From positions 42,430 through 84,281 of the forward strand of contig JBBDWV010000050.1 of the NCBI GenBank assembly GCA_040902655.1: a stretch of 41,852 bases of DNA. Reading direction: 5' to 3'. Every line of letters starts with the position of its first letter. The stretch's first letter is position 1. The DNA comes from Mycobacteriales bacterium. GTDB taxonomy: Bacteria > Actinomycetota > Actinomycetes > Mycobacteriales > SCTD01. This document shows positions 1 to 41,852 of this stretch, one piece after another. Under the pieces are notes generated by a model. The model ran no database searches and was not told the origin of the DNA. It saw only the letters and a list, made by a program, of their open reading frames with translations. The translations under genes were made by a program, and so were the position numbers.

Positions 1-108
1 AGCCGACGGAGGAGCCCGAGCCGACGGAGGAGCCCGAGCCGACGGAGGAGCCCGAGCCGACGGAGGAGCCCGAACCGACGGAGGAGCCCGAACCGGAGAA
101 GACCGAGG
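1..108 (+). repeat. 18-bp tandem repeat encoding PTEEPE
   Basis: Five near-identical 18-bp units of the form AGCCGACGGAGGAGCCCG occupy 1-90; the fifth differs by one base (AACCG). A degenerate sixth unit follows to 108. The array keeps the reading frame, so changes in copy number would lengthen or shorten the protein tail without a frameshift. It probably continues left of the window. Confidence 0.9.
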
Positions 109-239
109 AACCGGAGCCGACGCAGAGCATCGGGATCGTGCTGCCCCCGTCCGAGAGCTCGCCGTCACCCGCGCAGGCCTCACAGAAGGGCCCACCGCGC
201 AGCCGGGAGCCGGCGCCGTCTCCCGAGCCGACGGCGTGA
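1..239 (+). CDS. C-terminal end of a PTEEPE-repeat protein (partial)
   Basis: The frame is open from the window edge to a TGA at 237-239. It encodes a low-complexity tail of Pro-Thr-Glu-Glu-Pro-Glu units, then about 45 less repetitive residues rich in Ser, Pro and Glu. Acidic Pro/Glu/Thr tails like this are often extracellular linkers of actinobacterial membrane or surface proteins, but no catalytic domain is inside the window, so function cannot be assigned. The stop overlaps the GTG start of the following lipoprotein gene (GTGA), so the two are probably translationally coupled and may act together at the cell envelope. Confidence 0.75.
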   Translation, partial: PTEEPEPTEEPEPTEEPEPTEEPEPTEEPEPEKTEEPEPTQSIGIVLPPSESSPSPAQASQKGPPRSREPAPSPEPTA

Positions 240-688
240 GGCCGCCGCCGCAGCTGCTCGTGGCGGTCGTCGGGGTCGCGCTCCTCGCCGGCTGCGGGAC
301 CAGCCCTGCGGAAGCCCGGCGAGCCCAGGTCGCGGCGCTGACCGAGGCGGCCAATGTCCGCGACGCGGACGAGGTGCGGAAACTGGCCGATGCGCTGCGC
401 GCGACGGTGACCGCGCAGGCCGGCCGCGACGAGCTGACCGAGGACGAGGCGGGGCGGCTGACCGCTCTCGTCCGGGCCGTGCACGCCGGTGCGGATCAGA
501 TCGACGCCGATCTGCTGGAGCGTCGGCGGCTGGAGGCGGAGGCAGAGCAGGCGCGCCGGGAGCTCGAGCAGGAGCGGCGCAAGGCCGAGCAGGCCGCCCG
601 TGAGGACGACAGGGACAACAAGGACAAGGACGACGACGAGGACGACGACGAGGACAAGGGAGGCAAGGGCAAGGGAGGCAAGGACTGA
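236..688 (+). CDS. Small lipoprotein with acidic/basic low-complexity tail
   Basis: Encodes 150 residues from a GTG at 236 that overlaps the upstream stop. Residues 1-20 form a lipoprotein signal peptide with a lipobox ending Leu-Leu-Ala-Gly-Cys20, so the mature protein should be lipid-anchored outside the membrane. Residues 25-90 are a helical, charged region. Residues 90-120 are rich in Glu, Arg and Gln, suggesting a coiled coil. The last 30 residues are almost only Asp, Lys, Glu and Gly. I recognise no family. Coupling to the repeat protein before it suggests a joint envelope role. The gene ends 7 bp from the convergent S9 peptidase gene with no evident terminator between them. Confidence 0.75.
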   Translation: MRPPPQLLVAVVGVALLAGCGTSPAEARRAQVAALTEAANVRDADEVRKLADALRATVTAQAGRDELTEDEAGRLTALVRAVHAGADQIDADLLERRRLEAEAEQARRELEQERRKAEQAAREDDRDNKDKDDDEDDDEDKGGKGKGGKD

Positions 689-695
689 GGCGGGC

Positions 696-2459
696 TCAGA
701 CGGGTCCGGCCAGGCCCAGCGTCTTCGCCACGAACTCCAGCTCGACCCGCATCTGCCGCACCCGCTCGTCGACGACGAGCGACCCGTGCCCGGCCTCGAA
801 GCGGTAGACCTGCACGGTCGCGCCGCGCTCCTGCGCCGCCGCGACCCAGTTGTCGATCTGCCGGATCGGGCAGCGCGGGTCGTTGGTTCCCGCGAGGATC
901 AGCACGGGCGCGCGCACCGCGTCCACGTGGGTGATCGGCGAGCTGCGCGCGTAGCGCTCCGGCACCTGTTTCGGTGACCCCCCGAACAGCGAACGGTCGA
1001 AGGCCCGCAGCGGCTCCATCTCGTCCTCGTACGCGGCGAGATAGTCGGCGACAGGGACGGCGGCGACGCCGGCGGCCCAGCGGTCGGGCTGGGTGCCGAG
1101 CCCGAGCAGCGAGAGATAGCCGCCCCAGGAGCCACCGGCCAGGACGCAGCCGCCCGGATCGGCGAGGCCGGTGGCGACCGCCCAGTCGTGCACGGCCCCG
1201 ACGTCCTCGAGCTCGGTCAACCCGGGCCGGCCGGTGAGGGCGTCGCGCCAGGCGGCCCCGTAGCCGGTCGAGCCGCGGTAGTTGACGTGCACGACCGCAC
1301 AGCCGAGGTCGACGTACGCCGCGCGGTCGGCCGCGAAGCTGTCGCTGTCGTGCCAGGTCGGTCCGCCGTGCAGAAGGAAGACGGTCGGGAACGGCCCCAC
1401 TCCCGGCGGCGTCGCGAGCAGCGCGTGCACCGTCCCGCCCGGACCCTCCACGAACGCGTCGCTCACCGGCACCGACGCCGGCGCGGAGTCCCCCGGCGGC
1501 GCCAGCACCACCTGGCCACCGGTGGAGCGGATGACCGTCGGCAACGCGGCCGAGGACCAGGAGTACTCCACCGCGCCGTCCGGCCGGGCCGTCGCGTCCC
1601 CGATGCTGCCGGTCGGGGTGGGCAGCTCGCTCACCTCACCCGTCAGCGTCACCCGGTGCAGCGTGGAGCGCCCGCGCGCCTCGGCGCGGACCAGCAGAGC
1701 GGAGCCGTCCGGATACCAGTCGGCGTCCAGATCGCCTTCCAGACCGGACAGGTCCGGGTGCACCTCCACCCCCGTGGTCGGTTCGACGACGAAGGGCAGC
1801 GGCCGACCCTCGCGCTCGTGCACGGCGAGCAGCCGGGTGTCGCCGACGACCGGGGAGAAGCCGACGGCGGACAGCCCCCGCCCCTCACCGTCCCAGCGCT
1901 CCCACACGACCCCGCCCGAAAGGGTGAGCACGCGCAGCGCGCGGTGCCGCGAGTCGCCGTGCTCGGAGTGCTCCAGGACGACCAGCCGCTCGTCGCAGGA
2001 CAGCCCCGCCAGGTCGGCGTCGTGCTCGCTGGAGTAGAGCACCGCTGTCGAGCCGTCCCGGACCAGGTGGATGCTGGAGCCGTCGTCGGTCGAGCAGCCC
2101 ACCAGCACGACGTTCCGTGCGACCGCGAGGCCGGCCGGATAGCCGGCCGGCACGCCCGGGGCCGCGTCCTCGTCCGGGCCGCCGGTGAACGGCTGGCGAC
2201 GCCAGCGGCCGAACTCGTCGCCGTCGGTGTCGTCGAACCACCACACCTGCTCGCCGTCCGGCGAGAGTGCGCCTTCGCTGGTGCCGTGTGCGCGGGAGGT
2301 CACCTGGCGGATGCTGCCGGTCTCGCGGTCCCAGGCGTAGAACTCGAAGGTGCCGGTGGGGTTGGCGACGTAGAGACAGCGGTGCGGCGCGTCCCGCGCC
2401 CAGTCCGGCAGCGAGACGCGGGGCGCCCGGAAGCGCCGTTCCCAGAGCGGGGTGGTCAT
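696..2459 (-). CDS. S9 family serine peptidase (prolyl oligopeptidase-like)
   Basis: A 587-residue protein with an N-terminal beta-propeller region (about residues 1-320) and a C-terminal alpha/beta hydrolase domain. The catalytic Ser is in Gly-Gly-Ser444-Trp-Gly-Gly. The acid is probably Asp527 (GTNDPRCP) and the base His558 (AGHGS). HGGPTWHD near 364 fits the oxyanion loop. The family cleaves oligopeptides or acylated amino acids, usually in the cytoplasm; no signal peptide is visible. I chose the ATG at 2459 because a CAGAAT box lies 6 nt before it, as in other leaderless genes here; a GTG at 2477 would add six residues. Substrate is unknown. Confidence 0.9.
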   Translation of the reverse strand: MTTPLWERRFRAPRVSLPDWARDAPHRCLYVANPTGTFEFYAWDRETGSIRQVTSRAHGTSEGALSPDGEQVWWFDDTDGDEFGRWRRQPFTGGPDEDAAPGVPAGYPAGLAVARNVVLVGCSTDDGSSIHLVRDGSTAVLYSSEHDADLAGLSCDERLVVLEHSEHGDSRHRALRVLTLSGGVVWERWDGEGRGLSAVGFSPVVGDTRLLAVHEREGRPLPFVVEPTTGVEVHPDLSGLEGDLDADWYPDGSALLVRAEARGRSTLHRVTLTGEVSELPTPTGSIGDATARPDGAVEYSWSSAALPTVIRSTGGQVVLAPPGDSAPASVPVSDAFVEGPGGTVHALLATPPGVGPFPTVFLLHGGPTWHDSDSFAADRAAYVDLGCAVVHVNYRGSTGYGAAWRDALTGRPGLTELEDVGAVHDWAVATGLADPGGCVLAGGSWGGYLSLLGLGTQPDRWAAGVAAVPVADYLAAYEDEMEPLRAFDRSLFGGSPKQVPERYARSSPITHVDAVRAPVLILAGTNDPRCPIRQIDNWVAAAQERGATVQVYRFEAGHGSLVVDERVRQMRVELEFVAKTLGLAGPV

Positions 2460-2465
2460 CAAATG

Positions 2466-2471
2466 ATTCTG
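2466..2471 (-). promoter_or_regulatory. Putative -10 box (CAGAAT) of leaderless S9 peptidase gene
   Basis: On the minus strand CAGAAT is followed by 6 nt and then the ATG at 2459. That places transcription start at or next to the start codon, matching the pattern seen at other genes in this window. No -35 is obvious. Confidence 0.35.
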
Positions 2472-2494
2472 CTGCACCGGCCCTGGACACAGCG

Positions 2495-2524
2495 AAGGGC
2501 ACCGGCGGCGACGCCGATGCCCTT
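2495..2524 (-). terminator. Hairpin terminator downstream of tRNA-Pro
   Basis: AAGGGCA (2495-2501) pairs with TGCCCTT (2518-2524). An inner CGGCG/CGCCG extends the stem past one mismatch, around a GCGA loop. It lies 37 bp past the 3' end of the tRNA in its direction of transcription. No U-tract follows, as is common in high-GC actinobacteria. Confidence 0.6.
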
Positions 2525-2560
2525 CCCGGGACCGCTGGGCTCTCCTGGCGTGGAGCCGCT

Positions 2561-2635
<75 letters not shown>

Positions 2636-2670
2636 GTCACTTGCAGGGCCCAGACTAGCGGACGTCGCGG

Positions 2671-3534
2671 TCAGCCGGCCGGCACCAGGTCCAGCAGCGT
2701 CGCCTCCGGACGGCAGCAGAACCGGACCGGCAGGTACGGCGAGGAGCCCAGCCCGGCGCTGACGTGCAGCCAGCCACCCTCGCCGCGGGTGAGCCCCCGC
2801 GCCCGCCACCGCTGCAGGTCGCAGTTGGTCACCAGCGCACCCGCACCGGGCAGCCGCAGCTGGCCGCCGTGACTGTGCCCGGCGAGGATCAGCGCGTGGC
2901 CGTCCCGGGCGTAGGACCGGAGCAGGGCCCGCTGCGGTGTGTGCGTGATGCCGAGCCCGAAGCCGCCGACCGGGCCGGCCACCAGCCCGTAGCGGTCGCG
3001 GCGCAGATGTGCGTCGTCGGTGCCGGTGAGCACGACCGGCCGCCCGCACACCTGCAGCGTCACCCGCCGGTGCGTGAGGTCGGTCCAGCCGACTTCCTCC
3101 AGGAGCGCCGCGGCCCGCGACCAGGGCAGGTCGGCGCTGCGCCGGCGAGGCGGGCCGCCGCGCAGGTAGCCCAGTGGCGAGGGGAGGACCGGTGTGAAGT
3201 AGTCATTGTTGCCGGGCACGAAGACGCCGGGCGATCCCTGAGCCGTCAGTGCGGCGAAGGTGTCCGTCAGCAGGGGGATCGCAGCGGCGGAGGAGACGTG
3301 GTCGCCGGTCGAGACGATCAGGTCCGGTTCGTGGCGGGCCAGCTGTCGCACCCAGTTCGCGCGCCGGGTGTGCCGGGCCAGCAGGTGCAGGTCGGAGACG
3401 TGCAGCAGGCGCAGCGGGGCCCACCCGGGCGGCAGCACGGGCACCGTCACCCGCCGCAGGACCGGCAGGTGCGGCTCGACGAAGGGCCAGGCCAGCCCCA
3501 CCGCGGCGAGAGCGGCGAGGGGGCGGAGGCGCAC
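2671..3534 (-). CDS. Calcineurin-like metallophosphoesterase (YkuE/Rv3683-like)
   Basis: A 287-residue protein. A hydrophobic N-terminus (about residues 5-20) probably anchors it to the membrane. The two-metal phosphoesterase motifs appear in order: Asp-Leu-His (SDLHLL, about 48), Gly-Asp (STGDH, about 77), Gly-Asn-Asn-Asp (PGNND, about 108) and Gly-His-Ser-His-Gly-Gly (about 220). The family hydrolyses phosphomonoesters or diesters; some members act on lipid-linked or UDP-sugar substrates at the membrane. Linkage to the penicillin-binding protein gene, also seen in mycobacteria, hints at a cell-wall role. Start is a GTG at 3534, 6 nt after a TAGGGT box. Confidence 0.88.
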
Positions 3535-3540
3535 CTGGCC

Positions 3541-3546
3541 ACCCTA
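3541..3546 (-). promoter_or_regulatory. -10 box (TAGGGT) of leaderless metallophosphoesterase gene
   Basis: Minus-strand TAGGGT is followed by GGCCAG and the GTG at 3534, so the transcript likely begins at the start codon. It mirrors the TAGGGT serving the divergent yqeY gene 13 bp away. Confidence 0.55.
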
Positions 3547-3559
3547 GGCGCCGGCCGCG

Positions 3560-3565
3560 TAGGGT
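3560..3565 (+). promoter_or_regulatory. -10 box (TAGGGT) of leaderless yqeY gene
   Basis: Plus-strand TAGGGT ends 8 nt before the ATG at 3574. There is no Shine-Dalgarno sequence, which suggests a leaderless mRNA. Confidence 0.55.
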
Positions 3566-3573
3566 CGGATCTC

Positions 3574-4029
3574 ATGGGCGAGCTCAAGGATCGGCTGCAG
3601 CAGGATCTCACCGCCTCGATGAAGGCTCGGAACGAGCTGCACACCGCCACGCTGCGCATGGTGCTCACCGCGATCGGCAACGAGGAGGTCGCCGGCAGGT
3701 CGGCCCGCGTGCTGTCGGCCGACGAGGAGCTCACCGTGCTCGCGCGCGAGGCCAAGAAGCGGCGGGAGGCGGCCGAGGCGTTCCGCTCCGGCGGGGCCGA
3801 CGAGCGGGCCGAGCGGGAGCTGGCCGAGGAGCAGGTGCTGGCCGAGTATCTGCCGGCCCAGTTGTCCGACGACGAGCTGGTGGCCGTGGTCGACGAGGCA
3901 GTCCTGCAGATCGGTGCGAGCGGCCCGCAGGCCATGGGTGCGGTCATGAAGGTCGTCGGCCCGAAGGTCGCGGGGAGGGCCGAGGGCGGCCGGGTCGCCG
4001 CGGCTGTGCGGGCGGCGCTCGCGAGCTGA
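3574..4029 (+). CDS. yqeY: GatB/YqeY domain protein
   Basis: A 151-residue cytoplasmic protein that fits the YqeY family over its full length. It has an N-terminal helical part (KDRLQQDLTASMKARN...LRMVLTAIGNEE), a central AKKRREAAEAFRSGG motif, and a C-terminal Gln-Ala-Met-Gly...Val-Met-Lys region ending in GRAEGGRVAAAVRAAL. YqeY shares the tRNA-binding tail domain of GatB amidotransferase. A role in tRNA-dependent amidation is suspected, but its own reaction is not established. The start was chosen at the first residue of the family alignment and by the -10 box spacing. It is convergent with the PBP gene, 17 bp away. Confidence 0.9.
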   Translation: MGELKDRLQQDLTASMKARNELHTATLRMVLTAIGNEEVAGRSARVLSADEELTVLAREAKKRREAAEAFRSGGADERAERELAEEQVLAEYLPAQLSDDELVAVVDEAVLQIGASGPQAMGAVMKVVGPKVAGRAEGGRVAAAVRAALAS

Positions 4030-4040
4030 CCGCGGTCAGC
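4025..4040. terminator. Small palindrome between convergent yqeY and PBP genes
   Basis: GCTGACCGCGGTCAGC is a perfect 16-nt palindrome overlapping the yqeY stop. It can form a 6-bp stem with a CGCG loop. It may help end transcription from both sides, but the stem is short and has no U-tract. Confidence 0.35.
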
Positions 4041-4046
4041 CGCCGG

Positions 4047-6446
4047 TCAGCCGTTACCCCTGCCGTTGCCCCTGCCGTTGCCGGGAGGATCCGCACCCGG
4101 GGCGTCGGCCGGCTCACCACCGGCCGGCCGCTGCTCCGGCGGGGGAGCGGGAGCCGGCTCGACGACCGCTTCCCGGCCGTTCGAGGTGAAGATCGTGACC
4201 GTCCGGCCGGCCTGCACGGTGCTCCCGGCGCGCGGAGAGGTGTAGGCCACCGCGCCGCGCCGGACCGGCGCCGCATTGACCCGGCCGCCGTCGCGGATGC
4301 CGAAGCCCGCTTCGGTCAACGTCCGGACCGCGACGTCGTACGGCTGCCCACGCACGTCGGGCACCTCCAGCTGCTGGCCGGCCACGACGTCGCTGTCGGC
4401 GCCGGCGAACCGGCCGACAGGGACACCCTCGAGCGCGCCGCTCATGGCCTGCCTCCAGATCGCCGCGGGCAGCGTCCCGCCGTAGACCTGCGGGTAGTAC
4501 CGGCCGTTGATCCGTACCCGCTGCATGTTCTCCGGCTGTGGCTTGCCCACCCACACCGTCGTCGCGAGTTCCGGCGTGTAGCCGGCGAACCACGCGGCGC
4601 GTGAGCCGTTCGTGCTGCCGGTCTTGCCGGCGGCTGCGCGGCCGATCGAGGCGCCCTTGCCGGTGCCCGACTCGACGACGCCGCGCAGGACGTCGGTGAC
4701 GGTGTCGGCGATGCCCTGCTCGATGACCTGCTTGCAGGGCGAGTCGGTCAGCAGGATCGGCCGGCCCCGGTTGTCGAGCACCTCGGTCACGGCGCGTGGC
4801 GGGCAGTAGAGCCCGCGGGCGGCGAAGGTGGCGTAGGCGCCGGCCATCGCCAGCGGGCTGACGTCGTCGACGCCGAGGGTGAAGGCTCCGCCGCGCAGCA
4901 GCGGCTCGGTGGGCTCTCCGTCCTTGAACTGCTTGAGGCCCAGCGACTCGGCGATCGCGGCCGGCGGCTCGACGCCGGTGCGCTCCGCCAGCTGCACGTA
5001 GAAGGTGTTGACGGAGTTCCAGGTGCCGCTGCGCAGGTCGTAGGTGCCCGCTTGGGAGTCCCCGGCGTTGTTGAGCGTGTAGGGCTCGATGCCGTCCCTG
5101 GTGTAGTTCAGGAAGACGTCGGAGGTGTACTTGTTCGGCGAGAAGAAGCTCAGGGACAACGGTATGCCCTGCTGCAGCGCTGCGGTCAGGACGAACGGCT
5201 TGAACGTCGAGCCGGCCTGCATGCCGCTCGAGCCGCCGATCGCCAGGTTGACCTTGGTGTGCCCGGGCTTCTTCTCCTCACTGAAGAACCGGTTGACCGC
5301 CATCGCCTTGATGTCGCCGGTCCCCGGCTCGACGCTGTTGACGGCGGTGGCAGCCTGGTAGGGGTCCTCGCGCGGCACCTTCTCGTCGGCCGCCCGCTGT
5401 GCCGCCTGCTGCACCACCGGGTCGAGCGTCGTCTTGATGGTCAGGCCGCCGGCGAGCAGGCGCTCCTGGCGCTCCTGACGGGTGCGGCCGAGCGCGGGGC
5501 TCTCCTCCAGGATCCGGCGCACGTAGTCGCAGAAGAACGGCGCGGCCACGGCGGGGTTCTCGCAGCCGCTGCCCACCGGGCTGATCTTGAACTTCGGCTT
5601 CACGACCGTGCCCTCGGCCCGCTCGATCTCGGTGATGAACCCCTCGAGCGCCATCCGGCGCAGCACCAGGTTGCGCCGGTCGAGCAGCCGCTGCATCTGT
5701 TGCGGGTCCTGCCGGGCCCTGACCGGGTCGAAGCGGCCGGGACTCTGCACGATGCCGGCCAGCAGCGCACCCTCGGTGAGATCGAGGTCCTTGGCCGGCT
5801 TGCCGAAGTAGAAGGTGGCCGCCGTCCCGATGCCGTAGACGCCGTTGCCGAAGTAGGCGATGTTCAGGTAGCGCTCGAGAATCTCGTCCTTGCTGAACTC
5901 CTTCTCGATGGCGAGCGCGTAGCGCGCCTCCTTGAGCTTGCGGTCCAGGGTGACCTCCCGGGCGGCGTCCTGCCCCGCCTTGTCGTCCGCGGCCTGCAGG
6001 AGGGCATTCTTGACGTACTGCTGGGTCAGCGTCGACCCGCCCTGGCTGACCCCGCCGGCCTGCGCGTTCTCGATCGCGGCGCGCAGGGTCCCCTTGTAGT
6101 CCACGCCGTTGTGGGCGTAGAAGCGCGAGTCCTCGACGGCGATGAACGCCTTGCGGGTCAGGTCGGGGATGTAGCGCAGTTCGGCGAGGACGCGGTTCTC
6201 GCGGTAGAGGATCGCCAGCAGCGACCCGTCCGAGGCCAGGATCTTGCTGCGCTGCGCCAGCGGGGTGATCTGGAAGTCCTCCGGCAGGACGAGGAACTCG
6301 TCGGCTCCCGCCTTGGCGACCAGGCCGAGCCCGCCGATCACCGGGAAGGCCGCGCCGGCCAGGAGCAGGCCCGTCAGCGCGCTGATCAGCAGGGCGTACA
6401 CGAGCCGGACCGGCGCAGGCGCGGGTGGTCGGGAGGGGCGGGACAC
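4047..6446 (-). CDS. ponA2: Bifunctional class A penicillin-binding protein with PASTA domain
   Basis: A 799-residue peptidoglycan synthase. One transmembrane helix spans about 14-40. The GT51 glycosyltransferase domain (about 65-265) has EDSRFYAHNGVD with catalytic Glu105, and GGSTLTQQYVKN. The transpeptidase domain (about 365-650) has all three motifs: Ser413-Thr-Phe-Lys416, Ser478-Val-Asn480 and Lys608-Thr-Gly610. One PASTA domain (about 691-757) is followed by a Pro/Gly/Asn-rich tail ending in GNGR repeats. It polymerises and cross-links lipid II outside the membrane. PASTA plus the whiB4/ATPase neighbourhood matches mycobacterial PonA2. Start GTG at 6446 is 6 nt after a TATCCT box. Confidence 0.95.
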   Translation of the reverse strand: MSRPSRPPAPAPVRLVYALLISALTGLLLAGAAFPVIGGLGLVAKAGADEFLVLPEDFQITPLAQRSKILASDGSLLAILYRENRVLAELRYIPDLTRKAFIAVEDSRFYAHNGVDYKGTLRAAIENAQAGGVSQGGSTLTQQYVKNALLQAADDKAGQDAAREVTLDRKLKEARYALAIEKEFSKDEILERYLNIAYFGNGVYGIGTAATFYFGKPAKDLDLTEGALLAGIVQSPGRFDPVRARQDPQQMQRLLDRRNLVLRRMALEGFITEIERAEGTVVKPKFKISPVGSGCENPAVAAPFFCDYVRRILEESPALGRTRQERQERLLAGGLTIKTTLDPVVQQAAQRAADEKVPREDPYQAATAVNSVEPGTGDIKAMAVNRFFSEEKKPGHTKVNLAIGGSSGMQAGSTFKPFVLTAALQQGIPLSLSFFSPNKYTSDVFLNYTRDGIEPYTLNNAGDSQAGTYDLRSGTWNSVNTFYVQLAERTGVEPPAAIAESLGLKQFKDGEPTEPLLRGGAFTLGVDDVSPLAMAGAYATFAARGLYCPPRAVTEVLDNRGRPILLTDSPCKQVIEQGIADTVTDVLRGVVESGTGKGASIGRAAAGKTGSTNGSRAAWFAGYTPELATTVWVGKPQPENMQRVRINGRYYPQVYGGTLPAAIWRQAMSGALEGVPVGRFAGADSDVVAGQQLEVPDVRGQPYDVAVRTLTEAGFGIRDGGRVNAAPVRRGAVAYTSPRAGSTVQAGRTVTIFTSNGREAVVEPAPAPPPEQRPAGGEPADAPGADPPGNGRGNGRGNG

Positions 6447-6452
6447 GCCCTC

Positions 6453-6458
6453 AGGATA
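6453..6458 (-). promoter_or_regulatory. -10 box (TATCCT) of leaderless PBP gene
   Basis: Minus-strand TATCCT, then GAGGGC (6 nt), then the GTG at 6446. This is the same geometry as the other leaderless genes here. Confidence 0.5.
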
Positions 6459-6582
6459 CGGCGCCGTGCCCCGTCGGACCGGCTGTTGCGGGAGGCTCCG
6501 GTGCCCGAAAGGTCCGGGCTGGTCCCAACGGGTCAGCCGAAGATGAGCACTTCGGGGACTGCCGTGACCTTCCGGGCGCTTC

Positions 6583-6588
6583 TACGTT
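6583..6588 (+). promoter_or_regulatory. Possible -10 box (TACGTT) upstream of whiB4
   Basis: TACGTT fits TANNNT and lies 52 bp before the whiB4 ATG in the 194-bp divergent intergenic region. No clear -35 is seen at 16-19 bp, so it is only a candidate. I see nothing else in this intergenic stretch apart from the PBP -10 box at its other end. Confidence 0.25.
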
Positions 6589-6640
6589 GTACAGGCGCCG
6601 GACCCCTCGCCGGCGCCCGCCTCACGTCAGGACGCTCCGC

Positions 6641-6949
6641 ATGACCGTTACCGCGCTGGACACCTCGCAGGCCTGGATCGCCCGGTCCGCCTGCCGCGAC
6701 ACCGACCCCGACGAGCTCTTCGTCACCGGAGCCGCCCAGAACCGCGCCAAGGCGGTCTGCATGGGCTGTCCCGTCCGGACCGAGTGCCTGTCCGACGCGC
6801 TCGACAACAGGGTGGAGTTCGGCGTCTGGGGCGGGATGACCGAGCGCGAGCGCCGGGCGCTGCTGCGCCGCCGGCCGGACGTGCGCAGCTGGCGGGTGCT
6901 GCTCGAGCAGGCGCGCGCCGAGCACGGCACCTCCGCCGAGGCGGTTTAG
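6641..6949 (+). CDS. whiB4: WhiB4/WblA-type iron-sulfur transcription factor
   Basis: A 102-residue WhiB-family protein. Four cysteines ligate a [4Fe-4S] cluster: Cys18, Cys40, Cys43, Cys49 (C-x21-C-x2-C-x5-C). The GVWGG turn at about 62-66 is followed by an Arg-rich DNA-binding tail (ERERRALLRRRP). The DNRVEFGVWGGMTERERRALLRRRP stretch is typical of actinobacterial WhiB4/WblA. These proteins bind sigma factor and sense oxygen, NO or redox state; WblA controls development and antibiotic synthesis in Streptomyces. Placement beside ponA2 and the ArsA-like pair matches mycobacteria and Streptomyces. The ATG at 6641 was chosen because the protein then starts at family length. Confidence 0.93.
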   Translation: MTVTALDTSQAWIARSACRDTDPDELFVTGAAQNRAKAVCMGCPVRTECLSDALDNRVEFGVWGGMTERERRALLRRRPDVRSWRVLLEQARAEHGTSAEAV

Positions 6950-6959
6950 CCGGATCCCG

Positions 6960-8093
6960 CTACGCGGGGACGCCGGCGGCCAGGTCGGCGCCGATCGCCC
7001 GCAGGCCGTTCAGGTCGTGCACGTCGCCCGGCAGGGCGGCGACCTCGACGACCGGCACCCCCGGGTGGGCGCCGGAGAAGCGCTCCTGTAGCCGCCGCTC
7101 ACGCGCGGCCAGCGTCCGGCGCTCGGCGTGCAGCCGCAGGACGGCGGCGGCCAGCTCGTGGCCGCCGGACTCCTCCAGTGCCTGCGCGGCCCCCAGTGCC
7201 CGCTCGGTCGTCAGGCAGGCGCTGCCCGAGCGGTGCACCCGGTTGACCACCAGCCCGGCCAGCGGCATCTGTTCCTGCGCCAGCCGCTCGACGAAGTAGG
7301 CCGCCTCGCGCAGCGCGTCGCGCTCGGGCGCGGCGACCACGACGAAGGCCGTGCCCGGCGCTTTGAGCAGGTCGTAGGTCGCCTGCGCCCGCTCGCGGAA
7401 ACCGCCGAACATCGTCTCGAGCGCGGCGACGAACTGGGAGACGTCCTGCAGGACGGAGGCGCCGATGATCTTGGTCAGCACGTTCGTGAAGACGGTGAAG
7501 CCGGCGCTGACGACCTTGAGGTAGGCCCTGCCGCCGGCCTTCGCCGGCGCGAGCAGCATCTTGATCATGCGGCCGTCGAGAAAGGTCGTCAGCCGTTCGG
7601 GCGCGTCCAGGAAGTCCAGGGCGGACCGGGTGGGGGGCGTGTCCACGACGATCAGGTCGTACGCGCCGGTGGCCTCGAGCTGGCTGAGCTTCTCCATCGC
7701 CATGTACTCCTGGGTGCCGGCGAAGGAGGACGAGAGGGCTTGGTAGAAGGGGTTGTCCAGGATCGCCTGCGCCTTGCCCGGCTCGGCGTGGGTGAGAACG
7801 ATCTCGTCGAACGTCCGCTTCATGTCGAGCATCATTGCGTCGAGCGAGCCGCCCCTCGTCCCGTCGATCCCGGCGACCCGGCGAGGGCTGTTGTCCAGCT
7901 CGGACAGGCCCATCGACTGGGCCAGCCGCCGGGCCGGGTCGATGGTCAAGACAACCGTGCGGCGGCCGCGCTCGGCGGCCCGCAGCGCGAGCGAGGCTGC
8001 CGTGGTGGTCTTGCCGACGCCACCGGCCCCGGTGCAGACCAGGATCCTCGCGGTGTCGAGCACGGCGTCGACCTCCAGCACCGGTGAACTCAC
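6960..8093 (-). CDS. ArsA/GET3-like anion-transporter ATPase (Rv3680-like)
   Basis: A 377-residue SIMIBI-class ATPase. The P-loop is Gly22-Ala-Gly-Gly-Val-Gly-Lys28-Thr-Thr. The signature lysine of the deviant Walker A (GKGGVGKT in ArsA) is replaced by Ala23. DPARRLAQSMG (switch region) and VVDTPPTRSALDFLDAP (Walker B) are present. No arsenite-binding cysteine cluster is visible, so arsenite efflux is unlikely. The mycobacterial pair Rv3679/Rv3680 (I recall the name BagAB) interacts and protects against glycerol and nitric oxide toxicity. The start overlaps the stop of the partner ATPase gene by 4 bp, implying coupled synthesis of a heteromer. It is convergent with whiB4, 10 bp away. Confidence 0.92.
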   Translation of the reverse strand: MSSPVLEVDAVLDTARILVCTGAGGVGKTTTAASLALRAAERGRRTVVLTIDPARRLAQSMGLSELDNSPRRVAGIDGTRGGSLDAMMLDMKRTFDEIVLTHAEPGKAQAILDNPFYQALSSSFAGTQEYMAMEKLSQLEATGAYDLIVVDTPPTRSALDFLDAPERLTTFLDGRMIKMLLAPAKAGGRAYLKVVSAGFTVFTNVLTKIIGASVLQDVSQFVAALETMFGGFRERAQATYDLLKAPGTAFVVVAAPERDALREAAYFVERLAQEQMPLAGLVVNRVHRSGSACLTTERALGAAQALEESGGHELAAAVLRLHAERRTLAARERRLQERFSGAHPGVPVVEVAALPGDVHDLNGLRAIGADLAAGVPA

Positions 8094-9079
8094 CCGAGCC
8101 CCTGCGCCTTCAGCATCGTGGCCAGCTCGTAGAGCCCGGCCAGATCCACGGCCTCGGCCAGTCGCGGCAGCTCGTAGGACGGGCGGTCCAGGGCGGCCAG
8201 CGCGTCCCGGCCCCGCTCCTCCAGCGCGACCCGGGCCGCGTGGTCGCCCGCCTCGGCAGCCAGTGCCTGCACGAGCTGCTCCGGCGAGCCCAGCCCGGCC
8301 TGCTCGAGGCCGGCGGCCAGGGCCGCCCGGTCCAGCCGGCCCTGCTCGGCGGCCCGCAGGTCGGCCGGGTGGAGCAGCGGCGCGCGCACCGCGTTGACCA
8401 CGACGCCGCCCGCGGGCAGGCCCACCCCGCGCAGCTCGGCGACGCCGTCGAGCGTCTCCTGCACGGGCATCTCCTCGAGCAGGGTGACGAGATGGACGGC
8501 GGTCGTCGGCGAGCGCAGCACAGCCATCACACCATCGGACTGGCTCTTCAGCGGGCCGACCTTGGCCAGGCCGCTCATCTCGGAGCTGATGTTCAGAAAG
8601 CGCGCGATCCGGCCGGTGGGCGGGCCGTCCAGCACGACCGCGTCGTAGGCCCGGCGCCCGGCCTTGTCCTGCCGGACGACCGCTTCCTTGACCTTGCCCG
8701 TGAGCAGCACGTCACGCAGGCCCGGGGCGACGGTGGTGGCGAAGTCGATCGCGCCCATCCGGCGCAGCGTGCGAGCCGCCACGCCCGTGCGGGACAACCG
8801 GTAGAACATGTGGAGGTAGTCCAGCAGCGCGTCCTCAGGATCGATCGCCAGGGCGTAGACGTCGCCGCCGGCCGGGGCCACCGCCACCTTGCGTTCCTCG
8901 TACGGCAGCGGCGGGCAGTCGAACAGTTGGGCGATGCCCTGGCGCCCCTCGACCTCGGCGAGCAGCACGCGGTTGCCCCCGCCCGCGAGGGCGAGGGCCA
9001 GCGCGGCGGCGACGGTGGTCTTGCCGGTGCCGCCCTTGCCGGTCACGACGTGCAGCCGCACGTCCGGGAAGTCCGCCAC
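8090..9079 (-). CDS. ArsA/GET3-like anion-transporter ATPase (Rv3679-like)
   Basis: A 329-residue partner of the downstream ATPase. The P-loop Gly14-Lys15-Gly-Gly-Thr-Gly-Lys20-Thr-Thr keeps the signature lysine. EVEGRQGIAQLF (switch I region) and AVVLDGPPTGRIARFL (Walker B) follow. It is cytoplasmic with no membrane segments. It is the first gene of a two-gene minus-strand operon, and the GTG start at 9079 lies 6 nt after a TAGCCT box. The mycobacterial counterpart forms a complex with its neighbour. Function beyond ATP hydrolysis is not shown by sequence. Confidence 0.92.
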   Translation of the reverse strand: MADFPDVRLHVVTGKGGTGKTTVAAALALALAGGGNRVLLAEVEGRQGIAQLFDCPPLPYEERKVAVAPAGGDVYALAIDPEDALLDYLHMFYRLSRTGVAARTLRRMGAIDFATTVAPGLRDVLLTGKVKEAVVRQDKAGRRAYDAVVLDGPPTGRIARFLNISSEMSGLAKVGPLKSQSDGVMAVLRSPTTAVHLVTLLEEMPVQETLDGVAELRGVGLPAGGVVVNAVRAPLLHPADLRAAEQGRLDRAALAAGLEQAGLGSPEQLVQALAAEAGDHAARVALEERGRDALAALDRPSYELPRLAEAVDLAGLYELATMLKAQGLG

Positions 9080-9085
9080 GGCCCA

Positions 9086-9091
9086 AGGCTA
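9086..9091 (-). promoter_or_regulatory. -10 box (TAGCCT) of leaderless ATPase operon
   Basis: Minus-strand TAGCCT, then TGGGCC, then the GTG at 9079. The spacing of 6 nt implies a leaderless transcript for the ATPase pair. Confidence 0.5.
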
Positions 9092-9208
9092 AGCCGCCGG
9101 GGCTGAGCCGCCGGGCACCGGTCGCCGCGCCGGCACCGACGGAGCCGCGGTCTGCAACCGATCGGGAACGGCCGGCAGGAACGCGGGACGGCGTACCGAA
9201 TACCACGG

Positions 9209-9224
9209 TGTGACCCGGCCCACA
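9209..9224 (+). promoter_or_regulatory. Candidate Crp operator upstream of second whiB gene
   Basis: TGTGA-CCCGGC-CCACA matches the Crp consensus TGTGA-N6-TCACA at 9 of 10 defined positions. It ends 30 bp before the ATG at 9255. In M. tuberculosis the Crp orthologue is known to control whiB1, so a whiB target is plausible. This is a single site found by eye. Confidence 0.4.
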
Positions 9225-9254
9225 GCTGGGTCCTGGACCTGCGGGAGAAAGCAC

Positions 9255-9566
9255 ATGCACATCCCTCGACTGGCGGTCGACCGGCTGACCGAGCCGACCT
9301 GGCGTGTCGACGCGCAGTGCCGGCAGAAGAACGCCGGCTACTTCTTCGCCCCCTCGCACTTCGAGCGCAAGGAGGAGAAGTCCGCCCGTGAAGGTGCGGC
9401 CCGTGCCCTCTGTGACAGTTGCAAGGTGCAGGCCGAGTGCCTGGAGTACGCCCTGACGGTGCAGGAGCCGCACGGCATCTGGGGCGGTCTGAACGAACTG
9501 GAGCGCCGGCGCCTGCTTCGCAAGCGGGTGGCGGAGGGAAAGACCAGCGAAGGGCAGGCCAGCTAG
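9255..9566 (+). CDS. WhiB-family iron-sulfur transcription factor (second copy)
   Basis: A 103-residue WhiB protein with Cys22, Cys53, Cys56 and Cys62 (C-x30-C-x2-C-x5-C) and the turn Gly74-Ile-Trp-Gly-Gly followed by ELERRRLLRKR. The first spacer is longer than in WhiB4 because of a charged insert (FERKEEKSAREG). I cannot place it in a named WhiB subclass. The ATG at 9255 is preferred over the upstream GTG at 9210 because GGGAG precedes it by 7 nt and it gives family length. It is divergent from the ATPase operon and may be controlled by Crp. It probably senses redox state or NO. Confidence 0.88.
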   Translation: MHIPRLAVDRLTEPTWRVDAQCRQKNAGYFFAPSHFERKEEKSAREGAARALCDSCKVQAECLEYALTVQEPHGIWGGLNELERRRLLRKRVAEGKTSEGQAS

Positions 9567-9588
9567 CCGCTCCGGTCCGGCCAGGTCG

Positions 9589-9594
9589 TACCCT
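9589..9594 (+). promoter_or_regulatory. -10 box (TACCCT) of leaderless DUF4177 operon
   Basis: TACCCT, then CCGTCC (6 nt), then the ATG at 9601. It probably drives the whole run of coupled genes from 9601 to 15341. Confidence 0.5.
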
Positions 9595-9600
9595 CCGTCC

Positions 9601-9756
9601 ATGCAGAAGTGGGAGTACGCGACGGTTCCCCTGCTCGTCCACGCGACCAAGCAGATCCTCGACAACTGGGGCCAGGACGGCTGGGAGCTCGTCCAGGTCG
9701 TGCCCGGGCCCGGCGGGGGCGAGCAGCTGGTCGCCTACCTCAAGCGACCCACGTGA
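9601..9756 (+). CDS. DUF4177 small protein
   Basis: A 51-residue protein: MQKWEYATVPLL...ILDNWGQDGWELVQVV...AYLKRP. The Trp-Glu-Tyr start and the Asn-x-x-Gly-x-x-Gly-Trp-Glu-Leu-Val core are diagnostic of the DUF4177 family; the function is unknown. Mycobacteria have a similarly short gene in this position. It is the first gene of a five-gene plus-strand operon; its TGA overlaps the GTG of the RidA gene by 4 bp. The ATG is directly preceded by a leaderless -10 box and has no ribosome binding site. Confidence 0.85.
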   Translation: MQKWEYATVPLLVHATKQILDNWGQDGWELVQVVPGPGGGEQLVAYLKRPT

Positions 9757-10229
9757 CGGTGCAGGACCGGCTCACCGAGCTGGGACTGACGCTGCCGCCG
9801 GTGGTCCCGCCGGTCGGGGCCTACGTGCCCGCCGTGCGCGCGGGCGACCTCGTCTTCACCTCGGGGCAGCTGCCGATGGTGGACGGCGAGTTGGCGGCGG
9901 TCGGCAAGGTCGGCGCGCTCGTGACGGCCGGGCAGGCCCAGGCGCTGGCCCGCACCTGTGCGCTGAACGGCCTGGCCGCCATCGATGCGCTGGTCGGTCT
10001 GGACGCCGTGGTCCAGGTCGTCAAGATCGTCGGCTTCGTCGCCTCGACCGCGGACTTCACCGGTCAGCCGGCCGTCGTCAACGGCGCCTCACAACTGCTC
10101 GGCGAGGTCTTCCCCGGGGCCGCGGGACAGCACGCCCGGGCCGCCGTGGGGGTGGCGTCGCTGCCGCTCGACGCGCCCGTCGAGGTCGAGATCACCGTCG
10201 CGGTAGACACCGCGCGCGTCCAGGCCTGA
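9753..10229 (+). CDS. RidA/YjgF-family protein
   Basis: A 158-residue protein of the Rid family, usually trimeric enamine/imine deaminases that remove reactive 2-aminoacrylate. The YVPAVRAGDLVFTSGQLPM strand and the C-terminal HARAAVGVASLPLDAPVEVE segment, with the Arg that normally binds the substrate carboxylate, are visible. The usual Pro-x-Arg-Ser is His-Ala-Arg-Ala here, so it belongs to a divergent subgroup. It is longer than classic RidA (about 130 residues) and corresponds to Rv3678c by position. The GTG start overlaps the preceding stop. Confidence 0.88.
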   Translation: MTVQDRLTELGLTLPPVVPPVGAYVPAVRAGDLVFTSGQLPMVDGELAAVGKVGALVTAGQAQALARTCALNGLAAIDALVGLDAVVQVVKIVGFVASTADFTGQPAVVNGASQLLGEVFPGAAGQHARAAVGVASLPLDAPVEVEITVAVDTARVQA

Positions 10230-10231
10230 CC

Positions 10232-11056
10232 GTGCCGGCCGGCAGCCCACCACCGGAGCTGTTCGAGCGCGCGCGGGCGATGAAGCGCGGCGAGCTCGCC
10301 GTCCCGCCGACCCGGGACGCAGCGACCGTGGCGCTGCTGCGCGACGCCTCCGGCGGGCCCGAGGTGTACCTGCTGCGCCGTGTACGGGCGATGGCGTTCG
10401 CCGGTGGAATGCACGTCTTCCCCGGTGGGGCGGTCGACCCGGCGGACGCACACGCGACCGTGGCCTGGTGCGGCCCGCCGGCGAGGGAGTTCGCCGCCGC
10501 CTTCGGGTGCGGGGAGCCGCTGGCCCGCGCGCTCGTCTGCGCCGCCGTACGCGAGACCTTCGAGGAGGCGGGGGTGCTGCTGGCCGGAGCCTCCGCCTCG
10601 GAGCTGCTGGCCGATGTCAGCACCGACGAGTGGGAGGCCGAGCGGGGGGCCCTCGAGGGGCGTGCACAGTCGCTGTCGGAGCTGCTGGCGCGGCGCGGTC
10701 TGGTCCTGCGTGCCGACCTGCTCCGGCCGCTCGCGCACTGGATCACCCCCGAGGCCGAGCCCAAGCGCTTCGACACCCGTTTCTTCGTCGCCCGCATGCC
10801 GGAGGGGCAGGTGTGCCGGGAGGTCGGCGGTGAGGCCGACCGGCGGCTCTGGGTGCGGCCGCAGGAGGCGCTGGACCGTGGGCTGGGCCTGCTGCCGCCG
10901 ACCGCGGCGGCGCTGGCGGACCTGGCCGACCACGCCGACGTGGAGGCGGCGCTCACGGCCCCCCGCACGATCGGGCCGGTGCTGCCGAGGCTCGTGGTGG
11001 GGGAGGACGACGAGGTGGCCTTCCTGCTGCCGGGTGACGCCGGCTACCCGGTCTAG
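10232..11056 (+). CDS. Nudix hydrolase with expanded Nudix box
   Basis: A 274-residue Nudix protein. FPGGAVDPAD supplies the start of the box and AAVRETFEEAGVLL its catalytic REUxEExGU helix. About 35 residues lie between them instead of about 7. Insertions at this place are known in the NUDT19-like branch, whose members hydrolyse CoA esters or other nucleotide diphosphates. The region 180-240 (HWITPEAEPKRFDTRFFVARMPEG) is also typical of that branch. The GTG at 10232 follows the RidA stop by 2 bp. The stop overlaps the start of the MBL gene by 1 bp. Substrate is unknown. Confidence 0.87.
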   Translation: MPAGSPPPELFERARAMKRGELAVPPTRDAATVALLRDASGGPEVYLLRRVRAMAFAGGMHVFPGGAVDPADAHATVAWCGPPAREFAAAFGCGEPLARALVCAAVRETFEEAGVLLAGASASELLADVSTDEWEAERGALEGRAQSLSELLARRGLVLRADLLRPLAHWITPEAEPKRFDTRFFVARMPEGQVCREVGGEADRRLWVRPQEALDRGLGLLPPTAAALADLADHADVEAALTAPRTIGPVLPRLVVGEDDEVAFLLPGDAGYPV

Positions 11057-11817
11057 TGCTGCGCCCGGTCACGGCCACCGCCGGTGTCCTGCTCGCGCCG
11101 AACCCCGGTCCGATGACGCTGGAGGGCACCAACACCTGGGTGCTGCGCGATCCCGCGTCGCCGTCCTGCGTCGTCATCGATCCCGGTCCGCTGCACGAGC
11201 AGCACCTCGCCGACGTCGCGGCCTGCGGACCGGTCGTGGTGGTCCTGCTCACGCACGGCCACGCCGACCACAGCGAGGGCGCGCGGCGGCTGTCCGAGCT
11301 GACCGGGGCGCCGGTGCGGGCACTCGACCCGGCGCACCGGCTGGGGGACGAGGGGCTGGGCGGGGGCGACGTCGTGGCCGCGGCAGGCCTGGAGCTGCGG
11401 GTGCTGGCGACGCCCGGCCACACGGCGGACTCGCTGTCGTTCCTGCTGGCGTGGGCGGGGGACGACACCGCCGTGCTGACCGGCGACACCGTCCTCGGCC
11501 GCGGGAGCACCGTGGTCGCCCACCCCGACGGCGTCCTGGCCGACTACCTGTCCTCACTGCGCCGGCTCCGGGAGCTGGGCGAGCTGACCGTCCTGCCCGG
11601 CCACGGCCCGGAGCTGCCCAGCGCCGGGACCGCCGCCGAGCGATACCTCGCGCACCGCGAGGCGCGGCTGGACCAGGTGCGTGCGGCCCTCGAGGCGGGC
11701 GCCACGACTGCGCAGCAGGTGGTCCGGACGGTCTATGCCGATGTGGACCGGGTGCTGTGGCCGGCCGCCGAGCTGTCGGTGCGGGCGCAGCTCACCTACC
11801 TGCGTGGCAGCCCGTGA
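11056..11817 (+). CDS. Metallo-beta-lactamase-fold hydrolase (Rv3677c-like)
   Basis: A 253-residue MBL-fold enzyme. The metal motif is His67-Gly-His69-Ala-Asp71-His72 (LLTHGHADHS), with further ligands in TPGHTADS (about 135), TGDT (about 162) and LPGHG (about 185). The N-terminal NPGPMTLEGTNTW stretch and the C-terminal helical part match the LACTB2-like hydrolase group, some of which are endoribonucleases and others thioesterases. There is no signal peptide, so it is not a secreted beta-lactamase. It is coupled to its neighbours at both ends: GTG overlaps TAG by 1 nt, and the stop overlaps the cyclase start by 4 nt. Confidence 0.9.
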   Translation: MLRPVTATAGVLLAPNPGPMTLEGTNTWVLRDPASPSCVVIDPGPLHEQHLADVAACGPVVVVLLTHGHADHSEGARRLSELTGAPVRALDPAHRLGDEGLGGGDVVAAAGLELRVLATPGHTADSLSFLLAWAGDDTAVLTGDTVLGRGSTVVAHPDGVLADYLSSLRRLRELGELTVLPGHGPELPSAGTAAERYLAHREARLDQVRAALEAGATTAQQVVRTVYADVDRVLWPAAELSVRAQLTYLRGSP

Positions 11818-14800
11818 CCTGCCCGGTCTGCGGGACGCCGACGGTGCCGGGGGCGCGGTTCTGCTTCGCCTGCGGGGCCGCCCTGCCGGCGGGCGCCGGC
11901 AGCGAGTCCGAGGCCGAGCGCCGCCTGGTGACCGTGCTGTTCGGGGACCTGTCGGATTTCACCAGCTGGTCCGAGGACCTCGACCCCGAGCGCGTCGGCG
12001 TCGTCACCGACCGGGTGCTCGCGACGCTGGCCGGTGCCGTCGCCGACTTCGGCGGGCACGTCGACAAGCTCACCGGTGACGGGCTGATGGCGGTCTTCGG
12101 CGCGCCGACCGCCCACGAGGACGACGCGGAGCGCGCGGTGCGCGCCGCGGCCCGCATGCAGAGTGCGGTGCGCCGGGTGGTCGAGGAGGAGAGCGGCGGC
12201 GGGCGGCGGCTCGGCCTACGCGTCGGGCTCAACACCGGCATCGTGCTCGCCGGCATCCAGGCCCACCTCAGCTACACCGTCGTCGGTGACACCGTCAACA
12301 CCGCCTCCCGGCTGTCCGACGTGGCCGGCATCGGTGCCGTCTTCGCCGGGCGGGACACGGCACTGGCCACCATGGCGATCGCCTCGTGGCGTGCGCTGCC
12401 CCCGCTGCGGCTGAAGGGCAAGCGCGAGTTGGTCCCGGCGTACGAACTGGTCGGGCTGCGCCCGGCCTCGGCCAGCCGGCTCGGGCTCGGTGACGAGGCG
12501 CCGATCATCGGCCGGAACGCCGAGTCCGGCCTGCTCATCGGACGCCTGCTCGAGGTGGGGGACCGCGCCGTTCCGCGCGGCGTCCTGGTCACCGGCGACG
12601 CCGGCGTCGGCAAGACCCGGCTCGCCCAGGAGCTGTCCCGCTTCGCCGGCGAGTTGCCGGGAGCGCGGGTGCTGTGGGGGCGCTGCGCGCCGTACGGCGA
12701 AGGACGCGACCTGGCGGCCGTGGCCGAGATGGTGCGTACCGCCTGTGCCATCGGCGAGGCCGACGGCATCGAGGCCGCCCGCGAGCGGGTGGCGCGGACC
12801 GTGGCCAGGCTGGAGCGTCCGGACCGCGCCGGCGCGGTCGCCCGCACGCTGACCGAACGCCTGGTGGCACTGCTCGGACTGGAGGTCGAGACCTCTGGGG
12901 GGGACCCGGACGCGACGGTTCCGGAGCCCTTGGTCGGCGGGGAGCAGGTGCGGCAGGCGGTGGCGACCTTGTTCACCGCGCTCGCCGCCGAGGGTCTGCT
13001 GGTCCTCGTCGTCGACGACCTGCACTGGGCCACGCCGGTGATGCTCAAAGGTCTGGTGGACGTGGTCGCGCAGACCCGTGGAGGCGTGCTGCTGCTCGGC
13101 GTCGGCCGCCCGGACATGCTCGAGCTCCCCACCCAGGACCTGCCCGGCGCGTGGTGGGAGCGGCTGCCCGAGGTTGAGATCCTGCCGCTGCTGCCGCTGG
13201 AGGAGAGCGCCACCGAGCGGCTGCTGGGCGCCTATCTCGGCAGCCCCGTCGGCGAGGTGGACGCCTCCGTCCGCACGGCCCTGCTGTCCCGCGCGCAGGG
13301 CAACCCGTTCTTCCTGGCCGAGTTGCTCCACCTGCTCGTCGACCGCGGTGCCCTCGTCCGCGAGGGCGAGCGGTGGGTCGTGGTCGGCGAGATTCCCGAC
13401 GGGGTGCTGCCGGCCGGCGTGCGGGCGGTGCTCGCGGCCCGTATCGACGGGTTGGACGGCTCGGCCAAGGGCGTTCTGCGCGACGCCGCGGTGCTCGGCC
13501 TGCGGGTGACCGTTCCGGGCCTGGTCGCGGTGGGTCGGGCCAGCGGCCACGGTGACCCCGACGTCGTGCAGGCGGCGGTGTGCACCCTGGTGGAACGCCG
13601 CCTGCTGGAGGCCGACAGCGACGAGGGCAGCTATCACTTCGGGCACACGCTGGTACGTGACGTCGCCTACGCCGGGCTGGCCAAGGCCGACCGGGCGCGC
13701 CGGCACGCGGCTGCGGCGCAGTTCGCCGAGGCGGCGCAGGCGCTCGGCCCCGGGCTGGCCGGCTCGGTGGAGGCCGATGCGGCGGCGGCGAGCCAGGGCG
13801 AGCGGGCGGTGCGTCTGGCTGTCGAGATGGGCCTGCCGCCGGACGATCCCGCCTGGGCCGCGCGCGACACGGCCTTCGCCGCTCTGGTCCGGCTCGGCCG
13901 TGGCGCGCTCGGCCGCGACGACAGCGCCCAGGCCGAGCAGTTGTTCCGGCGGGCGTTGGCGTTGGACTCCCCGGTGTACGGGGGGGTGCTCCCGCCGTCG
14001 CTGGTGGTGCCGGTGCGGGTCGGCCACGCCCAGGCCCTGGCCTCGCTGCACCGGCTCGATGAGGCCGAGCAGCAACTGGCGCCCGCGCTGGACGCCTTCG
14101 AGCAGGGGGTCCGGGCCGCCGCGCTGGTCGTGCTCGGCGAGGTCCGCCGCAAGCGCGGCCACGTGATGCAGGCCCGGCAGGCCTTCGTGTCGGCGCTCGC
14201 GGCGGCGGCGTCAGCGGGCATCGACCGGCTCTCGGGCGAGGCGCTACGCCAGCTCGGCCTGCTCGACTACTTCGACGGCCGGCTGCGCGACGCGGAGGAG
14301 CGTTTCCGTCAGGCGCACGCCCTGGCCGTCCAGGTCGACGACCCCCGCGGCGCCGGGTGGGCGCTGCAGCACCTGGCCTGGAGCGCGACGACGCGTGGCG
14401 ACTACGCGCTCGCGGACAGCACGCTCGAGCGGGCGACGGCGGTCTTTTCCCGCCTCGAGGACAGCGGCGGGCTGTCCTGGCTGGCCGGCACCGAGGGCTT
14501 CGTCAGGCTGCTGCAGGGCCGGCTGTCCGAGGCGCGCGCGCTGGTCCGGTCGGTGCTGCCGCTCGGTGAGGCGATCGGCGAGCGCTGGGGCGTCGCGGCG
14601 CTGCTCACCATCGACGCACTCGCTGCCGCCGAGCTCGGTGACGTCGGGGTGGCCGGCGTGCAGGCCGAGCGGGCCCGGGTCACCTTCGGCGAACTGGGGG
14701 ATGCCTGGGGTGAATCGCTGGCGGCGACGGCCCAGGGCGCCGCCGCCCGTGGTGCGGACGACCCGGAGCGTGCGGTCGCGTTGCTGGGCGAGGCGGTGGA

Positions 14801-15341
14801 GCTGTCCGGGCGCAGCCGCTACCCCGTGACCGGGAGCCTGGCGCTGGTCGCGCTGGGCTACGCCCATCTGGACCAGGGCGACCTCGAGGGGGCGGAGGCG
14901 GCGGCCTGGCGTGCGGCGGCCCTGCTCGCCGGGCTGGACCTCGACGCGTCCGCACCGCTCGGGGCGCAGGTCCTGCTGGCGCAGGTGCTGCGGTCCCGCG
15001 GCCGGCTCGATGAGGCGCTGGCCGAGATCGACGCAGCCCTGTCCGTACCGGCCCGTCCCGCCCTGCTGTTCCCCCGCCGGCAGGCGCTCGCCCACCGGGC
15101 CGGCGTGCTGCTGCAGCTGGGCCGGGTGGACGAGGCGCTCAGCACCGCCCGTACGGCCGTCCAGACGCCGACCGAGGATGTCCGGGCCCGTGTGCTGGCG
15201 CTGCGCGCGCTCGGGTCCGCGCTGCGGGCGTCGGGAGACCCGCAGGCGGGGCGGGCCGCGCTCGAGCAGGCGTTGGAGGCTGCGCGGTCGACCGGTCAGC
15301 GCTCGGAGATCGCCGCCACGGAGCGCCTGCTGGCCTCCTGA
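11814..15341 (+). CDS. Zinc-ribbon / class III adenylate cyclase / NTPase / TPR protein
   Basis: A 1175-residue multidomain protein. (1) Zinc ribbon: Cys3, Cys6, Cys17, Cys20. (2) Class III cyclase domain, about 36-215. It keeps both metal aspartates (Asp45 in FGDLSDF, Asp89 in TGDG), the adenine-specifying Lys85, Thr155 in the second purine-specifying place, and the transition-state Asn162 and Arg166. The Lys/Thr pair fits class IIIc adenylate cyclases. (3) AAA-type NTPase with Walker A Gly261-Thr268 (GDAGVGKT) and Walker B LLVLVVDDLHWA (about 395-406). (4) About 600 residues of helical TPR-like repeats. It should make cAMP in the cytoplasm under control of a signal read by the NTPase/TPR part. 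It ends about 590 bp from the convergent crp gene. GTG start coupled to the MBL stop. Confidence 0.93.
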   Translation: MTCPVCGTPTVPGARFCFACGAALPAGAGSESEAERRLVTVLFGDLSDFTSWSEDLDPERVGVVTDRVLATLAGAVADFGGHVDKLTGDGLMAVFGAPTAHEDDAERAVRAAARMQSAVRRVVEEESGGGRRLGLRVGLNTGIVLAGIQAHLSYTVVGDTVNTASRLSDVAGIGAVFAGRDTALATMAIASWRALPPLRLKGKRELVPAYELVGLRPASASRLGLGDEAPIIGRNAESGLLIGRLLEVGDRAVPRGVLVTGDAGVGKTRLAQELSRFAGELPGARVLWGRCAPYGEGRDLAAVAEMVRTACAIGEADGIEAARERVARTVARLERPDRAGAVARTLTERLVALLGLEVETSGGDPDATVPEPLVGGEQVRQAVATLFTALAAEGLLVLVVDDLHWATPVMLKGLVDVVAQTRGGVLLLGVGRPDMLELPTQDLPGAWWERLPEVEILPLLPLEESATERLLGAYLGSPVGEVDASVRTALLSRAQGNPFFLAELLHLLVDRGALVREGERWVVVGEIPDGVLPAGVRAVLAARIDGLDGSAKGVLRDAAVLGLRVTVPGLVAVGRASGHGDPDVVQAAVCTLVERRLLEADSDEGSYHFGHTLVRDVAYAGLAKADRARRHAAAAQFAEAAQALGPGLAGSVEADAAAASQGERAVRLAVEMGLPPDDPAWAARDTAFAALVRLGRGALGRDDSAQAEQLFRRALALDSPVYGGVLPPSLVVPVRVGHAQALASLHRLDEAEQQLAPALDAFEQGVRAAALVVLGEVRRKRGHVMQARQAFVSALAAAASAGIDRLSGEALRQLGLLDYFDGRLRDAEERFRQAHALAVQVDDPRGAGWALQHLAWSATTRGDYALADSTLERATAVFSRLEDSGGLSWLAGTEGFVRLLQGRLSEARALVRSVLPLGEAIGERWGVAALLTIDALAAAELGDVGVAGVQAERARVTFGELGDAWGESLAATAQGAAARGADDPERAVALLGEAVELSGRSRYPVTGSLALVALGYAHLDQGDLEGAEAAAWRAAALLAGLDLDASAPLGAQVLLAQVLRSRGRLDEALAEIDAALSVPARPALLFPRRQALAHRAGVLLQLGRVDEALSTARTAVQTPTEDVRARVLALRALGSALRASGDPQAGRAALEQALEAARSTGQRSEIAATERLLAS

Positions 15342-15352
15342 GCGGATCGCGG

Positions 15353-15358
15353 CAGGAT
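15353..15358 (+). promoter_or_regulatory. Possible -10 box (CAGGAT) of leaderless gene 15365-15823
   Basis: CAGGAT is followed by GTCTGT (6 nt) and the ATG at 15365. It has the same spacing as the TANNNT boxes here, with C in the first position. Confidence 0.35.
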
Positions 15359-15364
15359 GTCTGT

Positions 15365-15823
15365 ATGCCGGAGCTGCACGAGGTCCCCCCGCGGTGGGAG
15401 CAGCTCGTCGACGACGAGGACGGCCTGGTCGTGGTCGAGCTCGACGACGCTGCCGCGGAGGGTGCGCCGTGGCGTGGCTTCGACGTCCAGCTCGTCGTCA
15501 CGGTGACCGTGCAGGACCCCGACCCGCAGGGGCAGCCGTACGACGAGGAGCATGCGGTGCTCGGCCGCTGGCGTGAGGCGCTCGCCCGGGCGCTCGGGAC
15601 ACAGGGCCGGGTGGTCGCGACGCTCACCGCCGACGGGCTGCGCGAGCATGTCGCCTACCTGCGGCACGCCGCCGTCGTGGAGGCCTGGCGGACGGCGCCG
15701 CCGCCCGGGTTGGGCAGCCACGACGCGCAGGTCGTGCTGGTGCCGGACCCGACCTGGCTGGGGCTGCGCGAGATCGCCGGTCGGCTGGCCGACGGCGAGG
15801 AGCCGCTGGTCCTGCCGACCTAG
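15365..15823 (+). CDS. Uncharacterised protein, possibly DUF695-like
   Basis: A 152-residue acidic cytoplasmic protein with no membrane segment. An N-terminal Trp-Glu-x-x-Val region is followed by strands (WRGFDVQLVVTVTVQDP), a helix (EEHAVLGRWREALARAL), VVATLTADGLREHVAYLR and a closing DPTWLGLREIAGRL. The order of a two-strand sheet, a helix and a terminal Asp-Pro-x-Trp motif resembles DUF695 proteins, but I am not certain of the family. It lies 23 bp after the cyclase stop, so it could be read through, or started from its own -10 box. It ends just before a long palindrome. Confidence 0.6.
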   Translation: MPELHEVPPRWEQLVDDEDGLVVVELDDAAAEGAPWRGFDVQLVVTVTVQDPDPQGQPYDEEHAVLGRWREALARALGTQGRVVATLTADGLREHVAYLRHAAVVEAWRTAPPPGLGSHDAQVVLVPDPTWLGLREIAGRLADGEEPLVLPT

Positions 15824-15836
15824 CCGCGCCGTTCCA

Positions 15837-15900
15837 TGATCAACGCCGGACTTGCGCACTTTTTCCGGGGTCAGAATGTGCGGAACCCCGGCGTTGATCA
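15837..15900. repeat. Nested palindromic element between convergent genes
   Basis: The outer arms TGATCAACGCCGG (15837-15849) and CCGGCGTTGATCA (15888-15900) are perfect 13-bp inverted repeats. A nested GCGCAC/GTGCG pair lies inside, around a T-rich centre. The ends contain the self-palindrome TGATCA. It lies between the 3' ends of the 152-residue gene and crp, so it can act as a bidirectional terminator. Its two-level structure also resembles dispersed palindromic repeats. The rest of this 104-bp gap is empty. Confidence 0.8.
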
Positions 15901-15927
15901 GCGGCAGCTGTCCCGCCCGGCCCGCCC

Positions 15928-16647
15928 TCAGCGGGCGCGGCGGCTCAGCCGGTCCGCGTCGAGAATCGTCACGGCGCGCGAGTCGACCCGCATCCAGCCG
16001 CGTGCGGCGAAGTCGGCCAACGCCTTGTTGACCGTCTCGCGGGAGGCGCCGACCAGCTGGGCCAGCTCCTCCTGGGTCAGGTCGTGGTGCACGCGTACCC
16101 CGTCGCCCTCCGCGGTGCCGAAGCGCTCGGCCAGGCCGAGCAGCGCCTTGGCGACGCGGCCGGGCACGTCGGTGAAGATCAGGTCGGCCAGCGCGTCGTT
16201 GGTCCGGCGCAGCCGGCGGGCCAGCACCCGCAGCAGCTGCTCGGCGATCTCGGGCCGGTCGCTGATCCACGGTCGCAGCGACGCGTGCGCCAGCGAGGCG
16301 AGCCGGGAGTCGGTGAGGACGGTGGCGGTCGCGGTGCGCGGACCGGGGTCGAACAGCGACAGCTCGCCGAACATGTCCGACGGCCCCATCACCGACAGCA
16401 TGTTCTCGCGCCCGTCGGCGGCGCGCCGGCCGACCTTCACCTTGCCGGACAGCACGATGTAGAGGGTGTCCCCCTGCTCGCCCTCGGTGAAGACGGTCTC
16501 GCCGCGCGAGTAGTCGCCGTACTCCAGCGCGGACGACAGCGCCTCGCGGGCCTCCGGGGCCACGCCCTGGAACAGGCCCGCAGCGGCCAGCACGCCGTCG
16601 CCGGGCTCATCCGTGTTGTCCTGCATCGCGCTGCTCAAGGCCGTCAT
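15928..16647 (-). CDS. crp: cAMP receptor protein, Crp/Fnr family
   Basis: A 239-residue transcription factor orthologous to mycobacterial Rv3676 and corynebacterial GlxR by sequence and context. The N-terminal cyclic-nucleotide domain has [18 protein letters not shown] with Gly94-Glu95-Leu96 and Arg104-Thr105, the phosphate and ribose contacts of cAMP. A dimer helix follows (about 128-155). The C-terminal winged helix has recognition segment [21 protein letters not shown] (about 190-210). It binds TGTGA-N6-TCACA sites; candidates lie upstream of acs, DUF485-actP and a whiB gene in this window. Start ATG at 16647 has GGAG 6 nt upstream; an alternative Met is at 16626. It is probably co-transcribed with the two genes upstream. 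Confidence 0.96.
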
Positions 16648-16707
16648 CTCCCGCTCCGGTGCGGCCTCCGGGTGCCGCCGTCCCCGAGTCTTCCACGTCC
16701 GACCGGA

Positions 16708-16956
16708 CTAGCGTCCGCGTCCCGGCAGCAGGCCCGACAGCCGGCGTCGCCGCCAGTAGCGCTCGAGCGCGGGCGCGAACCCCTCGCTGACGTAGGTCTC
16801 CACCTCTTCGGGCCGGGCGGAATCAAGGAAGGACTGCAGCTGCTCGCTCACCGAGTCGACCCGCAGGGGCCGCTCGACCCGCTCCATCATGAGCATGAGC
16901 ACGAGCAGCAGCAACGGCAACAGCAACGCGACGACGAGCAGGGCCACGTCGTCCAT
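16708..16956 (-). CDS. Small single-pass membrane protein between rsiG-like gene and crp
   Basis: An 82-residue protein. Residues 4-24 are one strongly hydrophobic helix (VALLVVALLLPLLLLVLMLMM). The rest is cytoplasmic or exposed and ends in a basic tail (YWRRRRLSGLLPGRGR). A negatively charged middle (EQLQSFLDSARPEEVETYVSEGF) may form a helical hairpin. I recognise no family. ATG 16956 is preferred to 16974 because GAGGGGAG precedes it at good spacing. It is 39 bp after the RsiG-like gene and 60 bp before crp on the same strand, so it is likely in one operon with them. Confidence 0.7.
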   Translation of the reverse strand: MDDVALLVVALLLPLLLLVLMLMMERVERPLRVDSVSEQLQSFLDSARPEEVETYVSEGFAPALERYWRRRRLSGLLPGRGR

Positions 16957-16995
16957 GGTGCTCCCCTCGCGCAAGCGACCTGCAGCCAGGTGGGG

Positions 16996-17604
16996 TCAGG
17001 CAGTGGTGGAGCGTCCCGGCTCGACCGGCAGCGCCGACAGACACAGGGTCGGCTCCTCGCGGTAGCGCGCGATCAGCTCGACGGTCGCCTGGCCGATTCG
17101 CCGGTGCAGCGCGACCCGGTACGTCGACAGCTGGGTCTCCGCGATCCGTAGGTCGTGTCCGAACGCGGCCTGGCCCTCGACGTCGTCGTCGGCCACCCGT
17201 CGGTCCCACAGCTCACCGAGGCTCGGCAGCGGCGGAATGTCGTCCGCGGGCAGCACCTCCACCAGCGCTTGCCGGCCGGCACCGATCCGCGCGGAGGTGA
17301 GCAGCGGGCGCAGCCGGTCCTGGTCGAACTCCCGGGCGCCGGAGCCGGCCTGCAGCACGTCGAGCCGGGCCTGCAGGATCCGGCGCCAGTACGACACCCT
17401 GCCCTCCTCGGCCGTCAGCGCCCGGCGGTACTCGCGCAGGGCGTCGATGGACAGGTGGGCGTAGTCCGCGTTGCGGACCGGCGCCCGGCGCGCCGCGCCC
17501 TTGCGCCGCGCCGGCGCCGGCCGGCCGGCCAGCGCGACGCCGCCGCTGCCGGAAGTGCCGCCGGCCGGACCCTGCTGGACGGGTCGTCCGGTCGGTGCGG
17601 TCAT
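16996..17604 (-). CDS. rsiG: RsiG-like protein with c-di-GMP-binding signature
   Basis: A 202-residue protein. Residues 1-45 are disordered, basic and Gly/Pro-rich. The helix at about 52-87 contains Glu67-Ser71-Arg74-Gln78-Asp82, which exactly matches E-x3-S-x2-R-x3-Q-x3-D, the c-di-GMP-binding motif of the Streptomyces anti-sigma factor RsiG (partner of sigma WhiG). A second helix (about 148-182) has Glu156-Ser160-Arg163 in the same spacing, but His167 and Gly171 replace Gln and Asp. In Streptomyces both helices carry the motif; in Rubrobacter one copy works in a homodimer. It probably sequesters a WhiG/FliA-like sigma factor when c-di-GMP is high. ATG 17604 follows a strong GAGGGAGG. First gene of the likely crp operon. 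Confidence 0.78.
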   Translation of the reverse strand: MTAPTGRPVQQGPAGGTSGSGGVALAGRPAPARRKGAARRAPVRNADYAHLSIDALREYRRALTAEEGRVSYWRRILQARLDVLQAGSGAREFDQDRLRPLLTSARIGAGRQALVEVLPADDIPPLPSLGELWDRRVADDDVEGQAAFGHDLRIAETQLSTYRVALHRRIGQATVELIARYREEPTLCLSALPVEPGRSTTA

Positions 17605-17735
17605 CGGATGCCTCCCTCTGCGGTCACGCTCTGTGATCGACCCTGGTTGGCTCGTCACCCTGCGGGAGCACCTTGAGTGGGATCACCCGGGTGGGTCATC
17701 GCCACGACGTCAGGCGCCGGCAACGGCCCGCCACG

Positions 17736-17741
17736 TACGCT
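17736..17741 (+). promoter_or_regulatory. -10 box (TACGCT) of leaderless nth gene
   Basis: TACGCT, then 7 nt, then the ATG at 17749. No ribosome binding site is present. It is in the 144-bp region divergent from the rsiG-like gene, where I see no convincing promoter for the latter. Confidence 0.5.
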
Positions 17742-17748
17742 GTGACCT

Positions 17749-18471
17749 ATGGCTCGCCCCGTTCCGCCGACCCGGACGGCGCTCGTCCGCCGGGCCCGGC
17801 GGATCGCCCGGGAGCTGGCCGTTCTGCACCCGGATGCGCACTGTGAACTGGATTTCACGACGCCGCTCGAGCTCACCGTGGCCACCATCCTGTCCGCCCA
17901 GTGCACCGACCGGCGGGTCAACGAGGTCACGCCCGAGCTGTTTCGCCGCTACCGCAGCGCGGCGGACTACGCCGGCGCCGACCGGGTGGAGCTGGAGAGC
18001 CTGATCCGGCCGACCGGCTTCTTCCGCAACAAGACCAGCAGCCTGATCGGGCTGGGCGCGGCACTGGTCGACCAGCACGGCGGGCAGGTGCCGGCCCGGC
18101 TGGAGGACCTCGTCCGGCTGCCCGGCATCGGCCGCAAGACCGCGAACGTCGTGCTGGGCAACGCCTTCGGCGTGCCGGGGCTGACCGTCGACACGCACTT
18201 CGGCCGGCTCGTCCGGCGCTTCCGCTGGGTCGAGCTGGACGATCCGGTCAAGATCGAGGTGGTGGTGGCCGGGCTGCTCCCGAGGCCCGAGTGGACGATG
18301 TTCAGCCACCGGGTGATCTTTCACGGCCGGCGGGTCTGCCACGCCCGCAGGCCGGCCTGCGGGGCGTGCGGGCTGGCGGCCCTGTGCCCGTCGTACGGCA
18401 CCGGCCCCACCGATCCGGAGGTCGCGGCGAAGCTGGTCAAGACGCCGGACGCGGTGGCGGTGTCGCTGTGA
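17749..18471 (+). CDS. nth: Endonuclease III
   Basis: A 240-residue DNA glycosylase/AP lyase of base excision repair that removes oxidised pyrimidines. The helix-hairpin-helix [14 protein letters not shown] carries catalytic Lys130. Asp148 (VDTHF) activates it. Cys197, Cys204, Cys207 and Cys213 (C-x6-C-x2-C-x5-C) bind the [4Fe-4S] cluster. All key residues are present at family length. The stop overlaps the GTG of the following CoA-type Nudix gene. In mycobacteria a membrane thioredoxin-like gene lies between nth and that Nudix gene; it is absent here. Confidence 0.97.
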
Positions 18472-19190
18472 GGCGAGCCCGCGGCGCTGACGGCCGAGCA
18501 GCCGGGGGTGCGGCTGCGCCGCCGGCCTGGCTGGCGGGGCTGGTGCGGGTGCTCCCGGAGGTACGCGCCGAGCAGCTCAGCCGCTTCCTGCCCCCGCCCA
18601 CCGGCGGCCGCCACTCCGCGGTGCTGATCCTGTTCGGTGAGGGCGTGACCGGTCCCGACGTGCTGCTCATCGAGCGGGCGCACACGCTGCGCGCGCATGC
18701 CGGACAGCCGGCCTTTCCGGGCGGTGCGCTCGACCCGGCGGACGGTGACCCCGCTGCCGACGGGCCGGTCAACGCCGCGCTGCGTGAGGCGACGGAGGAG
18801 GTCGGCCTGGATCCTGGGACGGTCGAGGTGCTGGGGCAGTTGCCCGCGCTGTTCCTGCCGCCCTCAGGCTTCGTCGTCCACCCGGTCGTCGGCTGGTGGC
18901 GGGCACCGCACGGCGTCGACGTCGTGGACGAGGCCGAGGTGGCCGCCGTCGCGCGGGTGCCGATCGCCGAGCTGGTCGAACCGACCAACCGGCTGCGGGT
19001 GCGGCACCCGAGCGGCTGGGTCGGCCCGGCGTTCGAGGTGCGCGGCCTGCTCGTGTGGGGGTTCACCGCGGGACTGCTCGACCGGCTGCTCGCCCTCGCC
19101 GGCTGGGAGCGTCCCTGGGACGCCACCCGCAGCCGCACGCTGGATCCGGAGCCGGTCACTCCAGCCGGTCACTCCAGGGCTGCAGGCTAA
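18468..19190 (+). CDS. Nudix hydrolase, CoA pyrophosphatase type
   Basis: A 240-residue protein. The stretch [21 protein letters not shown] matches the CoA-specific UPF0035 motif that precedes the Nudix box in CoA diphosphatases. The box itself is [30 protein letters not shown] with the catalytic REATEEVG helix. It probably cleaves (oxidised) CoA to phosphopantetheine and 3',5'-ADP. The first 30 residues are Ala/Gly-rich and may be flexible. The GTG at 18468 overlaps the nth stop by 4 nt. Orthologous by position to Rv3672c, and followed by marP as in mycobacteria. Confidence 0.9.
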
Positions 19191-19193
19191 GGT
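19188..19193 (+). promoter_or_regulatory. -10 box (TAAGGT) of leaderless marP, overlapping upstream stop
   Basis: TAAGGT starts with the TAA stop of the CoA-Nudix gene and is followed by CCAGAA (6 nt) and the GTG at 19200. This suggests marP has its own leaderless promoter as well as read-through from nth. Confidence 0.45.
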
Positions 19194-19199
19194 CCAGAA

Positions 19200-20387
19200 G
19201 TGCCCGGCGACCTGCTCGACGTCCTGCTGCTCGTGGTGTCGCTGCTGTTCGCCGTCTCCGGCTACCGGCAGGGATTCGTGGTCGGCGTGCTGTCCTTCGT
19301 CGGCTTCCTCGGCGGCGGCGTCGTCGGCGCGAAGCTGGCCCCGACCGTCGCTGAGCTGCCGTATGCCGCCGACCTCCCGCAGGCGGTCGTCGGCCTCGTC
19401 CTGGTCTTCCTCGGTGCCAGCATCGGTCAGTTGCTCACCTCGTTCCTCGGCAGTGTGCTGCGTGGGCAGTTGACCTGGAGGCCGGCCCGGCACGTCGACG
19501 CGCTGGGCGGCGCGGCCATCAGTGTCGTGGGCCTGCTGCTGGTCTCCTGGATGGTCGGCCGTGCCGTCGCGAGCTCGCCGTACCCCGCACTGGCCTCGCA
19601 GGTGCGGCACTCGGTGGTCATCACCACTGTGGACGGCCTGGTCCCGGATGCCGGCAAGCGCTTCTTCGCCTCCTTCCGGAACCTGATCGACGAGCGTGGC
19701 TTCCCCGAGGTCTTCGACGGGCTGCTGCCGACCGACGTGCGCCCGGTCGACCCGCCGGACCCGGCGCTGGTCCAGAGCGCGGTGGTGCAGAAGGTGCGCC
19801 CGAGTGTGCTCAAGGTGACCGGGGCGGCCCCCCGCTGCCGCAAGAACGTGGCGGGCAGCGGTTTCGTCTACGCCCCGGAGCGGCTGATGACCAATGCGCA
19901 CGTGGTGGCCGGGGTCGACGAGCCCAAGGTGACGGTCGGAGACCGCAAACTCGATGCCCGTGTGGTGCTGTTCGACCCCTCCACCGATGTGGCCGTGCTG
20001 GCCGTTCCGGGGCTGGATCGCGCGGTGCTGCCGTTCGCGACCGACGAAGCCGAGAGCGGCGCCGACGCGTTGGTCCTCGGCTACCCCCAGGACGGTCCCT
20101 TCGACGTGCGCGCGGCCCGCGTACGCGCGGTGATGAACGCGAGGGGCGGCGACATCTACGCCCGCGGAACCGTCGAGCGGGAGGTCTACGCGCTGTTCTC
20201 ACGGGTGCGGCAGGGCAACTCCGGGGGGCCGCTGATCGACCCGTCCGGTCGCGTGCTCGGCGTGATCTTCGCGGCGGCGGCCGACAACGAGCAGGTGGGT
20301 TACGCGCTGACGGCGGCGGAGGTCGCCGACGAGGCGAGCGAGGGCCGACGCGCCACCGACCGGGTCAGTACCGGCAACTGTTCCTGA
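19200..20387 (+). CDS. marP: MarP-type membrane-anchored periplasmic serine protease
   Basis: A 395-residue protein. Four hydrophobic helices in residues 1-125 form a CvpA-like membrane domain, followed by a linker and a trypsin-like protease domain (about 195-380). The triad is His234 (TNAHVVAG), Asp263 (STDVAVL) and Ser341 (QGNSGGPL). Cys213 and Cys394 match the pair whose disulfide activates mycobacterial MarP under acid and oxidative stress. In M. tuberculosis MarP cleaves the peptidoglycan hydrolase RipA during acid stress and is needed for virulence. The protease faces outward. The start is a GTG with no Shine-Dalgarno sequence. Confidence 0.95.
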   Translation: MPGDLLDVLLLVVSLLFAVSGYRQGFVVGVLSFVGFLGGGVVGAKLAPTVAELPYAADLPQAVVGLVLVFLGASIGQLLTSFLGSVLRGQLTWRPARHVDALGGAAISVVGLLLVSWMVGRAVASSPYPALASQVRHSVVITTVDGLVPDAGKRFFASFRNLIDERGFPEVFDGLLPTDVRPVDPPDPALVQSAVVQKVRPSVLKVTGAAPRCRKNVAGSGFVYAPERLMTNAHVVAGVDEPKVTVGDRKLDARVVLFDPSTDVAVLAVPGLDRAVLPFATDEAESGADALVLGYPQDGPFDVRAARVRAVMNARGGDIYARGTVEREVYALFSRVRQGNSGGPLIDPSGRVLGVIFAAAADNEQVGYALTAAEVADEASEGRRATDRVSTGNCS

Positions 20388-20422
20388 CCTGTGGCCGGGC
20401 TGCCGAAAGGCACTGCCTGCCG

Positions 20423-20428
20423 TACGCT
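20423..20428 (+). promoter_or_regulatory. Possible -10 box (TACGCT) upstream of gene 20468
   Basis: TACGCT lies 39 bp before the GTG at 20468. A CTTGCT-GG-AGCAAG inverted repeat follows it, then a strong GAGGAGGAGG ribosome binding site. No clear -35 is visible. Confidence 0.3.
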
Positions 20429-20467
20429 TGCTGGAGCAAGCACGGTCGACCGCGAGGAGGAGGTGTC

Positions 20468-20956
20468 GTGTCCCGCGACCTCGCCGGCTCCGGCGGCACG
20501 ACCCGTATCCGCGTGATCCGCCGCATCTGTGCCGACCCCACCAGCACGGCGCTGCTGCTCGCCGGCCCGACCGCGCTCGAACTCTGGCCCGGTGTCCGCC
20601 GGATCGGCGAGGTGGGCGGCCGGGCGCTGGTCGAGGCAGAGCTGGAGGTGGCGTGGGCCGAGGGCGAGCGGGTTCCTACCGCCGCCTCCGTGCGGGCCCT
20701 GCCGCCGCGCCGCACCCCGACGTCCTTCGTCACCCGTTTCGCCTGGTCCGGGCCCGGTCTGCCCGGAACCGAAGGCACCGTGACGCTGGCCTACGCACCC
20801 GGTGCGGACGGCACCCCCTCGACACACGCCGTGCTCACCCTGGACAGCGCCGGCCTGGGCGGCAGCCGGCTCGATGCCGCCGCCCTGGGTGTCATGGCAG
20901 AGGGCTTCCTGGCCAATCTGGCCCACGCCGCCGAGTCCCGCAGCCAGGCCGCCTGA
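20468..20956 (+). CDS. Uncharacterised protein, possibly SRPBCC/START-like
   Basis: A 162-residue cytoplasmic protein with no signal peptide. The start is a GTG after an excellent GAGGAGGAGG ribosome binding site. The pattern of an N-terminal helix, alternating strands (RIGEVGGRALVEAELEVAW, SFVTRFAWSGPG, EGTVTLAYAPG, STHAVLTLDSA) and a long C-terminal helix (AAALGVMAEGFLANLAHAAESR) resembles a SRPBCC/START ligand-binding fold, but this is a shape argument only. It sits between marP and the convergent DUF309 gene. I cannot assign a function. Confidence 0.7.
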   Translation: MSRDLAGSGGTTRIRVIRRICADPTSTALLLAGPTALELWPGVRRIGEVGGRALVEAELEVAWAEGERVPTAASVRALPPRRTPTSFVTRFAWSGPGLPGTEGTVTLAYAPGADGTPSTHAVLTLDSAGLGGSRLDAAALGVMAEGFLANLAHAAESRSQAA

Positions 20957-20987
20957 CGGGTCGGGCCCCTGAGGAGCGGCAACCTGG

Positions 20988-21398
20988 TCAGAGCTCGACC
21001 GGCGGGCCGTCCCGGCCGGCCTCCACCGCCTCGGCGCGGGCCAGCGCCTGCCGCACCACCTGCGCGACGTCGATGCCGTACGACGGCCCGGACCAGCTGT
21101 GGAGCCGACCGGCTCCCCGCCGTAGCAGCCGGGCGCCGCCGACCGGGTTGCCGCGCTGCAGATGAGTCAGGCCCACGCAGACCTGTGCCAGTCCCTGCCA
21201 GAGCTCGCGCTCGGAGTCCGGCGCCGCCTTCCAGCGCGCCTCGAGCACGTCGTGCGCGAAGAACGGCCGGCCACGGTCGAGCAGGTCGCGGGCCAGGGCG
21301 ACGGCGTCGGAGGGCGGCAGGGCCTGCTCGGGCACCGGCTCGACGGCGTCGGGGGAGTCGGCCGGCACCGGCCGGCCGGCCGCGTCACGCGCGCGCAT
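20988..21398 (-). CDS. DUF309 family protein
   Basis: A 136-residue all-helical protein. It has the DUF309 signature: DLLDRGRPFFAHDVLEARWKAAP...ELWQGLAQVCVGLTHLQRGNPVGGARLLRRG. The His of FAHDVLE, the Trp and the Arg-Gly-Asn-x-x-Gly-Ala stretch are conserved. The function is unknown; the fold resembles that of TPR-like helical bundles. The ATG at 21398 lies inside the end of the epoxide hydrolase gene (14-bp overlap), so the two are co-translated. Confidence 0.87.
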   Translation of the reverse strand: MRARDAAGRPVPADSPDAVEPVPEQALPPSDAVALARDLLDRGRPFFAHDVLEARWKAAPDSERELWQGLAQVCVGLTHLQRGNPVGGARLLRRGAGRLHSWSGPSYGIDVAQVVRQALARAEAVEAGRDGPPVEL

Positions 21399-22293
21399 GC
21401 TCGAGCAGCGCAGCGGTGACCAGCTCCGGGTCCTCCTGGTGCGGGAAGTGCCCCAGCCCGGCGAGCACCTGCAGCTCGTACGGCGCGTCGACCCAGGCGC
21501 CGCTGCCGTGCGCGGTCGTGGGTAGCAGGCAGCTGTCCAGCTCGCCGTGCAGCTGCAGGGTGGGAACGCCCACGCCGCGGTTCAGGAGGCCGAGGAACCG
21601 CAGGCCGCTCGGGCGGGTCAGCGAGCGCACCGCCCACCGGTACCACTCCAGCGAGCAGTGCGCCGCCCCCGGGATCTGCATCGCCTCGCGGCAGCGCCGC
21701 TCGGTCTCGGGGTCCGGGAAGCCGGCTCCGCCCCAGCGCCGCAGCAGGGCGCCGACGAAGGCGCCGTCGTCCCGCAGGATCTTGGCCTCGGGCAGCTTCG
21801 GGAGCTGGAAGTAGCCGAGATGGGCCGAGGCGCGTAGTTGGGCGGTGTCCGTGTGCAGCGCACGCCGCAGCCGCAGCGGATGCGGCATGTCGAGGACGGC
21901 CAGCCGCCGCACGACCGACGGGTGCAGGGTGGCGACCGTCCACGCCAGCACGCCGCCCCAGTCGTGGCCGACGACGAAGGCGTCACGGGCTCCGAGGGCT
22001 CGCACCATCCCGGCGACGTCGGAGGACAGCGTGTAGGCGTCGTAGCCGCGCGGCGGCTTGTCCGAGGCGCCGTAGCCGCGCAGGTCGGGGGCAACGGCGC
22101 GGAAGCCGGCGTCGCCGAAGGCGGCGAGCTGGTGCCGCCAGGACCACCAGAACTCCGGAAAGCCGTGCAGCAGCAGCACCAGCGGGCCGTCGGGTGGGCC
22201 GCACTCGGCGACGTGGAAGCGGGCGCCGTTGGCGGTCACCTCGCGGTGCGTCCACGGGCCGTCGACGAGGACCACGGACTCCGTGACCGGCAT
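21385..22293 (-). CDS. ephE: Alpha/beta hydrolase, epoxide hydrolase EphE-like
   Basis: A 302-residue alpha/beta hydrolase. HGFPEFWWSW (about 43) is the His-Gly-x-Pro oxyanion motif of epoxide hydrolases. The nucleophile is Asp111 in VGHDWGG, and His282 (GLGHFPHQEDP) is the base. A cap domain lies between about 135 and 235. Such enzymes hydrolyse epoxides to diols via a covalent ester; a dehalogenase is less likely given HGxPE. Position next to marP and the holin-like gene matches mycobacterial ephE (Rv3670). It overlaps the downstream DUF309 gene. Confidence 0.9.
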   Translation of the reverse strand: MPVTESVVLVDGPWTHREVTANGARFHVAECGPPDGPLVLLLHGFPEFWWSWRHQLAAFGDAGFRAVAPDLRGYGASDKPPRGYDAYTLSSDVAGMVRALGARDAFVVGHDWGGVLAWTVATLHPSVVRRLAVLDMPHPLRLRRALHTDTAQLRASAHLGYFQLPKLPEAKILRDDGAFVGALLRRWGGAGFPDPETERRCREAMQIPGAAHCSLEWYRWAVRSLTRPSGLRFLGLLNRGVGVPTLQLHGELDSCLLPTTAHGSGAWVDAPYELQVLAGLGHFPHQEDPELVTAALLEHARA

Positions 22294-22318
22294 GGCAGCA
22301 GGCTGCCACGCCGGACGG

Positions 22319-22747
22319 CTAGGACGTGCGGGTGGGGTGCTTGGCCCAGGCGACGTCGTCCTTGAGTGTCTCGAGCGTCTTCTCCGGCGGACCGACCTGG
22401 CCGATCTTCTTCTTGCCGCTCAGCGCCAGGACCGCCGCGGCAGCCAGGTAGAGCGCGCCGACGGTGAAGAAGCCGAGGCCGAGTGGCATGCCGAGCGCCG
22501 AGACGCCGTACGCCGCGGAGATTGACAGGAAGATCAGCGCGAACAGCCCGGCGAAGCCGGCGCCGCCGAACAGCCCGGCGCCCTTGCCGGCAGCGACCAC
22601 CTCCGTCTTGATCTCCGTCTTGGCCAGCTCGACCTCCTGGTGGACGAGCAGCGACAGGTCGCGGGTGGCGGTCGCGACGAGCTCTCCGAGGCTCCTGTCC
22701 TCTGGCCGGTCGCCGGCGCTCGTGCCGGGCGTCTGCGCGCTGTCCAT
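22319..22747 (-). CDS. Phage holin-family-like membrane protein (Rv3669-like)
   Basis: A 142-residue protein of the actinobacterial phage_holin_3_6-type family. It has an N-terminal cytoplasmic amphipathic helix (SLGELVATATRDLSLLVHQEVELAKTEI) and two transmembrane helices (about 60-80 and 85-108), with a basic Lys-rich turn after the second (SGKKKIG). Despite the family name these chromosomal genes are not part of a prophage, and none is seen here. The role is unknown. ATG 22747 has GGAAGG at good spacing. Divergent from mrpA, 25 bp upstream of ephE on the same strand. Confidence 0.85.
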   Translation of the reverse strand: MDSAQTPGTSAGDRPEDRSLGELVATATRDLSLLVHQEVELAKTEIKTEVVAAGKGAGLFGGAGFAGLFALIFLSISAAYGVSALGMPLGLGFFTVGALYLAAAAVLALSGKKKIGQVGPPEKTLETLKDDVAWAKHPTRTS

Positions 22748-22849
22748 GCGGGTCCTTCCGGGGCAGGTGCCGTCCGCGGCAGCAACGGCGGACGGCGAGG
22801 TCGCTGCCGCTCCTACCCGCCGCCCTCGGCCACGACACGGGGCCGCCGG

Positions 22850-22855
22850 TAGGGT
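22850..22855 (+). promoter_or_regulatory. Possible -10 box (TAGGGT) for the mrp operon
   Basis: TAGGGT lies 89 bp before the mrpA GTG, in the 197-bp divergent region. No -35 is clear and no Crp-like site is present. I see nothing else in this region apart from the two ribosome binding sites at its ends. Confidence 0.3.
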
Positions 22856-22944
22856 GAGGACTCGGTGTGCCGGGAAGCCTGGTCGGCGTCCTCGACCGGC
22901 GTGCGCGCCCCGAGGTCCCGCCCTGACCCGACCCCGGAGGCTCC

Positions 22945-25329
22945 GTGCTCGTCCTGCTGGCCCTGCACCTGGTGCTGGCGCTGGTCGCGCCGGCCGCCGG
23001 TGCCCGGATCGGCCGGCGGGTCTTCCTGCTCGTCGCCCTGGCGCCGGCGGCGACGACGGTGTGGGCAGCCACGCAGGCGGCTGCCGTGCTCGACGGGCGG
23101 CCGGTCAGCTTCGCGGCCGCCTGGGTGCCCGGCCTGGACCTCACCCTCGACCTGCGGCTGGACGCCCTCGCGCTGCTGATGGTCACGCTGGTCTCCGGCG
23201 TCGGCACGCTCGTCTTCCTCTACTGCGCGAGCTACTTCCCTTCCGAGCAAAGGGGCCTGGGTCGATTCGCCGGCGTGCTGACCGGTTTCGCCGGCGCGAT
23301 GCTCGGCCTGGTGCTCGCCGACGACCTGATCCTGCTCTACGTCTTCTGGGAGCTCACCAGTGTCACGTCGTACCTGCTCATCGGGTTCGACGACGAGCAG
23401 GAGGAGAGCCGGCGCGCCGCGCAGCAGGCGTTGGTCGTCACCACGCTCGGCGGCCTGGTCATGCTGCTCGGGCTGATCCTGCTCGGGCAGGCCGCCGGCA
23501 CCTCCTCGCTGTCGGCGATCCTGGCCGAGCCGCCCACCGGCGGCACCGTCCCGGTGGCGCTGCTGCTCATCCTGGTCGGTGCGTTCACCAAGAGCGCCCA
23601 GATCCCGTTCCACCCGTGGCTGCCGGCGGCGATGGCGGCCCCCACCCCGGTGTCGGCCTACCTGCACGCCGCCGCGATGGTGAAGGCGGGGGTCTATCTG
23701 GTCGCTCGGCTGGCTCCCGCGTTCGCGCTGGTCGGCCCCTGGCGCCCCGTGGTGCTCACCGTCGGCCTGCTGACGATGATCGTCGGTGGCTGGCGGGCGC
23801 TGCGGCAGACCGACCTCAAGCGGCTGCTGGCCTTCGGCACCGTCAGCCAGCTCGGCTTCCTGTTCGTGCTGCTCGGCGCGGGCACCCGCGAGGCTGCGCT
23901 GGCCGGTGCGGTCCTGCTGCTGGCGCACGGCCTGTTCAAGTCCACCCTCTTCCTGACGGTCGGGATCATCGACCACGAGACCGGCACCCGTGACCTGCGT
24001 CTGCTGTCCGGTGTGGGTGCGCGGCTGCCGGTGCTCGCGGTGGTCGCCACGCTGGCGGCGCTGTCGATGGCCGGGGTGCCGCCGCTGCTCGGCTTCATCT
24101 CGAAAGAGGCTGCCTACGAAGCCTTCCTGCACGGCGGCCTCGGCGACCGACTGGTCTTCGCCGGGTTGTTCGTCGGCTCCGTGCTGACCGCTGCCTACAG
24201 TGCGCGCTTCGTCTGGGGCGCGTTCGCCGGCAAACCCGGCTGTGCGCCGACCCCCACCCACACGCCGCGGCCCGGCTTCCTCGCTCCCGTCGTCGTGCTC
24301 GGCGTCGCGGGGCTGGCGGTGGGGCTGCTGCCTGTCCTGGCCGACCCGCTCGTGCAGGGCTACGCCGCGTCGTACGACGTGCCGGTGGGACCGGAGGGGA
24401 AGGTCGAGCACCTGGCGCTGTGGCACGGGTTGACACCGGCCCTGGGTTTCTCGGTGTTGACGCTGCTGCTGGGCGCCGCGCTGTTCGCCGGGCGGGAGCG
24501 GGTGCGCGAGGTGCAGCGCCGGCTCAGTCCGGTGCTCGGCGCGGTCGACGCCGACCGCAGCTATGACGCGACGCTGGTGGGCCTGGACCGGGTCGCGCTG
24601 CGCAGCACGGTGGCGGTGCAGACGGGTTCGCTGCCGGTCTACCTCGGCATGGTGCTGCTCACGCTGGTCCTCCTCCCGGGCACCGGGCTGCTGGTCGGCA
24701 CCCGCGTCACCGGGGACCTGCACGCCTACGACCGGCCGTTGCAGGCGGTGGTCGCACTCGTCGTGGCCGTGGCCGCAGTCGTCACCGCACGCGCCTCCCG
24801 GCGCTTCACCGCAGTGCTCTACCTCGGCGCCGTCGGCTACGGGATCGCCGTGCTGTTCGTGTTGCAGGGCGGTCCCGACCTCGCGCTCACGCAGTTCCTC
24901 GTCGAGACGCTGGCGCTGGTCATCTTCGTGTTCGTCCTGCGCCGGCTGCCGGCGACGTTCAGCCCCAGCCCGTTCCGGATCAGCCAGGGCATCCGGCTGG
25001 CCGTCGCGCTGTCGGTGGGCGCGTTCGTGACCATCGCGACGCTGGTCAGCAGCCAGGCGCGCACCGCGCCACCGGCGTCGCAGGACTACCTGGACCGAGC
25101 TCTGTCGGAGGGTGGTGGCAGCAACGTGGTCAACGTCGTGCTGGTCGACTTCCGCGGCTTCGACACCCTGGGGGAGATCACCGTGCTCGCCGTCGCCGCC
25201 ATGGGCATCGCCAGCCTCGTGCAGGCCGGGCGGGGTCGGCGGGCCAAGCAGGGCACCGGGGAGTCGGCCCTCACCGCCGCCGAGGAGCCGGCGATGGAGA
25301 CGGCCGCCGCAGCGAAGGTGTTGCCATGA
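22945..25329 (+). CDS. mrpA: Mrp Na+/H+ antiporter subunit A
   Basis: A 794-residue polytopic membrane protein, the largest subunit of the Mrp complex. The N-terminal two thirds is NuoL-like: VFWELTSVTSYLLIGF carries the conserved Glu, and TKSAQIPFHPWLPAAM...PVSAYLHAAAMVKAGVY the conserved Lys and His residues of the proton path. The C-terminal part (about 560-790) is the MbhD/MbhE-like region with GGPDLALTQFLVETLAL. Mrp exchanges Na+ (Li+, sometimes K+) for H+ in alkali and salt tolerance. The GTG follows GGAGG. The stop overlaps mrpB by 4 bp. Confidence 0.96.
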   Translation: MLVLLALHLVLALVAPAAGARIGRRVFLLVALAPAATTVWAATQAAAVLDGRPVSFAAAWVPGLDLTLDLRLDALALLMVTLVSGVGTLVFLYCASYFPSEQRGLGRFAGVLTGFAGAMLGLVLADDLILLYVFWELTSVTSYLLIGFDDEQEESRRAAQQALVVTTLGGLVMLLGLILLGQAAGTSSLSAILAEPPTGGTVPVALLLILVGAFTKSAQIPFHPWLPAAMAAPTPVSAYLHAAAMVKAGVYLVARLAPAFALVGPWRPVVLTVGLLTMIVGGWRALRQTDLKRLLAFGTVSQLGFLFVLLGAGTREAALAGAVLLLAHGLFKSTLFLTVGIIDHETGTRDLRLLSGVGARLPVLAVVATLAALSMAGVPPLLGFISKEAAYEAFLHGGLGDRLVFAGLFVGSVLTAAYSARFVWGAFAGKPGCAPTPTHTPRPGFLAPVVVLGVAGLAVGLLPVLADPLVQGYAASYDVPVGPEGKVEHLALWHGLTPALGFSVLTLLLGAALFAGRERVREVQRRLSPVLGAVDADRSYDATLVGLDRVALRSTVAVQTGSLPVYLGMVLLTLVLLPGTGLLVGTRVTGDLHAYDRPLQAVVALVVAVAAVVTARASRRFTAVLYLGAVGYGIAVLFVLQGGPDLALTQFLVETLALVIFVFVLRRLPATFSPSPFRISQGIRLAVALSVGAFVTIATLVSSQARTAPPASQDYLDRALSEGGGSNVVNVVLVDFRGFDTLGEITVLAVAAMGIASLVQAGRGRRAKQGTGESALTAAEEPAMETAAAAKVLP

Positions 25330-25814
25330 GTCAGCCCGTGGACAGCGGGGCGCCGCCGCGGCTCCCAGGAGCGCAGGAGCTGGACGCCGCGCAGCGTTCG
25401 GTCGTGCTGGAGACGGCCGTCCGGCTGGTCTTCCACACGGTGCTGGTGTTCTCCCTCTACCTGCTGTTCGCCGGCCACAACCAGCCCGGCGGCGGCTTCG
25501 TCGGCGGGCTGGTCGCCGGCGCCTCCTTCGTGCTGCGCTACATCGCCGGGGGCCCGGCGGCGCTGAAGGCCGCCGTCCCGATCGATCCCGGCGTGCCGAT
25601 CGGCGGCGGGCTGGTGCTGGCCGCGGGCACCGGCATGGCGGCCTGGCTGTTCGGCGGCCAGTTCCTGGAGAGCGGGAAGCTCGAGCTGCACCCGCCGCTG
25701 CTCGGCGCGCTGAAGGTGACCAGCGCGCTGCCCTTCGACACCGGCGTCTACCTCATCGTCGTCGGCCTCGTGCTGGCCGTCCTGCGCACGCTGGGTGCGG
25801 AGGCGGAGCGGTGA
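25326..25814 (+). CDS. mrpB: Mrp Na+/H+ antiporter subunit B
   Basis: A 162-residue MnhB-type protein. Four transmembrane helices follow an approximately 30-residue cytoplasmic N-terminus. The FLLFAGHNQPGGGFVGGL-like motif (here LLFAGHNQPGGGFVGGLVAG) is diagnostic of the family, with Gly/Phe-rich turns. It is an obligate subunit of the Mrp antiporter. It overlaps both mrpA and mrpC by 4 bp, so translation is coupled. The ATG starts the family alignment. Confidence 0.95.
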   Translation: MSQPVDSGAPPRLPGAQELDAAQRSVVLETAVRLVFHTVLVFSLYLLFAGHNQPGGGFVGGLVAGASFVLRYIAGGPAALKAAVPIDPGVPIGGGLVLAAGTGMAAWLFGGQFLESGKLELHPPLLGALKVTSALPFDTGVYLIVVGLVLAVLRTLGAEAER

Positions 25815-26238
25815 GCGGCAACCTCACCCTCGCGCTGCTGATCGGGGTGCTCTACACCGTCGGCACCTACCTGCTGCTGCAGCGCACCCTGACCCGCATC
25901 GTCATCGGGCTCGGCCTGCTCGGCCACGGGGCGAATCTGCTTCTGCTACAGGCCGGTGGCCCGGCCGGCGCAGTCCCGTTCATCGCCAAGGGCGGTTCGG
26001 GCGGCACCGCAGGAGTGGTCGGCGGCACCGCCGACCCACTCCCGCAGGCGATGGTGCTGACGGCCATCGTCATCACCTTCGGTGTGTCCGCGTTCCTGCT
26101 CGCGCTGGCCTACCGCAGCTGGGTGCTTCACGGTGAGGACGAGGTGCAGGACGACGTCGAGGACCGGCGGCTGGTGCGTCGCCGTGCCCAGGACGACCAC
26201 CACGAGCTGGTTCGCGTGGTCCGGCCGGAGGACGACCT

Positions 26239-26242
<4 letters not shown>
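25811..26242 (+). CDS. mrpC: Mrp Na+/H+ antiporter subunit C
   Basis: A 143-residue NuoK-like subunit with three transmembrane helices. The second carries the RIVIGLGLLGHGANLLLL stretch, and the third DPLPQAMVLTAIVITFGVSAFLLAL is the family hallmark. The C-terminal 35 residues are a highly charged cytoplasmic tail (EDEVQDDVEDRRLVRRR). The GTG start at 25811 overlaps the mrpB stop. Confidence 0.94.
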
Positions 26243-27773
<1,531 letters not shown>

Positions 27774-27777
<4 letters not shown>

Positions 27778-28328
27778 GCCGGTTGACCCGACACCCCGGG
27801 CTGCTCGTCTGGCTGACTGCCGTGTGGGTCGGCCTGTGGGGCTCGGTCACCGTGGCGAACGTGCTCGGCGGCCTGGCCGTCGCGCTGGTGCTGCTGCTGT
27901 CCCTCCCGCTGACCGACGTGCCCGACGAGAGCGAGATCCGGCCGGGAGCGCTGCTGCGGTTCGTCGGTCACTTCGCCGTCGACCTGGTGCAGGCCAGCCT
28001 GCAGGTCGCGCTGCTCGTCGTGCGGCCGCGGGCGACGCTTCGGCAGGCGGTGCTGGCGGTGCCGGTGCGCTGCGCCTCGGACCGGCTGCTGACCCTGTTG
28101 GCCAACGCCATCAGCCTGACACCCGGCACCCTGACGCTCGAGGTCGACCGACCGCGCTCGACGCTCTACGTGCACGTGCTGGACGTCGGAGCCGGACCCG
28201 GTGGCGTCGAGCGGATGCGGGGCGACATCCTGCGCATCGAGCGGCTCGCGATCCTGGCCGTCGGCTCGCCGCCGTGTCGGCTGGCCCTGACCGAGGACCT
28301 GCAGGCCGGCACGGAGGTTCCGCAGTGA
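27774..28328 (+). CDS. mrpE: Mrp Na+/H+ antiporter subunit E
   Basis: A 184-residue MnhE-type subunit with two N-terminal transmembrane helices, then a cytoplasmic domain. The stretch LLANAISLTPGTLTLEVD followed by LYVHVLD is the family signature. It is the only junction in the operon without overlap: 13 bp separate its stop from mrpF, and that gap contains GGGAGG, a separate ribosome binding site. Confidence 0.94.
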
Positions 28329-28341
28329 GGGAGGTGCCCCA

Positions 28342-28605
28342 GTGAGCGTCGTCGTGGCCGTCTGCCTGGCCGGCCTGAGCCTGGCGGCCGTGTTGTGCGT
28401 GGTGCGGCTCATCGCCGGCCCGTCGGTGCCCGACCGGATCGTCGCGCTGGACGCGCTGCTCTACGTCGTCGTCAGCGGCATCGCCGTCGCTGCCGCCGCC
28501 ACGCGGGACGGCAGCTTCCTGGCCGTGCTGCTCGCCGTGGCGCTGCTCGGCTTCGTCGGCACGGTGACGGTGGCCCGCTTCGTCGAGCGACGGGGGTCCT
28601 CGTGA
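28342..28605 (+). CDS. mrpF: Mrp Na+/H+ antiporter subunit F
   Basis: An 87-residue MnhF/PhaF protein with three transmembrane helices. The conserved RLIAGPSVPDRIVALDALL segment contains the family Gly-Pro-x-x-x-Asp-Arg motif, and the end TVTVARFVERR is typical. The GTG at 28342 is preceded by GGGAGG. The stop overlaps mrpG by 4 bp. Confidence 0.94.
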   Translation: MSVVVAVCLAGLSLAAVLCVVRLIAGPSVPDRIVALDALLYVVVSGIAVAAAATRDGSFLAVLLAVALLGFVGTVTVARFVERRGSS

Positions 28606-28931
28606 TCGTGCTGGACGTCCTCAGCTCCCTGCTGATGCTCAGCGGCGTCGCGCTCGCCGTGCTGGCCGGCCTCGGGCTGGTGCGCTTCCCCGACGTCTTC
28701 AGCCGGATGCACGCCGCCACCAAGCCCGCGACGCTCGGCCTGCTGCTCGTCACGGTCGGCGCCGCGCTGCGGCAGGACGACGGCGGCAACGCCACCAAGC
28801 TGCTGCTGGTGGCCGCCTTCCAGTTCCTCACCGCTCCGGTCGCCGCCCACATGATCGGCCGGGCCGCCTACCGCTCCGGGACCGGGGGGTTGGAGGAGCT
28901 GGTGGTCGACGAGCTGAAGGACGCCGGCTAG
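28602..28931 (+). CDS. mrpG: Mrp Na+/H+ antiporter subunit G
   Basis: A 109-residue MnhG/PhaG protein with three transmembrane helices. The motif LGLVRFPDVFSRMHAATKPATLG is diagnostic. It is the last gene of the mrpABCDEFG operon; all seven subunits needed for activity in Bacillus-type Mrp are therefore encoded. No strong terminator is seen in the 106 bp before the alcohol dehydrogenase gene, which holds only a GC-rich stretch. Confidence 0.94.
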   Translation: MIVLDVLSSLLMLSGVALAVLAGLGLVRFPDVFSRMHAATKPATLGLLLVTVGAALRQDDGGNATKLLLVAAFQFLTAPVAAHMIGRAAYRSGTGGLEELVVDELKDAG

Positions 28932-29037
28932 GACCAACGGGCTCCGAGCCCGGAGAACGCCGTGGCGGCCGGCGTGACATGCACGGCTCGCCCCGTTGGA
29001 GGGGTAGCCGCCGACCGCCCGGGGAACGGCGCCAGGC

Positions 29038-30225
29038 ATGAGAGCACTCACGTGGCAGGGCAAGCGCAACGTCAGCGTCGAGGACGTTCCGGATCCGCGT
29101 ATCGAGCAGCCCACCGACGCCGTCATCCGGATCACCACGACCAACATCTGTGGGTCCGACCTGCACCTGTACGAAGTTCTCGGTCCGTTCATGGCCAAGG
29201 GCGACGTGCTCGGGCACGAGCCGATGGGCATCGTCGAGGAGGTCGGATCGGAGGTTCCGAATCTCGCGAAGGGCGACCGGGTCGTCATTCCGTTCCAGAT
29301 CTCCTGCGGCACCTGCTGGATGTGCCACCAGGGGCTGTTCACGCAGTGCGAGACGACCCAGGTGCGCGCCGAGGGCTCCGGTGCGGCGATCTTCGGTTAC
29401 TCCAGGCTGTACGGGTCGGTGCCCGGCGGCCAGGCGGAGTACCTGCGCGTGCCGCAGGCGCAGACGACACACGTGAAGGTGCCGCACGGCCCTGCCGACG
29501 AACGCTTCGTCTACCTGTCGGATGTGCTGCCCACCGCGTGGCAGGCCGTGGAGTACGCCGCGGTGCCGCCGGGCGGGACCCTCGTCGTGCTGGGGCTCGG
29601 CCCGATCGGCGACATGTCCTGCCGGATCGGCCAGCACCACGGCTTCCGCGTGATCGGCGTCGACCGGGTGACCGAGCGACTGCAGCGCGGCCGGGCCCGC
29701 GGCTACGAGGTGGTGGACATGGAGGAGGTCGGGCGCGACCTCGGTGACGTCCTGCGCGACATGACCGGCGGGCGCGGGCCCGACTCGGTCGTGGACGCCG
29801 TCGGGTTGGAGGCACACGGCTCTCCGGTGACCAAGGTGGTGCAGCAGATGGCCGGCCTGCTGCCGGACGCGGTGGCCGCACCGATGATGGAGCGGGCGGG
29901 CGTCGACCGGCTGGGTGCCCTCTACTCCGCCATCGACATCGTCCGCCGCGGCGGCACCATCTCGCTGTCGGGTGTCTACGGCGGCATGGCCGACCCGATG
30001 CCGATGCTCACGCTGTTCGACAAGCAGATCCAGCTGCGAATGGGCCAGGCCAACGTCAAGCGCTGGGTCGACGACATCCTGCCGCTGCTGACCGACGAGG
30101 ACCCGCTCGGCGTCGACACCTTCCACACCCACGCCGTCCCGCTGGAGCAGGCCCCGCAGATGTACCAGACGTTCCAGAAGAAGGAAGATGGCTGCGTGAA
30201 GGTGCTCCTCAAGCCGGCCGCCTGA
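29038..30225 (+). CDS. Zinc-dependent alcohol dehydrogenase (MDR family)
   Basis: A 395-residue medium-chain dehydrogenase. Catalytic zinc ligands are Cys38 (ICGSDLH) and His60-Glu61 (LGHEPMG). The structural zinc is held by Cys90, Cys93, Cys96 and Cys104. The Rossmann motif GLGPIGDMSCRIG binds NAD(P). Length and the ICGSDLHLYEV/LGHEPMGIVEEVG stretches resemble the glutathione-independent formaldehyde dehydrogenase branch, but the true substrate is open. The ATG is preceded by a weak GGGGAA. A short tandem repeat begins at its stop. The LLM oxidoreductase gene follows after 66 bp on the same strand. Confidence 0.92.
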   Translation: MRALTWQGKRNVSVEDVPDPRIEQPTDAVIRITTTNICGSDLHLYEVLGPFMAKGDVLGHEPMGIVEEVGSEVPNLAKGDRVVIPFQISCGTCWMCHQGLFTQCETTQVRAEGSGAAIFGYSRLYGSVPGGQAEYLRVPQAQTTHVKVPHGPADERFVYLSDVLPTAWQAVEYAAVPPGGTLVVLGLGPIGDMSCRIGQHHGFRVIGVDRVTERLQRGRARGYEVVDMEEVGRDLGDVLRDMTGGRGPDSVVDAVGLEAHGSPVTKVVQQMAGLLPDAVAAPMMERAGVDRLGALYSAIDIVRRGGTISLSGVYGGMADPMPMLTLFDKQIQLRMGQANVKRWVDDILPLLTDEDPLGVDTFHTHAVPLEQAPQMYQTFQKKEDGCVKVLLKPAA

Positions 30226-30260
30226 GGTCTGTGGGCCGCCTGAGCTCACAGGCCGCCTGA
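30216..30260 (+). repeat. Triplicated GGCCGCCTGA at the end of the dehydrogenase gene
   Basis: GGCCGCCTGA occurs at 30216-30225, 30234-30243 and 30251-30260 (periods 18 and 17). The first copy contains the stop codon of the dehydrogenase, so it looks like a small tandem duplication of the gene end. Confidence 0.7.
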
Positions 30261-30291
30261 ACTCGCCTTCCGCGCCGCCGAGGGAGATCGC

Positions 30292-31335
30292 GTGCTGATC
30301 GGCATCGACAGCTTCGTCTCGACCGTCACCGACCCCGGGACCGGCGTGGACGTCACGCCGCTCCAGCGGGTGCAGCACCTGCTCGAGGAGGTCGAGTGCG
30401 CCGACCGGGTCGGTCTGGACACCTACGGCATCGGCGAGCACCACCGGCGCGAGTACCTGGACTCCGCGCCGGCGGTGCTGCTGGCCGCTGCTGCCGCACG
30501 GACCACCCGCATCCGGCTCAACAGCGCGGTGACGGTGCTGAGCGCGAACGACCCGGTGCGCGTCTTTCAGGAGTTCGCCACGCTCGACCTGATCTCGAAG
30601 GGCCGCATCGACCTGGTCGTGGGCCGTGGCTCGTTCACCGAGGCCTTTCCGCTGTTCGGGCTGGACCTGGCCGACTACGACGCGCTGTTCGCCGAGAAGC
30701 TCGACCTGCTGCTGCGGATCCGGGCGAGCCCGGAGGTGACGTGGTCCGGCCGGCACCGACCACCGCTGGCAGGGCAAGGGGTCTATCCGCGGCCGGTGCA
30801 GGACCCGCTCCCGGTCTGGGTGGGCGTCGGCGGCACACCCGAGTCCTTCGTCCGCGCCGGCACGCTCGGTCTGCCGCTCATGGTGGCCATCATCGGCGGG
30901 CAGCCGGCCCGGTTCCGCCCGCTCGTCGACCTCTACCGGGAGGCCGGCCGGCGCGCCGGGCACCCGGCGGACCAGCTGCAGGTGGGGCTGCACTGCTTCG
31001 GCTTCGTGGGCGACACCAGCCGACAGGCCGCCGAAGACTTCTACCCCGGCTGGGCCCAGATGTTCACCAAGATCGGCAAGGAGCGGGGCTTCGGCCCGCC
31101 CGTGCGCGCGCAGTACGACGCGATGTGCGAGCCCGACGGAGCCTTCCTCATCGGCGACCCGGAGGCCGTCGCCACGAAGATTCTGCGGATCTCCGACGAC
31201 CTCGGCGGCGTGGCGCGGCTGTCGCTGCAGATGACCAACGTGCGGCTCGCCCACGACAACCTGCTGCACGGCATCGAGTTGCTCGGCACCCGGGTCGCGC
31301 CCCTTGTCCGCGAGACCCGGGCTGCACGGACCTGA
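30292..31335 (+). CDS. LLM class flavin-dependent oxidoreductase
   Basis: A 347-residue TIM-barrel protein of the bacterial-luciferase family. Family features are visible: ADRVGLDTYGIGEHHRREY, the TTRIRLNSAVTVLS strand, DLISKGRIDLVVGRGSF, and PVWVGVGGTPESF in the cofactor phosphate loop. Members use FMNH2 or F420; the sequence alone does not decide. Start GTG at 30292 has GAGGGAG at good spacing. Co-orientation with the alcohol dehydrogenase suggests a small catabolic or detoxification pair. It ends 202 bp from the convergent acs gene. Confidence 0.88.
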   Translation: MLIGIDSFVSTVTDPGTGVDVTPLQRVQHLLEEVECADRVGLDTYGIGEHHRREYLDSAPAVLLAAAAARTTRIRLNSAVTVLSANDPVRVFQEFATLDLISKGRIDLVVGRGSFTEAFPLFGLDLADYDALFAEKLDLLLRIRASPEVTWSGRHRPPLAGQGVYPRPVQDPLPVWVGVGGTPESFVRAGTLGLPLMVAIIGGQPARFRPLVDLYREAGRRAGHPADQLQVGLHCFGFVGDTSRQAAEDFYPGWAQMFTKIGKERGFGPPVRAQYDAMCEPDGAFLIGDPEAVATKILRISDDLGGVARLSLQMTNVRLAHDNLLHGIELLGTRVAPLVRETRAART

Positions 31336-31408
31336 GGGCACGGGGACGTCGCCCCGGCGGCGATCAGCCCACGCCGCCGGTCGTGGGCGCACCGTGCCGG
31401 AGCCCGAA

Positions 31409-31464
31409 CAAGATCTTCGGAACATCCACAGGAGCCTGGCCCTGTGGATGTTCCGAAGATCTTG
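31409..31464. repeat. 24-bp perfect inverted repeat between convergent genes
   Basis: The arm at 31409-31432 (starting CAAGATCTTCGGAACATCC) is perfectly complementary to 31441-31464, with an 8-nt loop AGCCTGGC. The arm ends contain the self-palindrome AAGATCTT. It lies between the LLM gene and acs, so it can end transcription both ways. Its length and perfection exceed a normal terminator. The rest of the 202-bp gap holds nothing I recognise. Confidence 0.85.
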
Positions 31465-31537
31465 GCTTCCGCCGGCCCGGTCGACACGACCCGCACGTGC
31501 GTCGAGCCAGTCTCTGCCCGCGCGTCGCGAGCCGGGC

Positions 31538-33508
<1,971 letters not shown>

Positions 33509-33560
33509 GCGGGTCCTCCAAAGGCAGGGAGCTGTTCGGGTCGCTCCGACCATCCCCTAC

Positions 33561-33576
33561 GGTGACACGCCTCACA
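33561..33576 (-). promoter_or_regulatory. Candidate Crp operator upstream of acs
   Basis: Read toward acs the site is TGTGA-GGCGTG-TCACC, matching TGTGA-N6-TCACA at 9 of 10 positions. It ends 52 bp before the GTG. A TAGGGG lies directly downstream (33554-33559). If that is the -10 box, Crp would overlap the promoter; if the promoter is closer to acs, Crp would activate. The 189-bp divergent gap also serves the gene at 33698. Confidence 0.6.
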
Positions 33577-33697
33577 ACAGTGGGTCCGCGAACGATGTCG
33601 CCGAGCGGTCGATCCGTGCGGTCGGACGGTCGATGGCTGCCGCCCGGCCGGCCGGGTGACGACGCCTGCACACGGCGGGACAAGGAGGCGGGGCCGG

Positions 33698-34240
33698 GTG
33701 ACGTGGCTGCGGCACTGGACCAGCAGTGCGGGCAGGAGATCGGCGCGGAGGCCGGCGGGCCAGCCGCTGCCGCTATCGCTGCCCCGACCGGACGGCACCG
33801 GCTGGCCGCAGGAGGCGGGCGGGCCGTCCTTCGAGGCCTCCACCTACTACGAGCTGGGCAGCAGACGGGCGTACGAGCCGGTTGCGCACGACCTGGCCGG
33901 CCGGCTCGTCACCGGGCTGCTGCCGCACCTGCGCACCGGAGCGACGCCCGAGGACGAGCCGTATCTGCACAAGGTCTTCCTCACGGCCGCACGCATCGGC
34001 GCTGGCCTGGGCATCGTCGAGCACGAGGCGACCTCGTCGGCCCTGGGCGAGCTGGACCGGAACATCGCCGGTGCGTTGGACCAGGCTCGGCGTGGACTGC
34101 CGGCGATGCGGGAGGACTGGGCGCGGACCGCCACCTGGTTCCTGCTCGCCGGCCACTACCTGGCGCGGCAGGAACCGGCGGCGTACGACGGCGTCCTCGC
34201 CGCGCTGGTCGCGCAGGTACAGAGGGAGGACGGGCTCTGA
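33698..34240 (+). CDS. Uncharacterised helical protein divergent from acs
   Basis: A 180-residue cytoplasmic protein. GTG 33698 is chosen because AAGGAGG lies 9 nt upstream; an earlier GTG at 33656 has no such signal. Residues 1-45 are basic and Pro-rich. From about 50 it is helical, with FEASTYYELGSRRAYEPVAHDLAGRLVTGLLPHL and ARTATWFLLAGHYLARQEPAAYDGVLAALVAQV. I recognise no family and see no catalytic motif. It shares its upstream region, including the Crp-like site, with acs and could be co-regulated. Confidence 0.65.
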   Translation: MTWLRHWTSSAGRRSARRPAGQPLPLSLPRPDGTGWPQEAGGPSFEASTYYELGSRRAYEPVAHDLAGRLVTGLLPHLRTGATPEDEPYLHKVFLTAARIGAGLGIVEHEATSSALGELDRNIAGALDQARRGLPAMREDWARTATWFLLAGHYLARQEPAAYDGVLAALVAQVQREDGL

Positions 34241-34251
34241 CCAGGCGCGAA

Positions 34252-34283
34252 CGCCGGCCCCGGGGACGTCCCGGGAGCCGGCG
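34252..34283. terminator. Bidirectional hairpin between gene 33698 and actP
   Basis: CGCCGGCCCCGGGGAC (34252-34267) pairs with GTCCCGGGAGCCGGCG (34268-34283) with two mismatches, forming a strong GC stem in the 63-bp convergent gap. No U-tract. Confidence 0.65.
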
Positions 34284-34303
34284 CTCGTACGTGCCTCAGG
34301 TCC

Positions 34304-35905
34304 TCAGTGATGCACCACCTGACGTGAGGAGCCGGCACCGGTGAGCGAGCGGACCTCCATCTCGGCGTACTTCGCGGCGTTGTACTCCTTGCTCGTGATC
34401 GCACCGAGGTAGCCGAGCAGGAACGATGCCGGGATCGAGATCAGGCCGGGATTGGCCAGCGGGAACCACGCGAAGTCCGCGCCGGGGAACATCGCCGTCG
34501 GTGCGCCCGAGACGGCTGGCGAGAAGGCGATCAGCGTGATGGTGATGACCAGGCCGCCGTAGATGCTCCACAGGCAGCCACGGGTGTTGAACCGCTTCCA
34601 GAACAGCGAGTACAGGATCGTCGGCAGGTTCGCCGACGCCGCGACCGCGAAGGCCAGCGCCACCAGGAACGCGATGTTCTGTCCGTTGGCCGCGATGCCG
34701 CCGAGGATCGCGACGGCGCCGACCACGATGGCGGCGATCCGGGCCACCCGCACCTCGGCGCCCGGCGCCGGCTGGCCGCGCTTGATCACCTGGGCGTAGA
34801 TGTCGTGGGCGAAGGAGGCCGACGCCGTGATCGTCAACCCGGCGACCACCGCGAGGATGGTGGCGAAGGCGACCGCCGAGATGACCCCGAGCAGCAGGGT
34901 CCCGCCCAGCTCGAAGGCCAGCAGGGGAGCCGCCGAGTTGGCTCCGCCGGGGGCGGCGGCGATCCGGTCCGCACCGACCAGGGCGGCAGCGCCGTAGCCC
35001 AGGGTGAGCGTGAACAGGTAGAAAAGGCCGATCAGCCAGATGGCCCAGACCACCGACCGGCGAGCCTCCTTCGCCGTGGGAACGGTGTAGAAGCGCATCA
35101 GGATGTGCGGCAGGCCGGCGGTCCCGAGCACCAGGGCCATCGACAGCGAGATGAAGTCCAGTCGCGTGATGCCGCTGACGCCGTACTTCTTGCCCGGCTC
35201 GAGCTGCGCACCGGCCTCGGCGCCCCGGCCGAGCATCTCGGAGAAGTTGAAGCCGAAGCGGGTGAGGACCCAGAACGACATGAGGGCGGCGCCGGAGATG
35301 AGCAGCACCGCCTTGATGATCTGGACGTACGTCGTGCCCTTCATCCCGCCGATGAGCACGTACGAGATCATGAGAATGCCGACCAGAGCGATGATGACGC
35401 TCTGCCCGCCGCGGCCGTTGATGTTCAGCAGCAGGGCGACCAGGCCACCCGCGCCGGCCATCTGGGCGAGTAGGTAGAAGAACGACACGACCAGCGTCGA
35501 GGTCGCGGCGGCCGTGCGCACCGGCCGCTCCCGCATCCGGAACGCCAACACGTCGGCCATCGTGAAGCGCCCGGTGTTGCGGAGCAGCTCGGCGACGAGC
35601 AGCAGCGCGATGAGCCAGGCGACGAGGAAGCCGATGGAGTAGAGGAAGCCGTCGTAGCCCTGCAGCGCGATGGCGCCGGCGATGCCGAGGAACGACGCGG
35701 CGGACAGGTAGTCACCGGAGATGGCGACGCCGTTCTGCCGGCCGGAGAACGAGGAGCCGGCGGTGTACATGTCCGAGGCGCTCTTGTTGGTCTTGCTGGC
35801 CTTGAGGACCAGTGCCATCGTCACGGCGACGAACGCGCCGAAGATCGCCAGGTTCAGGATCGGGCTGCCGACGGCCGTGTCCGCGGCCTGGGCGAGGACG
35901 GTCAT
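34304..35905 (-). CDS. actP: Cation/acetate symporter, SSS family
   Basis: A 533-residue sodium:solute symporter with about 13 transmembrane helices. The motif SGRQNGVAISGDYLSAASFLGIAG in helix 2 and GLPHILMRFYTVPTAKEARRS are typical of ActP/MctC acetate permeases. It imports acetate or other short monocarboxylates with Na+ or H+. The ATG overlaps the DUF485 stop by 4 bp; a DUF485-SSS pair is the standard arrangement for ActP. The operon has a Crp-type operator upstream and lies near acs, supporting an acetate uptake role. Confidence 0.94.
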   Translation of the reverse strand: MTVLAQAADTAVGSPILNLAIFGAFVAVTMALVLKASKTNKSASDMYTAGSSFSGRQNGVAISGDYLSAASFLGIAGAIALQGYDGFLYSIGFLVAWLIALLLVAELLRNTGRFTMADVLAFRMRERPVRTAAATSTLVVSFFYLLAQMAGAGGLVALLLNINGRGGQSVIIALVGILMISYVLIGGMKGTTYVQIIKAVLLISGAALMSFWVLTRFGFNFSEMLGRGAEAGAQLEPGKKYGVSGITRLDFISLSMALVLGTAGLPHILMRFYTVPTAKEARRSVVWAIWLIGLFYLFTLTLGYGAAALVGADRIAAAPGGANSAAPLLAFELGGTLLLGVISAVAFATILAVVAGLTITASASFAHDIYAQVIKRGQPAPGAEVRVARIAAIVVGAVAILGGIAANGQNIAFLVALAFAVAASANLPTILYSLFWKRFNTRGCLWSIYGGLVITITLIAFSPAVSGAPTAMFPGADFAWFPLANPGLISIPASFLLGYLGAITSKEYNAAKYAEMEVRSLTGAGSSRQVVHH

Positions 35906-36258
35906 CGGGCCTCCTCCTCGAACTTCTCACGCAGGCGCTGCGACGCAGGGTCCAGGCTCTTGTCGGCGTGCCGGATGTAGAGCGCCGTCACGGCGAAGGT
36001 GGAGACGAACTGCAGCAGGCCGAGGACCAGGCCGACGTTGATGTTGCCGACGAGCCGCTGGCCCATGAAGTCGGCCGCGTAGGCCGCGAGCGCCACGTAC
36101 GCGAAGTACCAGACGAGCGCACCCAGCGCGACGGGCAGCACCCAGCCGCGGTAGCGCCGCCGGAGTTCCTGGAATTCGGGACTCTCCTGCATCACGAGGT
36201 AGCTCGTCTCGACCGGCGTGTACGTCGCGTGCCTCCTGTCGTGTTCGGACGTGGTCAA
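35902..36258 (-). CDS. DUF485 small membrane protein, partner of actP
   Basis: A 118-residue DUF485 protein. A cytoplasmic N-terminus contains QESPEFQELRRRYRGWVLP, the family signature. Two transmembrane helices follow (about 40-62 and 76-98, with GNINVGLVLGLLQF), then a charged tail. DUF485 proteins (YjcH-like) accompany acetate symporters and are thought to help their assembly or activity. The start is a TTG at 36258: AGGAGGATCC lies directly before it, and no ATG or GTG is positioned equally well. First gene of the actP operon, 63 bp from the Crp-like site. Confidence 0.87.
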   Translation of the reverse strand: MTTSEHDRRHATYTPVETSYLVMQESPEFQELRRRYRGWVLPVALGALVWYFAYVALAAYAADFMGQRLVGNINVGLVLGLLQFVSTFAVTALYIRHADKSLDPASQRLREKFEEEAR

Positions 36259-36299
36259 GGATCCTCCTGTAGCCGACGGAAGCGGGACTGCCGCACAGG

Positions 36300-36325
36300 T
36301 CACAGCCGCGGATGCGCGGCTGTGA
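36300..36325. terminator. 11-bp perfect hairpin downstream of the second symporter gene
   Basis: TCACAGCCGCG (36300-36310) and CGCGGCTGTGA (36315-36325) form a perfect stem around GATG. It lies 45 bp past the stop of the LytS-operon symporter gene and may terminate that operon. Its right arm ends with the TGTGA half-site of the Crp operator at 36321-36336. Confidence 0.65.
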
Positions 36326-36336
36326 CACCCATCACG
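36321..36336 (-). promoter_or_regulatory. Candidate Crp operator upstream of DUF485-actP
   Basis: On the plus strand TGTGA-CACCCA-TCACG matches TGTGA-N6-TCACA at 9 of 10 positions. Read toward actP it is CGTGA-TGGGTG-TCACA, whose spacer resembles that of the acs site (GGCGTG). It ends 62 bp before the TTG start. No clear -10 is visible between site and start. Confidence 0.62.
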
Positions 36337-36369
36337 TTGCCCTCCACAGGGAGGGCGACACAAGGCGAC

Positions 36370-38163
36370 TCAGCGGCGGATGCGCCTGAACGCCCACTGG
36401 CTGCGTCGAGCGGTCGAAAGCTGCGACGAGCGGTCGGGGGCGGCCGGCAGTCCCAGCGCCTCCGGGGCGTGCAGCGCGAGCATGGTGCGGCCGACATCGG
36501 GTGGGACCGAGCGGCGGGTCAGCAGCGAGCCGCCCACCATGACGGCGAACGCCGTGGGCACCGTCCAGGCGGCCGGCTGGGCCAGCAACGCGCCTGGCCA
36601 GCCTCCGGCCACGGCTCCGGTCAGCGTCGCCGTCACCGCCAGCGCCGACAGGGTGCCGCCGACGAGCAGACCAGCCGTCGCGCCGGTCGCGGTGAGGCCG
36701 CGCCACCAGATCCCGAGCACGAGCAGCGGGCAGAACGTCGAGGCCGCCACCGCGAAGGCCAGCCCGACCACCTGCGCCAGGGGCAGCGCGGTCGCCGGCA
36801 GTGCCAGCGCGAGGGAGACCGCGCCGACCAGTGCCGCGGCGAACCGGAAGCCGCGCACCGAGCCGTGCAGCCGCCCGGCTGGGCGGTCGTTGCGGGCAAC
36901 GGGCAGCAGGTCCTGCAGCAGCACACCGGCGGTGGCCACCAGCAGGCCGGAGGAGGTCGACAGGAACGCGGCGAACGCGCCGGCCACCAGCAGCGCCTGC
37001 AGCAGCAGGCCGGTCGTCCCGTCCAGCGCCGCCACCGGCAGGGCGAGGACCACCGCGTCGGTACGCCCGGTCAGCAGCAGCTCGGGGACGTAGAGGCGCC
37101 CGAGCGCCCCGTACAACGCCGGGAGCAGGTAGAACGCGCCCAGCAGCGCGAGCACGAGCAGCGTCGTGCGGCGGGCGGCCCGGCCGTCCGGGTTGGTGTA
37201 GAAGCGCACCAGGACGTGCGGCAGACCCATCGTGCCGAGAAAGGTCGCCAGCACGAGGGCGTACGTCGCGTAGAGCGGGTGCTCGACCCCCCCGGCGCCG
37301 GACAACGGCCGGACCCAGGACCGGCCGGTCGCCGGCTCGAGTCCCTCGACGTGGGGCACCGCCGCACCGGCGGGGAAGACGATCGTGCTGCCCTGCGCGA
37401 GGCGGTGCGGTCCGACCCCGAGCAGCCGTTGCTCGCCGTCCATGAGCACCGGCACCGGCTGCTCGACGACGAAGCGAACCGGGCTGTCGGCCGACACCGT
37501 CGTGCTGCCGGTGAAGACCGGGCCGGCGGGCCCCCCGAGCGCCGGCCTGCCGTCCGCCTGCCAGGCCAGCAGCAGGAACACGGCGGGTACGGCGAGGGAG
37601 GTGAGCTTGAGCCAGTACTGGAAGGCCTGGACGAAGGTGGCGCTGCGCATACCGCCGCCCATCACGTTGCCGGTCACGACGACCGCCACGAGCACCGCTC
37701 CCACCTGGACCGGCAGGCCGGTCGTCGCGCGGAGCGCGAGCCCGGCGCCGTGCAGCTGTGGCACGAGGTAGAGCAGGCCGATGGCGACAGCGGCCACGGC
37801 GGACAGCCGCCGCAGGCTGCGTGACCCGAGCCGCACCTCCGCGAAGTCGGGGACCGTGTAGGCGCCCGAACGTCGCAGGGGTGCGGCGACGAACAGCAGC
37901 AGGACGACGTAGCCGGCGACGAAACCGACCGGGAACCACAAGGCGTCGGCGCCGTAGACCATGACGAGGCCCGCGACGCCGAGGAAGGACGCTGCCGACA
38001 GGTACTCGCCGCCGATGGCGGAGGCGTTCCACAGCGGCGACACCGTGCGGGAGGCGACCAGGAAGTCACTGGTGGTACGCGCGAGCCGCAGCCCGTAGAC
38101 GCCGATGCCGATGGTCGCCGCCACGACCAGCGCCACGGCGAGCAGCGGCAGCGCCACGCTCAC
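36370..38163 (-). CDS. Second SSS-family sodium:solute symporter
   Basis: A 597-residue symporter with about 13 transmembrane helices, paralogous to the neighbouring ActP. SPLWNASAIGGEYLSAASFLGVAG and FLGTMGLPHVLVRFYTNPDGRAARRT are the matching motifs. It differs by a large extra-membrane loop of about 90 residues after the FLLLAWQADGR helix. It is the last gene of a four-gene minus-strand operon with a LytS/LytTR pair, which suggests the system controls uptake of the same small carboxylate it senses. Start GTG 38163 has AGGAGAG upstream. Substrate (acetate, pyruvate, propionate) is not decided by sequence. Confidence 0.92.
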   Translation of the reverse strand: MSVALPLLAVALVVAATIGIGVYGLRLARTTSDFLVASRTVSPLWNASAIGGEYLSAASFLGVAGLVMVYGADALWFPVGFVAGYVVLLLFVAAPLRRSGAYTVPDFAEVRLGSRSLRRLSAVAAVAIGLLYLVPQLHGAGLALRATTGLPVQVGAVLVAVVVTGNVMGGGMRSATFVQAFQYWLKLTSLAVPAVFLLLAWQADGRPALGGPAGPVFTGSTTVSADSPVRFVVEQPVPVLMDGEQRLLGVGPHRLAQGSTIVFPAGAAVPHVEGLEPATGRSWVRPLSGAGGVEHPLYATYALVLATFLGTMGLPHVLVRFYTNPDGRAARRTTLLVLALLGAFYLLPALYGALGRLYVPELLLTGRTDAVVLALPVAALDGTTGLLLQALLVAGAFAAFLSTSSGLLVATAGVLLQDLLPVARNDRPAGRLHGSVRGFRFAAALVGAVSLALALPATALPLAQVVGLAFAVAASTFCPLLVLGIWWRGLTATGATAGLLVGGTLSALAVTATLTGAVAGGWPGALLAQPAAWTVPTAFAVMVGGSLLTRRSVPPDVGRTMLALHAPEALGLPAAPDRSSQLSTARRSQWAFRRIRR

Positions 38164-38188
38164 CCGCTCTCCTGCACCGGGGCCCGCG

Positions 38189-38575
38189 TCACGAGCGGTC
38201 GACCAGATCGGCGAAGTCGCGCTCGTGCCGCTCGGCCAGCCGCACGTGGACCAGCCCGCCCAGCAGCAGGGCCGGATAGACGAGTACGCCGAGGACCAGC
38301 CACGGCAGCGGCAGCCCGAGCAGCTGGACCGACCGGCTGGCCGGCACCAGCGCGAACAGCAGCGGCAGCCCGCCGAGCAGCCCGGCGAGCACCCCGAACG
38401 TGCGCAGCGCGAGCAGCAACTGGGCCCGCACCAGCGACCGGACGAGCAGTTCGCCGACGACGTCCTGCTCGTGGAGCGCCCTGCGCGCCGACGGCCCTGG
38501 GGGAGGTCGGACCGCCGACGTCCGCGGGCTGGTCACGGCCACCCGGCGCGGCGGGTCGACCGGCGGCCCGGTCAC
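38189..38575 (-). CDS. Small two-helix membrane protein of symporter operon
   Basis: A 128-residue protein. The first 45 residues are Pro/Arg-rich. Two transmembrane helices follow (about 56-78 and 88-110), then a short tail HVRLAERHERDFADLVDRS. The size, two helices and position before an SSS gene mirror the DUF485-ActP pair, so it is probably the accessory subunit of the second symporter, though the DUF485 signature itself is not clear. GTG overlaps the response regulator stop by 4 bp. Confidence 0.75.
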   Translation of the reverse strand: MTGPPVDPPRRVAVTSPRTSAVRPPPGPSARRALHEQDVVGELLVRSLVRAQLLLALRTFGVLAGLLGGLPLLFALVPASRSVQLLGLPLPWLVLGVLVYPALLLGGLVHVRLAERHERDFADLVDRS

Positions 38576-39345
38576 TGTTCGGCCTCGCGGCGGGCACGGC
38601 GGACCAGGCGGTCCTTGAGGTCGCGACTGAGGCGGCGGCTCACCGGCAGGACGACGGCCGTGGTGCCGCTGCCGACCCGGACGGAGTGCCCGCCGCCCGG
38701 CTCGACCCGCAGCTCGCGGATGGCGCTGCCGGCCACCAGGTAGGACCGGTGCACGCGGATGAAACCCACTGCGGCCCAGCGTTCTTCAAGGGCGCTCAGC
38801 GGCACCCGCACCAGGTGGCTGCCCGTGGCCGTGTGCAGCCGTGCGTAGTCCCCCTGCGCTTCGACATAGCGGACGGTGGACACCTGCAGGAAGCGGGTGA
38901 CGCCGCCGAGCTCCACCGCGATGGTGCTCTCGTCGCGGGAGGGGGCAGCACCCGCGCGGGCCGCCCGCACCCGACCCACCGCCTCGGCCAGCCGCGCAGC
39001 GCGTACCGGCTTGAGCAGGTAGTCGACGGCGTGCAGCGAGAAGGCCTCCACCGCCGCGTCGTCGTGCGCCGTCACGAACACCACCGGAGGCGGGACGGCG
39101 AAGCGCGCGAGCAGTCGGGCCAGCTCCAGCCCGGACAATCCCGGCATCCGGATGTCGAGGAAGACGGCGTCGACATCGTCGTTCTCGAGCGACTTGAGTG
39201 CCGTCAGCGCGTCGGTCGCCGTCTTCACCCGCGCGATCCGCGGATCGGCGCGCAGGAGATAGGCCAACTCGTCCAGGGCGGGCGGCTCGTCGTCGACGGC
39301 GAGCACGCGCAGGCCGGCGCCCTCGAGCGGTGCCGGCGACGTCAC
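38572..39345 (-). CDS. LytTR-type response regulator
   Basis: A 257-residue regulator. The receiver domain (about 11-125) has acidic Asp18-Asp19, phosphoacceptor Asp64 (VFLDIRMPG), Thr92 and Lys112, all conserved. The LytTR DNA-binding domain (about 148-250) shows VRYVEAQGDYARLHT, VRVPLSALEERW and FIRVHRSYLV. Such regulators bind two imperfect direct repeats near promoters. It is paired with the histidine kinase upstream (4-bp overlap) and likely activates the symporter operon, as BtsSR and YpdAB do for carboxylate transporters in E. coli. Confidence 0.94.
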   Translation of the reverse strand: MTSPAPLEGAGLRVLAVDDEPPALDELAYLLRADPRIARVKTATDALTALKSLENDDVDAVFLDIRMPGLSGLELARLLARFAVPPPVVFVTAHDDAAVEAFSLHAVDYLLKPVRAARLAEAVGRVRAARAGAAPSRDESTIAVELGGVTRFLQVSTVRYVEAQGDYARLHTATGSHLVRVPLSALEERWAAVGFIRVHRSYLVAGSAIRELRVEPGGGHSVRVGSGTTAVVLPVSRRLSRDLKDRLVRRARREAEQ

Positions 39346-40544
39346 GATGCCCGCATTCCAGGCCGTACGCCCGGGGCGAACTTGGGTACCCGGACCGTCA
39401 CCTTCGTCCCCGCGTCGACGGCTGTCTCGACGAGCAGCCCGTGGTCGTCGCCATAGATCGCCCGCAGTCGCGCGTCGACATTGCCGAGCCCGAGGGACTG
39501 GTGCCCGCCCGCGTCGGGGCCCGCTGTCCCCGCCAGTGCCTGCCGCACCCGTTCGGGGTCGCTGCCGGCTCCGTCGTCCTCGACGCTGACGCGGCAGTGT
39601 CCGCCGTCGTCCTCGGCGACGACCGTGATGGTGCCGCTGCCCCGGCCGCGCTCGAGGCCGTGCTGGACGGCGTTCTCGACCAGCGGCTGCAGGCAGAGGT
39701 ACGGCACGGCGACCGGTAACACCTCGGGAGCGACCCGGAGGACCACCTGCAGGCGCTCACCGAACCGGGCCTTCTCCAGCTGCAGGTAGCGGTCGATCGA
39801 GCGCAGCTCCTCGGCGAGCGTCGTGAACTCGCCGTGACTGCGGCTGGAGTAGCGGCTGAAGTCGGCGAAGTCGAGCAACAGCTCCCGGGCCCGCTCCGGA
39901 TCGGTACGGACGAACGAGGCGATGGCGGTCAGGGCGTTGAAGATGAAGTGCGGGCTGATCTGGGCCCGGAGTGCCTGCACCTGGGCCTCGGCGAGCCGGG
40001 AGCGCGACTCGTCCAGCTCGGCCAGCTCGAGCTGGCCGGACACCCACCGGGCCACCTCGCCGATCGCACGCACCAGCCCCGGGCTGACGCCGGTGGCGTA
40101 GGCCGTCAACGACCCCACCACCCGGTCGTGCAGGACCAGCGGTTCGACCACCGCCGACCGGACGGTGCAGTCCGGGTGCCCGCAGACAAGGGTGTGCTCC
40201 ACGGCGGTGCGGCCGGTGTGGAGCGCCTGCCCGGCCAGCCGCCAGGCGGCCGGTGCGTGCACCTGCTCGCCCGCGCCGTCCCACGCGAGCAGCTGCCCGG
40301 TGTCGGTGAGAGCGACGGCGGTGCTGCCCAGCAGGGTGCGCAGGTGCCGGGCGCTGCGCTGCGCCGCGGCCGCGGTGAGTCCCTCGCGCAGCGGTGGGCC
40401 GGCCAGATTCGCGGCGTGCAGCGCGGCATGCGCGGCCCGTTCCTCGTCGGTGCCGAACGACCGCCGGCGCAGCCGTCGCCACAGGGTGGCCGCCAGCAGG
40501 CCCACGGCCAGTCCGACGGTCGCGGCGAGCAGCGCCTGCTCCAT
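39342..40544 (-). CDS. LytS-type sensor histidine kinase
   Basis: A 400-residue kinase. A single N-terminal transmembrane helix (about 5-22) anchors it. A GAF-like sensor domain (about 50-170) contains Cys121-Gly-His-Pro-Asp-Cys126, a possible metal or redox site. The His-kinase domain has ALRAQISPHFIFNALTAI with phospho-acceptor His199, and an ATPase domain with N-box LVENAVQHGLERG and GLGNVDARL. The multi-helix 5TM sensor of true LytS is missing, so it probably senses an intracellular signal. First gene of the operon; ATG 40544 is 6 nt after a TATCGT box. Confidence 0.93.
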   Translation of the reverse strand: MEQALLAATVGLAVGLLAATLWRRLRRRSFGTDEERAAHAALHAANLAGPPLREGLTAAAAQRSARHLRTLLGSTAVALTDTGQLLAWDGAGEQVHAPAAWRLAGQALHTGRTAVEHTLVCGHPDCTVRSAVVEPLVLHDRVVGSLTAYATGVSPGLVRAIGEVARWVSGQLELAELDESRSRLAEAQVQALRAQISPHFIFNALTAIASFVRTDPERARELLLDFADFSRYSSRSHGEFTTLAEELRSIDRYLQLEKARFGERLQVVLRVAPEVLPVAVPYLCLQPLVENAVQHGLERGRGSGTITVVAEDDGGHCRVSVEDDGAGSDPERVRQALAGTAGPDAGGHQSLGLGNVDARLRAIYGDDHGLLVETAVDAGTKVTVRVPKFAPGVRPGMRAS

Positions 40545-40550
40545 GTGCGG

Positions 40551-40556
40551 ACGATA
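40551..40556 (-). promoter_or_regulatory. -10 box (TATCGT) of leaderless kinase-symporter operon
   Basis: Minus-strand TATCGT, then CCGCAC (6 nt), then the ATG at 40544. No Shine-Dalgarno sequence. Confidence 0.5.
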
Positions 40557-40643
40557 GGCCGTCCGTGGCGGCGCCGGCGAGGGACGGCACCTCCCGCCAC
40601 CCGCCCGCCGCTCGTCGGCCGGCCGTCGGTACCTGGTCCGCCG

Positions 40644-40649
40644 TACCCT
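40644..40649 (+). promoter_or_regulatory. -10 box (TACCCT) of leaderless Fic-like gene
   Basis: TACCCT, then 8 nt, then the GTG at 40658. It is in the 113-bp region divergent from the kinase gene; otherwise that gap is featureless. Confidence 0.45.
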
Positions 40650-40657
40650 CGAGCGGC

Positions 40658-41506
40658 GTGACTCCCCCGCTGACCGATCCGCTCTCCGCCGTTGCGCGAC
40701 TTCCCGGCGTGCCGGCGGCGGTGGCCGAGGCCCGCGCGGCCGTCGACGGCCTGCTGGCCCACCGGGTGCTGCGCCGCGGCTCGGCCGAGGTCACGGCCGA
40801 GTCGGCCCTGCGGGGCGCGCGCGCGTCCGCCGAGCTCGAGGGTGCCGGCATCGAGCTGGAGCGGCTGCGTGGGCAGTTGATGGCCGGCGGCACCGTCACG
40901 CTGCCCAGCAGGGACGAGCGGGGTGCGCGGCTGGTCGAGGGCGCGGTCCGGCTGCACGCCGACCTCGGCCAGGTGCTGGTCGCCTGGCGGCACTCCCCGC
41001 GCCAGGCGCTGGCCCGGTTGCACGTCCTGGCCGCCTCCGAGGTCGTGCCGGACCCCGACGTCCTGGGGCGCCCGCGGCCGTCCGGCGCGTCGTACGACGA
41101 CCCGGTCGGTCTGGGGGCGGCGCCCGACCCGCTGGAGGTCGTCTCCCGGCTGGACGGTCTCGCAGGCGTCCTCACCGGCGGCACGTCCGCACCGGCGGTC
41201 GTCGTCGCCGCCGTCGTGCACGGGGAGCTGATGGCGCTGCGCGCCTTCGGGACCGCTGACGGACTGGTCGCCCGGGCCGCCGCGCGGCTCGTGCTCATCG
41301 ACCGGGGCCTGGACCCGAAGGCTGTCTCCGCGCCCGAGGTCGGACACGCCGAGCTGCACGCGGAGTACGCCGGGATGCTGCGGGGCTACGTCACCGGCGG
41401 CCCGGACGGCGTGGCGCGCTGGGTCGTGCACTGCGCGCAGGCGGTCGCCCTCGGCGCTCGGGAGGGGCTCGCGGTGTGCGAGGCGATCCGGCGCGGCGTC
41501 TCCTAG
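40658..41506 (+). CDS. Degenerate Fic-like protein (Rv3662c-like)
   Basis: A 282-residue helical protein. Residues 57-62 read Ser-Ala-Glu-Leu-Glu-Gly, matching the (S/T)xxxE(G/N) inhibitory motif that in class II Fic enzymes precedes the catalytic core. The position of the Fic loop HPFx(D/E)GN(G/K)R is occupied by Arg195-Ala-Phe197-Gly-Thr-Ala-Asp-Gly202-Leu-Val-Ala-Arg206. The catalytic His is replaced by Arg, and the Gly-Asn-Gly core is lost. AMP transfer is therefore unlikely. The context near acs matches the mycobacterial Rv3662c region. GTG start follows a leaderless -10 box. Function unknown. Confidence 0.72.
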   Translation: MTPPLTDPLSAVARLPGVPAAVAEARAAVDGLLAHRVLRRGSAEVTAESALRGARASAELEGAGIELERLRGQLMAGGTVTLPSRDERGARLVEGAVRLHADLGQVLVAWRHSPRQALARLHVLAASEVVPDPDVLGRPRPSGASYDDPVGLGAAPDPLEVVSRLDGLAGVLTGGTSAPAVVVAAVVHGELMALRAFGTADGLVARAAARLVLIDRGLDPKAVSAPEVGHAELHAEYAGMLRGYVTGGPDGVARWVVHCAQAVALGAREGLAVCEAIRRGVS

Positions 41507-41528
41507 CCGGGACGTCGGGCAGACGGGA

Positions 41529-41556
41529 ACGGCGGCCCGTCTGGAAGGGCCGCCGT
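41529..41556 (+). terminator. Rho-independent-type hairpin after Fic-like gene
   Basis: ACGGCGGCCC (41529-41538) and GGGCCGCCGT (41547-41556) form a perfect 10-bp stem with loop GTCTGGAA, 22 bp after the stop codon. No U-tract follows. Confidence 0.75.
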
Positions 41557-41852
41557 CGCCATGCGCGGGGGTCAGGTGATCAGAGCGTGCAAGGTGTTCG
41601 TCGAGTGGGTCCCGTGTTGTCCAGCTGGGACCTTCGGATCCTTTCGGGTGACGGTGGGACCTCTCGACGTGCCTCTCGCGGCTGGTCGCACGTGGGTGCC
41701 TGGCGCTCGCGCACGGACCGCCGTCGGGGGGAACTCGTCCGCCCGCAGGCGGTGGTCCGTGTTTCCGTTGTACGCCGGGACGCGCGGTTGCGCAAGACCG
41801 CGCGTTGACTCACCAAAAGTGCGCGCGTAGGGGTAGTCGTTGACTCATTCAC
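41557..41852. other. Gene-free edge with a repeated TTGACT motif
   Basis: No convincing gene is seen. Open frames here have random composition and no ribosome binding site. A small GGTCCC/GGGACC inverted repeat lies near 41610-41635. CGTTGACTCA occurs twice, at 41803-41812 and 41838-41847 (35-bp period). Both contain TTGACT, a good -35 hexamer. A TAGGGG 16 bp after the first (41828-41833) could be its -10 box, so this may be a promoter region for a gene to the right of the window. Confidence 0.4.

Follow-up and report, generated by a model that had tools for sequence, protein, structure and literature searches.

The window analyzed here, a stretch of DNA of 41,852 nucleotides, encodes a second member of the RsiG family of anti-sigma proteins in a genome that also carries a canonical RsiG. 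Judging from its Pfam match, its place in a gene tree and the translation of its open reading frame, this 202-residue protein (positions 16996–17604, minus strand; the sequence-only reading of this DNA gave no strand) is a conserved cousin of RsiG that is undescribed in the literature searched (open-licence subset), and we refer to it as RsiG2. RsiG restrains a sigma factor, WhiG, with the help of the bacterial signal c-di-GMP, and the two have been described as the only sigma/anti-sigma pair known as a target of c-di-GMP (PMC8325347). In the likeliest reading, RsiG2 would be another anti-sigma of WhiG that depends on c-di-GMP and differs from RsiG in a lower affinity or an altered selectivity; we regard the chances of this as evenly balanced, because we infer both binding steps.

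RsiG2 belongs to the RsiG family

The earlier proposal that this protein is RsiG-like is upheld by profile comparison. It matches the Pfam family RsiG (PF22802) with an E-value of 8.7e-15 and a score of 54.6 bits (gathering cut-off 27), and the same model matches all of the aligned relatives (68/68), so that homology to RsiG has more than the motif behind it. The C-terminal half of RsiG2 lies outside the match to the Pfam model, and the NCBIfam profiles gave a single weak, irrelevant match. In a phmmer search against the PDB, the four best matches are the Rubrobacter RsiGs and the Streptomyces RsiG (labelled AmfC, 6pfj), with E-values of 0.002–0.005.

Both motifs are as read before. Motif 1 (residues 67–82, encoded at 17359–17406 on the minus strand) has the pattern E-x3-S-x2-R-x3-Q-x3-D, with E67, S71, R74, Q78 and D82 all present in the translation, and when the protein was shuffled 20,000 times this exact pattern never arose. 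Motif 2 (residues 156–171; 17092–17139, minus strand) consists of E156, S160, R163, H167 and G171, that is, E-x3-S-x2-R-x3-H-x3-G with the Asp lost. A single-chain AlphaFold2 prediction, made from a 68-row alignment, has a mean pLDDT of 74 and contains the two motif-bearing long helices that the sequence-only reading had envisaged, at residues 53–86 (motif 1) and 142–183 (motif 2), mostly near or above 90; residue 171 falls within the second of them. A Foldseek search of 350,542 PDB chains placed RsiG (6pfv) first, with a probability of 0.95 and an E-value of 0.21, which is indecisive for a two-helix protein, and the VIA Z of 8.7 over 131 residues is no better than that of unrelated helical bundles.

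RsiG2 shares with canonical twin-motif RsiGs the first motif, E-x3-S-x2-R-x3-[Q/H]-x3-D on helix 1, and differs from them in the second, where G171 replaces the Asp on the last long helix. It differs from single-motif homodimeric RsiGs as well, since a second motif helix is present and keeps 4/5 of the residues.

Paralogy and distribution

The contigs of the assembly that holds the window (3.56 Mb, 62 contigs, 98% complete) were searched with profiles, and a second RsiG protein of 188 residues was found on contig C1. PF22802 matches it twice, once per motif helix, and both of its motifs are intact (EVDLSYLRRMIQGRLD and EQTISGKRRAVQAVMD), which identifies it, on sequence criteria, as the canonical twin-motif RsiG; the window protein is therefore a paralog, hence the name used here. 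In a gene tree of 104 proteins, built with a quick method and SH-aLRT support values, the 76 RsiG2 rows and the 28 canonical rows are split by a branch with a support of 100, and RsiG2 does not group with canonical RsiG; support for the branches inside RsiG2 is uneven, and the tree covers RsiG2 and canonical RsiG but no single-motif forms.

RsiG2 occurs in 24/24 sampled genomes of its own family; another three genomes of the order also have it (27/61 in all), and canonical RsiG accompanies it in 25 of these 27 relatives, both exceptions being incomplete MAGs. A scan of GTDB species yielded 80 named rsiG2 loci, mostly from Frankiales/Frankiaceae MAGs, Acidothermus, Nanopelagicales and freshwater actinobacteria; some loci of the branch are from Nocardioides and Sporichthya. 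Judging from these matches, the RsiG2 branch is widespread in Actinomycetes. One genome (G021) carries two rsiG2 loci (L027 and L036), both adjoining nth, which reflects either a duplication or mixed strains. A record titled Acidobacteria (L147) and two titled Bifidobacterium breve (L117 and L120) contain loci of actinobacterial type and look misbinned or misnamed.

A previous survey of 134 genomes reported one second RsiG copy, in Acidothermus cellulolyticus 11B (Schumacher et al., PMC8325347). An Acidothermus MAG in our set (L103) contains both canonical RsiG and RsiG2, and by analogy the second copy of strain 11B is probably the RsiG2 paralog. That report concerns a copy in one genome, and the paralog family, its locus and the missing Asp are undescribed there; nor did the literature searched (open-licence subset) hold a description of an RsiG paralog family, of the crp locus, of the branch linked to sigma and pilus genes or of the loss of Asp.

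Genomic context and a predicted BldD box

The divergent neighbor of rsiG2 that marks the conserved locus is nth, encoding endonuclease III (17749–18471, plus strand). On the other side, 3' of rsiG2, lie a gene for a small membrane protein (MERVERPLR..., 16708–16956, minus strand; no NCBIfam match) and one for a crp-type cAMP-receptor regulator (15928–16647, minus strand), which is found downstream of rsiG2 in most loci. The three genes probably form one operon with rsiG2 first, since the gaps between them in the window are only ~40 and ~60 bases. The gene adjoins nth and/or crp in 74/80 named loci, typically in the order nth <- -> rsiG2 -> small membrane protein -> crp; the six loci that have neither neighbor are those of Nocardioides/Sporichthya type and L147. 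Near crp, a long frame on the plus strand (10380–15341) combines a nucleotide-cyclase-like stretch (LVTVLFGDLSDFTSW...) with an ATPase/TPR-like regulator part, both named by eye, and its product is a possible local source of cAMP.

Just upstream of rsiG2, at 17624–17636, there is a match (TCACAGAGCGTGA on the minus strand) to the sequence 5'-TNAC-N5-GTNA-3' that is bound by BldD, another c-di-GMP receptor (PMC4151990). It is the sole match in the 41.9-kb window, for which 2.5 would be expected by chance, so that the count itself is uninformative. The conservation of the box says more: T[C/T]AC-N5-GT[A/G]A is present in 22/71 nth–rsiG2 intergenic regions, mostly of the Frankiales-type group, compared with 0.26 in shuffles (maximum 2), a contrast that overstates independence because many of the regions come from related genomes. 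The same pattern was found in 0/8 relatives that lack RsiG2, and no BldD box was found upstream of whiG in 58 loci. The box just ahead of the gene suggests that BldD, as a second c-di-GMP receptor, controls the transcription of rsiG2, and its conservation is among the observations that favor RsiG2 as a second c-di-GMP-dependent anti-sigma.

A locus of this kind raises the question of whether RsiG2 could be a c-di-GMP receptor with a non-sigma output, acting on Crp or on the small membrane protein and so connecting the c-di-GMP and cAMP pathways. Association with crp and nth, seen in 74/80 named loci, is far stronger than that with any sigma gene and spans genomes from the ~1 Mb of freshwater actinobacteria to 4.5 Mb. 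However, in the RsiG2-lacking relatives that were checked, nth and crp are also close, separated in most by the gene for the small membrane protein and by nothing RsiG-like, so that the linkage may be an inherited position.

Relatives that adjoin sigma genes argue for sigma binding. Five loci from Nocardioides and Sporichthya (L139, L140, L146, L148 and L150) form a clade with a support of 100 on the RsiG2 side of the tree, separate from that of the window genome, and their proteins have the motifs E-S-R-H-D and E-T-R-[H/F]-D, with both Asp residues kept; no other RsiG-type protein was found in the genomes of these members. In L139 and L147 the gene directly 3' of the RsiG-like gene, on the same strand, encodes a WhiG-like sigma; in G077, G080 and G081 such a gene is 12–19 kb away. 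In L140, L146, L148 and L150 type IV pilus genes (for PilT/PilB-like ATPases and PilM/N/O-like proteins, named from translations) surround the RsiG-like gene. For Rubrobacter, control of type IV pili by the RsiG/WhiG switch has been proposed (PMC8325347), and the pilus and sigma linkage of the Nocardioides-type members matches, by analogy, that arrangement. In L147, a GGDEF/EAL-like protein (2845–4314, recognized by eye) adjoins the RsiG-like/WhiG-like pair together with chemotaxis-type genes and is a possible local source of c-di-GMP for the switch. Weighing both sides, we consider an output through Crp or the membrane protein unlikely.

WhiG as the predicted partner

A WhiG-type sigma factor, which had been named as the thing to look for, is encoded in the same genome (NF004935 equivalog, 435 bits against a threshold of 343), along with a FliA-like sigma (L004) and a SigB/F-like sigma (L003). 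The genome also has 13 matches to the GGDEF domain, which indicates a capacity to make c-di-GMP. WhiG was detected at E <= 1e-40 in 21/27 RsiG2-bearing relatives, the six gaps being assemblies with an estimated completeness of 81–92%, and at E <= 1e-55 in 28/30 named RsiG2 genomes; the two without it (G064 and G084) are perhaps incomplete. Three residues of S. venezuelae WhiG, K57, G61 and R62, touch c-di-GMP (PMC8325347), and their equivalents are kept in nearly all WhiG copies that cover the stretch, the WhiG of the window genome having K, G and R.

Genomes with RsiG2 also have an unusually conserved WhiG. Identity to the WhiG of the window genome is 88% in G042, 83% in G028 and 82% in G035, the only three RsiG2-bearing genomes outside its own family in this matched comparison, compared with 56–62% in six order-mates that have RsiG and WhiG and lack RsiG2. 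Control proteins differ little between the two groups: nth identity is 71–75% with RsiG2 and 66–75% without, and canonical RsiG, where measured, 48–52% and 44–51%. Among twenty RsiG2-bearing genomes outside the family, pairwise WhiG identity averages 80%, with a minimum of 70%; there are exceptions (G071, G074, G078 and G083), in which RsiG2 coexists with a WhiG that is 48–65% identical. This conservation fits an extra constraint on WhiG, such as a second partner, and lineage could also account for it. A flagellar-type WhiG promoter (TAAA-N15-GCCGATAA) was not found in the window genome (G000) at 0–1 mismatch, despite a very conserved WhiG. One genome (G008) has two WhiG genes (L156 and L178), 95–97% identical to that of the window genome.

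RsiG2 could instead hold back a sigma other than WhiG, either the SigB/F-like L003 or the FliA-like L004, as a change of partner is possible after duplication and the genome does encode these other sigmas of related type. We rejected the FliA-like candidate on its distribution: no ortholog was found in the eight sampled congeners, all of which have RsiG2. From its translation, the FliA-like sigma lacks the K/G/R contacts to c-di-GMP as well. A partner other than WhiG is accordingly, in our estimate, improbable.

A predicted c-di-GMP site that lost one Asp

In the solved RsiG complexes each Asp recognizes a splayed outer guanine by its Watson–Crick edge and Arg recognizes a central one; the ribose is held by Glu and Ser, and Gln stacks on a base (PMC8325347). 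Conservation of these residues in RsiG2 was counted over 108 aligned rows, many of them near-duplicates between two collections. All but a few rows have E-S-R-[Q/H]-D as motif 1. In motif 2, E is present in 105 rows, S in 98 (T in 7), R in 108 and H in 104, and the last position is G in 32, D in 29, A in 28, S in 8, T in 4 and E in 4. Four of the five residues of motif 2 are kept, and the variation is confined to the Asp position. The second motif had been called decayed, a description that the alignment does not support: His at the fourth position is the rule in the RsiG2 branch, and the sole real departure is D to G. Many RsiGs have His in place of Gln in motif 1, on helix 1, where it is considered capable of the same stacking contact (Schumacher et al. 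2021, PMC8325347). No obvious relation between loss of the Asp and absence of canonical RsiG was found in the aligned rows and genomes.

In the mechanism that we propose for RsiG2 as a second anti-sigma, the two long helices would form an antiparallel coiled coil that offers a dimer of c-di-GMP to WhiG, with helix 1 contributing the full E-S-R-Q-D motif and helix 2 contributing E-S-R-H, with no Asp in the clade of the window genome. The missing Asp would leave one outer guanine without its Watson–Crick-edge contact and the rest of the site intact, making the site asymmetric and probably weaker or less selective. A one-Asp site is structurally credible because one Asp of the Rubrobacter complex already makes a long, weak contact, at 3.6 and 3.9 A, and the other does not (PMC8325347). 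Across the clade, the guanine-reading Asp of motif 2 has given way to Gly, Ala, Ser, Thr or Glu, which would also be compatible with a loss of c-di-GMP binding there; RsiG2 would then be an anti-sigma or scaffold that is constitutive or under some other control. Near-invariance of all five motif-1 residues and 4/5 of those in motif 2 would be unexpected if the ligand had been lost, and we find such a loss quite improbable.

The direction of the change can be read from the tree. Beyond the large Frankiales/Acidothermus-type group, nearly all lineages (Nanopelagicales-type, Nocardioides-type and others) have the Asp, and with canonical RsiG as the outgroup this argues that Asp is ancestral in RsiG2; parsimony requires six changes between Asp and not-Asp. 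On this phylogenetic evidence, the asymmetry of motif 2 is a later single-residue loss in the clade of the window genome and not a halfway stage. The sequence-only reading, seeing a full and a partial motif within one chain, had taken the protein for an intermediate form on the way from RsiGs with one motif to those with two, which has the direction wrong and next to no chance of being correct, since RsiG2 sits in a separate paralog branch (support 100) beside an intact twin-motif RsiG of the same genome and both Asp residues are retained in other lineages of that branch. The asymmetric site that it had also proposed stays plausible, as one full motif facing a motif 2 without Asp.

Relation to known RsiG proteins and implications

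One of the closest characterized counterparts is the RsiG of Streptomyces venezuelae, a twin-motif WhiG anti-sigma (PDB 6pfj, 6pfv). It belongs to the same Pfam family, has two motif-bearing long helices, a similar length and a C-terminal segment past the last long helix, and is the top PDB fold match, at 23–25% identity. RsiG2 differs from it in the missing Asp and in the His for Gln of motif 2, in a nearly invariant Trp within S-Y-W-R-R, in another linker (PPLP...LW), and in its paralogous branch and crp-adjoining locus. With the single-motif, homodimeric RsiG of Rubrobacter radiotolerans (PDB 7lq2, 7lq3, 7lq4) the motif-1 helix can be aligned residue by residue (phmmer E-value ~0.002), whereas RsiG2 has its second motif helix in the same chain, so that dimerization would not be needed.

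A broader scheme, which we offer as tentative and somewhat doubtful, would place WhiG under two c-di-GMP-dependent anti-sigmas that differ in affinity or selectivity, with the missing Asp tuning the second and the operon joining c-di-GMP (through the BldD box and RsiG2) to cAMP (through Crp). If RsiG2 does act as a second anti-sigma, an RsiG paralog conserved across many, mostly uncultured, actinobacteria would mean that two receivers for the switch are common, and that c-di-GMP may act on one and the same switch through a second brake. With its single changed residue, RsiG2 would also be a natural variant of the site for the c-di-GMP dimer in which to test how each guanine contact sets affinity.
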